Assembly (NCBI RefSeq): GCF_900113415.1
Contig: NZ_FOPH01000009.1
Location: forward strand, 1 to 64,000
Direction: 5' to 3'
Origin: Oribacterium sp. WCC10
GTDB lineage: Bacteria; Bacillota; Clostridia; Lachnospirales; Lachnospiraceae
DNA: 64,000 bases
Every line of letters starts with the position of its first letter. Within the stretch, counting starts at the first letter, position 1. Made by a program: the position numbers and the translations under genes. Positions 1 to 64,000 of the stretch are shown piece by piece. The notes below the pieces were generated by a model. The model was given only the letters and a program-made list of their open reading frames with translations. It searched no databases and was not told where the DNA came from.

Positions 1-280
1 GCAGGACGCCGATCATAGATCGGTGCATATCGTTCCGGAGTTTTCTGATGAAAACTCCTTCAACTCAAAACTAAAGCTTGGCTTTTCGTTCTGTCCGTTT
101 CTTTACTGCGAATAAATTCGCTTGACCATATTTGGTCGTTTGCTTCCGAGTTCTTTTGAACTCTTCCGCTCTGAATTTTCTTTTTCAAAGAATCTTCAGG
201 GTCTGTGTATTAATCGATCTTTGATTTTCAAGGTTCTAATCGCTTCGTTTAAAGCTATTTGTTTACCGCTCTCTCGAGCG
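1..280 (-). other. probable rRNA-operon leader leaving the left edge
   Basis: No convincing gene lies here. On the minus strand this is the stretch immediately downstream of the near-consensus promoter at 288-316. It contains several short stem-loops (for example AACTC/GAGTT and GATCATAGATC-type arms) and a CTTGAAAATCAAAGATCG-like segment, a type of sequence often seen in Firmicutes rRNA leaders just before 16S. The 16S gene itself would lie beyond position 1 and is not seen, so the identity is inference. Confidence 0.4.
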
Positions 281-287
281 CTCAGTT

Positions 288-316
288 AATATAACAGTTA
301 TATCCGACGTTGTCAA
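288..316 (-). promoter_or_regulatory. strong sigma-A promoter firing leftwards
   Basis: On the minus strand TTGACA (311-316) is followed by a 17-bp spacer and TATATT (288-293), an almost perfect vegetative promoter. It points out of the window through a gene-free leader, as expected for an rRNA or other stable-RNA operon. Confidence 0.75.
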
Positions 317-562
317 ACATTTTTTCAATTTTTTTGATATCTTTTTTCATAACTGAATTTTCAATGCAAATTCTCATGATAGATAAACATATAAATAACA
401 GTATAACACCTATCCTTACTAATACCTGTCTATATCGTATACTAAAGTAAAGCTCTTCAGGGCAAATGCTTAATGTCTGCATCTGCCCGAAAAGCCTACA
501 GATATTTTTTGTCACTATACGACCTGTGTAACTTCTAACGTTAAAATCCACCGCCTGTTTTT

Positions 563-1969
563 TCAAATCTTAAACTTCAGGCTCTTAAGAATTTTGTCTC
601 CCATAGTACCATCACTAAGATCTATCCGTACGATACCGATAGAAAGTGCATGAGTATCATCAAGCTGTGCTATATATTCAGTCCATTCATATCCTATACT
701 CTTATAAGTTCTTCCATGAAATACAACGCCGTCGAACTCACGATCATCAATATCCTTATAATTTTCAAAGTCCTTTTTATAGAAGTCGAAGCCTTCTACG
801 TTATCCTTAAGTTTAAACTGTATAAATCCTGCGCCGAAAGCATCTGCATCTTCATTCTCAACCACTTTATCACGGCTTTCATCATACGACCATCCGGATT
901 CAGGAATCTGCATACTGATATTTACACCGTCATTATCGTTTCCAAAAGGATGTATGTCCACAGCAAAGTCTTTCATCTTAGCATTTGCTGCCGCCGCTTT
1001 GTCATTATCGGATGCTTCAGCCTTAACTTCTTCCAGATACTTCGATTCTGCTTCTGATGACGAGAAACCACTTGAATTAAAACTACTTATCTTATAAACA
1101 CCGGGTTCCTTTTCCGCATCCTTCTCATCAAAGTTGACATAGACAAAATGTGTTGAATCATCAGAAGATATCCACTTGTAATACCTCTTGTTACGCTTCA
1201 TATGATCAGAGTACTCTTCTTTATCAAATTCTCCATCTACCCCAAAGTATTCTGCCAGCTCTTCATATGTAGTATTAAAAATATCCTTCGCAACCCTGTT
1301 CATCCATACATAGCCCTTCTGCAGCTGCTCTTCCGTAATGATTCCATCACCTGAAGGTGCATCTGTTTTTGTGCCGCTGTCAGAGTCAGCCTTATCTGTA
1401 CTATCTTCATCGGTTTCTTTATCATCCGCATTACCTGCTTCTTTCTTTTCTTCTGACTTGTTTGCTCCTGATCCGGAATCAAAATCTCCATCTTCTTTGA
1501 CCATGGTATAGTGCGCAGTACCCTGCATATCGAGATACAGTTTGTCATCTTTAATTTCATATGTGTACACAGATGTGCCATACACCGTTATTTCACCGGG
1601 TTTCCATGTTATGTCAAGCAGACTGTCAAACAGATTGAACTTGCCTGTTCCATCCGAATATAGTTCAATGTATGTATTACCCATTCCGGACTCTACAAGC
1701 ATATCATGCGTGACGGAATGTCCTCCGGCTTCATATTCATAAATCACATACCGTCCCACATCCCCGCTTTCAACAGATGTTTCAGTTTCTTTGTTCCCTT
1801 CATCCGCTTTGCCTGTCATTTCTTCTGCTTTTCGTGTCGTTTCCTGAACTGTAGTTTCAGTCACTGTTGCGGAAGCTGTCTTATCTTCATTAGAGCCTCC
1901 ACAGGATGTCATAATCATGATCAATCCTGCTGTAAGAGCAACAGATAGCAAATGCTTTCGTAACTTCAT
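563..1969 (-). CDS. lipoprotein with lipocalin-like N-terminal region
   Basis: 468 residues. A lipoprotein signal peptide is clear: basic start MKLRK, hydrophobic core, lipobox MTSC, then a long Ser/Thr/Glu/Asp-rich linker. Residues about 70-160 form a beta-rich block reading out a 'YIELYSDGTGKFN...ITW' pattern, like small lipocalin-type domains of Lachnospiraceae lipoproteins. After a second acidic linker (about 165-210) a distinct C-terminal domain of about 250 residues follows that I do not recognise. The ATG at 1969 is preceded by GGAGGAGC. It is presumably anchored to the outer face of the membrane. It stands alone; the gap upstream (1970-2362) holds only a terminator of the next gene and A+T-rich DNA. 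Function unknown. Confidence 0.8.
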   Translation of the reverse strand: MKLRKHLLSVALTAGLIMIMTSCGGSNEDKTASATVTETTVQETTRKAEEMTGKADEGNKETETSVESGDVGRYVIYEYEAGGHSVTHDMLVESGMGNTYIELYSDGTGKFNLFDSLLDITWKPGEITVYGTSVYTYEIKDDKLYLDMQGTAHYTMVKEDGDFDSGSGANKSEEKKEAGNADDKETDEDSTDKADSDSGTKTDAPSGDGIITEEQLQKGYVWMNRVAKDIFNTTYEELAEYFGVDGEFDKEEYSDHMKRNKRYYKWISSDDSTHFVYVNFDEKDAEKEPGVYKISSFNSSGFSSSEAESKYLEEVKAEASDNDKAAAANAKMKDFAVDIHPFGNDNDGVNISMQIPESGWSYDESRDKVVENEDADAFGAGFIQFKLKDNVEGFDFYKKDFENYKDIDDREFDGVVFHGRTYKSIGYEWTEYIAQLDDTHALSIGIVRIDLSDGTMGDKILKSLKFKI

Positions 1970-2198
1970 AAATGCTCCTCCTTGATCATCTTAACATTAG
2001 TGCAAAATATTCTTCTGCTTTATGCCAAATCCCTGTTACCATTAGGTATAGTATAGTATCTTGGGCGGAAATATTCTTCATAAATCATTCATATAACGAA
2101 ATTTTCATTTTTTGTTAATGAAATATTGCTCTGTTTTTGTAAATGACACTGATAAAATCATTTTTACTTCAAGAAGTTAGCAGCAGTCATCGGCACAG

Positions 2199-2244
2199 CA
2201 AAAAACCGTCCTTCACTTCTATCCAAAAGTAAAGGACGGTTTTG
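2199..2244 (-). terminator. Rho-independent terminator of the YgjV-like gene
   Basis: AAACCGTCCTT (2203-2213) pairs with AAGGACGGTTT (2232-2242). Read on the minus strand the stem is followed by a T run, so it ends transcription from the gene at 2363-2884. The rest of the 1970-2362 gap shows no gene. Confidence 0.8.
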
Positions 2245-2362
2245 TAGAATTAAATGAAAATGGGTATGAAATAAATTTAAGCCAATATCAGATACCGGTT
2301 CACTCAATAAACCAATGTACCTGACTCTTTGAAGTATCGCTCATAACTGCATAAAGTTCTAT

Positions 2363-2884
2363 TTAACATTTGTTTTCCATGGCTTCTTCTTTTATGGCTC
2401 TCATCATACCGACAAAATTTGCACAAATAGTAAGAACATCAAATACTGCCGCAGCATAATTCATGAGCATAATATCATATGTAAGCCACATTAACTGGCA
2501 TACGGTAAGGACAATCTTAAGATGGCTTTCTTTGGGAGTATCAAGCATAACTGTATAGAGCACTGCTGACACTATAGGTAACAGTTCCATCCATCTGAAC
2601 CCGCCAACATACAGAAAAACTCCCGACACAAGGATCTGAACTACAACAAAAAAGTATTTCCAGAATGCAGTCATCTCACGCTTCAGGAAGAAAACATTTC
2701 TTGCCACACTTACTATATTCGCGACAAGGCCAGACATTCCGCCTAATACCGCATTGCCCACTCCCATGATAAGGAACTGGATATTCTGACCTATGAGTAT
2801 GTATCTTCTCTTATGTACAAAACCGAGACATACCATAAGTATGGAGCCAATAAAGCCAAGGATATTACCAATTATCAGATTCAT
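2363..2884 (-). CDS. YgjV-like small integral membrane protein
   Basis: 173 residues, almost entirely hydrophobic, with about six membrane segments and short basic loops (HKRR, FLKRE). The pattern 'NILGFIGSILMV...GHxRR...QNIQFLIMG' matches the bacterial inner-membrane YgjV family, whose biochemical role is not established. The start at 2884 has AAAGGTGATG upstream. It lies 28 bp downstream of the lipoprotein at 2913-4025 and could be cotranscribed with it; a strong terminator follows. Confidence 0.75.
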   Translation of the reverse strand: MNLIIGNILGFIGSILMVCLGFVHKRRYILIGQNIQFLIMGVGNAVLGGMSGLVANIVSVARNVFFLKREMTAFWKYFFVVVQILVSGVFLYVGGFRWMELLPIVSAVLYTVMLDTPKESHLKIVLTVCQLMWLTYDIMLMNYAAAVFDVLTICANFVGMMRAIKEEAMENKC

Positions 2885-2912
2885 TTACATCACCTTTCAC
2901 CAAACATGCCCA

Positions 2913-4025
2913 TTAATATAAATGCATAACGGTGTCAGGCGCAACCCCTATTACGTGATTTTCTGTTTTGATCATAGACATAATGTTTTCGACCTGTTCT
3001 TTGGTTGTTACGCCGATACAGGAAACAGCGTACATATTGAAATTCTGATAATCATATACCATATTCAGATTATATTTACTCATGAATGCACTAAGTTCCC
3101 CCGGATCCATCTTCTCATCCACCGATATAATGATGACATTGGAAAATGAATCTGTTGCCGGACCTCCTGTTGGATATTTTTCAGCCGGAAGTGTCATGAC
3201 AGGAACCTGTGTAGTGTTCTCCACCGGAGCTCCGGTTGTGGTTTCCTCTGCCCGTCCGGTATATGACACAGAAGTTTCCGGATTGTATTCCAATCTGCTT
3301 TCCATCTCTTCATCGATGTCAGGGTCATTTCCATCAATGTCTATGACTCCTTCTCCTGACAATTCATATTCCTGTTCTTCCGAAAGTTCTGATTCCTCCG
3401 TTAAATCCATAGATTCCTGTTCAGTTTCACCTTTGGTTTCGCTTTCCGTAACATCCTCAGAAATGGCAGGAAGAACACTCTCTATGCCTTTACGCATAAT
3501 CTCCCATCTGTCTTTAAGCTGTTTGTTACCAACCAGTCTCTTCGCCGTATCAAGATCTCCGGAATCTTCAAGCATATTGGCAATAGAGTACAAGTCATAG
3601 AGTATTGTATCCGTGTAGTAATCGATCCCCGCCCAGGTCTCCAAAAAATCTTTTTGATCTCTTTCCTCCAGAGAATTATAGAATTCCAATGTAGCAGGGC
3701 TGACAATATTAAGTGTGAATTCGCCGGCATTGGCCAGTTCAAGAAAGTGTACAGCCTGATGCAGAGTCTTAAGTGAGGCTCCGGCGGTTCCCTGTATTCC
3801 CATGCATCTATCAAATCTTTCCATCAGTGCTTCTTTAAGAGAAGCCTCTCCTATCAGCTTTGGAATTTCTGTTTCAGCTTCAGACACTGCACTCGCCTTT
3901 TTTTCACGCACAGTCTCAGAATATTGCTTAGCTGCCTTTTTAGTTCCGGAAGTTTTGGAGTTACACGAACAAAGTACAGACATTATAAAAATAAGGACTA
4001 TGGGCAATATGTATTTTTTATTCAT
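2913..4025 (-). CDS. lipoprotein of unknown function
   Basis: 370 residues from the ATG at 4025, chosen because GGAG sits 7 nt upstream and because it begins a proper signal peptide (MNKKYILP, hydrophobic core, LCSC lipobox); in-frame codons upstream would bury the signal. A helical region (about 60-190) is followed by an extreme Glu/Ser/Thr-rich linker (about 195-290) and a C-terminal alpha/beta block of about 75 residues with 'NVIIISVDEKMDPGELSAF', which may be a small regulatory or protease-inhibitor-like fold. Family not recognised. Probably in one unit with the YgjV-like gene downstream. Confidence 0.75.
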   Translation of the reverse strand: MNKKYILPIVLIFIMSVLCSCNSKTSGTKKAAKQYSETVREKKASAVSEAETEIPKLIGEASLKEALMERFDRCMGIQGTAGASLKTLHQAVHFLELANAGEFTLNIVSPATLEFYNSLEERDQKDFLETWAGIDYYTDTILYDLYSIANMLEDSGDLDTAKRLVGNKQLKDRWEIMRKGIESVLPAISEDVTESETKGETEQESMDLTEESELSEEQEYELSGEGVIDIDGNDPDIDEEMESRLEYNPETSVSYTGRAEETTTGAPVENTTQVPVMTLPAEKYPTGGPATDSFSNVIIISVDEKMDPGELSAFMSKYNLNMVYDYQNFNMYAVSCIGVTTKEQVENIMSMIKTENHVIGVAPDTVMHLY

Positions 4026-4116
4026 ACAAAATCTCCATTCACAAAAGCCGCTCAATACTGTACGCATAATGATAAGATCACTTATCATTCAATGTAACGG
4101 AACACTGTATAACTAA

Positions 4117-4154
4117 ATAATCTCATGCCAGGTTCTCCACCGACATGAGATTAT
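4117..4154 (-). terminator. terminator after the NifX-like gene
   Basis: ATAATCTCATG (4117-4127) and CATGAGATTAT (4144-4154) are perfect 11-bp arms. On the minus strand the stem is followed by TTATTTAGTT, a moderate T-rich tail. Confidence 0.6.
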
Positions 4155-4190
4155 ATATCACCGATCAAGTACTTTTACCACATGCATTAT

Positions 4191-4535
4191 TCAATGAACT
4201 GTAACCGATTCCTGTTCAAGCATGCCTGCAAGATATTTGATTATAGCGTCATCTGCCTTGCCTTTGACTCCCGCATAAACTTCAATAGAAAGTCCTTCCT
4301 CCTCAATTTTATTAACCACTCCGGGACTCATGCCTTCCGAGATAATGACATTGACATCATTTTGAACCATGGCCTCCAGGTCTTTATCTGCCTTTTGTCC
4401 CATCACAGGGAGGTATCCGTAACTGACTATATGATTCTCATCATTAACCTCAAAAACCTTAAAACGCGGGCACTGTCCGAACTGCCAATAAATATTGTCA
4501 TTTTCATTATTTACCGTAATTGCTATTTTTTTCAT
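4191..4535 (-). CDS. NifB/NifX-type dinitrogenase cofactor-binding domain protein
   Basis: 114 residues. The sequence 'MKKIAITVNNENDNIYWQFGQCPRFKVFEV' and 'KADKDLEAMVQNDVNVIISEGMSPGVVNKIEEEGLSIEVYAG' (shown here only in part) has the ribonuclease-H-like fold signature of the dinitrogenase iron-molybdenum cofactor family (NifX/NafY/MTH1175-like). Members bind metal-sulfur clusters or act as small regulators. The ATG at 4535 was chosen because GAGGGG is 6 nt upstream; the ATG at 4541 would touch it. No nif genes, Mrp ATPase or ferredoxin cluster is adjacent, so this is an orphan. An inverted repeat GGCTTAG/CTAAGCC lies upstream at 4563-4579; otherwise 4536-4822 shows nothing. Confidence 0.8.
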   Translation of the reverse strand: MKKIAITVNNENDNIYWQFGQCPRFKVFEVNDENHIVSYGYLPVMGQKADKDLEAMVQNDVNVIISEGMSPGVVNKIEEEGLSIEVYAGVKGKADDAIIKYLAGMLEQESVTVH

Positions 4536-4822
4536 GTACATCCCCTCAAAAATAATAGTCCTGGCTTAGGGTCTAAGCCTTGCATCTATAGTGTTTTCAA
4601 CTGTTTTCAGCAGCAGAACCGCAGTTTACGGGATAAATATATAAAATATCCAGACCTGAGCCAAAACTGCATCCAATGAAATCACTTATGACTATTATGT
4701 CGAACAATTTTACCAAAATATTAACACCAATTACGAAAGCAGCCGAATTTTGTCACGCACTTATCTCTGCTGCAATGGCCGTAAAGGCCTGTTTACTGCA
4801 TTTTATCGGACCTGTACATAAT

Positions 4823-4856
4823 AAAAAACCTGATGATCCGTTTCCGGACCACCAGG
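4823..4856 (-). terminator. terminator of the AlsT-type symporter gene
   Basis: CCTGATGATCCG (4829-4840) pairs, with two mismatches, to CGGACCACCAGG (4845-4856). On the minus strand six T residues follow. It lies about 170 nt beyond the symporter stop codon. Confidence 0.65.
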
Positions 4857-5022
4857 TAAAGCGCCAAATAAAGACACAATGTATAAATATGAGCCAAGGG
4901 ACAAAAACCTATCTCACAGATCAAACTTGCTTGAGAGTGGAGACCAGGCTTTATGGACCGCCCAACATGACTTGAGGCACTCACGCCATCAATATATCAT
5001 TGATTTCAAGGTTGAATCCTGC

Positions 5023-6426
5023 CTAAGCAGATTTCACCCCTTTAAAATGCTCCTTTGTGAGTTTTACCACCTTAGGGGATAAAACGAGTACCGCAATAAG
5101 GTTAGGTACTGCCATAAGACCATTGGCTGTATCCGCAATCTCCCAGACAAGGCTAAGCTGTACTGTTGCACCGACTACCACAAACATAACATATATAGCC
5201 TGATATACGATGATTGCTTTGGTACCGAAGATAAACTCCATACATCGAACACCGTAGAGGCTCCATGAAAGAAGTGTAGAAAAAGCAAAGAGCGTAATAC
5301 ATGAAGCTATAATGATAGATGCAACTCTACTGCCAAACGTTGTTGAAAAAGCCATGATAGTAAGGTCTGTACCTGCAGAATGACCATAGAACCCATCTGC
5401 ACATCCTGAAATAAGAATAGCCACAGCCGTAAGAGTACAGATAACTATGGTATCCATGAATACCTCAAAAATACCGTACATAGCCTGATGTACAGGATGG
5501 TCTACATCTGCTGCCGCATGGGCTATAGGTGCTGTGCCGAGTCCGGCTTCATTTGAGAATATACCTCTTCCAAAACCTGCTCTTGCCGCCTGTTTGATGG
5601 TGACACCCATAAGACCACCACTTATAGCCGAAGGAGAAAATGCCCCCTTAAAAATCTGTGAGAATACCCCGCCCAATGCATTGACATGAGTAATGATAAC
5701 CACAATGGAAGTAATGATATAAACCAGCGCCATGATAGGAACAAGCTTTTCAGTTACATTTCCGATACGCTGCATACCGCCGAAAAGCACAAGAATAGTG
5801 AGCATAGCTCCTATGATTCCTATGATCAGATAAATCCTCTGCATGTCAGAACCCGAGATTTCAGGATTGAAAGAACTGAAAACCGATCCTATAGATGTGG
5901 CGATAGTGTTAATCTGTGTCATGTTTCCTGTTCCAAGGGCTGCTACGCATCCAAAGATCGAGAAAATCACACCCAGCCATCTCCACTGACTTCCAAGGCC
6001 ATTAACAATGTAATACATGGGACCGCCCACAAAATCACCTTTATCATTTACTTCACGATAATGTACCGCAAGAATGATCTCGGCATACTTTGTACACATA
6101 CCAAAAAGAGCCGCAATCCACATCCAGAAAATAGCGCCCGGACCGCCAAGCGATATCGCTCCCGCAACTCCGGCAATATTGCCTGTGCCAACAGTTCCCG
6201 CCAGAGCTGTCGTAAGGGCCTGAATGGGCGTAAGGGCACCATCCTGGCTGGTTCTTTTTTCAAACAGTCTGCCAAGGGTATTCTTCATAATATACGGAAA
6301 CTTCACAAATTGAATGAATCCGAGTCTCAAGGTAATGAAAATACCGGTTCCTATCAGAAGTACAAGCGTAGGTACTCCCCAGACAAAAGAATTAACAGTG
6401 CCAGATATTTGATAAAACAGTTCCAC
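5023..6426 (-). CDS. sodium:alanine/glycine symporter (AlsT/AGCS family)
   Basis: 467 residues, about 10-11 membrane segments. Diagnostic family stretches are visible: 'TALAGTVGTGNIAGVAGAI', 'GGPGAIFWMW', 'KYAEIILAVHYRE', 'GGPMYYI' and 'GRGIFSNEAGLGTAPIAHA'. The family takes up L- or D-alanine and glycine with Na+. The start is a GTG at 6426 with AGGAG 7 nt upstream; longer in-frame versions add a non-homologous hydrophilic tail. The 600-nt region upstream holds the hairpin GCATAGC/GCTATGC (6529-6546) and a repeat cluster; no glycine riboswitch was recognised. Confidence 0.9.
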   Translation of the reverse strand: MELFYQISGTVNSFVWGVPTLVLLIGTGIFITLRLGFIQFVKFPYIMKNTLGRLFEKRTSQDGALTPIQALTTALAGTVGTGNIAGVAGAISLGGPGAIFWMWIAALFGMCTKYAEIILAVHYREVNDKGDFVGGPMYYIVNGLGSQWRWLGVIFSIFGCVAALGTGNMTQINTIATSIGSVFSSFNPEISGSDMQRIYLIIGIIGAMLTILVLFGGMQRIGNVTEKLVPIMALVYIITSIVVIITHVNALGGVFSQIFKGAFSPSAISGGLMGVTIKQAARAGFGRGIFSNEAGLGTAPIAHAAADVDHPVHQAMYGIFEVFMDTIVICTLTAVAILISGCADGFYGHSAGTDLTIMAFSTTFGSRVASIIIASCITLFAFSTLLSWSLYGVRCMEFIFGTKAIIVYQAIYVMFVVVGATVQLSLVWEIADTANGLMAVPNLIAVLVLSPKVVKLTKEHFKGVKSA

Positions 6427-6691
6427 TTTTACACTCCTATAATTCGGGAACGTAATCCCATTATTTCGCTTTACGTATGACACTGAAACCGAAAATCTCA
6501 AAAGGTTTCCTGATAACCATTCAAATCAGCATAGCTATCGCTATGCAAAAGTTCAATCCGAAGCGAAAACCAAAAACTTTTTTGAATTATCCCAGCGCGT
6601 CACAGCACTTTAAAGCATTAAAGGATAACTATAGCACATGTTTTATCCATTCGCCACCGTAATCATATAATGATGCAGTGGGCAAAAGTAC

Positions 6692-6942
6692 CAAATCACG
6701 TGCTTGCACGTTGATTTGAGATTTTATGAACCGCCTGAATATGAATAACGAAGTCGTTTTGCATAGCATAAGGGCCCAAGTTTGAGTGTTCAGCAGCACA
6801 TCTGCCTTCGATTTTTAAGCGAAGGAGCCACGCGGCTTTGAGCGTTTCAAAGGAATCTGTAAGGATTCCTGCTCATTGCACACGAATGTGTGCGTTGGCG
6901 CTAATCAGTGAGTGTCAAATACTTTTGACACTCACGTCATAT
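6692..6942 (+). repeat. cluster of stem-loops ending in the GACACTCACGTCAT tail
   Basis: This gap between the symporter and LysR genes has no gene but a series of clean hairpins: CAAATCACGTGC/GCACGTTGATTTG (6692-6718), AGGAATC/GATTCCT (6851-6870), GCACAC/GTGTGC (6878-6893) and GTGAGTGTCAAA/TTTGACACTCAC (6908-6935). The last is followed by GTCATAT, the tail shared with other gaps at about 16.5, 30.3, 49.4 and 55.1 kb. It may be an intergenic structured repeat. Confidence 0.6.
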
Positions 6943-7028
6943 AATGAATATTTGCATTGACACAAATCAATAACCGGTACACCAAACAAGGAAGGACTCT
7001 ACGCAAGTCATATGTGTGGCGTGACATG

Positions 7029-7913
7029 TTATATCAGGGTAGCTTTGGCAATTCGGATAAACTCCAGCATTTCACTGGTAACCCATTTACTTTCCTGATA
7101 AATAACCTGATGGAACATGTCTATGTGAAAGTTTTTCACAGGAATCTCTTTCAGATATCCCTTTTCAAGGTGTTCTTTAATAGCGAAATATGGAAGGAAT
7201 GAGCAGCCACCTGTTTCATGTATCATATTCGAGATGACTTCAGTACTTCCCACTTCCAGTACAGGTTCAATGGAAAGCTCATGAAATGCCAGGAACTGAG
7301 CCAAAGCAAACTGATAGTTATCTGCTGCCTCAGTAAGATAAAACGGTTCCTTTACAAGTTCATGCAAATTTATCTCTTGCTTTTTCAGGATGGGATTCTG
7401 CGGACCACAAACAAAAACACATGGTTCCTTTTTCTGAATAACACGTTTCCAGTGAACGTTATAGTAAAGAGCATCCAGGATATATATAATGTCTACTTCG
7501 TTCTTCTCCATCATTTCAGTAAGTTCCGAAGGTGAACCTCTGGTTATCTTAATGTGATATTCAGGGTGATGCTCACGCAAAAGCTTAAGTATCTCCGTAA
7601 GCGTAAACATACACAACGAATCCAATGTTCCGATGTGAAGTGTATGTGTTCTGGCTTCTTCGTTACCCAAAGCGCTTTTGAGGGAATTTATCTGATTTGT
7701 GATATTTTCAACGTACTTGAGAAGCAACAGTCCATCAGGAGTTATCTTTACGTTTTTACTGAATCTGTCGAAAAGAATAGTTCCGAGTTCTGTCTCCAGA
7801 GCTTTTATCTGAACTGTAACTGTTGACTGGGAATACCCCAGTTCGTGGCCGGCTTTCGAAAAGCTCTCAAGTTCCGCAACCTTCTGAAAAGTGATAAGTT
7901 GTCGTATCTCCAT
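7029..7913 (-). CDS. LysR-family transcriptional regulator, probably of L-serine use
   Basis: 294 residues. The N-terminal winged helix-turn-helix (about 1-60: 'FQKVAELESFSKAGHELGYSQSTVTVQIKALETELG') is typical LysR, followed by a two-lobed effector-binding domain to the C-terminus. The start at 7913 has GAGGAG 6 nt upstream. The gene is divergent from the SstT-sdaAB-sdaAA module across a 455-nt gap full of palindromes, the classic LysR arrangement, so control of serine uptake and deamination, with serine or a product as inducer, is a reasonable inference. Confidence 0.85.
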   Translation of the reverse strand: MEIRQLITFQKVAELESFSKAGHELGYSQSTVTVQIKALETELGTILFDRFSKNVKITPDGLLLLKYVENITNQINSLKSALGNEEARTHTLHIGTLDSLCMFTLTEILKLLREHHPEYHIKITRGSPSELTEMMEKNEVDIIYILDALYYNVHWKRVIQKKEPCVFVCGPQNPILKKQEINLHELVKEPFYLTEAADNYQFALAQFLAFHELSIEPVLEVGSTEVISNMIHETGGCSFLPYFAIKEHLEKGYLKEIPVKNFHIDMFHQVIYQESKWVTSEMLEFIRIAKATLI

Positions 7914-8368
7914 GATTTCTCCTCAGTTCAATACATATTGAATCAGTGTTTTTTCTATACCGGAAACCCGGCAGTGATGCCCATAAGGGTATCGGCGTTT
8001 ACTATGGAAAAACTGGTTATATCAGTGTTTCCATAGAGCCTCCGGCGTCAGGGCACGGATTTTCAATGGAAATTGATGCTTCGCATCGAAAATCCGGCCA
8101 GGGAAACGCATTATTCAGCGTTTCCCTATGCTTTTATATCGAAGTCCGATATATAACAGAACTGCCATTCTTAAATCCATGGCACTCCCGACAATATCAA
8201 AGAGGATTTTTGATATTATTGTTTTTAATAGGATAGTTTAAAATCATGAATTTTACAAATGTATTTTTTTTAGTTATCATACGCGTAACTGATAAGAAGA
8301 ACTGTGCACATCTTCTTGTTGTTGAGTCATTTTAAACGGGTAAACCCGTGATGTTTTAAGGGGAATTT
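7914..8368. promoter_or_regulatory. divergent control region LysR / serine transporter
   Basis: No gene is seen. Palindromes in order: AGGGAAACGC/GCGTTTCCCT (about 8099-8126), TATATCG/CGATATA (8135-8153, a plausible LysR-type site with T-N11-A geometry), AAGAAGA/TCTTCTT (8294-8317), and ACGGGTAAACCCGT (8336-8349), which sits just before the AAGGGGAA ribosome site of the transporter and could mask it in RNA. Which of these the regulator binds cannot be told from sequence. Confidence 0.45.
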
Positions 8369-9589
8369 ATGAAACAATTCAAATTAGGTCTAGTACCAAA
8401 GCTTATCATTGCCATCATCGTTGGTATTTTGATCGGCCAGTTCATGCCATTATGGTTCTGTAAAACAGTTGTTACTTTGTCAACAATTTTCAGCTCATTC
8501 CTTAAGTTCGTTATCCCTCTCATGATCCTTGCATACGTTACAATGGGTATCGCAGATCTCTCACAGGGCGCAGGAAAGCTGCTTATCATCACTGTTTTAC
8601 TTGCTTACACAAGTACACTTTTTGCAGGAAGTATGTCTTTCTTCGTTTCAAGCACACTCTTCCCACACTTCATGTCTCCGGACGCACTTGAAAAGATTCA
8701 GTCAACAGCTGATGTAAGTGTAGGAACATATTTCAGCATCTCACTTCCTGCTGTAATCGACACACTTTCAGCAGTAGTGCTTGCATTCATCCTTGGCCTT
8801 TGCCTTTCAAACCTTCGCGGCAAGACAGTAGGCACTTCACTTTACAATGGAATGAAGGACTTTTCAGCAATCATCGATGCAGTACTTCACACAGCCATCA
8901 TTCCTCTTCTTCCACTTTATATCTGCGGTACATTTGTTGACCTTACATACTCAGGTAAGACATTTACAATCCTCGGAATCCTTTGGAAGGTATTCATCAT
9001 CGTTATCGCAATGCACCTCGTTTACCTCGTTATCGAGTTTGCCATCGCAGGAAGCATTGCCCACAAGAATCCTATGAAGCTTATGCAGAACCAGATCTCA
9101 GGTTACACAACTGCTATCGGAACACAGTCATCAGCAGCTACAATCCCTGTAAATCTTGAGTGTGCAAAGGCAGACGGTATCTGCTCACAGATCAGAAACT
9201 TCGTAGTACCTCTTTGTGCAAACATTCACATGTGCGGTTCTATGATCACTATAACAGCCTGTGCAACAGCAGTTTGTCTCATGAATGATCTTCCAATCAG
9301 CATCATGACAGTCATTCCTTTCATCATGACTCTCGGTGTTGCAATGGTTGCTTCTCCAGGAGCTCCGGGCGGATCTATCATGACTGCCCTTCCATTCCTT
9401 TACATGGTATTCGGTACAACAGCAGGTGATCCTAACGGTCCTATCTGCGCACTCATGGTTGCCCTCTACATCACACAGGATTCTTTCGGAACTGCTTGTA
9501 ATGTATCAGGCGATAACGCCATCGGCGTAGTTGTAGACCAGATCTACAGAAAAGTCATCATGAAGGGTCAGGTTGTTGCTGACGACTGA
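8369..9589 (+). CDS. sstT: serine/threonine:Na+ symporter, DAACS family (SstT-like)
   Basis: 406 residues with about eight membrane helices and two re-entrant loops of the dicarboxylate/amino acid:cation symporter fold. The stretch 'AIGTQSSAATIPVNLECAK' is the conserved serine-rich hairpin in the form characteristic of SstT, and 'GAPGGSIMTALPFL' is the second signature loop. ATG at 8369 with AAGGGGA upstream. It is followed by the two serine dehydratase genes, which supports L-serine as substrate. The gene symbol is by family resemblance and context; glutamate/aspartate carriers belong to the same superfamily. Confidence 0.85.
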   Translation: MKQFKLGLVPKLIIAIIVGILIGQFMPLWFCKTVVTLSTIFSSFLKFVIPLMILAYVTMGIADLSQGAGKLLIITVLLAYTSTLFAGSMSFFVSSTLFPHFMSPDALEKIQSTADVSVGTYFSISLPAVIDTLSAVVLAFILGLCLSNLRGKTVGTSLYNGMKDFSAIIDAVLHTAIIPLLPLYICGTFVDLTYSGKTFTILGILWKVFIIVIAMHLVYLVIEFAIAGSIAHKNPMKLMQNQISGYTTAIGTQSSAATIPVNLECAKADGICSQIRNFVVPLCANIHMCGSMITITACATAVCLMNDLPISIMTVIPFIMTLGVAMVASPGAPGGSIMTALPFLYMVFGTTAGDPNGPICALMVALYITQDSFGTACNVSGDNAIGVVVDQIYRKVIMKGQVVADD

Positions 9590-9614
9590 TCATAAGAATA
9601 TTCAGTATCAGGTA

Positions 9615-9643
9615 GTGTGAGCACTGTTTAATACTGCTCACAC
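9615..9643 (+). terminator. hairpin between sstT and sdaAB
   Basis: GTGTGAGCA (9615-9623) and TGCTCACAC (9635-9643) form a perfect 9-bp stem. The following AATCTTT is only weakly T-rich, so it may be a partial terminator or an mRNA-stabilising stem that lowers or separates expression of the dehydratase genes. Confidence 0.5.
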
Positions 9644-9697
9644 AATCTTTACGGGGTAGCCTTCATTAAAGACTATTCCTAAGAAAGGTTTTTTCAA

Positions 9698-10366
9698 ATG
9701 AATGTATTCAATATAATAGGACCGGTTATGATCGGACCATCCAGTTCTCACACCGCAGGCGCCTGCCGTATCGGTGCTATAGTGAACAAAATCGCTGACA
9801 ATGACAAGCTTACAGAAGTCAAAATACAGCTTTCAGGTTCATTTGCCCGCACCTACAGAGGACATGGTACCGATAGAGCACTTTTAGCCGGCATCATGGG
9901 CTACAAGAGCTGGTCGGAAGAAATAAGAAATGCAATGGAGATAGCGACCGAGCGCGGTCTTAAATATGAATTCATCGCAGAAGATATACCGGGTGCACAT
10001 CCGAATACCGCACGCATCTATTATACCTGCGAAAGCGGCAAAACAGGTTTCGTTGAAGGTGCCAGCATCGGAGGCGGAAATATCAGAGTAGACAACATTG
10101 ACGGAATGGCAGTGAATTTCAGCGGTGAAAGCAATACTCTCTTCGTCCTTCACAAGGATAAGCCGGGTGTTATTGCAAATGTAACCAATCTCATGTACTG
10201 GAGATACGGAAACCTCAATATCAGCGGTTTCCATCTTTCAAGAAAAGAACGTGGCGGAGATGCTCTTATGACACTGGAGCTTGATGATCTTCCACCTGAG
10301 GAGCTGATCACAGATCTTAAAAAAATGGATAATATCGATAATGCATTACTTATCCATGCTATCTAA
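9698..10366 (+). CDS. sdaAB: L-serine dehydratase, iron-sulfur type, beta subunit
   Basis: 222 residues. The opening 'NIIGPVMIGPSSSHTAGACRIG' is the hallmark of the beta domain, and the C-terminus (about 145-220) is an ACT regulatory domain ('FVLHKDKPGVIANVTNLM'). With the alpha subunit encoded 11 bp downstream it forms the [4Fe-4S] enzyme that converts L-serine to pyruvate and ammonia. Two-subunit organisation is usual in clostridia; enteric homologues are fused. AAAGG lies about 9 nt before the ATG. Confidence 0.93.
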   Translation: MNVFNIIGPVMIGPSSSHTAGACRIGAIVNKIADNDKLTEVKIQLSGSFARTYRGHGTDRALLAGIMGYKSWSEEIRNAMEIATERGLKYEFIAEDIPGAHPNTARIYYTCESGKTGFVEGASIGGGNIRVDNIDGMAVNFSGESNTLFVLHKDKPGVIANVTNLMYWRYGNLNISGFHLSRKERGGDALMTLELDDLPPEELITDLKKMDNIDNALLIHAI

Positions 10367-10377
10367 GGAGAAAATAA

Positions 10378-11256
10378 ATGCTTTCATATAATTCAATTAA
10401 AGAACTTGTTGATGCAGCTAAGGCTGAGGGCTGTCGCATCAGTGAAATATGCCTGAAGGATCAGGCAAAGAAAATGGGCTCCACCGAGGAACAGGTTTTC
10501 AAAAGCATGGAACAGTGTTTTGACATCATGTGTGAGTCAGCAGAATGGGGCGAGCAGAAAGGACGCAAGTCTACTTCCGGTCTCACAGGTGATGAGGGTT
10601 ATCTCATGAGCCAGTATGCAAAGAACGGCGGCGGTCTCATGGGTCAGCCGATGGCCCGTGCCGTATCACGTGCCCTTGCGGTTTCAAACTGCAATGCAGC
10701 CATGGGTAAGATCGTAGCAACACCTACAGCCGGAAGCTGCGGAATCCTTCCCGGATGTCTCATCACAGCTTACGAAGACAGACACCTTGACAAGAAAGAC
10801 GTTGTAATGTCCATCTTTACAGCAGCTGCCTTCGGTATGGTAGTCGCAGAAAAGGCTTCTATCGCCGGTGCACAGGGCGGCTGTCAGGCAGAGTGCGGCA
10901 GTGCTTCCGGAATGGCGGCGGCAGCTCTTGTCGAGCTCATGGGCGGTACACCCGAGATGTGCGCAGATGCTCTTGCCATCGCCATCGCCAATCAGGAAGG
11001 TCTTGTTTGCGATCCTGTTGCAGGTCTTGTCGAGATCCCTTGTATAAAGCGTAACGGGTCAGGCGTAGTTATCGCCTTCTCTTCTGCTGACATGGCTCTC
11101 GCCGGTATCGAAGCAAAGATTCCCGCAGATGAGTGTATCGATGCTATGCGCGAGGTTGGAGATGCAATGTCAAGAGATCTGAAGGAAACAGCCACAGGCG
11201 GTCTTGCAGCTACTCCTACAGGCAAGAGATACCGCGAGATGGTATTCGGCGCTTAA
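10378..11256 (+). CDS. sdaAA: L-serine dehydratase, iron-sulfur type, alpha subunit
   Basis: 292 residues, full length for the family. The conserved block 'CNAAMGKIVATPTAGSCGILPG' carries the serine-binding and cluster-ligating cysteine region; further conserved Cys are in 'GGCQAECGSASGMAAAA' and 'GLVCDPVAGLVEIPC'. AAGGAG precedes the ATG, 11 bp after sdaAB, so the two are cotranscribed. Catabolism of serine to pyruvate feeds fermentation. A strong two-way terminator follows. Confidence 0.94.
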   Translation: MLSYNSIKELVDAAKAEGCRISEICLKDQAKKMGSTEEQVFKSMEQCFDIMCESAEWGEQKGRKSTSGLTGDEGYLMSQYAKNGGGLMGQPMARAVSRALAVSNCNAAMGKIVATPTAGSCGILPGCLITAYEDRHLDKKDVVMSIFTAAAFGMVVAEKASIAGAQGGCQAECGSASGMAAAALVELMGGTPEMCADALAIAIANQEGLVCDPVAGLVEIPCIKRNGSGVVIAFSSADMALAGIEAKIPADECIDAMREVGDAMSRDLKETATGGLAATPTGKRYREMVFGA

Positions 11257-11288
11257 ATAAGTTATCCATTTTATCCTAAAATATAAAT

Positions 11289-11343
11289 AAAACCCCTGTG
11301 TTTCATAGACGTTGACTGAGCGTCTTTGAAATACAGGGGTTTT
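11289..11343. terminator. bidirectional terminator between sdaAA and brnQ
   Basis: AAAACCCCTGT...TTTCA...GACG pairs with CGTC...TGAAA...ACAGGGGTTTT, a long stem with A and T runs on opposite sides. It can end both the serine operon (plus) and the convergent brnQ transcript (minus). Confidence 0.9.
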
Positions 11344-11356
11344 CCATATACAAACA

Positions 11357-11449
11357 TCAGAAATGTATGAGCAGTACTCTTCCACGGGAGTCCAGGTACA
11401 TCGAATGTGTTTTTGGCATAGGATGAAATTGGTCAAGCAAAGAAATCAT
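11357..11449 (-). CDS. possible 30-residue ORF downstream of brnQ
   Basis: An ATG at 11449 with AGGATAG about 5 nt upstream opens a 30-codon frame ending in 'YLDSRGRVLLIHF' just before the terminator. It lies between brnQ and its terminator on the same strand. It may be a small protein or the remnant of a longer gene; I do not recognise it, and chance is a serious alternative. Confidence 0.25.
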   Translation of the reverse strand: MISLLDQFHPMPKTHSMYLDSRGRVLLIHF

Positions 11450-11524
11450 ATCACTATCCTATTATTATATTCCAAACACTTAATATACGTTGTCCGGATA
11501 TTATCGATATAATTCTATAAGATG

Positions 11525-12880
11525 TTATGAAGCTTTTGTTTTCTTGGATGTATTGTATACCAAAGCTATCAAAAGACCTACAGCTGTAGGCACAACCCAT
11601 CCGAATCCAAGCGAAAACAGTGGAAGATGTGCATCTAAGAATCCAATGATAGCGTTTGCGCCGATGGCATTGATCCAATCCGCAGGAAGTGCTTTGATAA
11701 AATCAAAAACCGAGCTTATCACTGCCATGGTCATAACAGAAACCACTACCGTATGGTCATGCTTAAAAAATCCGCCAAATACCGAAAGCAATGTCAGTGT
11801 GATGGCAATAGGGTACAGCATCATCAGTACCGGAACAGAAATCTTTATGATGGATGAAAGTCCTGCATTTGAAACGATATATGTAACTGTACTGAATAAG
11901 ATGGCCCACTTGTTATAGGATAAAACGCCGGGGAATATACCCGAAAATGTTTCGGCACAACTCGTCATAAGGCCGACTGCTGTTTTCAGGCAGGCGAAGA
12001 AAACAATGACAGTAAGCATCACTGAACCGAATCCCGGGAAATAATGTGCTGAAATGTCCGAAAGCACTGCACCGCCATTATCACTGAGAGATGCATAAGC
12101 TCTGCTCTCCGCTCCTGCGAGAGAGACAAGAAAATATATCACTCCCATAAATCCGCAGCTGAAGAAACCTGCTTTGATAGTATTCCCGGCAATGTGATTC
12201 GGATCACTGATACCCTGTTTTTTCACAACATCAACCACGATGATTCCAAAAGCAAGACCTGCGAGGATGTCCATGGTATTGTAGCCATCAAGTATGCCCT
12301 GAACAAATGGTGATCCGGCATACACTCCTTCAGCTTCAAACACATGAATGGATGCTTCCGGCTGAAACAGTGCTATAGCGAGAAGAAGTCCCAATACAGT
12401 TATGAACACAGGATTCAATATCTTACCTATCCATGTAAGTATATTTCCGGGACGAAGTGAAAACCAAAGCATCAGCCCGTAAACAAGTGTAGTGAAAATA
12501 AAGAGAATAAGCTTCGGATTCATCCCATCAGGTATCATGGGCTTGATGCCTATCTCAAAAGGTACTGTAAGACATCTCGGTGCTGCAAAAAACGGACCTA
12601 TGGCAAGATATAATGCCACCGTGAAAATGTATCCGAAACGTTTACCAACCTTTTGGCTCAGATCCAGCAGTCCGTTACTTCCGGTAAGTGCAAGTGAAAT
12701 GACTGCAAGAAGCGGCATTCCCACTGCTGTGACGAGAAAGCCAAGAAGCGAAGAATAGACATTGGCACCTGACATCTGCCCCATATAGGCCGGAAAAATC
12801 AGGTTGCCTGCTCCGAAAAAAAGTCCAAACAGCATGCTTGTAATAGTGATAAGCTCGCCAAATGTAAGCTTTGATTTCAT
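11525..12880 (-). CDS. brnQ: branched-chain amino acid:cation symporter BrnQ (LIVCS family)
   Basis: 451 residues, about 12 membrane helices. The opening 'LFGLFFGAGNLIFPAYMGQMSG' and 'GPFFAAPRCLTVPFEIGI' are characteristic of BrnQ, which imports leucine, isoleucine and valine with Na+ or H+. ATG at 12880 with AAGGAG 10 nt upstream. It stands alone, convergent with the serine operon. No T-box leader fits in the 190-nt gap upstream. Confidence 0.92.
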   Translation of the reverse strand: MKSKLTFGELITITSMLFGLFFGAGNLIFPAYMGQMSGANVYSSLLGFLVTAVGMPLLAVISLALTGSNGLLDLSQKVGKRFGYIFTVALYLAIGPFFAAPRCLTVPFEIGIKPMIPDGMNPKLILFIFTTLVYGLMLWFSLRPGNILTWIGKILNPVFITVLGLLLAIALFQPEASIHVFEAEGVYAGSPFVQGILDGYNTMDILAGLAFGIIVVDVVKKQGISDPNHIAGNTIKAGFFSCGFMGVIYFLVSLAGAESRAYASLSDNGGAVLSDISAHYFPGFGSVMLTVIVFFACLKTAVGLMTSCAETFSGIFPGVLSYNKWAILFSTVTYIVSNAGLSSIIKISVPVLMMLYPIAITLTLLSVFGGFFKHDHTVVVSVMTMAVISSVFDFIKALPADWINAIGANAIIGFLDAHLPLFSLGFGWVVPTAVGLLIALVYNTSKKTKAS

Positions 12881-13071
12881 AAATAGTCTTACTCCTTACC
12901 CGGGAATCTGTACTCATGAGTATGTATCAGAGCATAGTGAAGATATCCCGTTTCCATTATGTTATATGCATAAATTACAGGAATTATAACAAAAACAAAG
13001 CATCCAATACAATCTCGTATAAATACCGGAGAAGAAATAATATTTAGAATACCGTTTATAAATATTTATAT

Positions 13072-13932
13072 TTAGCAGTTTCCCGTATATACATACTTCA
13101 GATTCTGCTCAGCGACAGTTTTCAAGCGATAAACATTGTCCACCGCCGTGGCATCTCTGTCGGTCATATGGAACTTGGGAAAAAACCTGGATAAATGAAG
13201 AGGAACACTTCGACCGACCGGATTTCCTTCCCCATCGGTAAGCCCACTTATCCATCGGCTGAGTTCAAATATCTCTTCGTCGGTATCATTCTCACCGGGT
13301 ATGATAAGTGTCGTTATCTCCACATGGCAATGCTTCACCGCTTCTCTGATGAAATCCATAACCATCTGTCGGTTTCCTTTTAATAAATTCTCATAATAAT
13401 GATCCGTAAAGCCTTTTAGGTCGATGTTCATAGCATCTACATACAGAAAAAGTTCATTTACTGCAGAAACATCTGCCATTCCATTTGTAACAAGAACTGT
13501 TTTGAGATTTTCTTTTTTTAGAAGTACTGCTGTATCCAAAACATACTCGTAGAAAATAAGGGGCTCGTTATAGGTAAATGCTACACCGATGTTGCCATAG
13601 GTTTTTTCTGCTACAGCTATACGACAAAGTTCCTCAGGTGAAATATATTGAGCCTGTGAAGAACACTGTTCTGCTTCTTCAGACCATGAGATTCGATAAT
13701 TCTGACAGAAAGGGCATCTCAGGTTACAGCCATAGCTCCCGACAGATACTATCATGCTTCCCGGGTAAAAACGTCTGAGCGGCTTCTTCTCTATGGGATC
13801 AAGAGCTATAGACGTTATCTTCCCGTAATTTCCCGGAACAATAATGCCATCCCTGCAGGTTCTCACTCCGCAAAAACCATACATTCCCTCTTCTATGTGA
13901 CAATGTCTGAAACATACGTTACATTCTGCCAT
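13072..13932 (-). CDS. AmmeMemoRadiSam-type radical SAM enzyme (AmrS-like)
   Basis: 286 residues. The radical SAM motif is CX3CX2C with Cys69, Cys73 and Cys76 ('YGCNLRCPFCQN'). An N-terminal cysteine set (Cys4, Cys7, Cys11, Cys21) and 'ALDPIEKKPLRRFYPG' just before the motif are typical of AmrS proteins and relatives annotated as pyruvate formate-lyase activase-like. The usual partners of the AmmeMemoRadiSam set (AMMECR1, Memo-like) are not adjacent, so the substrate is open. GGGAG lies 8 nt before the ATG. It is 13 bp downstream of the GGDEF gene on the same strand and probably cotranscribed. Confidence 0.82.
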   Translation of the reverse strand: MAECNVCFRHCHIEEGMYGFCGVRTCRDGIIVPGNYGKITSIALDPIEKKPLRRFYPGSMIVSVGSYGCNLRCPFCQNYRISWSEEAEQCSSQAQYISPEELCRIAVAEKTYGNIGVAFTYNEPLIFYEYVLDTAVLLKKENLKTVLVTNGMADVSAVNELFLYVDAMNIDLKGFTDHYYENLLKGNRQMVMDFIREAVKHCHVEITTLIIPGENDTDEEIFELSRWISGLTDGEGNPVGRSVPLHLSRFFPKFHMTDRDATAVDNVYRLKTVAEQNLKYVYTGNC

Positions 13933-13945
13933 AGCTTATCTCCCG

Positions 13946-15028
13946 CTACTCACTCACCACCTGATTTTTTCCATGACGTTTTCCGTAATACAGCTTCGCA
14001 TCTGCATCTTCAATCATTCCGGCCACGGTTCTTTCACCATCATAGGACGAGACACCTATAGTCACAGTTACCGATACCTTTATTTCTTTCTTATATACTA
14101 TAGGGTCCTTTGATATTTCTCTTCTGATTCGCTCGGCCACTGGAATAGAACGCTCGAGATCGGTCTTTAATAATACGAGTATTTCCTCTCCGCCCCAACG
14201 GAACACATAGTCATCCTTCTTGACACAGGTGGAAACGGCATGCGCCACATACCTTAGAACCTTATCGCCACAGTCGTGTCCATAGGTATCATTGACGCGT
14301 TTGAAATCATCAATATCAAGAAGCAGAAGGCAAAAAGTATCTTCTCCCTTCTGTGCCCGATTGTAGGCATTATTGAGATGCTTATCCATGGAACGACGGT
14401 TTAGCAGATGGGTAAGTGTGTCATAGTTTACATTCTTTTCAAGCTCTTCAACGAGGTATCTTCCACCGAAATAAGTTATGGATAGCAACGTAAGTACCGT
14501 TAGTCCGATACAAAAAAGACGCAGTACGAAGGTCGGCCAGAATAATGCATCATCAAATGCCAAAAACTGATATTCCCCATTCACTATCCAGGATATGAAT
14601 GTCGAACCTAAAAGCAATGCCGTCAGAATGGATGTGAATCTGATGTCGAAAAATACGATGGTCAGCGCGATAAAAAAGAAAAGATAAGCCCACCATTCGC
14701 GATCAGGAATCATATAAGAGATACAGTTCCATTGTGCGACAACGATAAACCCCACAAAATATTTTCCCTGTCGCATCTTTTCCGGCTTAATGGTTCCGTT
14801 TTTATCCTTGCAGGTTTTCAGAAGATATAGGGCATAGCAAAAGTAAAATGCATTGATGATATCGTATATCACAAGAGTTGACATGGAAATATCCGGCCAC
14901 CAGCCAATCAGCTTGAATATGGTAAATACAAAGGCTGATGTGGTGGCTCCGGTAAGAGGCAAACCTATAATTATATTAAACGCCCTGTTCAGGTACGCAT
15001 CAAGTGCCGACATCTCATAATCGCCCAT
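13946..15028 (-). CDS. membrane diguanylate cyclase (GGDEF)
   Basis: 360 residues. Six or so hydrophobic helices fill residues about 15-190, then a GGDEF domain (about 200-360) with the start 'NYDTLTHLLNRRSMDKHL', the DDFKRVND block and the active loop 'WGGEEILVLL' (GGEEI variant of GGDEF, still with the catalytic Glu pair). It should make cyclic di-GMP. No RxxD inhibitory site stands out. AAGGA precedes the ATG. The EAL gene immediately upstream (48-bp gap) would break down the same messenger, so the two form a make/break pair. Confidence 0.9.
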   Translation of the reverse strand: MGDYEMSALDAYLNRAFNIIIGLPLTGATTSAFVFTIFKLIGWWPDISMSTLVIYDIINAFYFCYALYLLKTCKDKNGTIKPEKMRQGKYFVGFIVVAQWNCISYMIPDREWWAYLFFFIALTIVFFDIRFTSILTALLLGSTFISWIVNGEYQFLAFDDALFWPTFVLRLFCIGLTVLTLLSITYFGGRYLVEELEKNVNYDTLTHLLNRRSMDKHLNNAYNRAQKGEDTFCLLLLDIDDFKRVNDTYGHDCGDKVLRYVAHAVSTCVKKDDYVFRWGGEEILVLLKTDLERSIPVAERIRREISKDPIVYKKEIKVSVTVTIGVSSYDGERTVAGMIEDADAKLYYGKRHGKNQVVSE

Positions 15029-15076
15029 ATGTGTTTCCTTCCCGGGAATCTGAAAATCATAGTCAAAAGATAAACA

Positions 15077-16285
15077 TTATCCTTTGATATCACAAAGACT
15101 GATGACCAGTACATCATCTACAGAAGCATGTTTTACGAAATAGTCCGTTGACTCCACTTCATGATAAATGCCGTCATCTCCAAGCTGTCTTGTAACGACA
15201 GAGACACTTTTCCTGCCCTCTTCATACGCTTTTAGAAGAGCTTCACGATTAAATGTTGCTTCAAATTTCGCCTTGTCTTCGGGATGCATGGTTGCGGCAC
15301 CATGTACGATCAGTTCGTCAAATACACCGGCGGCCGGACATGATTTGGTTGAGAAATTCTCATACGCCATCATATAGTAACTGTTTCTTGTCAGATTTGC
15401 GAAAATAACCAGCGGATACCTCATGAAAATGGCATCCATTAACAGTTTGGCAGCACTGGTTGGTGCCTGAACAGACAAAATATCTTCTGCATCCAATCTG
15501 TTGCTTTTCTCAAGACAACAGAGGAAAAACTTATCTTTGGGCATAGGTCTCGCATATAAAAAACCCTGTATCCTGTTACAGCTACAGGTTCTCAGAAATC
15601 CCAGCTGTTCCTGGGTCTCCACTCCCTCCGCTATAGTCTGCATATTGAGTCGTTTTGCGAAGTAAAAAATACTTTCAAGAACAATCCTCTCTTTTTCGCT
15701 GGAACAGTTACTGCTGAGAAGTGATCTGTCAATCTTTAAAACATCAGCCGGAATGTCCTTTACAAACTGAAGTGAGGACAGTCCGCTTCCAAAGTCGTCA
15801 ATTGCTACAGAAAATCCGGCTTTTCTTATTTCTTTTACCCATTCAATGATTTTGGCAGACTCTGAAATGAGTGCAGATTCTGTAATCTCAACTTCAAGAT
15901 ACTTGTATGGAACCTGATAGCGGTCAGCAATAGCTGTAAGCTTCTCCACAAAGCACTTCTCATTAATATGCCATCTGGAAAAGTTTGAAGAAATTGATAT
16001 CTTGACCCCCTGACTTCTGAGTTCCGAAACAGTTTTACAGGTTTCCTCAGCCATATACCAATCAAGAACGTTGACAGCTTCGGTTTTTTCGAGTTCCGGT
16101 ATAAAAGAATCCGGCATAATAACCTCACCATCATCTTTTATCCAACGTACAAGTGCTTCTGCACCGACGATTCTTCCTGTAATTGCATCATATTGTGGCT
16201 GATAAAAGGCTTTCAATTCCTTGTTTTCGATTGCTTTTTCTATTTTTTCAATAATAATTGTATCCATCAGGAAATCCTTTCCCAT
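15077..16285 (-). CDS. cyclic di-GMP phosphodiesterase (EAL) with C-terminal PAS-like region
   Basis: 402 residues from the ATG at 16285 (GGGAG upstream); a second good start is 16267 (AAAGGA, 8 nt). The EAL domain fills about 10-255 with catalytic signatures intact: 'GAEALVRW', 'EVEITES', 'IDDFGSGLSSL', 'LKIDRSLL' and 'AEGVET'. The remaining 140 residues look like a PAS-type sensor domain ('YYMMAYENFSTKSCPAAG...MHPEDKAKF'). The enzyme should be active. It is followed on the same strand by GGDEF and the radical SAM gene. Confidence 0.9.
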   Translation of the reverse strand: MGKDFLMDTIIIEKIEKAIENKELKAFYQPQYDAITGRIVGAEALVRWIKDDGEVIMPDSFIPELEKTEAVNVLDWYMAEETCKTVSELRSQGVKISISSNFSRWHINEKCFVEKLTAIADRYQVPYKYLEVEITESALISESAKIIEWVKEIRKAGFSVAIDDFGSGLSSLQFVKDIPADVLKIDRSLLSSNCSSEKERIVLESIFYFAKRLNMQTIAEGVETQEQLGFLRTCSCNRIQGFLYARPMPKDKFFLCCLEKSNRLDAEDILSVQAPTSAAKLLMDAIFMRYPLVIFANLTRNSYYMMAYENFSTKSCPAAGVFDELIVHGAATMHPEDKAKFEATFNREALLKAYEEGRKSVSVVTRQLGDDGIYHEVESTDYFVKHASVDDVLVISLCDIKG

Positions 16286-16415
16286 AACAAAAAACTCCCA
16301 GAAAGAAAAACCGCCTGAATAGGAGATCATCCTGCCCACTTAAATTCATCACACTATCTTTCATCGTCAAAATTAAGTGATTCTATAATAGTTCATGAAG
16401 TATCCCTGATTACAC

Positions 16416-16444
16416 AAAAACGGGGAGGCGGAAACCCACCTCCC
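16416..16444 (-). terminator. terminator of fumC
   Basis: GGGAGG (16423-16428) pairs with CCTCCC (16439-16444) around a GC-rich stem; on the minus strand it is followed by GTTTTTGTG. Confidence 0.7.
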
Positions 16445-16480
16445 AGATATGAACAAATTGAAAACATACCAATACATCAT

Positions 16481-16513
16481 ATGACGTGAGTGTCAAAAGT
16501 ATTTGCCACACAC
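16481..16513 (-). repeat. copy of the GACACTCACGTCAT tail repeat
   Basis: Read on the minus strand this is GTGTGTGGCAAATACTTTTG then ACACTCACGTCAT, nearly the same as the 6908-6941 copy (GTGAGTGTCAAATACTTTTG and the same tail) but with the left arm of the hairpin mutated. It sits in the gap just after fumC. Confidence 0.65.
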
Positions 16514-16537
16514 TAGACGACATGGATCTATAAGATA

Positions 16538-17902
16538 TCAAACCATCTTTTCAGGTCTCACTGTTTCGTCGTACTCTTCTCCTGAAAGGAAACCGAGAGC
16601 AAGAACAGCTTCACGTAATGTTGTATTCTCTTCAAATGCCTTATGGGCACACATAGCTGCATTCTCATAGCCGATTACAGGGCTTAAGCAAGTAACCAGC
16701 ATAAGTGAATTTCTGAGGTTTTCCTCCATCTTATCTTTCTTTGCCTTAATGCCGGATACACAGTTTTTATCGAAAGAAATAATACTGTCTGCAAGAAGTC
16801 GTATAGACTGCATCATATTATAAGCAAGCACCGGCATAAAGACATTAAGCTCGAAATTGCCCTGAGATGCTCCTATACCTATGGTTGCATCATTGCCCAT
16901 AACCTGTATGGCCACCATGGTCATAGCCTCGCACTGGGTAGGATTCACCTTACCAGGCATGATGGAACTTCCCGGCTCATTCTCAGGTATACTTATCTCA
17001 CCGAGACCGCAGCGGGGACCATTGGCAAGCCATCTTACATCATTGGCGATCTTCATGAGGTTCGCAGCAAGTCCCTTTAATGCACCGCTGACATATACAT
17101 ATCCATCTTTTGAAGTAAGTGCGTGGAACTTGTTCCCGCTTGCCTTAAATTCCTGTCCTGTAATGGAAGAAATCTCTTCGCAGCAAATTCTGTCGAATCC
17201 CTCAGGACAGTTAAGCCCGGTACCTACGGCAGTTCCTCCTATGGCAAGCTTTCTAAGATGTGCGGAAGCTTCCGTAATCTGTTCCTTCGATTCCTCAAGC
17301 ATACCTCTCCATCCTGATATTTCCTGACTGAATCTTAGTGGAACCGCATCCTGAAGATGTGTACGCCCTATCTTTATAATGTCTTCATTTTCTTTCTCAA
17401 GGCGCTTCATGGTCTCTATAAGCCTGTCAACCGCCGGAATCAGATTCTCATGAATGGCGATAACAGCGGCCATATTCATGGCTGTGGGGAAAGTGTCGTT
17501 TGACGACTGGGACATATTTACATGGTCATTTGGATGAATGTTCACCTCAGGATGGTCATGCACCGCAATGTGGGCTATGACTTCGTTGAGGTTCATGTTT
17601 GACTGTGTTCCGGAGCCTGTCTGCCATACTTTAAGAGGAAACTCTTCCGGATATTTGTTATCCATGATATCCTCACAAGCGCCGATGATAGCCTCAGCCT
17701 TGTCCTTTGTAAGCTTGCCAAGCTTCAGATTCGCACTTGCTGCTGCAGACTTCAGTACTGCAAATGCAAATATCACTTCTCTGGGTATGATTTCAGTTCC
17801 TATACGAAAGTTCTCAAGAGAACGCTCAGTCTGGGCTCCCCAGAAATGGTCTGCAGGAACCCTAACCTCTCCCATTGTGTCATGCTCAATCCTAAATTCC
17901 AT
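16538..17902 (-). CDS. fumC: fumarate hydratase, class II
   Basis: 454 residues. Signature 'GSSIMPGKVNPTQCE' of the fumarase/aspartase superfamily and the class II fumarase start 'RIEHDTMGEVRVPADHFWGAQTERSLENF' (given in part) are clear. It catalyses reversible hydration of fumarate to malate in the cytoplasm and needs no Fe-S cluster. GAGGAG precedes the ATG. It has its own terminator and is monocistronic. Confidence 0.95.
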   Translation of the reverse strand: MEFRIEHDTMGEVRVPADHFWGAQTERSLENFRIGTEIIPREVIFAFAVLKSAAASANLKLGKLTKDKAEAIIGACEDIMDNKYPEEFPLKVWQTGSGTQSNMNLNEVIAHIAVHDHPEVNIHPNDHVNMSQSSNDTFPTAMNMAAVIAIHENLIPAVDRLIETMKRLEKENEDIIKIGRTHLQDAVPLRFSQEISGWRGMLEESKEQITEASAHLRKLAIGGTAVGTGLNCPEGFDRICCEEISSITGQEFKASGNKFHALTSKDGYVYVSGALKGLAANLMKIANDVRWLANGPRCGLGEISIPENEPGSSIMPGKVNPTQCEAMTMVAIQVMGNDATIGIGASQGNFELNVFMPVLAYNMMQSIRLLADSIISFDKNCVSGIKAKKDKMEENLRNSLMLVTCLSPVIGYENAAMCAHKAFEENTTLREAVLALGFLSGEEYDETVRPEKMV

Positions 17903-18051
17903 GTTTTCTCCTCATTTTAATTTAATTGTGTGCTGTGAAAAATCTATGTTTCGGAAAGAATTTTCATTAACGAGTATATATTACCATGATAGGGATAATT
18001 TAACCTCTACTTTATTCATAATGCTATAGCCTGTATGGCATACCACGCGAA

Positions 18052-18087
18052 TAAAAACTGCAGATAATCCTATGGACTACCTGCAGT
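18052..18087 (-). terminator. terminator after the truncated oxidoreductase
   Basis: ACTGCAG (18057-18063) pairs with CTGCAGT (18081-18087), extended by G-U pairs; the minus strand continues with TTTTTATT. Confidence 0.75.
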
Positions 18088-18096
18088 CTATATACA

Positions 18097-18681
18097 CTAT
18101 TTAACACCTGTTACACAAAATGTATCATCCACGTTCTTTAAGCCTCTTTTCCATGTAGAGTGCCAGGAACTTGATGTGTAATACTTTTCCGGCCGATACC
18201 AATCCGTCACGATCCAGTTCACACGCTTTAGTTCACCGTATTTTCCGCTTTTCAGAATTTCTTTAAGCTTTATATAAACCGGTGAGGTTCTCTGATTAAA
18301 AACAATGGAAAACACCTTTCCGGATTTATCAGCCGCCTCCTCCATATTCCTTGCCTGCCGGCTGTATACCCCTGAAGGCTTATCTGTCAGAACATTTAAA
18401 CCATGTTCGAATGCCTTAACCGCGATATCTTCATGTGAAATGTGAGGTGTGGCAATAACCACTGCATCAAGCCTTAAAACACCCTTTTCCGCTTCTTTAA
18501 AAATATCATCTGCCGAATCAAAAACCGGCACACCCGAATCCACAGCAGCTTTAAGCATCCCGCTATATGGCGGACGCATTCTGGTAAGTGCTGCAAGTTC
18601 CATCCCCTTTATCTTTCCATCAAATATCAGGGAAGCATATTTGCTCCCCATATTACCCACTCCTATCACAGCTGTCTTCAT
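18097..18681 (-). pseudogene. truncated Gfo/Idh/MocA-family oxidoreductase
   Basis: 194 residues: a complete NAD(P)-binding Rossmann half ('AVIGVGNMGSKYA', 'VVIATPHISHEDIAVKAFEHGLNVLTDKPSGV') and the first part of the substrate domain up to 'YYTSSSWHSTWK'. Family members run to about 350-390 residues, and at that point normally continue with a GGG(V/A)L...H(N/Q) block; here the frame turns into an unrelated short tail (RGLKNVDDTFCVTGVK) and stops. The missing C-terminal half is not found downstream before the terminator, so this is a deletion product. The conserved 'EKP' is 'DKP' here. Confidence 0.75.
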
Positions 18682-18706
18682 ATCATCACCACTATTCTTT
18701 AATTTT

Positions 18707-18724
18707 ATGACTGAGTGTCAAAAG
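18707..18724 (-). repeat. partial copy of the tail repeat
   Basis: The minus strand reads CTTTTGACACTCAGTCAT, one base short of the tail motif seen at 6.9, 16.5 and 30.3 kb. It sits in the gap between the truncated oxidoreductase and the Uma2 gene. Confidence 0.45.
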
Positions 18725-18746
18725 ACCATATAGTACCATTATGCGC

Positions 18747-19535
18747 TCAAGCTCTCACCTTCGAAAAGTCGATGCTGCATTTTCCACCGGATATGCCCAC
18801 AGGTATCTCTGCATCAAAGTCATACTGCTTCGGGGCATAGTCTTCATCCATAAACTCATGAACATAAACTGTTCTATGCTTGGAATCTATGATCCAGTAC
18901 TCCTTCACTCCGGCATTCTGGTATTTATATAGTTTAAGTACCATATCCTTGCTTCTGGAGGAAGGTGACAATATCTCAACCACCATTTCCGGTGCACCTT
19001 CATATCGTATACCGTTTTCGTCATATTCTCCGCAGATCACCAGAAGATCCGGCTGCACCATTGTGTAATTATCTTTATCCAGTCTTACATCGCAGGGGGA
19101 GAGATAGACCTCACATGGCATGTTATGCTTTGAAGCACATTCCCTAAATAAAACAAAAAGATCACCAAGTATCCTCTGATGAGTCAGAGACGGAGCTCCC
19201 ATATCATAAATAACCCCATCTATAAGCTCAACCCTCCGGTCATCTGGTATGGCATAGTAATCATCTATGGTATATCTCTTTTTTCCCCCCTCTGCCGAAT
19301 ATGCCACTGCTGTTTCAGATACCATACCACTTTCGGGATATGTCACTTTTGTATAGTCAACAAGTCCATCACCAAGAACTTTTGAAAGCGCATCTATGGT
19401 AAGTTTTCTGGGTGCGGTGGTTTCTCCGCTCATTATCTTCTGAACAGTTCCCAGGGGGACACCTGAAAGCTTTGACAGCATCTCATTGGTATAACCCTTT
19501 TCGGTTTTTTTCTTTTTCATCTCCTCAATAGTCAT
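18747..19535 (-). CDS. XRE-type HTH fused to Uma2-family nuclease-like domain
   Basis: 262 residues. Residues 1-60 are a Cro/CI-type HTH ('GYTNEMLSKLSGVPLGTVQKIMSG'). After a linker, about 90-262 is a Uma2 (DUF820) domain with PD-(D/E)XK-like residues: Glu in 'RVELIDGVIYDM', Asp in 'QPDLLVICG' and Glu in 'MVVEILSPSSRSKD', then 'KYQNAGVKEYWIID'. The fold is that of restriction-endonuclease-like proteins, but no activity is established for most members. AGGAGG precedes the ATG. The palindrome at 19654-19699 upstream is a candidate for the HTH to bind. Confidence 0.85.
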   Translation of the reverse strand: MTIEEMKKKKTEKGYTNEMLSKLSGVPLGTVQKIMSGETTAPRKLTIDALSKVLGDGLVDYTKVTYPESGMVSETAVAYSAEGGKKRYTIDDYYAIPDDRRVELIDGVIYDMGAPSLTHQRILGDLFVLFRECASKHNMPCEVYLSPCDVRLDKDNYTMVQPDLLVICGEYDENGIRYEGAPEMVVEILSPSSRSKDMVLKLYKYQNAGVKEYWIIDSKHRTVYVHEFMDEDYAPKQYDFDAEIPVGISGGKCSIDFSKVRA

Positions 19536-19653
19536 AATCGTACCTCCTAAGCGAATTCACAAATTCTGCTTTTAAATCTGACATGAAGATGTAATCCGGA
19601 TTGGCTGATATGTACTTTCGATTATAACCTGTTTATTTTTATCAATCAACCAT

Positions 19654-19699
19654 ATTTGGATATTATATTGATATCCGAATATCCATATAATATCCAAAT
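19654..19699. promoter_or_regulatory. nested palindrome, candidate operator upstream of the HTH-Uma2 gene
   Basis: ATTTGGATATTATAT (19654-19668) and ATATAATATCCAAAT (19685-19699) are perfect 15-bp arms. The 16 bases between them contain GATATCCGAATATC, itself nearly palindromic, so GGATAT/ATATCC half-sites occur four times in 46 bp. It lies 119 bp upstream of the Uma2 start. Not followed by a T run that would suggest a terminator. Confidence 0.5.
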
Positions 19700-19776
19700 G
19701 ATACTTTTGCGGTACTTAAGCTATCCATGTTTAAACCGTGTTTTTTCAATTGTGATTGTGCTAAAAAAGAAAGGAT

Positions 19777-19863
19777 ATGTCTGCCATTCCCAACCCGGAA
19801 TCTCAAAAAGTAAAGGAATTATCAGAAAGTATATATAAATTTCAGAAATCCTTCGGGATATAA
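19777..19863 (+). CDS. 28-residue ORF near the left border of the mobile element
   Basis: ATG at 19777 with AAAGG 3-7 nt upstream begins MSAIPNPESQKVKELSESIY and ends KFQKSFGI. It may be a small gene or the stump of a gene cut when the element inserted about 40 bp downstream; no continuation is visible on the far side at 30.3 kb. Unrecognised. Confidence 0.3.
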   Translation: MSAIPNPESQKVKELSESIYKFQKSFGI

Positions 19864-20040
19864 TGATTCTATTACATACGTTTAAGAGCGCTGCTCCTGT
19901 TGCTACTTGTCAATAGTTTATTGTACTTTTTCTTGTGGAAGTGCCTAAAATCCGCTCTAAATCTAGACTGACATAACATGACTTTTTCATAAAAAACTGT
20001 AGAGAATTTCCCCGATATATGTTATTCTATCCACAGGCTG

Positions 20041-20052
20041 TTTGATGTCGCA
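20041..20052 (+). promoter_or_regulatory. half-site of the ORF6N-associated palindrome
   Basis: TTTGATGTCGCA is one half of the 27-bp palindrome found inside (20308-20334) and after (21013-21039) the ORF6N gene. It lies 32 bp before the GTG start, where a repressor could act. Confidence 0.4.
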
Positions 20053-20083
20053 GCCATATAACATTTTTTAGAGGATAACAACA

Positions 20084-21010
20084 GTGGCAAAAGAAAAAGA
20101 TACAGAAAAGAATGAAATGGCTTCCGTATCTGAAACCGTAATAAGGAGCTTAATCCATACCGTCCGTGGCCAGCAAGTAATGTTGGACAGTGACTTGGCT
20201 ATGCTTTATCAAGTCGAAACCAGAAGGCTGAATGAAAGTGTAAAGCGTAATATTGGTCGTTTCCCTGAATCTTTCTGTTTTCAAATGACCAAAGAAGAAT
20301 ACAACTCTTTGAAGTCGCAAATTGCGACATCAAACAATGAGGGACGTGGTGGTCGAAGGAAGCTCCCATTCTGCTTTACAGAGCCTGGAATAGCCATGCT
20401 ATCCGCTGTTCTTCACAGCGATACGGCGGTCAACGTTAGCGTCCGTATAATGAATACCTTCGTTGAAATGCGTAGGTTCATATCAAATAACGCCCTGCTA
20501 TTTGAAAAAATCAGCAATGTTGAATTGAAGCAGCTAGAATTCCAAAAGGAGACAGATGCAAAATTTGATAAGGTATTCGACTACATCTCAGATCATGCTG
20601 AGTCTGAGCAAAAAATATTCTATGATGGTCAGATTTACGACGCTTTCAGCCTAATAGCATCTCTGATTCAAAAAGCCAAGAAGAACCTGTCGTTGATTGA
20701 TGGATACGTTGATATTAAAACTCTTAATCTTCTAGCCAAGAAAAAGAAGGGCGTTGATGTAACAATATACACTCACCCCAAAACAACTTTGAGCCAGACC
20801 GATATCAGCAATTTCAACCGCCAGTATCCTAGCCTGACTGTCAAAGGAACAACTATATTCCATGACCGTTTTCTGGTAATTGATGATACTGATGTATATC
20901 ATATTGGAGCCTCCATCAAGGACGCCGGCACAAAATGCTTCGGAATAACTCTGATTCAGGATAAACAGATGGCCAGCGACCTAATCAAGAGACTTAAAAC
21001 AATAAAATAA
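20084..21010 (+). CDS. ORF6N-domain DNA-binding protein
   Basis: 308 residues, GTG start with GAGG 9 nt upstream. The ORF6N domain fills about 15-110 ('IRGQQVMLDSDLAMLYQVETRRLNE'-like block, 'LPFCFTEPGIAMLSAVLHS'), a domain common on phages and mobile elements. After a helical linker, the C-terminal 120 residues form an alpha/beta unit with 'FHDRFLVIDDTDVYHIGASIKDAG', as in many chromosomal ORF6N proteins. Likely a regulator. Oddly, the codons for KSQIATSN are written as a near-perfect 27-bp palindrome that recurs just after the stop codon. Confidence 0.85.
   Translation: MAKEKDTEKNEMASVSETVIRSLIHTVRGQQVMLDSDLAMLYQVETRRLNESVKRNIGRFPESFCFQMTKEEYNSLKSQIATSNNEGRGGRRKLPFCFTEPGIAMLSAVLHSDTAVNVSVRIMNTFVEMRRFISNNALLFEKISNVELKQLEFQKETDAKFDKVFDYISDHAESEQKIFYDGQIYDAFSLIASLIQKAKKNLSLIDGYVDIKTLNLLAKKKKGVDVTIYTHPKTTLSQTDISNFNRQYPSLTVKGTTIFHDRFLVIDDTDVYHIGASIKDAGTKCFGITLIQDKQMASDLIKRLKTIK
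20308..20334. promoter_or_regulatory. 27-bp palindrome inside the ORF6N gene
   Basis: TTTGAAGTCGCAA-A-TTGCGACATCAAA (arms shown separately) has 13-base arms with one mismatch about a central A. It is the same sequence, with three changes, as the copy at 21013-21039, and lies in the codons of the conserved SQIATSN segment. Confidence 0.55.
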
Positions 21011-21012
21011 TT

Positions 21013-21039
21013 TTTGATGTCGCAATTTGCGATATCAAA
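21013..21039. promoter_or_regulatory. 27-bp palindrome just after the ORF6N stop codon
   Basis: TTTGATGTCGCAA then TTTGCGATATCAAA; nearly palindromic and matching the intragenic copy. It starts 2 bp after the stop. No T run follows, so a protein-binding site is as likely as a terminator. Confidence 0.5.
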
Positions 21040-21084
21040 CGAATAGAGTATCCACAGGAGCCGAGCAAAATCGGCTCCTTAGTT

Positions 21085-21282
21085 TTAGCAGCTACAATCT
21101 GCTCTAAGCACCCTTTTCAGCTTCTGTGAAAAGGTCTGTCCCTGCTCCTTGAAATGAAGATTAGCAACATAGGTAGTCTTGCCTATAGTACGTGATATTG
21201 TGCATGTGGGCATAGAAAAAGCGCAGGTATCATAGCTGACAACTGCGCCTTCCTGCTCATTCATTATTCTGTTGTTTTCCAT
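21085..21282 (-). CDS. TnpW-like small transposon protein
   Basis: 65 residues. The C-terminal 'TISRTIGKTTYVANLHFKEQGQTFSQKLKRVL' pattern (given in part) matches the TnpW family of short proteins carried by clostridial integrative elements; function unknown. GGAGG lies upstream of the ATG, 15 bp after the relaxase gene ends, so it is the last gene of the mobilization transcript. A Cys-rich tail (ADCSC) ends the protein. Confidence 0.65.
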   Translation of the reverse strand: MENNRIMNEQEGAVVSYDTCAFSMPTCTISRTIGKTTYVANLHFKEQGQTFSQKLKRVLRADCSC

Positions 21283-21297
21283 TCATAACCTCCGTTC

Positions 21298-22839
21298 TTA
21301 CCTTTCCAAAGAGCTGTGCTTTCTGGAAGGTACTCGTTCACGTTCCTGCTGTCTTGTTTTCTGGTGCTCGTCATTGGTGCGCTCACGCTGTTCATTAGCC
21401 CTGTTATAGTCAATGACTTCTACGCAAGCCAGTTCTCCGATTTCTTTGTTCAGCAGTTCCTCAATATCCATGCGCTTATCAAAAAGAACATCCACATCCT
21501 TTGACCACTTATCCCTGTCAATCTTCTCGATCTTTGGGATCACCTTTCTGAACTCCTTAAGTTGGGCAGGATACTGTTCAAGCATAGCCTTGTTTTCCCT
21601 GTCAAACTTCCACTTGGCAACACCTTTAAGACTCTCACTCTTTCTGAAAGCATCAAGGTATGGCTTAAATCTGTCGTATGCTTCAATCTTTGCCATAACA
21701 GCTTTTAACTCCTTGCCATAACCGTTATAGGTTTCAGCCAGCTTGTTATACTCGTCAGTATGTCCCTTGGAAAAAGTATGGAGCTCTTCAAAATCCCTAA
21801 TGTCGTTCTTTTCCAAAAAGCTGAGCATGTTCTTCGGATCCTGAAGGAGCTGTCTGTTGGAAACTTTTCTAAGATAGAACCCACTTACCAGAGGTAGCTG
21901 TAGGAATTTATGGCGCTTAACAACTGCATCTATAAGCTCCACAATTTCATTCTTAACTTCTGCAACCTTTTGGACAGCAGCCTTCTTATAATTCTCAACC
22001 GCAGCAGTAGTGATGTTGATAAACTTGGAAAGACCTCTAAGCTCCATAACCTTGCGATTATAGTCACCGCGCTCAGTATGGATGCCTTTGTTCTCCAGAG
22101 CATTGGCTTCACTGCCAAGATGGATAGTCGGCAAAGCATCAATTCCGAGTTCCTTGAAAGACCTGTGCTCCCAAGTCTCGTCAATCTTAAGAGCGGCATT
22201 GATTTCATTAATCAGATCTCTCAGATTCTTTCTCCACTCTTTGGCTTTGCCCTTGTCATTCCAGTCAGTGACCTGCTCCGTCCTGCAAGCGTAATTCTTA
22301 CCCCTGCGGATTTTATTTCCGTTTTCATCAAGGATATAAACCTTACGCTGCTTTGGTAGCCATTTACCATTTTCATCCATAGCTCTAAGAGTCATGAGAC
22401 AATGAAAATGCAGATTGCGCTGTCCATGCTTGTTGACCGAATCATGAATCGCCCACTCACAGCACATTCCCTTGGAAACAAAATTGTCATTAACATACTG
22501 CCTGACAGCCCTCTCCGCAACTTCATATGACCAGCTATTTGGAAGGGATGCTTTCATCATCCTGCAAAGCTGGGCATTCTTATTTTTCTCTACCATCTCA
22601 ACAGCATTCCAGAGTACGTTGGGATCCTGATATTCTCTCGGGGCGTTGTCTGGGAGATTGACCTCTTTGTGCACCAGATCCTCTTTTGCGTCTGGGTAAT
22701 AAGTGTGACCATCATATTCGCTATAACGCTTTTCTCGATCCATATAGCCCGAGGCATCTACAGCAGATCCGCCCCCTCCGCCTTTACTTCCACCTCCACG
22801 GCTTACTACGGATATTCGCGTGCTCAAGAACTTCGGCAT
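21298..22839 (-). CDS. MobA/MobL-family relaxase (MOBQ)
   Basis: 513 residues from the ATG at 22839, chosen for GAGGAGG 7 nt upstream. The N-terminal 200 residues are the relaxase: Gly/Ser-rich 'VVSRGGGSKGGGGGSAV' loop with 'ASGYMDRE' and the HUH metal site 'RNLHFHCLMTLR' (His144, His146). It nicks one strand at oriT and carries it to the recipient. The rest is helical and charged, lacking a primase. The oriT at 23021-23060 upstream fits the MOBQ class. Normal length for compact clostridial MobL proteins. Confidence 0.9.
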   Translation of the reverse strand: MPKFLSTRISVVSRGGGSKGGGGGSAVDASGYMDREKRYSEYDGHTYYPDAKEDLVHKEVNLPDNAPREYQDPNVLWNAVEMVEKNKNAQLCRMMKASLPNSWSYEVAERAVRQYVNDNFVSKGMCCEWAIHDSVNKHGQRNLHFHCLMTLRAMDENGKWLPKQRKVYILDENGNKIRRGKNYACRTEQVTDWNDKGKAKEWRKNLRDLINEINAALKIDETWEHRSFKELGIDALPTIHLGSEANALENKGIHTERGDYNRKVMELRGLSKFINITTAAVENYKKAAVQKVAEVKNEIVELIDAVVKRHKFLQLPLVSGFYLRKVSNRQLLQDPKNMLSFLEKNDIRDFEELHTFSKGHTDEYNKLAETYNGYGKELKAVMAKIEAYDRFKPYLDAFRKSESLKGVAKWKFDRENKAMLEQYPAQLKEFRKVIPKIEKIDRDKWSKDVDVLFDKRMDIEELLNKEIGELACVEVIDYNRANEQRERTNDEHQKTRQQERERVPSRKHSSLER

Positions 22840-22951
22840 GTTTCCACCTCCTCTCGGCAGCACGCAAAGCTCTCAGGGCACGATAACGGCGAAGCTCGAC
22901 GTTATCATGGTCTGTGAGAGGACAATAGGGTAGGCGCTTTCTTCTGCGCCG

Positions 22952-22974
22952 AAGGGGAAGTGTAGCTTCCCCTT
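22952..22974. repeat. hairpin between oriT and the relaxase gene
   Basis: AAGGGGAAG (22952-22960) and CTTCCCCTT (22966-22974) form a perfect 9-bp stem with a 5-base loop. Without a clear T run on the minus strand it is probably part of the transfer-origin region or a stem protecting the relaxase message. Confidence 0.5.
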
Positions 22975-23020
22975 TTGGACATGCACAGCATGGACAATGC
23001 CCTCCGCAGGAGTCCCCCGG

Positions 23021-23060
23021 AAGGGCGCACATACCATCGGAGATGGTATATCTGTGCGCA
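23021..23060 (-). other. origin of transfer, MOBQ/RSF1010 type
   Basis: On the minus strand an inverted repeat ATACCATC-TCC-GATGGTAT (23031-23049) is followed directly by GTGCGCCCTT (23021-23030). The RSF1010-class nic region is an inverted repeat followed by TAAGTG/CGCCCT, here TATGTG/CGCCCT, which predicts the nick between 23028 and 23027 on the minus strand. It sits immediately upstream of the MOBQ relaxase gene, as expected. Confidence 0.75.
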
Positions 23061-23084
23061 CCCAATAAATTGGGTGGAAAAACA

Positions 23085-23429
23085 TTAGCGGTTGTCAGTA
23101 CGGTTCGCCTCATCGCCAGTCACCTCGCTTTCGATGGTTTTGCTCTGTGGATGTGTAGCTCTGAACTTGATGTCACTGATCACTTTTTTACACTCCGTTG
23201 TAGCCAGAGCAGCCTTAAGGATCTCGTTCATCTCGTCCTCTTCGAAGCTGTAGCACTCAGGGAAATACTTGTGCACAACACCCCCCATCATGTACTTGTG
23301 GCGGTTCTCGATTCTTCTTCGAGCCTCGTTTGCTTTCTTCTTCTCCTGAGTAAGACGATTCTTTGCCTGCTGGAGCTGCTTCTCCGCAGCCTCCACACCC
23401 TTGTTTGCCGTGTTGTTTGTATCAATCAT
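23085..23429 (-). CDS. DUF3847-type mobilization accessory protein
   Basis: 114 residues. A coiled-coil N-terminus ('AAEKQLQQAKNRLTQEKKKA') leads to 'RRIENRHKYMMGGVVHKYFPE', matching the DUF3847 proteins that sit upstream of MobA/MobL relaxases. A role in relaxosome assembly at oriT is the usual guess, not shown. AGGAGG lies 7 nt before the ATG. The 245 nt between this gene and the relaxase hold oriT. Confidence 0.75.
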   Translation of the reverse strand: MIDTNNTANKGVEAAEKQLQQAKNRLTQEKKKANEARRRIENRHKYMMGGVVHKYFPECYSFEEDEMNEILKAALATTECKKVISDIKFRATHPQSKTIESEVTGDEANRTDNR

Positions 23430-23477
23430 GTGTAAACCTCCTGTGATAAAATATTTATTGTCCTGCGCAGGGCAAAG

Positions 23478-23508
23478 AAAAAAGGACTATTCCACTTTGG
23501 AATAATCC
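23478..23508 (-). terminator. terminator of the MBOAT-SGNH operon
   Basis: GGACTATTCCA (23484-23494) pairs with TGGAATAATCC (23498-23508, one G-U); the minus strand continues with TTTTTTCTTTG. It insulates the cargo operon from the transfer genes. Confidence 0.85.
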
Positions 23509-23530
23509 TCTTTGCTTTACTCTGCCGAGC

Positions 23531-25036
23531 TTAATATCTTGTCATTGTTTTTTCTTCAACTGTTGTATTGATATTCACCTTATCAATTATCTGCTTGAAG
23601 TCACTATCATATACAACTATATCTATTCCTGTATTTTGATTTCCACACTCCGTTCCGTTTATCACCATTGAAAACATCTGATAATTCGGAAGCATATTAG
23701 TAGTATCAATTAAAAAATTATATATCATTTTTCCGTTACGAATAGTTCCAGAAAAAGCTATATCCTCACTGGTCATTTTTTCAATAATACTATCTGATTT
23801 GACTGCACAATAATGATTTCCTTCTGGTATACTTCTCAAATCTGTCGCAAATCCTAGAGCAAACCACCTATTAGCCATGTCCTCATCAACAAAGCTCCCA
23901 ATATTTCTACCCGAAAAGACAAAAATGTCATAATCACTGTCATTCAATCGTTCCAAATACTCATATATATTTGTTGTTTCTGACAATTTTATATTGTTGA
24001 CTTTATGAATATAAATTTCCCTGCTCTTATCAAAAGAGGAATCCGACTTCGTACTAATCCCGTATTCATTAAGCAGTAATTCGCCTAAATAGTTAGAAAT
24101 CTTTTCTGCACCAATGTAATTTGGATGCCCATATCTATCAGCTTCCGCACTATAACCTATTTCATGGTAAAGGTTCTCTTCATTAAAGTCGTAAAAAGGA
24201 ATATTATGTGCATCGGCATATTCCTTCGTGGATTTATATCTTGCAATAGATTCGCCATAAGGAATATTAACAAAAATGAGTTTTATGCCCTCTTCTTCGC
24301 ACAGATTTACTATCTTCCCAAGGTACTCATCTGCAATTACCACCATAGGTTCTGCTTCAACAGAATCTACATCTCCTTCGCTGAATGTTGCATCCGCAGC
24401 CCCAGGAGAAGTTCCGCCCAAAGCAGAGAAGCCTTTAATCCCACCATGATCCACCATTTCTGCCTCTGTATAATCGTTTTCACCAAGGCTTGTCCATCTA
24501 GTGTGATATCGAATATTAGTGAACGGGAAGCTCAATCCGCTTTGTGTAGGATCAACTTTTTCTATTGCCATGCCAGCCTCAAACTTAAGTGGTGATAACT
24601 TCATGCTATCCATAGGTTTACGAACTACACCTTCACTACAATTCATGTCATTATAAACATACGCATCTGTGTATTTATGAAACGTATATGTATCTATAAC
24701 TACAGCTTCTGGTGACTGATATTTAAGAGCTTCTTTTAACCAATAATATGTTATTACAAGGCTTTGTTGTTCGCATCCCAGATTATAGCTACGGATTCCA
24801 TAATTATCGTAAACCACCTGAGGGTTAAACGAAGATACAGCATGTGAACTTCCAAAAAATAGCACCTCAACAGTATTTTTATCTAATTTGTAAAAGTCTT
24901 GATAAGTGTTTGTTGTGGGCCAGCTTTCATTGTAATAATACTTTGGCATCAACCATCTGTTTACCACTAACACACAGAACAGAGCCAGTGTAACAAATAG
25001 TATACATTTAATGCCAAGCAATATTCTCTTTTTCAT
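23531..25036 (-). CDS. membrane-anchored SGNH-type acyltransferase/esterase with ILEI-like C-terminal domain
   Basis: 501 residues. The ATG at 25036 is preceded by GGAGGA inside the last codons of the MBOAT gene (the reading frames overlap by a start/stop of 4-8 nt), so the two are translationally coupled. One N-terminal membrane helix (about 8-30) is followed by an extracytoplasmic DltD/AlgX-like SGNH domain: 'EVLFFGSSHAVSSF' with Ser64, and 'YGHPNYIGAEKIS' holding the Asp/His region. Residues about 350-500 ('DSDYDIFVFSGRNIG', 'GIDIVVYDSDFKQIIDKV') resemble the ILEI/FAM3 fold seen in similar clostridial proteins. Likely completes O-acylation of a surface polymer with the MBOAT partner. Confidence 0.8.
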   Translation of the reverse strand: MKKRILLGIKCILFVTLALFCVLVVNRWLMPKYYYNESWPTTNTYQDFYKLDKNTVEVLFFGSSHAVSSFNPQVVYDNYGIRSYNLGCEQQSLVITYYWLKEALKYQSPEAVVIDTYTFHKYTDAYVYNDMNCSEGVVRKPMDSMKLSPLKFEAGMAIEKVDPTQSGLSFPFTNIRYHTRWTSLGENDYTEAEMVDHGGIKGFSALGGTSPGAADATFSEGDVDSVEAEPMVVIADEYLGKIVNLCEEEGIKLIFVNIPYGESIARYKSTKEYADAHNIPFYDFNEENLYHEIGYSAEADRYGHPNYIGAEKISNYLGELLLNEYGISTKSDSSFDKSREIYIHKVNNIKLSETTNIYEYLERLNDSDYDIFVFSGRNIGSFVDEDMANRWFALGFATDLRSIPEGNHYCAVKSDSIIEKMTSEDIAFSGTIRNGKMIYNFLIDTTNMLPNYQMFSMVINGTECGNQNTGIDIVVYDSDFKQIIDKVNINTTVEEKTMTRY

Positions 25037-25040
25037 ACAA

Positions 25041-26489
25041 TCAAAATCCTCCATAAATAAATGCTTGTGCATCAAATCCGTAACCATATGTTCCAAACAC
25101 CATTATGAACAGAATTGCTCCAATATATATAAACCATCTTATCGCTATATTCTTCTTCAAAATATAATCTCTTATTACAATACCTCGTTCCTGAACCGAA
25201 CTTACAAACAGCAGGAATAACATGCAGAATATCAAAATATGGAATTCCTTCCACCCTAGCCCTAGTGAATACAAAGCATCATTTGTAAATATCCATGGAT
25301 TATGCACAGCAAACATGGATTTTATCATTGAAAGACCTGTTTTTAGGTGATCTGCTCTAAAAATAATCCAAGCCAGCATAACCAGAACAAATGTGGCAAC
25401 TCTCTTATATAGTAAATAACCCAAACCGTCTTTTCTCAGCTTAAATACTTCACAAAATTTTGCTTTTACTGGATTCAACCACTCACCAAACAGCTGATAT
25501 ACTCCGTGTAACAATCCCCAAAATAGATATTTATAGCCTGCTCCATGCCATACTCCACTTACAGCAAACGTAATCAATATATTTAAATACTTTCTACACT
25601 TCCCTTTTCGATTTCCTCCCAACGGAATATATATATAATCTCTCAACCATGAACTGAGTGATATGTGCCACCTTCTCCAGAAGTCTTTAATAGATGTTGA
25701 AAAATAAGGATGCATAAAGTTATCAATAAGATCTATTCCAAAAAGATTAGCTATTCCTTGAGCCAATGAAGTACATGACATAAAATCTGCGTATAGCTGA
25801 ATACTATAAAGAATTCCTGCCACCAAAACGTACATGCCTCTATATGTAGGATAATTATCGAAAACCTTATTGACTATTATTCCAGCTTTATCTGCTATAC
25901 ATAATTTCAGGAAAAAGCCCCAGAGAATCAACATGAATCCTTTAACAAATTTTCTTTCATCAAATCTATTTCCTGCATATAATTGGTCAGATAACTGAGA
26001 ATATCGCGGAATAGGTCCTTGAATGATTTGTGGAAAAAAGCTTGCAAATAACAGATACTTAAAATAGTTTCGTTCAGCCTTGATAGCACCTTTATAAACA
26101 TCTACGTTATACGATATCAGTTGTAGTGAGAAAAAAGCCATTCCGATAGGAACTAGCCACCAGTTAGGCATATCCTTATGTATAAAGGAATCCATAATAA
26201 ATGGACATTCCTTTATTGCCAATAACGGAAATGCAACCATGCATACTGACAGTGTCAAATATATTTTCTTATGCTTTTCATGCCGTTCCATCAATAAACT
26301 AAATATCCAACTCACAAATGATAATACAATAAGCATGAAAAATTTACGCTTAGATCCTTGCGAGAGATACCAATAAAAAGCCATACTACCTGCCAGTATC
26401 GCCATCCACCTGAATTTCAACGGAATAACATAATAAAGCAGTAGCACGACTACTACAAACAAATAAAAGTATAATGAAACAAAAACCAT
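25041..26489 (-). CDS. MBOAT-family O-acyltransferase (AlgI/DltB-like)
   Basis: 482 residues, about 11 membrane helices. The MBOAT signature with the catalytic histidine is in 'FAVSGVWHGAGYKYLFWGLLHG', and 'FWRRWHISLSSWLRDYIYIPLGGNRKG' is the conserved cytoplasmic loop. The family passes acyl (usually acetyl) groups through the membrane to extracellular polymers such as alginate, teichoic acid or other polysaccharides. The ATG at 26489 was chosen over upstream codons because it begins the first helix and has AGGTGGG upstream. The DNA is visibly more A+T-rich than the transfer genes on either side, suggesting a separate origin for this cargo. Confidence 0.9.
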   Translation of the reverse strand: MVFVSLYFYLFVVVVLLLYYVIPLKFRWMAILAGSMAFYWYLSQGSKRKFFMLIVLSFVSWIFSLLMERHEKHKKIYLTLSVCMVAFPLLAIKECPFIMDSFIHKDMPNWWLVPIGMAFFSLQLISYNVDVYKGAIKAERNYFKYLLFASFFPQIIQGPIPRYSQLSDQLYAGNRFDERKFVKGFMLILWGFFLKLCIADKAGIIVNKVFDNYPTYRGMYVLVAGILYSIQLYADFMSCTSLAQGIANLFGIDLIDNFMHPYFSTSIKDFWRRWHISLSSWLRDYIYIPLGGNRKGKCRKYLNILITFAVSGVWHGAGYKYLFWGLLHGVYQLFGEWLNPVKAKFCEVFKLRKDGLGYLLYKRVATFVLVMLAWIIFRADHLKTGLSMIKSMFAVHNPWIFTNDALYSLGLGWKEFHILIFCMLFLLFVSSVQERGIVIRDYILKKNIAIRWFIYIGAILFIMVFGTYGYGFDAQAFIYGGF

Positions 26490-26676
26490 CTTCCCACCTA
26501 TGTACCACAAAAATGTGTACTTTTTTGTGAGGTGTTTTTTACCTATAGTCCTTAAGTACTAATACTCGCTCTATCAGTGGATTTTTGAGGGAAAAATCAT
26601 TATAATGAAATACGTTGGTTTTAGGACTAACAAAAAACAAGAAAGTACACCTTCTTGCTCGGAAATGCACTTTCAA

Positions 26677-27288
26677 TTAAGTGGTTTTCTTGTATATAGA
26701 AGCCCTATATCTGAACGTTGAAGCAGGCATATTTACTAGCCTTGCCGCCTCTTCAGTAGATACCTTTTCAGCCTTCCATCTCTGATAAACCTCATGAAAG
26801 TTCTCCGGTAAAGGTCTTGGCGGTCTGCCCAGCTTCACGCCCCTAGCCTTTGCAGCAGCAATTCCCTCAGCCTGTCTCTGGTGGATTGTCTGATACTCGG
26901 TCTCTGCCACATATGAGAGTAGCGCAAGTATCAGATCACTGATAAATGTTCCCAGCAGGCTCTTTTCACGCCTTGTATCAAGAAGTGGCATGTCAATGAC
27001 AACAACATCTGCGCCTTTTTCCTTAGTTATGATGCGCCACTGTTCGCTGAGATCACGATAGTTACGTCCTAACCTGTCAATGGATTTGATATACAGCACG
27101 GAATTGTCATCCAGTTTCTTGAGAAGCCTCTTGTACTGCGGTCTTTCAAAGTTCTTCCCTGACAGCTTATCCAGGTAAATCCTGTTCTGTGGAACTCCCA
27201 TCTCCATCAATGCAAGAATCTGTCTATCCTCGTTCTGCCCTATAGTTGAAACCCTTGCGTATCCATAAACCTTTTCGTTTTCGCTCAT
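26677..27288 (-). CDS. small serine resolvase/invertase
   Basis: 203 residues. Catalytic motif 'YGYARVSTIGQNEDRQ' with Ser14 and Arg12; 'IKSIDRLGRNYRDL' and 'LLGTFISDLILALLSYVAETE' complete the catalytic domain and E helix; the C-terminal HTH ('VSTEEAARLVNMPASTFRYRA') follows 'ARGVKLGRPPRP'. It probably resolves multimers or cointegrates of the element. AGGAGG is present before the ATG, 20 bp after the 93-residue gene. Confidence 0.92.
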   Translation of the reverse strand: MSENEKVYGYARVSTIGQNEDRQILALMEMGVPQNRIYLDKLSGKNFERPQYKRLLKKLDDNSVLYIKSIDRLGRNYRDLSEQWRIITKEKGADVVVIDMPLLDTRREKSLLGTFISDLILALLSYVAETEYQTIHQRQAEGIAAAKARGVKLGRPPRPLPENFHEVYQRWKAEKVSTEEAARLVNMPASTFRYRASIYKKTT

Positions 27289-27308
27289 GTGAAACCTCCT
27301 GTCACCGC

Positions 27309-27590
27309 TTATTTACGGCTATTGTTAATGTTTTCCATTTGTGTTCTGATCTGATCCCTTCTTTCCTGTGTTATCCTTCTGGGCTTACGGTAACTAACGT
27401 ACTGTTTTGGCATTGAATAGGTCTTGTCGATATCAGTTGCCTTGATGCATCTGTAAGCCTCAGGGAACTCGGTAACTAACGAGTCAAGTTTTCTTATAAC
27501 GGCTTTATCTCTGGTATAGACAACCGCTTCTTCCTCCCCTGCATTGAAATTGATAACTGTCTCCTGCTCAATCTTGGTTAATCTGCTCAT
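27309..27590 (-). CDS. conserved small mobile-element protein
   Basis: 93 residues, no membrane segment. 'IEQETVINFNAGEEEAVVYTRDKAVIRKLD' and 'PKQYVSYRKPRRITQERRDQI' (in part) match short proteins repeatedly found on clostridial plasmids and phages ('...YT.D..V.RKLD'), function unknown. The strongly basic C-terminus suggests nucleic-acid binding. AAAGGAG precedes the ATG. It precedes and is probably cotranscribed with the resolvase. Confidence 0.7.
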   Translation of the reverse strand: MSRLTKIEQETVINFNAGEEEAVVYTRDKAVIRKLDSLVTEFPEAYRCIKATDIDKTYSMPKQYVSYRKPRRITQERRDQIRTQMENINNSRK

Positions 27591-27660
27591 TTCTTAAGCT
27601 CCTTTCTGACTGCCCTCTTGGTCTGTTCTGTAGTTTGTGGCACGGACGGAAACGAAAGGA

Positions 27661-27810
27661 AAAGATGGATAGGATAAGATGGGATAAGATAAGTTAGTTA
27701 ATAGGGTATATCTTTATTCTCTTTTTCTTTGGTTCTTTCTTTTTCTCTTCTTTCTAGGGGAAGAAGGAAGAAAAGAGAAGGGAGGAAAAGGGAAAGAAGA
27801 GAAGGAAAAC
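27661..27810. repeat. tandem GATAAGAT and polypyrimidine/polypurine tract
   Basis: This gap of 330 bp without a gene begins with the tandem GGATAGGATAAGATGGGATA (27667 on) and then has about 45 bases nearly all T/C (27714-27755) followed by about 50 bases nearly all A/G (27757-27808), roughly complementary to each other. It could fold as a long imperfect hairpin or form triplex/H-DNA. Purpose unknown; a recombination or replication site near the resolvase is possible. Confidence 0.45.
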
Positions 27811-27845
27811 ACAGCCCTCGGTAATTATCGGAGTCATGGGAAATA

Positions 27846-27882
27846 AAAAAGTGCTAATGAAATCTTCTCCATTAACACTTTT
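27846..27882. terminator. bidirectional terminator after the large recombinase
   Basis: AAAAGTGCTAATG (27847-27859) and CATTAACACTTTT (27870-27882) form a stem with A and T flanks on both strands. Confidence 0.75.
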
Positions 27883-27920
27883 CTAAGTTTATTCAGTTCA
27901 GTAATTACCGTATCAATTGA

Positions 27921-29798
27921 CTAAAAATTGGGTGTTTCAGAGTTTGCTACCACAACGCTTACTCTGGAATAATGCTCCTGATCATATTCTTCGGCAGGGA
28001 TCCCGTAAATATTGGGATTCATAGCCTTAAGTTCTTTCAGTCTTGCCCTTCTTCTAGGGTCATATCTCTTTTCCCATGCTTTCTGAGCACCTCTGGCTTT
28101 TCTGTCAAGGTACTGTCTATGGCGCTTGTCCTTGATGGCTTCTATGCGTTCCTTCTCAGCAAGCTCTTCTTCCGTCAATTCCTTCTCGGGCATACTGTAA
28201 TTACCGATGAAATTGAAATAGATATCAATCTTCTGAGTAGTCTGTATAGAGCCTTTCCTATCACGCTCATGAACCAGTATCTTATCGACAAATTCGTTTA
28301 CCATATATGCCGTGAGTTCATCAAAATTATTGTATCTCGACATCAGATTTACAAAACGCTTGCCACTACGCTTGTTTTCCTCAATGGATTCAAGCTCGTC
28401 CTCAAGCTGGCTATACTCCTCCTTCATGGCAAGTTGCTCTTTGGAATACTGGGTTATCAGCGTTTCGTATCTGTTCTCAGGCATTCTGCCAAGGGCATTG
28501 TCCTCATAAATCTTGCATATGAGCTTTTCCTGCTCTCCAATACGCTTCTGACAAGCCTTCTGCTTCTCTGTTTTTGCCTTGATTTCAGTACTTCTGCTGT
28601 CAGATTCAAGCTGTGTTATCTGCTCTATAAAAGCCTCAGGATCCTCGTCTATCTGTGACTTAAGGAATCTCAGTGTTTCCTTAAGGATTTCCATAACAGC
28701 ACTGGCATCTATTCTGTGACCAGAGCTACAAAGCGTACCAACAGGCTGTTTACCATACTTTGCACAGATGTACTGCGCCACACGCTTGCCATTACTTGTC
28801 CTATGACAGTACATGAGGGAACCGCAGTCGAAGCAATACATCTTTCCGTCAAGGGGATGGGGTTCGCCCCAGCCATTAGGATATCTCTTGATACCAGTCC
28901 TGCACTTCTGAGCATTATTGAAGGTCTCTTCATCCACGATAGGCTCTTGTGTATTCTCAAACACCTGCCAGTATTTCTGAGCAACATAATGGCTTTTCTT
29001 GTCCTTGAAATGCTTACGGGTCTTGAAGTTTACTGTATGTCCAAGATACTCTTTCTTTGTCAGAATACTTGCCACTGTAGAACTGTTCCATCTGTATGGA
29101 TGTTCTAAAACGCGCCCCTGCCATAATCCCATGCCCTGCTTCTGCTGATGCACGGCAGGTATTTCTATCTTATCAGCCTCCAGTATCTTTGCTATCTGAT
29201 ATGGGCCTTTAGACTCAATGGTAAGCTGAAAGATTCTTCTCACAACCTCAGCTGCTTCTTCGTCAACAATCCAATGGTTCTTGTCCTCTGGATCCTTTAT
29301 ATATCCGTATGGCGGAGAGCTGGCAACATGTTTTCCAGAGTCCCCTTTCGCCTTAAAAGTTGATCTTATCTTTTTACTGGTGTCCTTAGCATACCATTCA
29401 TTCATGATATTGCGGAATGGGAGAAAATCATCATCTCCAAACATGGTGTCAGTACCATCATTTACAGCTATGAGGCGGACATCCTTTTGTCTGAACATTT
29501 CCACAATCTGCCCAACTTTGAGATAATCCCTGCCCAGTCGGCTCATGTCTTTTATGACAACGGTGCCAATATTTCCGCTTTCAATCTCTTCCATCATTGC
29601 CAAAAATGCAGGTCTGTCAAAGCGTGTACCCGATATTCCATCATCAGCAAAATGCCTTGGACTTGGAAGTTCATTAGATACGGCATACTCCATGAGAAGC
29701 TGCTTCTGATTTGAAATACTGTTGGACTCGCCCTGAAGTTCATCATCATGGCTGAGTCGCTCATACAAAGCTGTGTACTGCTGTTTCTGCTTTTTCAT
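27921..29798 (-). CDS. large serine recombinase (TndX/TnpX-like)
   Basis: 625 residues from the ATG at 29798 (AAAGGAG upstream, overlapping the previous stop as ATGA). Catalytic domain about 5-150 with 'YERLSHDDE' (Ser16, Arg14), 'FDRPAFLAMMEEI' and 'VIKDMSRLGRDYL'; recombinase domain about 165-280; zinc ribbon 'CFDCGSLMYC...YICAKYGKQPVGTLCSSG'; long coiled coil and charged tail. It should integrate and excise the element between short att sites. Length and domain order fit Tn4451/Tn5397-class recombinases. Confidence 0.92.
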   Translation of the reverse strand: MKKQKQQYTALYERLSHDDELQGESNSISNQKQLLMEYAVSNELPSPRHFADDGISGTRFDRPAFLAMMEEIESGNIGTVVIKDMSRLGRDYLKVGQIVEMFRQKDVRLIAVNDGTDTMFGDDDFLPFRNIMNEWYAKDTSKKIRSTFKAKGDSGKHVASSPPYGYIKDPEDKNHWIVDEEAAEVVRRIFQLTIESKGPYQIAKILEADKIEIPAVHQQKQGMGLWQGRVLEHPYRWNSSTVASILTKKEYLGHTVNFKTRKHFKDKKSHYVAQKYWQVFENTQEPIVDEETFNNAQKCRTGIKRYPNGWGEPHPLDGKMYCFDCGSLMYCHRTSNGKRVAQYICAKYGKQPVGTLCSSGHRIDASAVMEILKETLRFLKSQIDEDPEAFIEQITQLESDSRSTEIKAKTEKQKACQKRIGEQEKLICKIYEDNALGRMPENRYETLITQYSKEQLAMKEEYSQLEDELESIEENKRSGKRFVNLMSRYNNFDELTAYMVNEFVDKILVHERDRKGSIQTTQKIDIYFNFIGNYSMPEKELTEEELAEKERIEAIKDKRHRQYLDRKARGAQKAWEKRYDPRRRARLKELKAMNPNIYGIPAEEYDQEHYSRVSVVVANSETPNF

Positions 29799-30175
29799 AA
29801 AACTCCTTTCCACGCCTCGCTGCAGGTATCAAGGCCTTCAGCAACCGTAATTACTCTGACATTATTTTTCTTAAGTTCTGCAACAATATGAAGAACCGCT
29901 ACCATTTCTCTGCCGATTCTGCTTACATCCTTGACGATAACAGTACTGATATTGCCAGCCTCAGCTTCCCTAAGAAGTTCATTTAGAGTTGGTCTGTCAA
30001 ACTTGGTGCCAGAGACACCCTCATCCGAATAATGCTTTATCTCTGAAAAATTATGAGATTTTGCATATTCCGTCAGCAGTTCCTTCTGTGTTAAAATACC
30101 ATTAAGTTCATAGGGACCGCTCATGTGGTTAGTTCTCTCATACAATGCCGTGTACTGATGCTTTTGGTTTTCCAT
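29795..30175 (-). CDS. catalytic-domain-only serine recombinase paralogue lacking the nucleophile
   Basis: 126 residues from the ATG at 30175 (AAAGGAG upstream). It aligns along its length with the first 125 residues of the next gene (both start M..QK.QYTALYER) but has Asn16 where the catalytic Ser16 should be (YERTN against YERLS). The other active-site parts, 'GVSGTKFDRPTLNELL' and 'IVKDVSRIGRE', are kept. It ends after the catalytic core, with no recombinase domain or zinc ribbon. Stop and the next start overlap (ATGA), so the two are made together. It may be a decayed duplicate or a regulatory subunit. Confidence 0.85.
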   Translation of the reverse strand: MENQKHQYTALYERTNHMSGPYELNGILTQKELLTEYAKSHNFSEIKHYSDEGVSGTKFDRPTLNELLREAEAGNISTVIVKDVSRIGREMVAVLHIVAELKKNNVRVITVAEGLDTCSEAWKGVL

Positions 30176-30200
30176 AAAGCTCCTTTCTGTCATAAAAAAA

Positions 30201-30302
30201 TGACAATACATAATTAGTTCCTCGTATCGGGGAAACCTCTTAAAATCCCCTGTTTCTGCTACTTGTATCGTATTGATACAAGAAACTAATTACATATTGT
30301 CA
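30201..30302. repeat. 28-bp inverted repeat at the right end of the element
   Basis: Arms 30201-30228 (TGACAATACATAATTAGTTC then CTCGTATC) and 30275-30302 match as inverted repeats at 24 of 28 positions. The 46-bp loop holds GGGG...CCCC and a small hairpin CTTGTATC/GATACAAG (30262-30282). It lies just upstream of the recombinase genes, and the shared TGCTACTTGT (30257-30266) lies within it. An attachment site, recombinase-binding region or promoter operator are all possible. Confidence 0.65.
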
Positions 30303-30309
30303 CACCCGG

Positions 30310-30344
30310 AACGATTCGATGTCGGCTTTTGACACTCACGTCAT
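30310..30344 (+). repeat. tail repeat copy beside the element
   Basis: AACGATTCGATGTCGGC then TTTTGACACTCACGTCAT (30327-30344) is the best match to the chromosomal tail consensus. It lies just outside the mobile element, showing that chromosome resumes here. Confidence 0.65.
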
Positions 30345-30369
30345 AGGATCAGTGCCCATGGAGGTAAAA

Positions 30370-30588
30370 ATGAACTCTTTTTATATGTGGTTTGCGCCAT
30401 TTTTTCTTTTTTTCATCTTTTCACTCGGTTTATTTATATGGGATGGCGTAAAAGCCAAAGAAGCGGGAAGGAAAAGAAAGACCTGGATTATGGTTTTAGC
30501 CATCATAAGTTTCGGATTGATGGCAACAGTGATCATTTTATCCGTTCTTTTGCTGCTTCTTACCATAGCGATAGTTCAAAACATGTAA
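30370..30588 (+). CDS. small two-helix membrane protein
   Basis: 72 residues from the ATG at 30370, chosen for GGAGG 5 nt upstream. Two membrane helices (about 5-22 and 38-65) flank a basic loop 'KAKEAGRKRKT'. It starts a three-gene cluster with another tiny membrane protein and a PstS-like binding protein. Function unknown. Confidence 0.65.
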   Translation: MNSFYMWFAPFFLFFIFSLGLFIWDGVKAKEAGRKRKTWIMVLAIISFGLMATVIILSVLLLLLTIAIVQNM

Positions 30589-30608
30589 TCAGGAAAGAAG
30601 ATACAGAT

Positions 30609-30752
30609 ATGAGCGACAAAGTGTTTATTCGAATCCTTGTTTCCATAGTCGCAGCAGGAGTCATCATCACGGCTTTACATGCTGCCTATATTTATTATGC
30701 CTATGAGCATTCTTCAATCATATACTTTATTTCAAAGGAGCTGTGGCCATGA
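30609..30752 (+). CDS. tiny membrane protein ahead of the PstS-like gene
   Basis: 47 residues, MSDKVFIRILVSIVAAG start, one membrane helix, then 'AAYIYYAYEHSS'. AGGAAAG is upstream. Its TGA overlaps the ATG of the next gene (ATGA), which supports real translation and coupling. Unrecognised. Confidence 0.6.
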   Translation: MSDKVFIRILVSIVAAGVIITALHAAYIYYAYEHSSIIYFISKELWP

Positions 30753-31738
30753 AAAAAACAGCTGTCATAGCGGCTTCTGTCCTTTTCTTTGTATTTGTCA
30801 ATGTCTTTTTATACACTTCCGTCACCCGCCGTCTCGGTAATAATTACAGCGGTATATCACAGACAAAAATGGTGGATGTGGCAAGATATCTTCCTTTTGA
30901 AGATACTTCGAATCTTGCAAGGACCGGTTCCTCCATGCATTTTTCAAAGGATGATGACCTTCCTGTACTTGATGGTGCTGCGGCACTGGTTCCTGTATAT
31001 GCCTCAGTCATAGATTCAGTTTACCCGGAGGGGTCTGTCACCTATGAGGGTGGCTCGTTTTCAGATGATAATCAGTACGGAGAAAATTTCGCAGAAGACA
31101 GTGTTATGCAGTATCAGAACACTATCCGCGGGTTCGATGCTCTTCTCGATGGTTCTGTAGATCTGTTCTTTACTGCACATCCTTCGGAAAAGCAGATGGA
31201 AACAGCAAAAGAAAAAGGCATAGATATCGAACTGGTTCCCATAGGACTTGAAGCATTTGTATTCTTCGTAAATAAAAACAACCCTGTAGACAGCCTTACC
31301 GTTGATGAGATAAGGGGAATCTACAGGGGAAATATTACAAACTGGAAGGAAGTGGGCGGTGCCGACAGAAGCATTAACCCGCTTCTTAGGATCAAAAATT
31401 CCGGAAGCCAGACTATGATGGAGAAATTCATGGGAAATGACATGATTGAAAGTCGCAGTATGTTTGCGATATTCGGTGCCTCCATCGGTTATTCTTTCAG
31501 GTACTATCTTTCAGGAATGGTGGCAAATGATAATGTCCGTATGCTTTCCGTAAACGGTATTTATCCCGATGCGGAAAACATCAGAAACAGCCGGTATACT
31601 TTAACCGCCGCCTTCTATGCTGCCTGCCGAAAAGATAATACAAATCCCAATGTTCCAAAACTCGTTGACTGGCTACTGTCAAAAGAAGGTCAGAAACTGA
31701 TAGAAGAATGCGGTTATGTGGCGATAAACCCCATCTGA
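30749..31738 (+). CDS. PstS-like periplasmic-binding-fold protein, membrane anchored
   Basis: 329 residues from the ATG at 30749 (AAAGGAG 8 nt upstream; a GTG two codons earlier is less likely). An N-terminal helix without a lipobox cysteine anchors it. The rest is a phosphate-binding-type solute-binding fold: 'TIRGFDALLDGSVDLFFTAHPS', 'GLEAFVFFVNKNNPVDSLTVDEI', 'GIYRGNITNWKEVGG' and 'LLSKEGQKLIEECGYV'. No PstCAB transport genes are near, so it may sense or bind phosphate or another anion rather than serve a transporter. Confidence 0.8.
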   Translation: MKKTAVIAASVLFFVFVNVFLYTSVTRRLGNNYSGISQTKMVDVARYLPFEDTSNLARTGSSMHFSKDDDLPVLDGAAALVPVYASVIDSVYPEGSVTYEGGSFSDDNQYGENFAEDSVMQYQNTIRGFDALLDGSVDLFFTAHPSEKQMETAKEKGIDIELVPIGLEAFVFFVNKNNPVDSLTVDEIRGIYRGNITNWKEVGGADRSINPLLRIKNSGSQTMMEKFMGNDMIESRSMFAIFGASIGYSFRYYLSGMVANDNVRMLSVNGIYPDAENIRNSRYTLTAAFYAACRKDNTNPNVPKLVDWLLSKEGQKLIEECGYVAINPI

Positions 31739-31831
31739 TCCAACAGCTATATATCTTTTCATAAGCTTCTTCTATCTCCTTAAGCCGCTTATGAAGATCT
31801 TCTTTCGGGCTTTACCAATCATTCTACCGCA

Positions 31832-32150
31832 TTACAGTTCTTCACCGTTAGTTTTTATCACGTTCTTGTACCAGTCGAAGGACTTTTTCTTTCTTCTCGC
31901 AAGAGAGCCTGTTCTGTCATCGTATTTCTCAACTAGGAAGGATACTCTCCTGAATCTCTGTGAAGAGTTCCTGAAAATGGCGGCTTTCCGAAGCATTCTC
32001 CGGGATAAAACGTCGCTCAATCCTGTCTTCTTCAAGACTGTCACCGGTTTTTTTCTGAAATCCGATGCCCTTTCCCTGACAGATCGACTCATTCCCATCC
32101 TTGTCACGGACCAGCACCATATTATTGTTAAGTGCTTTTACAACTTTCAC
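31832..32150 (-). pseudogene. fused remnants of a beta-glucoside operon: licT/bglG start and bglA end
   Basis: From a GTG at 32150 the frame encodes about 70 residues of the CAT RNA-binding domain of BglG/LicT antiterminators ('VVKALNNNMVLVRDKDGNE', 'GFQKKTGDSLEEDRIERRF'), then stops at 31929. In the next frame, 31832-31935, is the C-terminus of a family GH1 6-phospho-beta-glucosidase ('RRKKKSFDWYKNVI' then KTNGEEL and stop). A deletion has removed the rest of licT, any PTS gene and most of bglA. Upstream, the RAT and terminator of the operon leader are still readable. Confidence 0.75.
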
Positions 32151-32185
32151 AAAAGACCTCGGCATAAACCAAGAATCATAGGGAC

Positions 32186-32261
32186 AAAAAAAGGCAGGGC
32201 TATACGCATAAAAAACACTGAATCATCTACAGTCAGTATAATCTGCGTGAGCCTTGCCTGC
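32186..32261 (-). terminator. leader terminator of the decayed bgl operon
   Basis: On the minus strand GCAGGCAAGGCT (32250-32261) can pair with AGCCCTGCC (32193-32201), followed by seven T residues. The left arm overlaps the RAT, as in LicT/BglG-controlled leaders where antiterminator and terminator exclude each other. Confidence 0.65.
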
Positions 32262-32278
32262 ATTACCAGTCACAAATC
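32250..32278 (-). promoter_or_regulatory. ribonucleic antiterminator (RAT) of LicT/BglG type
   Basis: The 29-nt minus-strand segment reads like the known RAT consensus (GGATTGTTACTG...GCAGGCAAAACC): here TTTGTGACTG then GTAATGCAGGCAAGGC. By hand alignment about 20 of 29 positions agree. It lies about 100 nt before the licT remnant. Confidence 0.6.
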
Positions 32279-32367
32279 ACAAAAATTGCTATAACAAATA
32301 GAATTCGATTTGTAAATTTGTACTGTTTTACAATTTTCTATATATTTTTTAGTCAAATATCACAAGG

Positions 32368-33489
32368 TCACATGGTTATCAACTCATATTCACGTGTCCC
32401 AAGACCGATCTTTTCTGCATGTTCCAGGGTCTCTTTCCATCTGATATTGGGATTGGAATCAAAGAAATGGTCGTGATGATGATGCCAGCCCGGTTTATTT
32501 AAATTATCCGAAAGCTGGCTGTTAGGCATAGGAGCCGACCTGAGACATGCATCCACACATGCCTGATCAAGAGCAACCGGGTCAAATGATGCAAAAAATC
32601 CCACATCCGGCAGAATAGGAGCATCATTCTCTCCGTGACAGTCACAGTTCGGTGAAATATCCCGTACCAGACTTATATGGAAGCATGGTCTGTCAGCGCA
32701 CACAGCAGCACTGTACTCTGCTATCTTGCGTCCCAGTATCTCATTTGCATCCCAGTTCATGTTTTCTATTGCATCAAATGCGCAGGCACCTATACATCGG
32801 CCACAGCCTTTGCAGAGGTTCTGGTCAATATGAGCCTTTTTATTTTCATAGTATATGGCATTCGAGCCGCATTCCTTCGCACAGCGGCCGCATCCACGGC
32901 ACATGTCCTCGTGAACTGAAGGATGTCCGCTATTGTGCTGCTGCATTTTGCCTGCGCGGCTTCCGCATCCCATACCTATATTTTTTAAAGCACCTCCAAA
33001 GCCGGTAGACTCATGTCCTTTAAAGTGGGTAAGAGAAATAAAGATATCTGCATCCATCACAGCTCTTCCTATATAAGCAGTCTTACAATACTCGCCCTTA
33101 GGTACAGGAATCTCTATATCATCTGTGCCTCTTAAACCATCTCCGATGATTATCTGACATCCGGTAGTAATGGTATTGAAGCCGTTGATATTGGCACAAT
33201 CCATGTGTTCAAGGGCATTCTTGCGTGATCCCGGATAAAGGGTGTTGCAGTCAGTTAAAAAGGGTATGCCTCCCTGTTCTTTGACCACGTCAGCAACAGC
33301 CTTGGCATAATTCGGTCTAAGATATGACAGATTGCCAAGTTCTCCAAAGTGCATTTTGATTGCAACAAACTTACCGTCCATATCGATGCTGCCTATACCT
33401 GCCTTACGTATCAGCTTCTGCATCTTGACAGTCAGTGACGTTCCCACAGTTGTTCTGAAATCTGTAAAATATACCTTTGATCCGGCCAT
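32368..33489 (-). CDS. DUF362 protein with 2x[4Fe-4S] ferredoxin domain
   Basis: 373 residues. ATG at 33489 with AGGAGGAG upstream. DUF362 sequence flanks a ferredoxin insert (about 205-265) with 'CRGCGRCAKEC' and 'CKGCGRCIGACAF', two cubane-cluster sites. Conserved 'KMHFGELGNLSYLRPNY' and 'SLTHFKGHESTGFGGALKN' identify DUF362 proteins of clostridia, whose reaction is unknown though a redox role is likely. The ribosome site abuts the terminator of the esterase gene, so its promoter must lie within or before that hairpin. Confidence 0.85.
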   Translation of the reverse strand: MAGSKVYFTDFRTTVGTSLTVKMQKLIRKAGIGSIDMDGKFVAIKMHFGELGNLSYLRPNYAKAVADVVKEQGGIPFLTDCNTLYPGSRKNALEHMDCANINGFNTITTGCQIIIGDGLRGTDDIEIPVPKGEYCKTAYIGRAVMDADIFISLTHFKGHESTGFGGALKNIGMGCGSRAGKMQQHNSGHPSVHEDMCRGCGRCAKECGSNAIYYENKKAHIDQNLCKGCGRCIGACAFDAIENMNWDANEILGRKIAEYSAAVCADRPCFHISLVRDISPNCDCHGENDAPILPDVGFFASFDPVALDQACVDACLRSAPMPNSQLSDNLNKPGWHHHHDHFFDSNPNIRWKETLEHAEKIGLGTREYELITM

Positions 33490-33499
33490 TTCTCCTCCT

Positions 33500-33547
33500 A
33501 AAAAAATAATCATCCTGAAACATAAAACTATGTATCAGGATGATTAT
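33500..33547 (-). terminator. terminator of the esterase gene, abutting the next ribosome site
   Basis: ATAATCATCCTGA (33506-33518) and TCAGGATGATTAT (33535-33547) are perfect 13-bp arms, followed on the minus strand by a seven-T run that ends directly in AGGAGGAG of the DUF362 gene. Confidence 0.9.
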
Positions 33548-33580
33548 ACCTTATTTACGTGAGCAGGTGTCTCAACTTTT

Positions 33581-34504
33581 TCAGTACTTCCACTTCTTAG
33601 GGTTTTTCACTTCCTCAACCATATCGAAGTAAAGTTTTTCGGCTTCTCCGAAGATTCCCACGCGACGGGTCAAAAAACCGTGCCTTGTTCCCAGAAGTCG
33701 TTTGCAGGTAACGGATACTCCTGCCTGAATAAGCATTCCCGCAAACTTTTCTCCTTCAGGTCCCAAACTATCGGTTCCGCCGGTACAGATAAGGAACGGA
33801 TTCAGTCCCTCAAGCTGTTCTCTTTCTGCATATACAGGTGACACTCTCCAGTCAGTTTTATTCTCACCGCCTGCATACCATTCATTATAGAGAAGTCCTC
33901 TCTTTTGAAGCTCGACAGACTCCGGTGTTGCATCCGGTCCAAGCTTCGATACAGGATCTGCTGCCAGGTCAAGGGGGGGATAAGCAAGACAGGTGCGGCA
34001 GATCTTGAAATCGGGCTTCTCACCCCTTCTCTCCTTTTCATGATTCATGAGAGTTATAACGGTTGCCATGTTTGCGCCTGCACTGGCACCACTTAGGATG
34101 ATACGTTCAGGGTCAATGTCAAACTCCTCAGCATGCTCATAAACATACTTTACCACTGCATAGCCTTCATTGATCGCATAAGGATATGCCTTCTCCGGAG
34201 CCGGTTTATAGTCAATGTCTATGAGAAGACACTTTGTGTTGTAAGCCACCACATGAGAATAATTTACATCCTGTCCACGATATGGCTTTACAAATCCGCC
34301 TCCGTGAAGCCTTATGATAACAGGCCCCCTTGTTTCCATGCCTTCCGGCTCATATATGTAAACCTTCACAGCCTCCTCACCTTCACGTAGTATCATCTTT
34401 TCATAGCTCCTCTTTAAAGGAAACTCCTTCAGAAGCTCCTGATCCGGTTCTATACCATGAGCACCATCTCTTACATTGCTCAATGCTTCATTATTTTCAT
34501 TCAT
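33581..34504 (-). CDS. alpha/beta hydrolase, hormone-sensitive-lipase family esterase
   Basis: 307 residues from the ATG at 34504 (GGAG 7 nt upstream). Oxyanion motif 'RLHGGGFVKPY', nucleophile elbow 'SGASAGANMA', and the late 'GTDSLGPEG...GTRHGFL' with Asp and His complete the catalytic triad. No signal peptide, so cytoplasmic. The family hydrolyses short-chain acyl or acetyl esters. It is followed by a strong terminator; the permease upstream (171-bp gap) may or may not share a transcript. Confidence 0.88.
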   Translation of the reverse strand: MNENNEALSNVRDGAHGIEPDQELLKEFPLKRSYEKMILREGEEAVKVYIYEPEGMETRGPVIIRLHGGGFVKPYRGQDVNYSHVVAYNTKCLLIDIDYKPAPEKAYPYAINEGYAVVKYVYEHAEEFDIDPERIILSGASAGANMATVITLMNHEKERRGEKPDFKICRTCLAYPPLDLAADPVSKLGPDATPESVELQKRGLLYNEWYAGGENKTDWRVSPVYAEREQLEGLNPFLICTGGTDSLGPEGEKFAGMLIQAGVSVTCKRLLGTRHGFLTRRVGIFGEAEKLYFDMVEEVKNPKKWKY

Positions 34505-34675
34505 TGTCTTCTCCGTCCTGTAGTTCTTCCGGTACTGATGCTTCCCCCCTTTATGGAAGCATACATAATACCTGTAATTCTTTATATTTAAATTCAATCT
34601 ATACTCATACAAAACTGTTTTCGCCCATTATTCCGATATACCGGCGCATCCTCACCGGGGCAACACTAATTTTTC

Positions 34676-35965
34676 TCAGATAACGGGAAATACTGTCATG
34701 GTCCAGAATACGGAAATGATGCATCCAAGAACTGCGAACAGTGCGCCATGCTTCATCATATACGGAATGTCATATCCACCGAGTCCCATGATATATGGGG
34801 TTGCTGATGTAGACATCGGAGTCATAAATGCTGTCAGGCATGCTGCCTGAATAAGTATCATAAGTCCTACCGGATTTCCGCCCATGGCTGCGCAGGTTGC
34901 GATGGCAATCGGGTGGAATATAAGCATTGTACCTCTGTTTGACATGAACTGTGTAAGCACAAAGGGAAGGACAAAAAAGATAAATCCTAAAAGGTAATTG
35001 CTGTTTCCGAGGCTTCCGACAAATCCTGAAATGACGCTTCCGATGAACTCACCTGCACCTGTTGCTGAAAGAGCTCCGGCGATGGCATTTGAACCGACTA
35101 TAAGGAAAAGAATACCAAGAGGAAGTGACTTTCCTGCCTCCTTAGGATTAAGAACATTTGTGAGAATCATAAGGAGCGCACCGATTACCGTGATGGCCCA
35201 GCTGTCGAGACCAAGCTGATCGCTGAACATAAGTGCAAGGGCATCTCCAAAGAAAATGATGATGGATGCATACTCCTGGAACTTTGTAAGTGTGGACTCA
35301 CTCATCTTCTTTAATGCCATGTCCTGAACCTTCACAGGAGACTCTGAAGGAAGTCCCTTGATGCAGAATATTCCAAAATATACGATGGAAAGAATAAGCA
35401 TCGGAAGTCTTGCCTTCATTGGATCCGCAAGACCAACAGCAAAATCTGTATATCCGTAAGACTCAAGATAACCATTTAATTCTGCTGCAACTGTTGCTCC
35501 GGCACCTACAGGAAGGATACAGCAGGTAGAAATGATGGCTATACCTACCGGGAAAAGTACCTTTGTTGTGGGAATCCCCATCTCGGTTGCTGTTGCCATA
35601 AGCATAGGCGCTACGATGGAAAATACAACCACCGGACTCTGGATGAACTGGGAAAGGATAACACCGATGATGACATATCCAAGCACCATTTTGGTAACGC
35701 TTCCCTTTGAAAGATTTGAAATGCTCTTTGCCAGATTGATACAAAACTGTGTTTTGTTGAAACCCGCAGCTACAACGCACATACCGCCAACCATGATTAC
35801 ATTGGAATTGGCGAAGTATGAAAGTGCTTTTTTTGCCTCCAGACATCCTGTCAGTGTCATAAGCATCATGGATGTCAATGCTATGACTGCGAGGCTGTAC
35901 TTACCACTGCAGTAGCCGATGATGGTAAGCACAAAGATAATGAAACAGATCGTTAACAGACTCAT
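34676..35965 (-). CDS. SLC13/ion-transporter superfamily permease
   Basis: 429 residues, about 11-12 membrane helices. The overall pattern with 'SPVVVFSIVAPMLMATATEMG', 'LPVGAGATVAAELNG' and 'NRGTMLIFHPIAIATCAAMG' places it with divalent-anion:Na+ and citrate-type carriers (SLC13/CitMHS/ArsB superfamily). Substrate probably a di- or tricarboxylate. GGAGGG precedes the ATG. It is divergent from a LysR gene, which is its likely regulator. Confidence 0.8.
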   Translation of the reverse strand: MSLLTICFIIFVLTIIGYCSGKYSLAVIALTSMMLMTLTGCLEAKKALSYFANSNVIMVGGMCVVAAGFNKTQFCINLAKSISNLSKGSVTKMVLGYVIIGVILSQFIQSPVVVFSIVAPMLMATATEMGIPTTKVLFPVGIAIISTCCILPVGAGATVAAELNGYLESYGYTDFAVGLADPMKARLPMLILSIVYFGIFCIKGLPSESPVKVQDMALKKMSESTLTKFQEYASIIIFFGDALALMFSDQLGLDSWAITVIGALLMILTNVLNPKEAGKSLPLGILFLIVGSNAIAGALSATGAGEFIGSVISGFVGSLGNSNYLLGFIFFVLPFVLTQFMSNRGTMLIFHPIAIATCAAMGGNPVGLMILIQAACLTAFMTPMSTSATPYIMGLGGYDIPYMMKHGALFAVLGCIISVFWTMTVFPVI

Positions 35966-36028
35966 ATAGTCCCTCCTTCGTTTGATACGTCAGCCATCAA
36001 AATCAGGTACCCCTATGAGCCGACGCCC

Positions 36029-36058
36029 TATGACAAAATTTTTGTAAAACTTGTCATA
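36029..36058. promoter_or_regulatory. inverted repeat in the permease/LysR divergent gap
   Basis: TATGACAA (36029-36036) and TTGTCATA (36051-36058) are perfect 8-bp arms about 14 bases apart, 64 bp upstream of the permease start. It is a reasonable site for the divergent LysR protein. Confidence 0.5.
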
Positions 36059-36255
36059 AACATTGTTTTTTTATCATCTTTTGCTTACTATAAGGTAGAT
36101 TTAACTATTACACAAACGCATATATTTCATGTATACATTCCATAATGTAATTTTTAAATAAGCGAAATAATGTTTAAATTAATTTACGAATAAACCGTTT
36201 ATGGAGCCGATTAGATTTGTGTCATCAGCGAAATAATGACAAAGCGGAGATCATC

Positions 36256-37161
36256 ATGAATGTCAGAGACTATGAATACATCATCAAGATTGCAGAGAAT
36301 CAAAGTATCACCAAGGCTGCTGCAGCTCTCTATATCACGCAGTCAGCCTTAACCAAATATCTTCAAAGAATTGAGGAGGAAATCGGACTGCCTCTTTTTT
36401 TGCGTTCCGGTCATAAATTTTTGCTTACAGATGCCGGCAGAGAATATGTGGAAACAGGTCGTGTGATTCTTAAACTTGATCAGGACCTGATGCAGAAATT
36501 AAATCAGAGTTCTGACTTAAGACAGAAAGAAGTGCGTTTTGGATTTGGAATGGGACGTGAACATTTTCTGTATACAAAAGTATTCCCGAAGTTCCTTAAA
36601 GAACATCCGGGAATAACATTGAAAAATCATGCTGATGCCAGCAGGCACCTGAAAATGTATCTTGATAACGGTCTTCTGGATCTTGCCCTCGTCACTAACC
36701 TCGATCCTGCACCGGGATATAAATACATACCTGTAAAACAGTGCTATCTCTCACTTTTGGTACCCGCAGATTCACATCTCACAGAATCAGCATCAACTAT
36801 AGAGGGATATCCTTATCCTGTGGTCTCTCTTTCGGATTGCGCTGCAGAAACATTTGTATCCACGGATCCTACAACTCATTCCGGTTCTTTTTCTGATAAA
36901 CTTTTGAAGCAGTTTCTTCCCGATGCCTATGTCTCAATGGAGGTAAGCGACATAAGAAGTCTTTTCAATGCAGTAAGAGCCGGATTTGGCATTGCCATAA
37001 CATTATCCTACGACTTCGTAGGAAAGGATCTCAAATATCTTTCAATCAGGGAAGCAAAGCCCCTAGAGGAAGACATCCAGCTGGTTTACCGTTCAGACAT
37101 GGCAATGTCCAAATCCATGAAGGACCTTATAGATATAATCCTGGAGGCAACGAGGGACTGA
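36256..37161 (+). CDS. LysR-family transcriptional regulator
   Basis: 301 residues. ATG at 36256 with GCGGAG upstream. N-terminal HTH 'IIKIAENQSITKAAAALYITQSALTKYLQRIEEEIG' (in part) and 'FLRSGHKFLLTDAGREYVETGR', then the effector domain. Divergent from the SLC13-type permease, so probably an activator responding to its substrate. Its last two codons overlap the antisense PEP synthase-like remnant region's edge. Confidence 0.88.
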   Translation: MNVRDYEYIIKIAENQSITKAAAALYITQSALTKYLQRIEEEIGLPLFLRSGHKFLLTDAGREYVETGRVILKLDQDLMQKLNQSSDLRQKEVRFGFGMGREHFLYTKVFPKFLKEHPGITLKNHADASRHLKMYLDNGLLDLALVTNLDPAPGYKYIPVKQCYLSLLVPADSHLTESASTIEGYPYPVVSLSDCAAETFVSTDPTTHSGSFSDKLLKQFLPDAYVSMEVSDIRSLFNAVRAGFGIAITLSYDFVGKDLKYLSIREAKPLEEDIQLVYRSDMAMSKSMKDLIDIILEATRD

Positions 37162-37197
37162 TAAATCCTGAATCAACAACATGTTATGAGCAAATGT

Positions 37198-37359
37198 TCC
37201 CCCTATCATTCCGGTACCGATCATATGGTCTCTGACCGCAAAATAGTCATCGGGCGTGAAATGTTTCTTAACCATTAGCCTCATTTTCTCATCACGGGTC
37301 ATCATGATGTCGCACATCCTGGAGCACTCCTCCGTGATATCCCCTCCGCTTTCCGTCTT
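37198..37359 (-). pseudogene. remnant of a phosphoenolpyruvate synthase-like gene
   Basis: A frame without its own start reads 'GGDITEECSRMCDIMM' then 'TRDEKMRLMVKKHFTPDDYF' and 'HMIGTGMIGG', the internal segment of clostridial PEP synthase/PEP-utilising proteins, which should continue GGK(A/S)xGMLLA. After MIGG similarity ends (TFAHN). Both sides are missing, and the fragment lies between the LysR and lipoprotein genes. Identification rests on recalled family sequence. Confidence 0.55.
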
Positions 37360-37364
37360 TCAAA

Positions 37365-38819
37365 TTATCCTACATCTGTTTCTTTTCCGATACTTTCCGG
37401 CATAGGCCCATCCTTTACATCTGTGTACCAGTAATCATAGGACACCGGCAGAAAATCCACATTTGAAGTACGGACATCCTCCCAGTCCATGCCCCATGGC
37501 CGGAGATAAATATAGTACCTGAAGCTTCCATGTTCATCCTCGTATCTGCAATTTACTTCTATCAGATGATCATATTCACTTACGTCGGAAGCACCGGGAT
37601 CCACAATCCAGTCCGCATGCTGAACATTTTCCCCATCCAGCAGGAAATATCCTTTCTCGCTCTTCATGCAGCCTGCACTTGTTGTGCCGGGACCGAAGCT
37701 GACCTCCGCTTCACAGATAAGTGATTTCGCAGAACCCTGGTCATCCCAAAGGACGATTCGACCGGCATTATCACTTTCGACAAATATCGACCCGCAAACA
37801 TCATGTATGCTGTCCTCTAGGTCCTCGTAATCACCGTGACAGGATTCTATTACGTACCAGCCGAACCAGTCCCGATCCCAGTAGTCAGTATAAATAGAAG
37901 CTGCGGCTTTGCCATGTTCTCCCAATACCGCCTGCGCTTCAGAAATGACTTTTTTGACTGTTGTTTCAGATTTGGCATCATTCCCGCTTTCTTTAGTTTC
38001 TCCGGTTTTCGGTTCTGATGCTTCTTCTGTTACAGATGCGGTTTCAGATTCCGATTCTGTTTTGTTTTCGGCATTTACCTTATTTGCTGACGGATCCTTC
38101 GGGCAAAAGAAAGTGTAATACTCACCATCCTTCACATAATCCGCCTTAAGTCCTTCATCCTCTACGTTCCAGGTAAGTTTTATATCTTCAGAATCAACGG
38201 AACCGTAATCCTTGAGATTGGACCACTTCAGGTTTTTAAATTCTTTACCTTCGATCGCAGCATCCATGGTGTGATCAGCACGAAAACTCATCTTAAGTGC
38301 ATCCGGTGCAATCTCATCAGTAGGATCTCCCAGTATATCCATCACCGAAACTGACTGCCAGTCCTGCAGCATAAACTTCTCGGATTCCGGAAGATACTGT
38401 GCCGGATCTGCGGCAGGGGTACCTTCTTTTGCAAAGGTAAAATCCATCCCCATACCAAGCATATCTTTTACAGCAAAACAATCCTCTCCGCGTTCACCCG
38501 TGATCTCTTCTCCATCTACCGTAATGGTAATGGTAGTGTCATCACTGGTCCATTTGACATCGTGTGTTTCCCCGTTTACCGTCATGACGGCCTTACCCCC
38601 GCTCTGCAGTTCGAATCCAAAACCGTTAAGGTCATCACCGGTCAGGGCCATACCCATCATCTCTCCCACCACAGGGATATAGTTACCTGCCAGCGGATCA
38701 TCCTCCTTTGTTTTTGCCGAAGTTCCTCCGCCGCAGCCTGTAAGACACAGTCCAAAACAAAGAATCACAGCCAGCATAAGGGCTGTAAGCATACTTGTTA
38801 CTCTTTCGCCTCTTTTCAT
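37365..38819 (-). CDS. lipoprotein of unknown function with repeated beta domains
   Basis: 484 residues. Signal peptide with lipobox LTGC, then two related beta-rich units (about 30-125 and 140-240), each with a '...F..D......G....V.WT' and '(Y/F)TF' pattern, like small lipocalin-type domains. A Ser/Glu/Thr linker (about 245-290) leads to a 190-residue C-terminal region rich in Trp, Tyr and Asp that I do not recognise. ATG at 38819 with GGAGG 7 nt upstream; a GTG just before it is possible. Related in style to the lipoprotein at 563-1969. Confidence 0.8.
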   Translation of the reverse strand: MKRGERVTSMLTALMLAVILCFGLCLTGCGGGTSAKTKEDDPLAGNYIPVVGEMMGMALTGDDLNGFGFELQSGGKAVMTVNGETHDVKWTSDDTTITITVDGEEITGERGEDCFAVKDMLGMGMDFTFAKEGTPAADPAQYLPESEKFMLQDWQSVSVMDILGDPTDEIAPDALKMSFRADHTMDAAIEGKEFKNLKWSNLKDYGSVDSEDIKLTWNVEDEGLKADYVKDGEYYTFFCPKDPSANKVNAENKTESESETASVTEEASEPKTGETKESGNDAKSETTVKKVISEAQAVLGEHGKAAASIYTDYWDRDWFGWYVIESCHGDYEDLEDSIHDVCGSIFVESDNAGRIVLWDDQGSAKSLICEAEVSFGPGTTSAGCMKSEKGYFLLDGENVQHADWIVDPGASDVSEYDHLIEVNCRYEDEHGSFRYYIYLRPWGMDWEDVRTSNVDFLPVSYDYWYTDVKDGPMPESIGKETDVG

Positions 38820-38966
38820 CACAAATCCTCCGTAAAACTTTTCAACTATTAATACATCCGGGCAACCATTCTTGTTATTTACTTGTCAATTATTATCTTA
38901 ATTTTACTCGAGGAACTACGAAAATATATGTATCGAAATAGCATTTTATAATTATTTTAGAAATCG

Positions 38967-39005
38967 AAAAAACACTGACAGGCATTAAACCCATCAGTGT
39001 TTTTT
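38967..39005. terminator. bidirectional terminator
   Basis: AAAAAACACTGA (38967-38978) and TCAGTGTTTTTT (38994-39005) form a perfect 12-bp stem. The 357-bp gap 38820-39176 otherwise shows no convincing gene. Confidence 0.85.
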
Positions 39006-39176
39006 GATTTACCAGTCTTTTACGAAGCCATCAAAATATCTGAAAGCATCGTTGCTTCCACGGCTCTTTGCCGGATACAGCTCTTCTGCATTTTCAGACC
39101 TCATCGACCAAAGCAGGACTCACCTGCTGCGACCATTTGCATAGAAATACCACCCAATTATAAAAGAGGGATGTAC

Positions 39177-40847
39177 TCATCCCTCTTTTATCAGAAGTTC
39201 CTTTCCTTCGAAAGCAAAAGCAAGCTTCTTAATCTTATCCTTATCATAACCTGCTGAAACAAGCTCCGTTTCATATTTCCTGTCTTCAATCTGTTTTAAT
39301 GCCATGTCCGCAAGTTCATCAAGAGATTTACCTTTTTCACTTCTGCGCTTTGACTTAAACTCTATGATTACAGCATTATCCTTTTTATCCCTTGGACGGA
39401 GCATCACATCATATCGCCCCAGACCACTTTCGCGATTTGACTTTATTTCGTATCTGTCTCTTAATTCAACCAAAAGTCCTATCACAAGTCCATGATAGAA
39501 GTTTTCAGGCGCTGCCTTGCCGCTGCCGTCAAAGGAGCTTATCATATCTTCACAGATTTCTGAAAGAGTGTCCATCATGTCGTCGATATTTCCTTCAAGG
39601 AGAGCCTTTACGAAATAACTGTAATTTGACCCTGCATTTTCGAACCATCTCTTTACAAGTATGCTGAAGCTGACAACTACTTCATAATTTGTGAGCTTAA
39701 GTTCATACTTTATTATTCCATCTATGTCTCTCACGGATACGGCTTTCAGATAACCGCTGGCAAACAGAAGGCTCCAGACAGCTTTCTCATTTCCATCCAT
39801 TTCTCCGAAAACGAGCTGCTCATCTATCTCTGTTTCGATAGTTTCCCCTTGCAACAGGTTCTCAAAAGATTTCTTTATATCAACATTTCCCTCCCTCACA
39901 AGCTTAGATACGAGAGAGTTTGAACTGGTATTAGCCCAATAAGACTCATACTTACCTTCCTGAAGAAATGAAATTATAGACCATGGATTATAAATACCTT
40001 CAGTATTTCCGAACTTAAATCCATCGTACCACGCTTTAACCTTCTCTTTTTCTGTATCGTAACCGTAAGCTTCTAATGCTCCAAATACCTCTTCTTCCGT
40101 AAAGCCAAAACAATCAGCATACTTTTCAGAAGTAATAGTTACCATTTTAAGGTTGTTCAAATCTGAAAACAATGACTCACGGCTGACTCTTGTGATTCCT
40201 GTTAAAAGTGCTCTTCCGAGGTATGGATTTGTTTTGAGGGTAGAGTTGAACAAATTCCTCATAAATCCGGTCAGTTCACCCCAGTATCCGTTTACATATG
40301 CCTCCTGCATGGGAGTATCATATTCATCTATAAGAATAATGACTTTTTTTCCGTAGTAATCACAAAGCCACCTGCAAAAAGTATTTAAGCATTGGCAAGC
40401 GGTCATATCATCCATGTCATAACTTACTTTGTTGCGAAATTCCAGATCTTTAGAACTCATTTTCTCTGTAAGATATGCCATTTGTGCAGTCCATTCCGTA
40501 AAAAGCCATTTAAACTGCTGCAATGCACCTTCGTAAGTATCAGATTTAACAGAGGCAAATGAAATAAAAAGTACCGGCCACTTGCCGCACTCTTTCATGA
40601 TTTCAGCATCTTGTGAAATATTTAATCCCTTAAAGAGTTCTTCATTATTTCCCTGCCTTACAGAAAAGAACTTATCAACCGTACTAAGCATCAGAGTTTT
40701 TCCAAAACGACGGGGCCGGGTAATCAAAGTGACACCATCATTACTTCTCCACCATTCGGAAATAAACTTCGTCTTATCTATATATATATTCTTTTCTTTT
40801 ATAACCTGTTCAAAATCCTGCAAACCCAGTCCAACTGTTTTCAACAT
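39177..40847 (-). CDS. AAA-ATPase-like / PD-(D/E)XK nuclease family protein
   Basis: 556 residues from the ATG at 40847 (GAGGTG upstream). The N-terminal 280 residues are AAA-ATPase-like with 'NIYIDKTKFISEW', Walker A-type 'TRPRRFGKTLML' and 'KKVIILIDEYDTPM'. The C-terminal region has the nuclease-like 'RYDVMLRPRDKKDNAVIIEFKSKR' with the Asp/Glu-X-Lys pattern. These proteins occur in many copies in anaerobic Firmicutes and Bacteroidetes; a role in mobile-DNA or toxin-like functions has been guessed but not shown. Confidence 0.85.
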   Translation of the reverse strand: MLKTVGLGLQDFEQVIKEKNIYIDKTKFISEWWRSNDGVTLITRPRRFGKTLMLSTVDKFFSVRQGNNEELFKGLNISQDAEIMKECGKWPVLFISFASVKSDTYEGALQQFKWLFTEWTAQMAYLTEKMSSKDLEFRNKVSYDMDDMTACQCLNTFCRWLCDYYGKKVIILIDEYDTPMQEAYVNGYWGELTGFMRNLFNSTLKTNPYLGRALLTGITRVSRESLFSDLNNLKMVTITSEKYADCFGFTEEEVFGALEAYGYDTEKEKVKAWYDGFKFGNTEGIYNPWSIISFLQEGKYESYWANTSSNSLVSKLVREGNVDIKKSFENLLQGETIETEIDEQLVFGEMDGNEKAVWSLLFASGYLKAVSVRDIDGIIKYELKLTNYEVVVSFSILVKRWFENAGSNYSYFVKALLEGNIDDMMDTLSEICEDMISSFDGSGKAAPENFYHGLVIGLLVELRDRYEIKSNRESGLGRYDVMLRPRDKKDNAVIIEFKSKRRSEKGKSLDELADMALKQIEDRKYETELVSAGYDKDKIKKLAFAFEGKELLIKEG

Positions 40848-40960
40848 ATGAATACACCTCATATCAAAACATATATATGCTAATACTAGCATAATTACCA
40901 TGAACACGCATCTTATGCTTTTGTTTGGTTACAACAGAGATTGATAATGAGTTGTTTATC

Positions 40961-41002
40961 CCGGTATCAATAGAACGGGTAAAAAATCGGAAGAAGTATC
41001 AT
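40961..41002 (+). repeat. 42-bp repeat, copy 1
   Basis: This segment (core TATCAATAGAACGG, ending GTATCAT) matches 52363-52404 at 36 of 42 positions in direct orientation. Both copies lie near AAA/nuclease genes and next to broken genes. It could be the end of a lost insertion element. Confidence 0.55.
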
Positions 41003-41109
41003 GCTTACCACAAAGCATACAGCACTTACAGCAATTCCGGGTTTTATAAAATCTTTGAATCTGACATTTCCAAGGGGCATCATGAAGGCAAGCATAAATA
41101 CCGTAAGTA

Positions 41110-41485
41110 TCTCGAAAGCTGCTTTTCAAAAGCTGCAGCAAAGCTTTTTATATCACAGCCGACCTTAAGTATGGCCATACAAAAAACAGAGGCCTCTATA
41201 GGAATGCCTCTGTTTGACCGCAGTACCCGTCCTATGCGTCTTACGCCTGCCGGGGAGATATATATAGATGCAATTAAGAAAACCCTTGATCTGGAACAGG
41301 ATCTGTCACAACAGCTCGAAGATATCAGGTCCCTTAAAACGGGAACCATATCTCTTGGGGGAACAAATTATATCAATTCATATATACTTCCCGATATCCT
41401 GTTTGGCTTTAATCAGGAGTATCCGGAATTGAAGATCAGTCTTAAAAGCGCTAATTACATTACGGAAGAAGATTCCGGCAAATGA
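41110..41485 (+). pseudogene. LysR-family regulator fragment
   Basis: 'CFSKAAAKLFISQPTLSMA' and 'MPLFDRSTRPMRLTPAGE' are a LysR HTH, but the normal N-terminus is replaced by unrelated codons and the effector domain breaks off after about 75 residues (KSANYITEEDSGK and stop). Full LysR proteins have about 300 residues, so both ends are lost. It converges on the TetR gene. Confidence 0.7.
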
Positions 41486-41496
41486 ATCTGCCTATC

Positions 41497-42120
41497 CTAA
41501 ACCTTATATCTTTTTTCATATGCTCCTATGATTTTATTAAGCCTATCGTGCAGTTCATCTCTGTCTGCACCGCCATCATAAAGCTGTATCATCAGAAACA
41601 AAGGCGCATATAGTTCCATGGCAAGATTTCTTGCACCTAGTGCCTTTGCTTCATCGTTAAGCTTATTCTCTTTTATCATGGTGCTCAATAAATCTTCAGA
41701 GTATTTTACAGGTCCTTCGCAGATCATCTCCTGATACTGCTTCATCTTTTCAGGGCTTTTATACTGCTCCAGCATAAGCATCTTTCGGAAAGCCACAGCG
41801 AATTCATTCTCCGTCCAGAAATCAAACTGATTAACAGCAAAACTGCAGAACTCATGAAAGCTGCGGTTTTCATATGAATCTTCCTGAGCCTCTTTGGTTT
41901 CGACAGGAACATTGTCCTCACGAGCCCTTTCGGCATCAAGCTCTGTCATTTTTTCCAGTATTTTATCGTATATCTCCTGCTTACTGACGAAATGTCTGTA
42001 AAGCGCTCCTTTTGTGATACCGATTTCTTCCGCTATCATACTGATGGAAACCGCATCATAACCGCGTTCAGCAAAAAGTCTTAGGGATACCAATAATATT
42101 TCTTCTTTAGTAGTTTTCAT
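41497..42120 (-). CDS. TetR-family transcriptional regulator
   Basis: 207 residues. N-terminal HTH 'RGYDAVSISMIAEEIGITKGALYRHFVSKQEIY' (in part) is typical; the helical C-terminal domain would bind a ligand. AGGAAG precedes the ATG. A 24-bp palindrome lies 43 bp upstream. It follows the GNAT gene on the same strand but after a terminator, so it is probably autoregulated from its own promoter. Confidence 0.9.
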   Translation of the reverse strand: MKTTKEEILLVSLRLFAERGYDAVSISMIAEEIGITKGALYRHFVSKQEIYDKILEKMTELDAERAREDNVPVETKEAQEDSYENRSFHEFCSFAVNQFDFWTENEFAVAFRKMLMLEQYKSPEKMKQYQEMICEGPVKYSEDLLSTMIKENKLNDEAKALGARNLAMELYAPLFLMIQLYDGGADRDELHDRLNKIIGAYEKRYKV

Positions 42121-42162
42121 ATTTCTTCCTAAAAATCATAAGAGAATAAAACAGGGATACTC

Positions 42163-42186
42163 TTTTATAACGCATGTGTTATAAAA
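42163..42186. promoter_or_regulatory. palindrome upstream of the TetR gene
   Basis: TTTTATAAC (42163-42171) and GTTATAAAA (42178-42186) are perfect 9-bp arms around GCATGT. Its position 43 bp before the start fits an autoregulatory operator. Confidence 0.55.
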
Positions 42187-42224
42187 AGTAACCGGAAGTT
42201 TACTTGAATCGTAAACTCCCGGTT
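42183..42224 (-). terminator. terminator of the GNAT gene
   Basis: AACCGGAAGTTTAC (42190-42203) and GTAAACTCCCGGTT (42211-42224) pair with one mismatch; a T-rich tail follows on the minus strand. Its arms resemble the operator-like arms at 42932-42973. Confidence 0.65.
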
Positions 42225-42266
42225 GTCTTTTGTCAATCAGCCTAATAACCGGCGACAGACAGCTTT

Positions 42267-42887
42267 TCACCCGAATAACTGGCCTTGAAGCTTTTTCTTT
42301 TCTTTATATGGGAAACCTGCTTCAAACTTTTCAAACCCTTCAGGGTCCTTTTCACATACAAAATACCCGCTGGGATCAGTCCATGTCCCATCTATTCCAT
42401 CCAGATATCCCTTCTTCAGCTCAAGACAAAGCAGATAATCAGCTTCAGGATCATCGGCATAGCGTATGCCTTTTGACTTGGATGGAATGAATCCGGACTT
42501 CCCATAAAAGTCGATATTTCCCTCCATGATTACGGCTCCATAACCAGCCTCCTTAGCCTTCTCAAGAGTGGCGTCTAAAAGCTTCTTTCCATATCCCTTG
42601 CGTTTATACTCATTGGCTATACAAATCGGTCCCAGGGTGATAACCGGCTTAATGTTTCCGTCTCTAAGCAGTATCTCCGAGCGACAGTACATAGCATGAC
42701 CTGTCAACTCTCCGTCCAGTTCCATAACATAATCAAGTTCCTTGATAAACGCCGGGTCCTCACGAAAGCAATGCATGACGTAATGTTCCATGCATCCGGG
42801 TCTGTAAACATTCCAAAATGCATCTCGTATCAAATTTTCAACGTTTCTATAATCTTTTTCTTCTTCAAGTCTGATTGTTATACCCAT
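42267..42887 (-). CDS. GNAT-family N-acetyltransferase
   Basis: 206 residues from the ATG at 42887 (AAAGGAAG upstream). GNAT motif A is visible as 'LGPICIANEYKRKGYGKKLLDATLEKA' (in part) with the R/K-x-x-G-x-G/K acetyl-CoA loop, and 'FYGKSGFIPSKSKGI' is motif B. The substrate is unknown. Its promoter region carries a perfect 17-bp inverted repeat that looks like a TetR-family site, and a TetR gene follows. Confidence 0.85.
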   Translation of the reverse strand: MGITIRLEEEKDYRNVENLIRDAFWNVYRPGCMEHYVMHCFREDPAFIKELDYVMELDGELTGHAMYCRSEILLRDGNIKPVITLGPICIANEYKRKGYGKKLLDATLEKAKEAGYGAVIMEGNIDFYGKSGFIPSKSKGIRYADDPEADYLLCLELKKGYLDGIDGTWTDPSGYFVCEKDPEGFEKFEAGFPYKEKKKLQGQLFG

Positions 42888-42931
42888 TTTTACTTCCTTT
42901 CTGAGACCTGACATCTCGCCTTAATGCAAAT

Positions 42932-42973
42932 GTAACCGAACGTTTACATTTGGAATTGTAAACGTTCGGTTAC
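42932..42973. promoter_or_regulatory. 17-bp inverted repeat upstream of the GNAT gene, probable TetR-type operator
   Basis: GTAACCGAACGTTTACA (42932-42948) and TGTAAACGTTCGGTTAC (42957-42973) are perfect arms with an 8-base spacer, and each arm is itself partly palindromic. It lies 45 bp upstream of the GNAT start. The neighbouring TetR protein is the obvious candidate binder. Confidence 0.6.
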
Positions 42974-43050
42974 TTATTGTCAATATTATTTCGGAATTCA
43001 CACGCTAAATGATCTACCATATAGCGCTGACATAACTTCCTTATAATGAT

Positions 43051-43146
43051 ATAGCCTGCAGCATTGAGACCAAAGAGGAATATGATTTCCTGAAGCAGCC
43101 CGGAGCTGACTATTTCCAAGGATGCTATCTTGCTATGCCAGAATAA
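43051..43146 (+). pseudogene. C-terminal remnant of an EAL-domain protein
   Basis: The frame reads IACSIETKEEYDFLKQPGAD then YFQGCYLAMPE and stop, the end of an EAL phosphodiesterase domain (normally EG(I/V)ET...FL...G.DY.QGYYFSKP). Everything upstream of the catalytic Glu is missing and the Glu itself appears as Ser. A terminator follows directly. The rest of 42974-43564 holds only other short fragments. Confidence 0.65.
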
Positions 43147-43151
43147 TACAA

Positions 43152-43183
43152 GACCGGAAGTATTTGCGCCTCCGGTCCTTTTT
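43152..43183 (+). terminator. terminator of the EAL remnant
   Basis: GACCGGA (43152-43158) pairs with TCCGGTC (43171-43177), followed by CTTTTT. Confidence 0.75.
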
Positions 43184-43564
43184 GATTATATAATTTATCC
43201 TTCATCCTTCTTGATATGTTTAACAAGGGCAATGCGGAAACCTGATGGGGAGACCATAGTCGCTGCTTTGGAACTCTTTGTGTCCATCATTTCAACTAGA
43301 CATCGACACGTTTTTATCGGAGCATAACCTTATTTCAAGTTTCGTTATCCAGAATTGCGCACGATAAAATACCCCAGAGCATTACACCCTGAGGTACATC
43401 AAATCTATAGGAATCGTCCGTGTCTATGTTTTTGGGGGATCAAGATCTAACGATGGTCTTGGCGACATTTACACCGCTGCCCGTCAGATTATCGGCAGTT
43501 GAAGCCTTTTTGTTCTCCCGGACAGCACAGAATACCGGGGATCTCAACATTTTATCTCTATGGG

Positions 43565-44515
43565 TCAGGACTGTTTTTCACACTTTGAAAATTTTGTAAT
43601 CACTATCGGCCAAACAGCCATAACAAAAAACCACATTATAAAGCGTGATATAAAATGTCCCCAATGTCCCCCCAGGGCTGCGACAATAGTTGCCGGCGCA
43701 AAGTATTCCTTCCATGAATAGGTAATCAAAAAACCTGCAAAGCCTAAAATCGGCAGGTTCTTTGATCCAAAAGGTATTTCGTAGTGTATGAAATGTCTTT
43801 CAACGTAACTTCCTGCCAAAAAACCTGTGAATGCCCCACAAGCTTTAAAAGTGTCATTCATCATTTTGTTCGGATCCACAAGAAGAACCCCGTCTACATA
43901 ATCCATGGGATAAGGTTTCAACATAATATAAATCAAAGTGCCTATAATCACCAAAAGACCTGCAAAGGACAGATTATCAAGTTTTCTCTCATCACCGTTG
44001 ATTCTCTCCTGAGCTCTACCTATAACCAGGATACTGATTAATGTAACTGTAAAGCCAACCACAACATCCTGCGGGGTGTGTACACCGAGAAAGTTCCTTG
44101 AAAAACCGGTAAGAGCGATAAGAACCCCGCTTAATACAGCAAGCCACCTTCTGGTTTTTTTCTGCCAGGAAAAAACTGTTCCATAAACAGCTGTTGCTTC
44201 TGTGGTATGTCCGCTGGGAAAAGAATACCCTGTGGCTGCGACCTTTGAGTCACCCGCCGGCTCGATAAGATCAGATCGAATCCAGGGTCGGTATGCACAT
44301 ACTGTCAGCTTGATGATTCCATTCAGAAGACCGCTTATTCCAAATGTCACCAAAAAACGATGTCCCCATTTCTTGTCCACGCACCAAAAAATAAAAAAAG
44401 GCAAAAACGGCATAAGATCAACCGCAACCTTTGAAATACCGTTAAAAAACTCATCAAATACACCTCCGGTCGCATTTCTGAGTTCCTGCAGCCATAACAA
44501 ATACTGAATATCCAT
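43565..44515 (-). CDS. PAP2-superfamily membrane phosphatase
   Basis: 316 residues with about seven membrane helices. The three PAP2 motifs are present: 'KLTVCAYRPW' (KX6RP), 'YSFPSGHTTEA' (PSGH) and 'SRNFLGVHTPQDV' (SRX5HX3D). It likely removes phosphate from a lipid phosphate such as undecaprenyl pyrophosphate or phosphatidate on the outer face. GGAGAAG precedes the ATG. A further 100 or so residues of membrane helices follow the third motif. Confidence 0.9.
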   Translation of the reverse strand: MDIQYLLWLQELRNATGGVFDEFFNGISKVAVDLMPFLPFFIFWCVDKKWGHRFLVTFGISGLLNGIIKLTVCAYRPWIRSDLIEPAGDSKVAATGYSFPSGHTTEATAVYGTVFSWQKKTRRWLAVLSGVLIALTGFSRNFLGVHTPQDVVVGFTVTLISILVIGRAQERINGDERKLDNLSFAGLLVIIGTLIYIMLKPYPMDYVDGVLLVDPNKMMNDTFKACGAFTGFLAGSYVERHFIHYEIPFGSKNLPILGFAGFLITYSWKEYFAPATIVAALGGHWGHFISRFIMWFFVMAVWPIVITKFSKCEKQS

Positions 44516-44587
44516 TGTCTTCTCCTATAAAGTCTGCTTGTTCGAAAAACGTATTTCGGCAGATCATAAAATGTCGGAAACTTAACC

Positions 44588-44624
44588 AAAAACAGGGAGA
44601 TTTCTTCCGAGAAACCTCCCTGTT
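44588..44624 (-). terminator. terminator of the SDR gene
   Basis: AACAGGGAG...TTTCT (44591-44605) pairs with AGAAA...CTCCCTGTT (44610-44624); the minus strand continues TTTTTGG. Confidence 0.85.
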
Positions 44625-44654
44625 ATAATTCCGCAAACCCGGAACATCTGATAT

Positions 44655-45410
44655 TTACTGAAGAACAAATCCACCGTTAGGCGAGATAACCTGACCTGTG
44701 AGGTAAGGAGCCTTAAGGATATACTCAAGGGCACCTGCGATATCTGATACATCACCGATATATCCCTCAGGAATTGTTCCGGCAAGAGCATTGAGCTCGT
44801 CCTGGTTGACGCCGCGAAGCATATCTGTCATGATCATGCCCGGAGCGATGGCATTGGCACGAACGCCTCTTCCGGCAAACTCAAGTGCAAGGGCTCTGGT
44901 GAGACCGATAACACCGGACTTGGCTGCGCAATAATCTGCCTGGTTGATGACACCGGTAAGTCCACCTACAGATGAGATGTTTACGATCATTGCCTGATGT
45001 TCCTTGTCGGAGTGGTTGATCATGTGTGGAAGAACCAGATGAGTCATATGTAAAAGGCTCATAAGATTTGTTGCGATAACCTTCTCATACTGCTCGTGGG
45101 TAATGTCTATCCAGTTGCAGTTGTTGGTTATACCTGCGTTATTTACAAGAACATCAATGTTCTCACCAAACTTATCAACCGCTGCCTTAACGAGAGCTTC
45201 GCAGTCCTCATACTTGCTGACATCTGCTCTTACAACCAGAGAGTCAACACCGTAATCCTTCTTTAACTGCTCTGCGATCTCTTCTGATTTTGCCTTTGAA
45301 GATTCACTTACGTAGTTAATGACTACATCATAGCCAAGCTCTCCAAGCTTAAGAGCCATAGCCTTTCCAATACCACGTGAACCGCCGGTAATAATTGCTG
45401 TTTTTGCCAT
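44655..45410 (-). CDS. short-chain dehydrogenase/reductase, FabG-like
   Basis: 251 residues. Cofactor loop 'TGGSRGIGKAMA', 'NNAGIT', and catalytic Ser...Tyr-X3-Lys in 'NISSVGG' and 'YCAAKSG'; 'RANAIAPGMIMTDM' completes the fold. It reduces or oxidises a ketone/alcohol with NAD(P)H; FabG (3-oxoacyl-ACP reductase) is the closest type but no fatty-acid genes are adjacent. AGGAGG precedes the ATG, and ATCGTAA repeats run from the promoter into this ribosome site. Confidence 0.88.
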   Translation of the reverse strand: MAKTAIITGGSRGIGKAMALKLGELGYDVVINYVSESSKAKSEEIAEQLKKDYGVDSLVVRADVSKYEDCEALVKAAVDKFGENIDVLVNNAGITNNCNWIDITHEQYEKVIATNLMSLLHMTHLVLPHMINHSDKEHQAMIVNISSVGGLTGVINQADYCAAKSGVIGLTRALALEFAGRGVRANAIAPGMIMTDMLRGVNQDELNALAGTIPEGYIGDVSDIAGALEYILKAPYLTGQVISPNGGFVLQ

Positions 45411-45421
45411 TTAGAACCTCC

Positions 45422-45469
45422 TTACGATCTTTACGATTTTTTATTCAATTACGATATATTATACATCGT
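45422..45469 (-). promoter_or_regulatory. SDR promoter with three ATCGTAA repeats
   Basis: On the minus strand ATCGTAA occurs at 45422-45428, 45431-45437 and 45449-45455, spaced by 9 and 18 bp, and the last is half of ACGAT/ATCGT around a TATAAT-like -10. The repeats reach the AAGGAGG site, so a bound repressor would block transcription. Confidence 0.45.
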
Positions 45470-45515
45470 TTTATTAATATAAATAATAGTATTTATCATA
45501 ATGGCTCACGCCTAT

Positions 45516-47408
45516 TTATGTTTCCTGTCCTGCAAACTGAGTCATATACAGGTCATGATACCTGCCCTTCTTAGCCAGCAGTTCCTCATGATTTCCACTT
45601 TCAACGATCTCACCATGGTCCATAACAATGATCTCGTCCGCATCCTGTATGGTAGAGAGACGGTGGGCGATAATAAGGCTGGTACGCTGTTTCATAAGTT
45701 CCGTCATGGCATCCTGAATGCACATTTCAGTTCTTGTATCCACAGATGAGGTAGCCTCGTCCAGAATCAGGATACTGGGTTTTGATAGAAAGGCACGACA
45801 TATAGTAAGGAGCTGCCTTTGTCCCTGACTAAGATTACTACCGGAGGATTCCAGTACCGTGTCATAACCATTTGTGAGGTTTGCAATCAAATCGTCGCAA
45901 TGGCTGGAAACTGCTGCTTCATCCAGTTCTTCCTGAGTGATATCTCGTGATGCGTAACAAAGGTTATTACGGATCGTGTCGGTAAAAAGCACCGTATCCT
46001 GCAAAACTATGCCTATAGCATCTCTGAGTTCGTCGGTGGAGATATCGTAAATGCTCTTTCCGTCCAAAAGTATCTCGCCGGAATCAACGTGGTAAAAACG
46101 CATCAGCAGGTTTATGATAGTGGTCTTTCCACTTCCGGTGGAGCCTACCAGAGCTATCTTCTTACCGGAGGATACCTTGAGAGAGAAATTCCTGATGACA
46201 GGTTTTCCCGGCACATAGGAGAAATTTACATTTCTAAACTCGATGACGCCCTTTACAGGCTGTACTATCGATCCTCCGCTCTTATCCTCTTCTTTTTCAT
46301 CCAGTATCTCGAAAATGCGCTCTCCACCGGCAAGAGCCGTTTGAATCTGACCGTAAAGCTGGGCTAGTTCGTTGATAGGCCTGGAGAACTGCTTTGCATA
46401 GATGATAAATGCGGAAATAACACCGATGGAAATGTCTCCCCTCAGGGCAAATCGTGCACCAAATACCGCTACCACCACAAAGGAGACATTGCTGAGCATA
46501 TTCATGACGGGGCCCATGGAACCGCCGATGATCTCTGCTATGATACCGGTTTTCGTCAATTCGTCTGCCGTTTCGGAAAAGCCCCGTACTTCTGCCTCCT
46601 GACGGTTATAGGCTGTGACAGTACGGGTGTTGGTGACCATCTCCTCCACGGTGCCGTTGAGCTTACCAAGGAGTTTTTGCCGCCTGACAAAATATTTCCT
46701 CATGTACCCGGTGATATTCGTAGTAAACAACACTGTCAGCATAACCGTAGAGCAGCTAAGCATCGTCAAAAGTGGACTGTAGGAAAGCATCATGGCGATG
46801 GTGCCGACAAGCATAAGCATTCCCGAAAGCAGGCTGCTTAAAGATGAAGAAACGATGGAAGCTATATTCTCTGCGTCATTGGTCATTCGGCTCATGATGT
46901 CACCATGGGAGTGGTTATCAATATAGGAGATCGGCAGATTTGTGATCTTGCAAAACAAATCGCCCCGGAGCCTGAAAATGACCCGCTGACTTAGCTTCGC
47001 ACTGATAAAGCCCTGCAGAAGTGTGCTCAATCCGTAAATCACATAGGCAGTAAGCATGAGGATAAGTACCCTCTTGAGAGATCCGGGTTCTGAGTTTTTG
47101 ATGCGGTCAATACCCTCTGCCTGAAAACGTGGAGCCATCACACCCATGGTTACGCCAAGGATGATGGTAACACAAAGCAGCAATACGTATCTCCACTCAT
47201 TCCTGAAATATTTCCATAAGCGTTTAAGGGTTCCTTTTCGATCCCTGGCCTTCTCGATAGGAGCTCCCATGTTGCCTCTCATGCCACGTCGCCCAAGGGA
47301 AGGCTGGGGTACAGCTGATATGGATTTCCAGTTTTGGGAACTGCTCTGCTTTGAACTCATGGAAAGAATCCCTACGGATTCAGCTCTTATATTCAGTTGT
47401 TGACTCAT
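45516..47408 (-). CDS. ABC exporter half, consensus-site subunit of a heterodimer
   Basis: 630 residues from the ATG at 47408 (GGAGG upstream). A 60-residue N-terminal extension with 'GRRGMRGNMGAPIEKA' precedes six membrane helices and an ATPase domain: Walker A 'GSTGSGKTT', Walker B 'LILDEATSSVD' with the catalytic Glu, and switch His in 'IIAHRLSTI'. The signature is LSQGQ rather than LSGGQ. Together with the upstream gene it forms an asymmetric exporter of the BmrCD/TM287-288 type, probably for drugs or lipids. Confidence 0.92.
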   Translation of the reverse strand: MSQQLNIRAESVGILSMSSKQSSSQNWKSISAVPQPSLGRRGMRGNMGAPIEKARDRKGTLKRLWKYFRNEWRYVLLLCVTIILGVTMGVMAPRFQAEGIDRIKNSEPGSLKRVLILMLTAYVIYGLSTLLQGFISAKLSQRVIFRLRGDLFCKITNLPISYIDNHSHGDIMSRMTNDAENIASIVSSSLSSLLSGMLMLVGTIAMMLSYSPLLTMLSCSTVMLTVLFTTNITGYMRKYFVRRQKLLGKLNGTVEEMVTNTRTVTAYNRQEAEVRGFSETADELTKTGIIAEIIGGSMGPVMNMLSNVSFVVVAVFGARFALRGDISIGVISAFIIYAKQFSRPINELAQLYGQIQTALAGGERIFEILDEKEEDKSGGSIVQPVKGVIEFRNVNFSYVPGKPVIRNFSLKVSSGKKIALVGSTGSGKTTIINLLMRFYHVDSGEILLDGKSIYDISTDELRDAIGIVLQDTVLFTDTIRNNLCYASRDITQEELDEAAVSSHCDDLIANLTNGYDTVLESSGSNLSQGQRQLLTICRAFLSKPSILILDEATSSVDTRTEMCIQDAMTELMKQRTSLIIAHRLSTIQDADEIIVMDHGEIVESGNHEELLAKKGRYHDLYMTQFAGQET

Positions 47409-47477
47409 TATTTTTCCTCCAGGATCATACACAAACCGGATGTATCTGATTCATCAATTAAGCTTGAAAGCCTGCTT

Positions 47478-49196
47478 TCAAACTTTCGCTCCACCCTTCC
47501 TGAGCTGTGAATCATAGATTTCGCGATAAACGTCGCAGCTGTTCATCAGCTCTTTATGGGTGCCCATGCCAACGATTCGACCCTTATCCATGACTGCGAT
47601 ACGGTCTGCCCGCATGACGGTGGCAATCCGCTGAGCGATTATGATTTTGGTCATCTTCTCATAATCCCCTCTTAAAGCCTTAAACAATCTGGCTTCAGTA
47701 CCCAGATCCAAAGCGCTGGTTGAGTCATCCAATATAAGGATCTCGGCAGGTCTCAGGAGTGCACGGGAAATTGCGATACGCTGCTTCTGTCCTCCGGAAA
47801 GGCTCATGCCGGCCTCTGCCACCGGGGTATCATAGCTATCAGGCTGACATAAAATGAATTCATGAGCCTGTGCCACCTTGGCAGCAGAAATCATTTCATC
47901 TTCTGTCGCCTCAGGGTTACCGATCATTATGTTATGCTCTATAGATCCGGAAAACATTTCACTTTTTTGCAAGGCAAAAGAGATGCGATCTCTTAATTCA
48001 TGAAGAGTAAAGTTCTTAACATCTTCTCCGTCCACCAGCACCCTTCCTTCAGTGACATCATAAAACCTCGGGATGAGTGAAACCAGTGTGCTCTTTCCGC
48101 TGCCGGTGGCTCCGATTATAGCCAGAGTCTGACCCGGTGCCACAGTGAAACTTATATCCTTCAGTACCTCATGATGGTGACCGGGGTAAGTGAAGGAAAC
48201 ATTTTTAAATTCAATGCTTCCTCCGCGTTTTTCGATGTTTCCCTCTTTGCCGTCCTGAATAACCGGTACGGAAGCGAGCACTTCCTTAATACGTTTTGAA
48301 GATGCAACACCAAGGGTAATGGTCTGAAAGATCATAGCCATCATCATCATTCCGCTCAGAATCTGACTCAAATAGGTGATGGCTGCCATGAGGCTTCCGA
48401 TCTCCATCCGGCGTGCCTCAACCTCCATACCTCCGATATAAATGATGGTCACCGTAGCCGTGTTCAGCACAATGTTCATGACGGGACGCATCCAGCTGAT
48501 CAAAAGCTGCACCTGAAACCTGGAGTCGGCTAAATCCCTGTTGCTCTGCCGGAATTTTTCTATTTCACTCTTTTCCTGAACGAAGGCTTTTACCACACGC
48601 TCGCTTGCCACATTCTCACCGATAACAGAGTTCACGCGGTCAAGCCGTTTCTGTAAAAGAGTAAAAAGAGGCCCACTCTTCCAAACCACAAAGGCGATTT
48701 CAAGCAAAATGATCGGCAGTGTAAACATCAGCACACGACTGAAAGCCACATTGAGACTCAGAAGAAAGGAACTTCCTGCGATAAAAAACATCATGCACCG
48801 TACTGCGCCGCGGATGAGCTGGGAAACCATGTTCTGCACCTGGGTTACATCTGAAGTCGTCCGGGTGATGAGGCTTCCCACAGTAAAGTCATCGATCTGT
48901 TCAAAGGAAAAATTCATGATGCGGTGGAACAGGGCTTTTCTCAGATCATTTCCGAAGTGTTGTGAGCATATATTAACGAACACCCCGGAAAGTATCCCGC
49001 AGCAACCGCCTAAAAACACCACAAGAATCATGCGGATGCCTACACTCCACACCAGACCTTCGTTTCCTTTAAGAATGCCTTCATCTACAATCTGTGCCAT
49101 CATTTTGGGCTGTATCAGATCGATCAGCACCTCACCCACCATGAAAAGCGAGCCTATAAGCCCGATCCACCAGTATTTTTTCAGAAATTTGAGCAA
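47478..49196 (-). CDS. ABC exporter half, degenerate-site subunit of a heterodimer
   Basis: 572 residues from a TTG at 49196, preferred because AAAGGTGG lies 8-9 nt upstream; a GTG at 49208 is the alternative. Six membrane helices then an ATPase domain with Walker A 'GATGSGKST', normal signature 'LSGGQKQR', but Walker B 'LILDDSTSALD' has Asp for the catalytic Glu and the switch His is Gln ('IIIAQRIATV'). These changes are exactly those of the degenerate subunit in heterodimeric exporters. It is 69 bp upstream of its partner. Confidence 0.92.
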   Translation of the reverse strand: MLKFLKKYWWIGLIGSLFMVGEVLIDLIQPKMMAQIVDEGILKGNEGLVWSVGIRMILVVFLGGCCGILSGVFVNICSQHFGNDLRKALFHRIMNFSFEQIDDFTVGSLITRTTSDVTQVQNMVSQLIRGAVRCMMFFIAGSSFLLSLNVAFSRVLMFTLPIILLEIAFVVWKSGPLFTLLQKRLDRVNSVIGENVASERVVKAFVQEKSEIEKFRQSNRDLADSRFQVQLLISWMRPVMNIVLNTATVTIIYIGGMEVEARRMEIGSLMAAITYLSQILSGMMMMAMIFQTITLGVASSKRIKEVLASVPVIQDGKEGNIEKRGGSIEFKNVSFTYPGHHHEVLKDISFTVAPGQTLAIIGATGSGKSTLVSLIPRFYDVTEGRVLVDGEDVKNFTLHELRDRISFALQKSEMFSGSIEHNIMIGNPEATEDEMISAAKVAQAHEFILCQPDSYDTPVAEAGMSLSGGQKQRIAISRALLRPAEILILDDSTSALDLGTEARLFKALRGDYEKMTKIIIAQRIATVMRADRIAVMDKGRIVGMGTHKELMNSCDVYREIYDSQLRKGGAKV

Positions 49197-49368
49197 AGAA
49201 TAAGCCACCTTTCGATTAATTTTGAAATGAGAACTATTATGTCAATTATATCATGAGTCGCCCGACAAATTAGTCAAATAGACGAGTTTCGTGCTTCGCA
49301 CTCTCACTCGTACCACAATTCAAGCAATCTTGATATGTGGAATAGGCTTTTGTCTCTTGACTCATATC

Positions 49369-49400
49369 ATGAAGTGAATGTCAAAAGTTGACATCGATTG
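49369..49400 (-). repeat. divergent copy of the tail repeat
   Basis: The minus strand reads ATCGATGTCAACTTTTGACA then TTCACTTCAT, the tail motif with two or three changes and an added GTCAA/TTGAC hairpin. It lies in the gap before the ABC exporter genes; the flanking 49260-49320 has a GTGCTTCGCAC hairpin and no gene. Confidence 0.5.
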
Positions 49401-49454
49401 GCAGGCACGATGGTTATTCTGCAAAGAGAGCCTCCAAAGGCATTTTTCTTTTAT

Positions 49455-49507
49455 AAAAAATCATCCGGATACCTAAAGCCCCCGGTGGGGCTTCTGGCAT
49501 CCGGATG
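49455..49507 (-). terminator. terminator of the Gfo/Idh operon
   Basis: CATCCGGAT (49462-49470) pairs with ATCCGGATG (49499-49507), with an inner AGCCCC/GGGGCT stem; the minus strand continues ATTTTTTAT. Confidence 0.9.
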
Positions 49508-49600
49508 TACGGATTAAATTATTCTTTTCTCTTACATGAGTACGAGGAATTACTGCAGCAAAAGCATCACAGTACCATTGCCTCACTTTATAGCCGCTAA

Positions 49601-49774
49601 TCAGCTTTCCAGTGTATATTCCAGCATCTCGTATTTAAGCCTGCTGCCTTCTTTTATATCCTGAGGGAGCAATGCTCTTGCAACAAGCATAAGATCCTGA
49701 GACTCTATATCTGTCCTTTTTAGGTTTGCATAATCGCCGTCAATACTCACCACAATGTAATATCTGGTTTCCAT
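49601..49774 (-). CDS. 57-residue conserved small protein
   Basis: METRYYIVVSIDGDYANLKR begins the protein and LKYEMLEYTLES ends it. AAGGAG lies 9 nt before the ATG, 20 bp after the Gfo/Idh gene, and a strong terminator follows, so it is a genuine last gene of the operon. The 'V(S/V)IDGDYA.L.R.D' and 'ARALLP..IKEG..L' pattern resembles short beta-barrel proteins of the DUF3006 kind, a tentative comparison. Function unknown. Confidence 0.7.
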   Translation of the reverse strand: METRYYIVVSIDGDYANLKRTDIESQDLMLVARALLPQDIKEGSRLKYEMLEYTLES

Positions 49775-49794
49775 AGTTCTTCACTCCTTTAAAA

Positions 49795-50805
49795 TCATTT
49801 CATATGACTGTTCTCGATAATACTCATAACATCCAGGGTTTCCCTTGCATATCTATCTGCTTCACAGTAATTCTTACTGTCTATGATGCGGGCAAAATCA
49901 ATGAATTCGCGGGTCATTCTGTGATGAGTCTCTGCCGGAACAAAAGTTTCTACGATTGTTTTCCGTGTCATTGCCCCCGCTGCATCCTTTACCGTATCAC
50001 CGCTGTCATCCACAGTCACAATGGTGAGATTTGGTGCAACATTAGGCTTTCCGTCGATTTTCATATACCCCTTTTCGCCCTGAATGGTCACAAAACACGG
50101 GCTGTCAGAATCTTTTGCGCCGGTACAGACGGCTGAAAATCCGTCATATTCCATCACCAGTATTCCGGAGGTGTCCACTCCGTTAAATCCTGTATTCGGA
50201 TGATAGGAAACCTTTTCAGGTCTTCCAAAAAGTTCCGCCGCATAATGGATGTTGTAGACATTGATATCCCTGAGAGCGCCGCTCAGACATGCAGGATCAA
50301 AGGCGGGATCAACATCCCCTGCAAGATACCTGTCATACCGGCTTGAATACTGAGAGTAATTGGCCGTCATCATGCGGATCCTGCCGAGTTTAGGTAATGC
50401 TTCCTTCATCTTTCCGATCACATCATTGTGAAGAACCGTGATGGCTTCAAATATAAAACATCCCTTTCGTTTTGCCAGTTCTATAAGTTCTTCGGCCTCG
50501 GAATATGTTCCGACAAAAGGCTTTTCAAGTATGACATTTTTCCCGTGTTCCAGTGCTTTCCTGGCATATTCATAATGAACCATATTTACAAGTCCGATAT
50601 ATACCGTGTCCACGTCACTCTCATCAAGCATCTCATCATAATCCGTGAACACCTTTGGGATATCATACTTCTTTGCAAGCTCTTCACCCTTTTCACGGCT
50701 GTGAGGTCTTGCAAATATTACTCTTATCTTTATCTCTTCAACCGGCTGCATGGCGTACAATGCATCTGCGACGATCTTTCCTGTTCCGACTATACCTAAA
50801 TTCAT
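49795..50805 (-). CDS. Gfo/Idh/MocA-family NAD(P)-dependent oxidoreductase
   Basis: 336 residues, full length. Rossmann start 'LGIVGTGKIVADALYAM', 'VYIGLVNMVHYEYARKALEHGKNVILEKPF' (in part) with the conserved EKP, and a C-terminal beta-sheet substrate domain. The family oxidises or reduces sugars, inositols and related compounds; substrate unknown. GGAGG precedes the ATG. It lies 16 bp after the AAA/nuclease gene and 20 bp before the 57-residue gene. Confidence 0.9.
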   Translation of the reverse strand: MNLGIVGTGKIVADALYAMQPVEEIKIRVIFARPHSREKGEELAKKYDIPKVFTDYDEMLDESDVDTVYIGLVNMVHYEYARKALEHGKNVILEKPFVGTYSEAEELIELAKRKGCFIFEAITVLHNDVIGKMKEALPKLGRIRMMTANYSQYSSRYDRYLAGDVDPAFDPACLSGALRDINVYNIHYAAELFGRPEKVSYHPNTGFNGVDTSGILVMEYDGFSAVCTGAKDSDSPCFVTIQGEKGYMKIDGKPNVAPNLTIVTVDDSGDTVKDAAGAMTRKTIVETFVPAETHHRMTREFIDFARIIDSKNYCEADRYARETLDVMSIIENSHMK

Positions 50806-50821
50806 AATTATTCCTCCTTAA

Positions 50822-52228
50822 TTATTTCGCCACATCCGGAACTTGCAGATTTTTCACCTCAACCGGTGCGATTATATTACTTTCAGAATTCCATTCGAAA
50901 AAACCTATCGCATACAAAGGATATGTATAAAAGCCCTTACCTTCACCAACATTGGTGTCAGCAAATTTTATGGCCGGATGAACACCATATTTTTTTTGAT
51001 GTTCAATTACAAATTTCATGCTTGTCGCTCTATTATTGGTTGCTTTACATTCAACTATAGTGGTTTCACCATCCATCTCGAACAGGAAATCCAATTCCGG
51101 AGAACCACTGGGAGCATGATAATAATACAGACCTATACCATTTGCAGCAAAGGCTGAGGCAACCATATTTTCAGCTATTGCACCTTTATAGGAACTGATG
51201 TCTCCTGCCAGAATTTTCTGAGGCAACTCATCGCCAAGCTGTGAGACCAATAATCCGGTATCGATGAAGAAAGCCTTAAATTCTTTTGCTATTTTAACCC
51301 CTTCAAGAGGATATGAAATCTCCAGTGTATTAAAGGAACGAACAACCAAACCTACATCAACCAGATATTGTAGTCCATCAGCTTTCTCAGGAGAATTTCC
51401 TCTAACATTAACAAGACTGTATTTAAACTTCTTGTATTCTTTTGACAACTGTGAAGGTAAAGAATCGAGACAAGCTTCTGCCCTAAGCTTTAATACTTCG
51501 TTAATCCTGTCGCTGCCATCTGAACTTTTATATCTTCCAAAATCGTCTCTTATTGAACTGAGAATTCTTTTTTGAATGCTTTTCACTAAATTTAAATCAT
51601 GAGTCTCAAAGAAAGAATTCACAGCTTCAGGCATACCACCAACAATGAGATACTGTAAATACAATGATCGCAGACTTTCATGTATAGTCTTTTCAACACT
51701 TTCATGTTCCTTGAAGCATTTGGAAACATAATCCATGATTTCCGGACTAATGCCGGTGTTGCAGAGAAATTCTTTAAATGTGAGTGGATACATATCCAGC
51801 TGCTCCTCGTATCCCACAGGAATTCCCCTCACATAGGGTTCTCGAAATCCTTTAACACCTAAAAAGCTTCCGATAGCAATAACATCATACCTTCCATCTA
51901 TATCCCAATACTTTAGTGAACTTCTGGCATTTGGACAATCCTGGATCTCATCCAATATCAGAAGAGTTTTTCCGGGCACAAATCTGGCGGTGGTATCCAC
52001 GGCGGTTATAGACATCACCATCCGATCCACATTAAAATCACCTTCAAATGTACTATGTATCGTTTGATTGGCTCTTAAGTCTATGTATATACAATTCTCG
52101 TAAAATTCCGCTCCAAACTGTTTTACTATGTATGTCTTACCAATCTGACGTAATCCTTTGATAACAAGAGGATGATGTTGGCGGTTTTTCCAATCTTTCA
52201 GTTGGTTGTAAATATCTCTTCTCAGCAT
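50822..52228 (-). CDS. AAA ATPase with DUF4143-type PD-(D/E)XK region
   Basis: 468 residues. N-terminal ATPase with Walker A 'IKGLRQIGKTYIVK' and Walker B 'LLILDEIQDCPNA'; C-terminal nuclease-like 'GSPELDFLFEMDGETTIVECKATN' (in part) with Asp and Glu-X-Lys. A large, widely scattered family of unknown role in anaerobes, distinct from the one at 39177-40847. GAGAGG precedes the ATG. Confidence 0.85.
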   Translation of the reverse strand: MLRRDIYNQLKDWKNRQHHPLVIKGLRQIGKTYIVKQFGAEFYENCIYIDLRANQTIHSTFEGDFNVDRMVMSITAVDTTARFVPGKTLLILDEIQDCPNARSSLKYWDIDGRYDVIAIGSFLGVKGFREPYVRGIPVGYEEQLDMYPLTFKEFLCNTGISPEIMDYVSKCFKEHESVEKTIHESLRSLYLQYLIVGGMPEAVNSFFETHDLNLVKSIQKRILSSIRDDFGRYKSSDGSDRINEVLKLRAEACLDSLPSQLSKEYKKFKYSLVNVRGNSPEKADGLQYLVDVGLVVRSFNTLEISYPLEGVKIAKEFKAFFIDTGLLVSQLGDELPQKILAGDISSYKGAIAENMVASAFAANGIGLYYYHAPSGSPELDFLFEMDGETTIVECKATNNRATSMKFVIEHQKKYGVHPAIKFADTNVGEGKGFYTYPLYAIGFFEWNSESNIIAPVEVKNLQVPDVAK

Positions 52229-52362
52229 ATGATTACCTCTCTTATATCAAAGTATAATCAATGTTTTGACATTTTTCAAAGGATATAGAGACATACTTTT
52301 GATAATTTTAAAGAGATAATCAATGCTGATTTTGATTTTATTCAAAAGATTCGGATACACAG

Positions 52363-52404
52363 CCCGTATCAATAGAACGGATTAAAAATCAAAAGACGTA
52401 TCAT
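52363..52404 (+). repeat. 42-bp repeat, copy 2
   Basis: Direct copy (36/42) of 40961-41002. Its last four bases overlap the stop codon of the broken histidine kinase on the other strand, so it marks a rearrangement edge. Confidence 0.55.
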
Positions 52405-52736
52405 ACTGTGATTGCAATCACTACAGAGAATGTATTATATCCTGCATTTGAATCTACACTTATCTTCCCATGGTGACGTTCAGTTACAGCCTTTGCATTC
52501 TTTCCATCCTCTGCATCATCCCGGGCATCATGGGATAGTCCCCCGATACATTGCTCTGTAAAATCAAGCAGTATGTGCTGATTTGATTTATAAACACTTC
52601 TTAGTGTCGTCAGATAAATGATCAGCAATGTAAGAATCAGCACCAGCGTCAGCATCGACATGATTGAAGCAACGATTTTCACTCTTGACTTTTGAAAAAT
52701 ACTATGATGTATTGCCTTTGAAAAAAACTTAACCAT
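52401..52736 (-). pseudogene. histidine kinase with internal deletion
   Basis: 111 residues: an N-terminal membrane helix ('IVASIMSMLTLVLILTLLII') and start of a sensor region, joined directly to the last residues of a HATPase domain ('ERHHGKISVDSNAGYNTFSVVI'). HAMP, phosphoacceptor His and the ATP lid are gone (a kinase is normally 350-500 residues). It begins at the stop of the response-regulator fragment, the usual operon order. Confidence 0.85.
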
Positions 52737-53161
52737 TATGTTTCTAACCTGTTTCTTAACTGATATCCTAATCCGCGAACTGCCTTGATTTCCATATGGG
52801 ATCTTATAAACTGCAGCTTTTTTCTGGTAAATGAAATATAAACTTCCACATTGTTGTACTCGGCTTCATTTTCATATCCCCAAATCTTAACAGCAAGTTG
52901 TTCCCTGGTCAGAATCCGGTCCGGATTCATCATAAATAACTCAAGTATATGGAGTTCCTTTTCCGACAGACGAACTTCCTGTTGGTTCTCCATGTTTTTC
53001 AAAACTGTAGTCTGCTGATTCAGTATAATATCTCCTGCTTTCAGTTGTCCCGTTTCTGCGTCAGCCTGTTCAATCATGTTACGACGCAGCATCGCACGTA
53101 CTCTGGCTAGCAGTTCTCTTGTTTCAAAGGGTTTTGTAAGATAATCATCTGCTCCTGCATC
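52736..53161 (-). pseudogene. response regulator without its receiver domain
   Basis: The frame reads from 'DAGADDYLTKPFETRELLA' at about 53161, the very end of a receiver domain, through a complete OmpR-type winged helix ('EVRLSEKELHILELFMMNPDRILTREQL', in part; 'AVRGLGYQL') to 52736. The phosphoacceptor Asp region is missing. An internal ATG at 53092 could still allow the DNA-binding domain to be made. Upstream it is fused out of frame to a lipoprotein signal peptide. Confidence 0.8.
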
Positions 53162-53216
53162 CTGCTGTAATCATGGCAATGGACATGCCAAGTGCTGTTA
53201 TTCTATAAAATTTCAT
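53145..53216 (-). pseudogene. lipoprotein signal peptide stump fused onto the response regulator remnant
   Basis: ATG at 53216 with AAAGGAG upstream reads MKFYRITALGMSIAMITAGC then RSR and stop: a complete lipoprotein signal with AGC lipobox cut right after the cysteine. The downstream DNA is the response-regulator fragment in another frame, so a deletion joined two unrelated genes here. Confidence 0.7.
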
Positions 53217-53307
53217 AGTGTTCTCCTTTTAAGATTATCTTCAAACAAATATCTGTGTTTTGCTGATGAGAACACTATAGCGGAGTTTTCTTGAAGAAAG
53301 ATTGAAA

Positions 53308-53339
53308 AAATCGAGCAGGCAAAGCTCCCTGCTCGATTT
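53308..53339. terminator. bidirectional terminator
   Basis: AAATCGAGCAGG (53308-53319) and CCTGCTCGATTT (53328-53339) are perfect 12-bp arms with A and T flanks. Confidence 0.9.
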
Positions 53340-53432
53340 CTTTTTAGCCGTCAAATGTCTATTAAGTATTATTCTTTTTTAAACACAATTCAACTTAACT
53401 GCATCACTGTCAATATTCCGATCCGTTGAAAT

Positions 53433-54848
53433 TCACATCATACTATTAAGTCTTATATCAACCCTTCCATCCGAGCTAAATGTCATTCCTTCCGCATCCA
53501 TTAGTGTCTCATAAAGTGTACCGCTCAAAACATGCTCTCCGTCGTTAATGAATATTTCGAAAGAATAGCGGTCAAGAAGAAGGCGGAGTTTGAAGTCATC
53601 GTAATTTCCTATCCTTACTTTACGGTACTCGCAGATGGAAGCTGAACGTCCGCTGTTACTACGGTCAAGAATCAGATAACCGGATTTTTTATCATAAGAA
53701 AGGCTGACATGGATATCATCCTTTACGGCAAACTTCATCGTAAAGTTTGATGCATCCTTTACCTCTGCCGTCATATCCAGACATCTTCCGGAAATGCCAT
53801 CGACCTCGGCATCATCAGGTGCCGTAACCGTTCTTTCAACAGTACCTTTATATAATGTTTCAATCTCCCTGATGGGCTGCTGACAGATACGGCCATTCTT
53901 TACAGTCATTTCTCTCGGGAAACTCATCTGACCGAACCATTTCTGTTCCTCCGGGATACAGTTTCCGGAAGCAGGATCCTGCATCCAGCCAATAACGATT
54001 CTTCTTCCGTCAGCTGTCTCCATACTCTGGGGTGCATAATAATCAAAACCTGTGTCCAGGGGCTGGGCCTTCTCCGAATCCCCTACAAAAGCCATAACAC
54101 AGTTTCCGTTTCTGTAGCAGTCTTCTGTCTTTTTCATGTTCATGACTGAGACAGAAAGCACTTTTTCACCATCAAGTGTGAAGTAATCCGGACACTCCCA
54201 CATTATTCCCCATCTTCCGTCATTAGTCTTCAAAGTATCCTTATACTTCCAGTTAATGACATCCCCGGATTCATATCTGAGTACTGCGCCAAGTCCGTTT
54301 TTCAGCCTTGCAGCTATCACGCAATAGTACTTTCCGTCTTCAAACCAGATTTTAGGATCCCTGAAATCCCCTTTATCCGCGCCCTCCGGCATGTCCTTAG
54401 ATGTAAGTACAGGATTTGCCTCGTACTTTTCGTAATTCTCACCATCACCGAAAGCGAGACACTGTGTCTCCTCCCTGAAGAGCTCCTCACCCTTACCATG
54501 CTGGTTATGTGCTGTGTAGATCAGAAGATGCCTGCCATCCTTATCCGTGATGGCACTTCCCGAAAAGCAGCCTGTCTCGTAATCTTTATCCGGTGCAAGT
54601 GCAGCCTTTTCATAGTCCCAATGGATGAGATCCTTAGATGTCCAGTGTCCCCAGTGCATGCTGTCCCAGCTTGTACTGTATGGGTTGTACTGATAGAAAA
54701 GATGATATTTTCCATTGTAAAATGAAAAACCGTTTGGGTCATTTAACCAGCCGGCCTTAGCTGTCAGGTGGTAAGCAGGACGCTCGTCAGCACTTATATT
54801 TCGGCTGTATCTTTCTTCATAATCACGTGCTTTATCTAATGTATCCAA
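53433..54848 (-). CDS. GH32 beta-fructosidase / sucrose-6-phosphate hydrolase
   Basis: 471 residues. GH32 motifs: nucleophile 'GWLNDPNGF' (Asp37), 'FRDPKIW' (transition-state Asp) and 'WECPDYF' with the acid/base Glu; a C-terminal beta-sandwich follows. No signal peptide, so cytoplasmic hydrolysis of sucrose, sucrose-6-phosphate or short fructans. The start is TTG at 54848 with AAGGA about 10 nt upstream; no ATG fits. No transporter or LacI regulator is adjacent, which is unusual for a sucrose locus. Confidence 0.92.
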   Translation of the reverse strand: MDTLDKARDYEERYSRNISADERPAYHLTAKAGWLNDPNGFSFYNGKYHLFYQYNPYSTSWDSMHWGHWTSKDLIHWDYEKAALAPDKDYETGCFSGSAITDKDGRHLLIYTAHNQHGKGEELFREETQCLAFGDGENYEKYEANPVLTSKDMPEGADKGDFRDPKIWFEDGKYYCVIAARLKNGLGAVLRYESGDVINWKYKDTLKTNDGRWGIMWECPDYFTLDGEKVLSVSVMNMKKTEDCYRNGNCVMAFVGDSEKAQPLDTGFDYYAPQSMETADGRRIVIGWMQDPASGNCIPEEQKWFGQMSFPREMTVKNGRICQQPIREIETLYKGTVERTVTAPDDAEVDGISGRCLDMTAEVKDASNFTMKFAVKDDIHVSLSYDKKSGYLILDRSNSGRSASICEYRKVRIGNYDDFKLRLLLDRYSFEIFINDGEHVLSGTLYETLMDAEGMTFSSDGRVDIRLNSMM

Positions 54849-54950
54849 GGTATTTAATTCCTTTCATGATGTAATCATTAACATACTTAATTCAGAATTA
54901 TAGACTACGACAAAAAATTAATCATCCATTTATTGATATAAGTGTCATGA

Positions 54951-55077
54951 CTGGTGGCAGATTCCGTAGGAATCTGGCATATAGCACCAGCCCTTCGCGA
55001 AGCGAACTAAATGGACTGACGTTCCCAGAAGCGCAAAGCGCGAAACGATTCGATATCGACTTTTGACACCACATCAT
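54951..55077 (+). repeat. structured intergenic repeat, copy A
   Basis: Nested stems: CTGGTG/CACCAG enclosing CAGATTCC-GTA-GGAATCTG (54958-54976), then CAGCCC...GGACTG with TTCGCGAA inside, then GCGC-AAA-GCGC, ending in CGATATCGAC and TTTTGACACCACATCAT. About 105 nt correspond base by base to copy B at 56574-56687 in the opposite orientation, with stem changes that preserve pairing. Confidence 0.75.
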
Positions 55078-55116
55078 TCTATGATTTTAAACCGCATTTC
55101 CGTTTGAAATCCCCTG

Positions 55117-56463
55117 CTAACTATATACCTTACGATAAATCCTGTAAAAATATATCATCTCTGCGATACCTGTGATTGTCCATGAGAAAATATACAGAAG
55201 ATATAGCGATGTAACTGTTTTAAAATATGCAAATACCGTAAATATCCACAAAATCCTGAACACACAGGAGCCAAGGATCACTATGATCGTCGGGATGAGA
55301 CTCTTACCTAGCCCTCGTGATGCAGCAATAGAGCCATCCATAAACGCAGAAAAGCCATAGGACAAAGCCATGATGGAAAGACGATACATACCTGCTTCAA
55401 CAACTGCCGGATCGGTAGTAAACACTCTTAAAAACGGTACTCCGAAAATGTACAGACTCACACCGATGATACTTCCGATTACAAAGCTGTAGAACAGAGT
55501 TATATGATATATCTTTTTGACCCTTTCCATCTGTTTTGCACCGTAATTCTGCCCGATGAAGCTTGAACCCGCAGTGTAAAATGCAGCCATAACATCGTAA
55601 TCAAGTCCATCTGCATTTTGCGCAGCTGCCGCACCTGCCACTGTGATGGCATCAAATGTATTGACTCCGTACTGGACAAAAAGATTGGCAATCTGGAAAA
55701 TGGCATTAGCGATACCGGAAGTCAGACTGATGGGAAGCATCCGCTTTGCAAATTTCTTATCAAAATGCATACCTCTGAATCTTAAACCGATCATAGACTT
55801 CTCACGAATGATAGAGAATAAAATACAAAAGGCTGAAAAATACTGCGAGATAACACTTGCAAGCGCAACCCCAACCACATCCAGATTCATAACTATGACA
55901 AAGTAAAGATTAAGCAGGATATTGATGAAACCTGATATGGTCAAAAACATCAAAGGCTTACGTGTATTTCCCGAGGCGCTGTAGGCGGCGTTTCCGAAGT
56001 TGAATATAGACAGCGCAGGAATTCCGAGAAAATAAATCTTTAGATAATTCATAGCGCCCGTGAGCAAAGACTGTTTAGTGCTGAGCAGTGAAAGAACACT
56101 AAACTTTGTGGCTTCGCTGACAATCATCGTCAGAATACCGATCATCATACAGAGGATAAATGCTGTGAATACAGCACGTTTAACCGCTTCCTCTTTTCCT
56201 CTGCCTATGGCATAAGCCACAGTTACATTAACTCCGCTTGAAATACCTATAATGAAAGTTGTATATAGAGTCACCAGCGTGGTTGTGGATCCGACAGCAC
56301 CCAAAGCTATGGGTCCCGCAAATCTACCGACAACAGCTATATCTGAAATATTGAAAAGAATCTGCAGTAGATTGGAAGCTATCAGCGGCAGACTGAACAT
56401 CAAAATGCCGCTCCAGAGAGGGACCTGTGTCAGATTTTTAGCTTCATTTGTTTTATTATTCAT
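55117..56463 (-). CDS. MATE-family multidrug/cation antiporter
   Basis: 448 residues, 12 membrane helices in two homologous halves: 'PLWSGILMFSLPLIASNLLQ', 'DIAVVGRFAGPIALGAVGST' and 'SGVNVTVAYAIGRGKEEAVKRAV' (in part) in the first, 'AAFYTAGSSFIGQNYGAK' in the second. It exports cationic compounds with Na+ or H+. The ribosome site (AGGGATGA) is fair. The gene lies between inverted copies of the structured repeat. Confidence 0.93.
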   Translation of the reverse strand: MNNKTNEAKNLTQVPLWSGILMFSLPLIASNLLQILFNISDIAVVGRFAGPIALGAVGSTTTLVTLYTTFIIGISSGVNVTVAYAIGRGKEEAVKRAVFTAFILCMMIGILTMIVSEATKFSVLSLLSTKQSLLTGAMNYLKIYFLGIPALSIFNFGNAAYSASGNTRKPLMFLTISGFINILLNLYFVIVMNLDVVGVALASVISQYFSAFCILFSIIREKSMIGLRFRGMHFDKKFAKRMLPISLTSGIANAIFQIANLFVQYGVNTFDAITVAGAAAAQNADGLDYDVMAAFYTAGSSFIGQNYGAKQMERVKKIYHITLFYSFVIGSIIGVSLYIFGVPFLRVFTTDPAVVEAGMYRLSIMALSYGFSAFMDGSIAASRGLGKSLIPTIIVILGSCVFRILWIFTVFAYFKTVTSLYLLYIFSWTITGIAEMIYFYRIYRKVYS

Positions 56464-56520
56464 GTATATATCATCCCTGACCTATCTGTACAAAATCAAA
56501 AAGACATTATACTGCGGAAA

Positions 56521-56554
56521 AACAAAAGAAGCACCACATATGTGGTGCCCTTTT
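56521..56554. terminator. bidirectional terminator after the RND gene
   Basis: GCACCACATATGTGGTGC (56531-56548) is a perfect 18-bp palindrome with CTTTT on one side and AAAAGAA on the other. Confidence 0.75.
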
Positions 56555-56573
56555 CAAATAAATCACTCCGCAC

Positions 56574-56687
56574 GGAACGATTCGATACTGGATCGCTTCG
56601 CGCTATGCGCTCACTGGGAACGTCAGCCCATTTGAATTCGCTTCGCGAAGGGCTGACGCTACATGCCAGGTCCTTCGGACCTGCCAC
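56574..56687 (-). repeat. structured intergenic repeat, copy B
   Basis: Stems on the minus strand: CAGGTCC-GAA-GGACCTG (56667-56683), CGTCAGCCC/GGGCTGACG (56631-56658), GCGC-ATA-GCGC, then CGATCCAGTATCGAATCGTT. It corresponds to copy A with paired substitutions in the first stem. Its first part lies inside the RND gene and supplies that gene's stop codon. Confidence 0.75.
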
Positions 56688-59600
56688 AAAAAGCGTTCCT
56701 CTCATGTTTCGGCGTCATTACAGAATAATAAACCGGCAGCATCAGAAGACAAAGCAGTGTGGATGCTGTAAGTCCGCCGATATTTACTATGGCGAGTCCC
56801 TGATTCATGGAGCCTGCATTACCAAACGCCATGGCCATCGGAATCATCGATATAACGGTTGTCAGAGTAGTCATAAGGATAGGTCTGATACGTGTAGCTC
56901 CTGCTTCTATGAGAGCTTCATCAAAATCCATAGTACCTCTATACTGATTTGCCGTATCAACGTAGAGAATACCGTTATTTACAGCGGTACCTATGAGCAT
57001 CAGGAATCCAACCATGGATACCATACTGATAGAGCAGTCTGTAAGCCAGAGCAACGAGAAAGAACCTATCAGAGAAAAAGGTATGGTAGTCATGACCATC
57101 AATGAGTATTTGGGAGACTCGAACTGTGATGCCATCACTACAAATACCAGAAATACTGCTTCAAGAAGAGCCATCATCAGATTCCCCATTTCTCTGGACC
57201 GTGTCTTATCCATGGTACTTTTACCTATGGTCACTGTGCCTGTGAGATTAGGTTTTACTGTTTCTTCAAGTATCTGTTTGGGCGATTCCTTGGTAGCTTT
57301 ATCCGAGTACTCTGCTGTTATTGTAACATTATACTGCTTGTCTGCCCGGGCTATAGATGCCGGTGAATCCACATAGTGAACATCAGCTACATCAGTCAGG
57401 ACAACCTGACCGCCGTTTCCGGCACTTAAAAGGATGTTCTTTATCTCATAAAGAGAATCGTATTGATCAACAGGGTATTCAACTTTTACATCCGTGTCCT
57501 CTCCATTTACCGGAATACTTGTCACTGTTGATCCCGTAAGTATTGACCTCAGTGTACTACCTATGGTTCCTGCCGTAAGGCCGTAGGATTTGGCTTTAAT
57601 GGCATCTACTGTAACCTCTACTACAGGGGAAGAATTGTCTATGCTTGAATGAACTCTTGCTATATCGTCACGTGTTTCAATGTCTGATACTATTTCATTT
57701 ACGACTTCTTTCACCTCATCATAGTCCGCCCCCTGAATCATTACTTCATAGTTATCTCCGGAAGAACTCATCATACTCATGGAAGATTTCATTTCCACGG
57801 AAATATCACAATTCGTAACATCCGAAAGCTCCTTCTTCCATTTGTTTACGACATCCTTTGTTTCCATGCTTCTGTCATCTTTTAGAGTTGCAGCGATAGT
57901 CGCCTCAGAATTTCCGCTTCCACCGGTAAACTCTGTCCTGTAATGTTCCAGATCCGGATCCTGTTTAATGATTTCTTCTATTTCATCTAATGCAGGTTCT
58001 ATCTTCTTTATTTCCGTACCGGGTCTTGTATTCACAGTAATGCTTATCTCACCCTGATCATCTGATGGCATGAGTTCAATGGTAAGTGTTGTCGCAAGTA
58101 AAAGGGAACCAACGAGAAGCAGCACAGAGGTAATCATAACTGTTTTTTTCTTCGGAAGGATCTTCTGCATCAAAACTCTATAGCCGTCCTGAAGTTCCTT
58201 CACAGAGTCGTTAAGCATTGCCTTTGTTTTTTCCTCAGGCTTATACATCATGTAGCAAAGAGGAACTACTGTGATAGCAGAGATAAGCGATGCAGACATA
58301 CAGAAAACAATGGTGAATCCCAAAGGTCCGAACATCTGACCTGTCATACCGGAAAGCAGTCCCAGAGGCAGAAATACTACACAGGTGGTTATGGTTGAGG
58401 CTATAACCGACATAGCCACTATTCCTGTTCCATCCAAAGCATCACGTGCGTATTCCAAAAGTCCCTGTTTTTCTTTATTTTTAGCAGTAACTCTGAAACA
58501 ACTCTCCAGCACTACTATGGAGTTATCTACCATCATACCGACTCCCAGAGTCAGCGCGGAGAGGGTGATCATATTGAGGGAATACCCCATCGAACTCATA
58601 AGTATCAGTGCAGCCAGTATGGATGCAGGTATAGAACTTCCTACAATGAGGGATGCCTTTATATCTCCGAAAAACAGATATATGATGATCATGGAAATGA
58701 CTATGGCAAGGATAAGTGTCTTTACCACATCATTGATTGAGTCAGTTATATTTTCGGAGGTATCGCTGATTACGGTAATTTCAAGGGCATTATCCTTTTT
58801 TGAAAGCGTGTCTATGGTGTTCCTTACTTTCTCTGAAAGTTTCATTGAAGACGCACTTTGCTGCCTTGATATAGAGATGGTTATGGTATCCTCTCCATCA
58901 TATTTTGCAATACTGTCATTCTTTTCATTAGCATAATTAACTGTTGCCACATCCTGAAGATATACAACATCATTCTGGTTTTTGGTTGTAAGCGGAATAT
59001 CCCCGAGAGCTTCAAAGGAATCATATTTCATTCTGGTGGAGACCGAAAGCTCCTGACTTCCATCCAGAGTACTCCCGGCCGGGATGGTCGCATCCGCTGC
59101 TGAAATGTCTCCGGCTATGGATGACATAGTTACTCCGTACTGAAGCATTTTTTCTTCATTTAATTCTATAGAGATATACTGTTTGTTTCCTCCATTTATC
59201 TTTATATCAGCTACCTCAGGTATCTTTTCGAATTCCGGAGACAGTTTATTTTCCACATAATTGTATAGATTTGCTGACTCCTTTTTGTTCTGTATCATGA
59301 GAGTCATATCCGAACCTGAGTTCATATTCATCTCAAATATGGATGGTGTCTTGCAGCCATCCGGAAGCTCTCTCGAAACCTGATCAACCTTCTTTTTGAG
59401 ATCATCATACGCCTTATCCATATCCGTTCCGTAATCATATGAAAGCATGATCATGGAAGATCCTTCACTTGATTTTGATGTTATGTTATCAAGACCGGAA
59501 AGAGCGCTGATATTGTCTTCTATAGGCTTTGTCACAAGTTCCGCAACATCCTCCGGGCTGGCTCCGGAATAATATGTCATTATAACCATCATGGACATAT

Positions 59601-59721
59601 CCATATCAGGCGTAAGTTCAAGGGTAGTATTGAAAACTGATGATATACCAAAAACTATAAGGCATAGGATTGCCAGTACAGCCGAGACAGGTCTCTTTAA
59701 AACCAATTTAGTTATTCCCAT
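56659..59721 (-). CDS. RND-family efflux permease (HAE1/AcrB-like)
   Basis: 1020 residues with the 12-helix RND plan: helix 1 'RPVSAVLAILCLIVFGISSV', two large extracytoplasmic loops, central helices with 'GVGMMVDNSIVVLESCFR' (the paired Asp of the proton/ion relay region) and 'GTAVNNGILYVDTANQYR' in the second half. ATG at 59721 with GGGGGA upstream, overlapping the adaptor gene by 14 bp. It forms a pump with the adaptor encoded just before; with no outer membrane it exports across one membrane. The last residues (CGRSEGPGM) are encoded by repeat copy B. Confidence 0.93.
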   Translation of the reverse strand: MGITKLVLKRPVSAVLAILCLIVFGISSVFNTTLELTPDMDMSMMVIMTYYSGASPEDVAELVTKPIEDNISALSGLDNITSKSSEGSSMIMLSYDYGTDMDKAYDDLKKKVDQVSRELPDGCKTPSIFEMNMNSGSDMTLMIQNKKESANLYNYVENKLSPEFEKIPEVADIKINGGNKQYISIELNEEKMLQYGVTMSSIAGDISAADATIPAGSTLDGSQELSVSTRMKYDSFEALGDIPLTTKNQNDVVYLQDVATVNYANEKNDSIAKYDGEDTITISISRQQSASSMKLSEKVRNTIDTLSKKDNALEITVISDTSENITDSINDVVKTLILAIVISMIIIYLFFGDIKASLIVGSSIPASILAALILMSSMGYSLNMITLSALTLGVGMMVDNSIVVLESCFRVTAKNKEKQGLLEYARDALDGTGIVAMSVIASTITTCVVFLPLGLLSGMTGQMFGPLGFTIVFCMSASLISAITVVPLCYMMYKPEEKTKAMLNDSVKELQDGYRVLMQKILPKKKTVMITSVLLLVGSLLLATTLTIELMPSDDQGEISITVNTRPGTEIKKIEPALDEIEEIIKQDPDLEHYRTEFTGGSGNSEATIAATLKDDRSMETKDVVNKWKKELSDVTNCDISVEMKSSMSMMSSSGDNYEVMIQGADYDEVKEVVNEIVSDIETRDDIARVHSSIDNSSPVVEVTVDAIKAKSYGLTAGTIGSTLRSILTGSTVTSIPVNGEDTDVKVEYPVDQYDSLYEIKNILLSAGNGGQVVLTDVADVHYVDSPASIARADKQYNVTITAEYSDKATKESPKQILEETVKPNLTGTVTIGKSTMDKTRSREMGNLMMALLEAVFLVFVVMASQFESPKYSLMVMTTIPFSLIGSFSLLWLTDCSISMVSMVGFLMLIGTAVNNGILYVDTANQYRGTMDFDEALIEAGATRIRPILMTTLTTVISMIPMAMAFGNAGSMNQGLAIVNIGGLTASTLLCLLMLPVYYSVMTPKHERNAFCGRSEGPGM

Positions 59722-60802
59722 TATTTTCCCCCTTGATCCTTACTTCTGTACCGTCACTGAGTTCTGAACTCCATGTAGAAACCACCTGATCTTTGGCATC
59801 AACACCACTAAGTATCTGAACATTATTTTCATCCTCTATTCCGGTAACTACCTTGACCTTTGAGAGTATATGATCCCTGCTTACATATACGAAAGATCCG
59901 GCACTTTCACTGTAGATACAATCTTTCGGAAGAGTCAGAACATTTTCTGCATGACTTGAAACAACGTAGAGTTTCACTTTTGATCCTGTGGGGAGCGCGG
60001 AAATATCTGAAGAAACGGTGTCGGCATCACCATACAAAAGATCTGCCTTAACAGTGTAAAGTCCGGTTGAATCCTCAGCCATGGTGCTGATTTCTGTGAT
60101 GTGGCCGGTAAAAGTCCTGCCCTCTTTTTCAACCCTTATGGCGTCGCCTGTGTTTAATCCGTTACGTATACGTTCAGTTACAGAAAAAGAAACAACCTTA
60201 TGGCCGTTACCCGTAATGACACACAACTGGGTTCCTGCATTTACTGTGTCATTCGCTTTTATGTTCACTATCTCTATCATTCCATCGATTTTTGCTTTTA
60301 CATTGGCATACTCCTGCTGTGTATCGTAAGAAGTCTTTGCCGACTGATACTGAACCTCTGCGGATCTTAAGGCATTTACATAGGATTCATAGTCTGACGC
60401 GCTTATATCTCCCGTTGCATAAAGAGGCTGCATTCTTGAAAGATCCTGCTGTGCTTTCTGAAGATTTATCTGTGCTGATTCAACAGATGCTTTTGCACCG
60501 GCAACCTGTTTTGTATCTATAGTGCAGATGGTATCTCCGGCCTTCACCATATCTCCGGCAGAAACATTAAGTGAAGTTACATCTCCGCCTACTTTGGCGT
60601 AAACATAGACCGTATCACTGTTCTCAATAGAACCAATAAGAGAAGTTTCACTGCTTATAGCGGAAAGTCCGGGATTAATAACTTCTACCATCGGAGCAGA
60701 AACGCCTTGCGCAAACACCTCCTGATTACTCAGCTTTCTGTAAACTGCTGCGCCTAAAACAAGGACTATAAGGCCCATGACCACCATTGAACGTTTTTTC
60801 AT
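59708..60802 (-). CDS. RND efflux adaptor (membrane fusion protein)
   Basis: 364 residues. One N-terminal helix; lipoyl half-motifs 'VYAKVGGDVTSLNVSAGDMVKAGDTICTID' (in part) and 'AKIDGMIEIVNIKANDTVNAGTQL' flank a helical hairpin (about 100-155); beta-barrel and membrane-proximal domains follow ('VLTLPKDCIYSESAGSFVYV'). AAGGAG precedes the ATG. It is the first gene of the pump operon, divergent from a two-component system. Confidence 0.92.
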   Translation of the reverse strand: MKKRSMVVMGLIVLVLGAAVYRKLSNQEVFAQGVSAPMVEVINPGLSAISSETSLIGSIENSDTVYVYAKVGGDVTSLNVSAGDMVKAGDTICTIDTKQVAGAKASVESAQINLQKAQQDLSRMQPLYATGDISASDYESYVNALRSAEVQYQSAKTSYDTQQEYANVKAKIDGMIEIVNIKANDTVNAGTQLCVITGNGHKVVSFSVTERIRNGLNTGDAIRVEKEGRTFTGHITEISTMAEDSTGLYTVKADLLYGDADTVSSDISALPTGSKVKLYVVSSHAENVLTLPKDCIYSESAGSFVYVSRDHILSKVKVVTGIEDENNVQILSGVDAKDQVVSTWSSELSDGTEVRIKGENNGNN

Positions 60803-60907
60803 ACTGATCTCCTTTTAAACATAAGCCGAAACACTATTTAGGCTTAGCTTTTATTGTCATCATAACGCCCATATTCTAGGTGCCTTTTTTTTAACAAGTT
60901 TTAAGCC

Positions 60908-60926
60908 AATGTTAACTGAATGTTAA
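60908..60926. promoter_or_regulatory. PhoB/OmpR-type direct repeats upstream of the pump operon
   Basis: AATGTTAA occurs at 60908-60915 and 60919-60926, exactly 11 bp apart as in OmpR/PhoB-class boxes, in the divergent gap between pump and response regulator. Further TTAAC elements lie at about 60891 and 60992. Confidence 0.55.
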
Positions 60927-61083
60927 ATCGTGAAAAATACCGCAAAGAAATCCGCTGAAATTTTTCTAAATCCTTTTGAAAGTCAATACTTACTTAACAT
61001 TTCGGTTGTAAGCTGTACGATATAGAGTAAATAGCAAGCCCGCCTTTAGGTTTATAGCATCAGATTTTTTCACAGGAGTATAT

Positions 61084-61767
61084 ATGTTTACGATTTTAGT
61101 AATTGAAGATAATGATGAACTTAGAAATCTCTATTCTCTTGCTTTAAGAAAGCAGGGGTATGAGACATTATCAGCATCAGATGGCGTCACGGCATCACAG
61201 CTTTTGGAACAGAATTTTGTTGACATGGTCATAACAGATATCATGATGCCAAACATGAATAGATATGAGTTTGTCAAATACTTACGGTCTTTCAACAAAG
61301 AGATACCTATAATCATTATCACCGCTAAGGATGATTTCTCTTCCAAACAGGAAGGGTATCATCTGGGCACAGATGACTATATGGTGAAACCAATAGATGT
61401 AAATGAACTATGTCTTCGTGTCGAAGCCCTTCTCAGACGTTCAAAGATAGTTCATGAACGGAAGCAGACAATAGGTGAAACCGTGCTGGATCTGGATGCT
61501 CTGTCAGTAACCCGAAATGATTTAAGCTATGATCTTTCAAAAAAAGAGTTCTATCTTCTATATAAATTGATATCAACTCCAAATAAGATTCATACCAGAC
61601 AGCAGCTTATGGACGAGATATGGGGAGTAGAAGCAGAATCCGATGCACGAACCGTAGATGTGCATATCAGTAAACTGAGAAAACTTTTTGAAGCTAATCC
61701 CGACTTCAGCATAAAGACCATTCGAGGCCTGGGCTACAAAGTCACTATTCCGGATCACACGAGGTGA
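61084..61767 (+). CDS. OmpR-family response regulator
   Basis: 227 residues. Receiver domain 1-118 with acidic pocket 'IEDND', phosphoacceptor Asp52 in 'ITDIMMP' and Lys102 in 'VKPID'; winged helix about 130-225 with 'DARTVDVHISKLRKLF' and 'IRGLGYKV'. AGGAG is 6 nt before the ATG. Its kinase follows 4 bp downstream, and it is divergent from the RND pump operon, its likely target. Confidence 0.93.
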   Translation: MFTILVIEDNDELRNLYSLALRKQGYETLSASDGVTASQLLEQNFVDMVITDIMMPNMNRYEFVKYLRSFNKEIPIIIITAKDDFSSKQEGYHLGTDDYMVKPIDVNELCLRVEALLRRSKIVHERKQTIGETVLDLDALSVTRNDLSYDLSKKEFYLLYKLISTPNKIHTRQQLMDEIWGVEAESDARTVDVHISKLRKLFEANPDFSIKTIRGLGYKVTIPDHTR

Positions 61768-61771
61768 ATTA

Positions 61772-62836
61772 ATGAAACAATATTTGTCTAAAATATTTAA
61801 AAAACATAAATTATGGCTTTTAACCTATGCTCTTTCATTTATAGGTTTACTCCTGTCTATTTTGGCCGGCGTCATGGTTGGGTTCTTACTGTACAAGTAT
61901 GATCTCTCAGATTCTTTTGGCTTCATAAAAAATCCACTGACACCTTATCTGATAAGCGTGCTTATACTGACTCTCATCTTTATGAGATTTATTTCCTTCA
62001 TCATAATCAAGCCACTGAATAACCTTGTTGATGCCCTGCAAAAGATATCCCAGGGAGATTTTGAAGTTAAACTTGATGAGAATTCCGGACTTCAGGAATT
62101 CCGAAATATGAATAAAAATTTCAATCGAATGGCTAAGGAACTTTCCAATACTGAAACCCTGAGGAATGACTTCGTATCCAATGTTTCTCACGAGTTTAAA
62201 ACTCCTCTTTCTTCCATAGAGGGGTATGCTTCCCTCATGCTTGCGCCGGATATATCCAAAGATGAACTTCAGGTATATGCAAAAAAGATTATGACCAGTA
62301 CCAAACAGCTATCCTCACTGACAGGTAACATACTGGCTCTTTCAAGACTAAACACCGGAACCATCAATGAGACTCCCGTTTTATATTCTTTGGATGAACA
62401 GATTCGCGAATCCATACTTATGCTGGAGCAGAAATGGACACAAAAAAATATTGACCTTGAAATGGAACTTCCGGAGGTCAATATCATGAATTATCAAAAT
62501 TTACTTTTTCAGGTCTGGACCAATATCTATTCTAATGCCATAAAGTTCTCACCTGACAACTCCACTATCACTACCCTCATTGAAAAGGAAGATAATGTCA
62601 TAAAAGTAAGTATCAGGGATCAGGGTATAGGAATGACCGAGGAACAGATCCATCACATATTTGATAAATTCTTTCAGGCCGATACTGCTCATAAATCCGA
62701 GGGAAACGGTCTGGGGCTCGCAATCTGCGCTTCAATCCTGAAGCTTTCGGGAGGAAGCATACAGGTTCAAAGTACACTGGGGAAAGGATCAGAATTTGTA
62801 GTTTTTCTTCCATACTCAATCCTACCACAAAAATAG
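61772..62836 (+). CDS. sensor histidine kinase
   Basis: 354 residues. Two membrane helices (about 15-40 and 58-80) with a short loop of under 20 residues outside, a HAMP domain (about 80-130), 'NDFVSNVSHEFKTPLSSIEGY' (in part) with phosphoacceptor His140, N box 'NIYSNAIKFSPD', G1 'DQGIGM' and G2 'GNGLGLAI'. The very small external loop suggests sensing within the membrane, as in BceS/VanS-like envelope-stress kinases. Cotranscribed with the response regulator. Confidence 0.93.
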   Translation: MKQYLSKIFKKHKLWLLTYALSFIGLLLSILAGVMVGFLLYKYDLSDSFGFIKNPLTPYLISVLILTLIFMRFISFIIIKPLNNLVDALQKISQGDFEVKLDENSGLQEFRNMNKNFNRMAKELSNTETLRNDFVSNVSHEFKTPLSSIEGYASLMLAPDISKDELQVYAKKIMTSTKQLSSLTGNILALSRLNTGTINETPVLYSLDEQIRESILMLEQKWTQKNIDLEMELPEVNIMNYQNLLFQVWTNIYSNAIKFSPDNSTITTLIEKEDNVIKVSIRDQGIGMTEEQIHHIFDKFFQADTAHKSEGNGLGLAICASILKLSGGSIQVQSTLGKGSEFVVFLPYSILPQK

Positions 62837-62952
62837 CAGGCATCACACTTAGTGTATCATTCAAGGTTATGTGCGATAAGATATCAGACACGCACTTTAG
62901 AATTCATTAGAACTTCTTCTCTTTCACCCACTTCTCTATCATACAAGTATGT

Positions 62953-64000
62953 TCATATCCTGACCAAAAGATTATTCAGTTTTAATATACATGTATACCG
63001 GAATTCTTTTGATAAACCAATGATGATTCTTATTCCGGGATGATGCATGATATCATTTTCAGAATACATTTCCAGCTGCTTTACAGGGTCAAATATGAGA
63101 CAGTTATCCCTGATTCGGAGGATATAGTCATCTCCTTTTTTCAGGACGCGAACATCTATGCTATGCGCCCTTTTATCCTTGCTGAATCCATGCTCTATGA
63201 TATTTCCGGCCATTTCCTCAACAGCAAGTGCCATATGATATCTGCGATATGTATCACAGCCATGTTCTTCGCAGAACTTCCAGACCGCCCTCGTGAGCCT
63301 GGTCACATCCTTCATGGAATCGGTGCTTAAGTCAATGCAGTCTTCCTCCGGAACATCAAAGGTATCGGGAAGCAGCAAAATCTTATCCAAAATCCCCTTA
63401 TCTCCTATTCCCATCATCCGGCTCTTAACATTAATCAAAATCACATAATAAATATACATGAGCAGCTGGGTTGCCGGAAATGCAAACCATACTGCATTGG
63501 CTTTGAACCGGAATGAAAGCAGACCTGCTGAAAGCATCAAAAATCCCGATTCGGACAAAAATCCGGAAACGGAAGATAACCGACTTCTTCCGATACCCTG
63601 AAAATAATTAAAGTAAATCAGGCTTAGTCCATAAAATGGCATCCCGATTGCATATGAACGAACTGCCACTGTTGCCAGACTCAGGGCCTCAGAGTGTTCC
63701 TTGATATAGAGCGATGCAAACTGCGGTGCAAATATCCATGTAAAGACAGCAACTCCCAATGTAATCATCAAAGTTGCCTGTAATGAAGTGAAAAGTAATC
63801 GCTTCATCCTTGGACGATCCTCCTCTCCCATGAGGATTCCTGCCATGATGGCAACAGTATCTGCCATACCGATCGTCAGACTGCAAAGTATATCATCCGC
63901 CTGCTGATAAACAGAGTATGCTGCTATAGCCGATGAAGATGCCACCAACGCAAGAAGTCTGTTCATAAATGCCGTACGCAGTGTGAATCCTATTCTGAAC
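62953..64000 (-). CDS. MATE-type transporter fused to a HATPase (anti-sigma-like) domain, partial at right edge
   Basis: The frame is open to position 64000; at least 349 codons are seen. Up to about residue 215 of the visible part is the second half of a MATE-fold transporter ('CSLTIGMADTVAIMAGILMGE', 'SYAIGMPFYGLSLIYFNYFQGIGRS', in part). The C-terminal 130 residues are a GHKL ATPase of the RsbW/SpoIIAB kind with N box 'EEMAGNIIEHGF' and a weak G1 'RIRDNCLIFDP' lacking the usual DxGxG. The first MATE half lies outside the window. Such fusions occur in Lachnospiraceae; the coupling is unknown. Confidence 0.85.
   Translation of the reverse strand, partial: FRIGFTLRTAFMNRLLALVASSSAIAAYSVYQQADDILCSLTIGMADTVAIMAGILMGEEDRPRMKRLLFTSLQATLMITLGVAVFTWIFAPQFASLYIKEHSEALSLATVAVRSYAIGMPFYGLSLIYFNYFQGIGRSRLSSVSGFLSESGFLMLSAGLLSFRFKANAVWFAFPATQLLMYIYYVILINVKSRMMGIGDKGILDKILLLPDTFDVPEEDCIDLSTDSMKDVTRLTRAVWKFCEEHGCDTYRRYHMALAVEEMAGNIIEHGFSKDKRAHSIDVRVLKKGDDYILRIRDNCLIFDPVKQLEMYSENDIMHHPGIRIIIGLSKEFRYTCILKLNNLLVRI

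Follow-up and report, generated by a model that had tools for sequence, protein, structure and literature searches.

The window analysed here is the whole 64,000-nucleotide stretch (positions 1–64,000) from the genome of Oribacterium sp. WCC10 (G000). Within it, two inverted copies of a multi-stem element lie on either side of a MATE transporter gene, which raises the questions of what this element is and whether its place beside genes has a meaning. Inspection of copies A (54951–55077, plus strand) and B (56572–56690, minus strand) confirmed the positions and common segments claimed in a sequence-only reading of this DNA, and also that their first stems (P1) differ in letters and pair completely within each copy. 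When up to three mismatches are allowed, the 18-mer AGCCCTTCGCGAAGCGAA is found at two places in the window, compared to a mean of 0.03 in shuffled sequence. The fold of 54951–55077 on the plus strand (-34.4 kcal/mol, z -1.94) was equalled by 3 of 200 shuffles, so copy A is unremarkable by itself. The fold of 56555–56690 on the minus strand, which spans B, reached -58.0 kcal/mol (z -4.32) and was equalled by none of 200. As a BLAST query, B identified 19 places in the genome and matched A at 83% identity.

The same reading had the two copies bracket the MATE gene. Both are indeed present, and the window contains a third copy. B is common to the congener G015 whereas A is absent from the equivalent place; the bracketing therefore looks incidental. 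In G015 little sequence separates the GH32 and MATE genes, and a segment of about 207 bp (54928–55134 of the window) has no counterpart. This exceeds the element, so the difference could be either a gain in G000 or a loss in G015. Copy B overlaps the 3' end of an RND permease gene (56659–59721), since its GTAG linker supplies the stop codon, and the rule applied below does not count it as a leader because MATE starts 150 nt behind its core. Copy A resembles a short version of type III, with inverted ends that are longer in locus L004 (AGTGTCAAAAGTC..GACTTTTGACACT). We infer that A and B are free copies in larger repeat units, part of a mobile pool and not working leaders. The third copy is of the leader type (R1 E 0.00124 at 35981–36060; R2 E 9.5e-8), and the best NCBIfam match of the gene behind it is a DASS anion symporter, below the cut-off of that family. 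A marginal look-alike (6424–6517, minus strand, R2 E 0.685) has ..TAATGGGATTACGTTCCCGAATTATAGGAG ahead of a GTG and is perhaps a decayed leader.

Table 1. Coordinates of element copies and neighbouring features in the window, and of tandem copies in three other genomes.
Feature	Position	Strand	Basis or remark
GH32 gene, beyond copy A	53433..54848	-	PF00251/PF08244
GTGTCA, inverted repeat of TGACAC; left end of larger free element	54942..54947	+	sequence
Copy A core: P1, linker ATAGC, P2/P3, GTTCCCAG	54951..55028	+	R1 80.0 bits, E 2.3e-19; sequence
Copy A 3' tail: GCGC hairpin, CGATTCGATATCG, TGACAC	55029..55077	+	resembles tails of free copies L003/L025, L004/L021
TGACAC, right partner of GTGTCA at 54942–54947	55064..55069	+	sequence
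MATE transporter gene, between A and B	55117..56463	-	PF01554
Copy B 3' tail (GAGCGC..GCGCGAAGCGATCCAGTATCG)	56572..56613	-	sequence, BLAST
Copy B core: P1 CAGGTCC/GGACCTG, linker GTAGC, P2 AGCGTCAGCCC/GGGCTGACGTT, P3 TTCGC/GCGAA	56614..56690	-	R1 86.9 bits, E 2.2e-21; fold
TAG in the GTAG linker of B, stop codon of RND permease gene	56659..56661	-	ORF list; PF00873
Third copy, leader type: element, SD GAAGGAGGG, ATG 35965–35963	35963..36060	-	R1, R2, sequence
Tandem copies before ABC permease gene, four including partial ones	G015:C3:36339-36614
Tandem copies before ABC permease gene, three	G016:C81:92004-92247
Tandem copies before ABC permease gene, two	G011:C6:33200-33360

Oriented and aligned, 17 of the 19 places share one architecture; of the two omitted, L011 and L019, one is fragmentary and the other contains an insert. 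A P1 hairpin (GTG.CAG../..CTG.CAT), decayed or absent in a few copies (L010, L016), is followed by the linker GTAGC and by P2 (AGCGTCAGCCC/GGGCTGACGTT) with P3 (TTCGC-NAN-GCGAA) stacked on its 5' strand. The 3' side of P2 has a bulge (..TCAAAT) and then GTTCCCA, and the element measures about 80–95 bp. Behind P2/P3 the aligned leaders carry a short tail, in many cases CCCAA, that leads into the Shine-Dalgarno (SD) site. Free copies of type II start with CCAGCCTCGCCA and finish with CACCGCCTGG and an extra hairpin; those of type III lie within a larger unit with the inverted ends seen in L004, where the terminal repeats are 13 bp. No terminal inverted repeats were noticed in leaders during an unsystematic look. 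Free copies occur in both orientations. In the WCC10 genome, every flanking gene is on the opposite strand in 16 of 18, and antisense insertion was considered as a rule for free copies. It is not general: across eight genomes, the flanks of 82 free copies were '--' in 36, '++' in 25, '+-' in 10, and '-+' in 4, with an end missing in the remaining 7. Variants include an extra hairpin-like insert in P3, with the rest of the motif and the start codon behind it kept (L256, L258, L260, and L263 in G247), and replacement of P3 by a longer module, CCCATACCTACGAC.. or CCCAGTTATCTCG.. (L306, L307, L308, L310, and L313 in G232). Behind one type II copy, on the other strand, there is a T-box-like match (L005, 1633–1961, minus strand) of 69.5 bits, compared to a gathering score of 93.

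Model R1, which has 26 pairs and includes neither a Shine-Dalgarno site nor a start codon, identified 66 places in the WCC10 genome at E ≤ 10, 49 of them at E < 0.01, so the further copies anticipated from A and B do exist. At E ≤ 0.01, matches occurred in 9 of 61 genomes (G000, 7 of 16 congeners, and one marginal match in G034); the 52 genomes without matches served as the control. Carriers thus make up 8 of 17 Oribacterium genomes, including G000, with 9–44 matches per positive congener under strict filters. The G034 match (E 0.0078), the only one among the other 44 relatives, was not recovered by a second model, R2, built from 76 leaders and including SD and ATG. A distribution restricted to Oribacterium, as suggested by R1, was overturned by R2, which found the element at E ≤ 0.001 in at least 8 of 297 other Lachnospiraceae genera sampled (299 genomes), a lower bound because 13 candidates were scored per genome. 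Full R2 scans at E ≤ 0.01 returned 8 matches in G140, 1 in G169, 19 in G217, 20 in G232, 34 in G247, 4 in G288, 1 in G300, and 8 in G305. Stems in other genera may be wholly different (e.g., GGCCACGCC/GGCGTGGCTC in G232), and most of the 76 other-genus R2 matches examined keep the architecture, a G(T/C)AG linker, and AT ahead of the 3' arm of P2. A pattern scan of a sequence collection gave 10 stretches, from Oribacterium sp. P6A1, Lachnospiraceae bacterium JC7, Oribacterium MAG RUI013, and an uncultured 'Eubacterium' MAG. Phages, plasmids, and viral contigs gave no match to one exact pattern and one 119-base query, searches of limited reach.

Position relative to genes was examined in 162–163 Oribacterium matches: 50 from G000 (E up to 0.0102) and the best 113 of 138 from congeners, the latter representing 100 loci among the R1 matches listed. 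The 25 left out score lower; the majority represent the other strand of an included element, and one is a partial array member. Of the 163 matches, 80 were classed as leaders and 83 as free. Sense-orientation copies ending 12–20 nt upstream of a start codon are far more common than in controls. Seventy of 162 copies end at this distance from an ATG with a purine-rich SD site. On the antisense side this holds for 1 of 162, and among random positions in the same loci for 75 of 4,860. Under a looser rule, leaders number 80 of 162, compared to 5 of 162 and 433 of 4,860 (8.9%), leaving about half of the copies (82 of 162) as non-leaders. In G000, 32 of 50 copies are leaders, all at 12–20 nt. In other genera, 40 of 76 R2 matches examined end at a start, a count biased by the SD and ATG contained in R2, and the position was found in 0 of 8 matches examined in G305 and 2 of 12 in G217. 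For G232 we used BLAST with a bare 84-nt core lacking the SD site; its 34 places form 30 loci, 26 with a right end, of which 20 have an SD site and a start within 15–25 nt. In three of the other six (L294, L309, and L312) further copies or pieces of the element follow.

An upstream open reading frame of at least 100 amino acids is co-directional in 60 of 80 leaders, and 12 of these 60 begin 5–43 nt behind it, so leaders also occupy short, possibly intra-operon gaps. The constant is therefore the SD site and not the distance to an upstream promoter. Predicted accessibility of the SD site was higher with the native element (0.535) than with the element shuffled (0.449; p 1.4e-6). The comparison used 76 of the 79 leaders that are spaced by more than 8 nt and contains related copies, so that leaders are not all independent. 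Taken with the evidence below, we consider it probable that these are small mobile elements that turn into structured 5' leaders and act in cis on RNA.

Proteins encoded behind 30 of the 32 leaders in G000 were compared to NCBIfam, and those of L093 and L095 to Pfam only. At 1e-15, 22 of 30 matched NCBIfam, with nothing for L030, L033, L034, L036, L040, L042, L077, and L083. With '-like' marking scores below the family cut-off, the genes are rpiB, eno, a TRAP permease, DctP, gluconate 5-dehydrogenase, a biotin carrier subunit-like gene (bccp), DegV, a LysR-like gene, glycerol-3-phosphate oxidase-like, an M3 peptidase, a branched-chain ABC binding protein-like gene, glucarate dehydratase-like, ilvD, fructose-6-phosphate aldolase/talC, deoD, a Na/Pi symporter, glnA-like, a CBS protein-like gene, a DASS symporter-like gene, 5'-nucleotidase-like, a frame matching truB and ribF, and choline-binding repeat proteins. 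Leader genes in other genomes include gap, araA-like, queA, ppk, mtaB, plsX, nrdR, D-lactate dehydrogenase-like, atpC, and galE; the protein behind L242 resembles InfB by eye, with no NCBIfam match. The genes have no single pathway in common.

The gene list bears on a possible alternative, to which we give some weight, in which a trans-acting RNA-binding protein (by a Csr-like logic) or a ligand (as in a riboswitch) regulates genes through the leaders, with the free copies as decoys. Such a regulon would account for the near-constant distance to the SD site, the recurring letters of linker and bulge, the sequence 'dialects' of the element that are specific to genera, the tandem modules that three species have ahead of one ABC permease gene (Table 1), and the presence of several genes of central metabolism (eno, gap, rpiB, talC, glnA-like). 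It fits poorly with downstream genes as diverse as truB, queA, deoD, ilvD, TRAP transporters, plsX, and nrdR, and with a set of element-bearing genes that differs among congeners.

The family is dispersed and mobile, in agreement with an earlier suggestion of a MITE-like structured repeat. In G232, eight copies are 100% identical over 81–84 nt with both flanks unrelated, and the ends of the identical unit coincide with those of the RNA motif. Presence or absence varies at eno, bccp, and truB as well as at copy A. At eno, the element lies between ACCAAAGAG (or a near match) and AAAGAGG in seven genomes, including G000, while G010 has ACCAAAGAGAAAGAGGTAAATAACATG with nothing between; either a gain of the element or its loss in G010 would fit. 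At bccp, it lies between cccttatgta and gtgagaggta in G000, and the site is empty in 6 of 6 congeners; by parsimony this is a gain. Both empty sites adjoin the SD site. At truB, the element is present in G000, partly present in G015, and absent from five others. At degV, it is present in G000, with decayed look-alikes, judged by eye, in G011, G015, and G016 and none in G004 and G014. For deoD, ilvD, talC, the L083 gene, and the Na/Pi symporter gene, it was found in G000 alone among the genomes examined, where the other intergenic regions align poorly by eye. Reading bccp, eno, L292, and truB by eye gave no consistent target-site duplication: there is none at bccp, both AAAGAG copies pre-exist in the empty site of eno, and direct repeats are seen at L292 and at truB of G015. 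The search for a mobiliser, which covered the Y1 transposase family, found none. Tandem arrays with a period of about 81–84 nt occur in G015, G016, G011, and G247; L251 (G247:C14:77024-77379) contains four copies with an 84-nt period.

The identical copies in unrelated flanks, with unit and motif ends coinciding, the presence/absence sites, the tandem arrays, and the free copies in both orientations would all be expected of a purely selfish MITE-like element, with a fold that serves mobilisation through a DNA or RNA intermediate, an enzyme that targets purine-rich SD-like sequence, and no gain for the host. We regard this reading as unlikely, and what stands against it comes from leaders at fixed sites. 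Between orthologous leaders, compensatory changes preserve the pairing, including at eno, where double changes occur across seven genomes with aligning flanks; a dead copy should decay. In 43 pairs of orthologous sequences (21 from eno), which again contain related copies, 185 of 269 altered base pairs still pair. Where both sides have changed, 81 are paired and 11 unpaired, and slid controls keep 27%–53%. If the fold served mobility alone, compensatory change in place at eno would be hard to explain, although gene conversion could contribute and could mimic some of these changes because copies within one genome resemble each other.

Covariation is also seen across the family. Of the 80 leaders, 76 were aligned; those omitted are one with a GTG at 6 nt, one ahead of a leuD-like gene whose start is ambiguous, one partial match, and one short member of an array. 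In this alignment, 26 of 27 pairs changed on both sides, and none of 500 shuffles attained the observed score. Paired cells amount to 83%, falling to 34%–44% once partners are slid. A first tree-based test, in which substitutions were re-placed by parsimony, gave no significant pairs. Under a null simulated on the tree (F81, per-column rates), picked after that result was seen, 6 of 2,850 column pairs were significant at E ≤ 0.05. Five of them belong to the drawn structure; the other one, columns 13–43, is an undrawn P1 pair that forms in 61 of 72 leaders with six pair types and is G.G in A and B. The claims drawn from A and B, that copies covary and that folding is under selection, are upheld by pairing kept through compensatory changes, including between orthologous copies.

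A third alternative is that the element is of the REP/BIME type and moved by a TnpA-REP (RAYT, Y1) transposase, as the proposed REP-type target implied. In REP elements, an imperfect hairpin has GTAG at its base. The consensus of the leader alignment has a similar tetranucleotide, and in most copies GTAG or GCAG is directly 5' of the imperfect P2/P3 hairpin. However, 9 of 16 carriers (G000, G010, G016, G169, G217, G232, G247, G300, and G305) have no match to PF01797 at E ≤ 0.1, and they include G232, which holds the freshest copies and evidence of recent spread. Of the remaining carriers, G011 has one sub-threshold match and six exceed the cut-off (G004, G012, G014, G015, G140, and G288). This makes the explanation very improbable, although for those six carriers it is only weakened because they do have a Y1 transposase. 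Y1 matches number 31 in G004, often at contig ends, and 10 in G014. An intrinsic terminator, attenuator, or sRNA gene would fit the extra hairpin of free type II copies and can be practically dismissed, because aligned leaders have a short tail and an SD site after P2/P3, with no T run by eye, and short gaps behind co-directional genes contain leaders too.

Returning to mobile elements that become cis-acting leaders, the steps may be as follows. The mobile element of about 80–95 bp would be transcribed into RNA that folds into P1 plus P2/P3, and an inserted copy would form the last part of the 5' UTR. Its self-contained fold would keep the SD site open and insulated from upstream sequence and may tune translation or mRNA stability. 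An insertion at an SD site could be tolerated or useful and then be retained by selection, and a factor common to the copies may read the element. Since the copies, in bacteria of gut and rumen, very often sit directly before ribosome-binding sites, the results suggest portable control regions for protein synthesis. More tentatively, these may be transposable 5' UTRs aimed at SD sites that place unrelated genes by the dozen under one post-transcriptional control, with co-evolved dialects in each genus and free copies as the source and perhaps as decoys. The sequence-only reading thus stands as to a structured MITE-like repeat with a selected fold and no Rfam match and is not supported as to a REP target; it had not seen the leader role (80 of 162 copies). 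Bacterial interspersed repeats are usually regarded as passive, or as accidents near genes. The present family has a sense placement at near-constant spacing beside the SD sites of dozens of genes, and its fold is kept at orthologous sites. With empty sites displaying the state without the element, two questions become testable: can a mobile element spread by bringing genes a finished translational leader and assemble a post-transcriptional network, and which enzyme is able to target a ribosome-binding site?

We compared the element to known structured RNAs. No family of Rfam release 15 reached threshold in the window, copies A and B included, or on any of the leaders examined. Among 18 loci from G000 and 20 from other genera, no motif match exceeded the gathering threshold except RF01699 (Clostridiales-1 RNA) over P1 of L004. 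Matches above threshold elsewhere in these 38 loci were tRNAs, and those below threshold that overlap the motif were EF3314_EF3315 on L005 and MIR861 on L224. No literature on the element was found among openly accessible papers, preprints aside.

Clostridiales-1 resembles the element as a structured repeat in the same genomes, with 45 matches at E ≤ 0.01 in G000 and matches in 15 of 17 genomes of the genus, including G000 (10 of 17 above the cut-off). It overlaps the 5' part of the motif in L004, where the match (55.3 bits) lies in the larger unit, and in G015:C22. The column headings of the table in Weinberg 2010 are reportedly RNA, cis-regulatory, and riboswitch. The Clostridiales-1 model and structure differ from those of the element, and it is also abundant in congeners without R1 matches (65 in G007, 39 in G005). 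Its line in that table reads 'y n n' (PMC2864571). In Oribacterium (G000, G005, G007, G015, G016, and others) it acts as an interspersed repeat with up to 65 matches per genome, including tandem arrays at G007:C10:82001-82517 and G005:C1:498576-499248.

Riboswitches and protein-binding leaders share with the element a structured RNA adjoining the SD site and conserved by covariation, in a 5' UTR position that is predicted here. They differ in that the element is mobile, precedes many unrelated genes, and varies in presence among congeners. Closest in kind, by their description, are the BOX, RUP, and SPRITE repeats of Streptococcus pneumoniae, which are small, scattered non-coding repeats predicted to form strong RNA structure; they spread in the past and can be co-transcribed with genes (PMC3049150). 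Those repeats are over-represented between convergent genes (Table 1 of PMC3049150), whereas the element described here often lies in sense just before the SD site, with its fold kept at orthologous sites. The element is a mobile structured repeat of a known kind, with an unusual place and a putative role as a leader.
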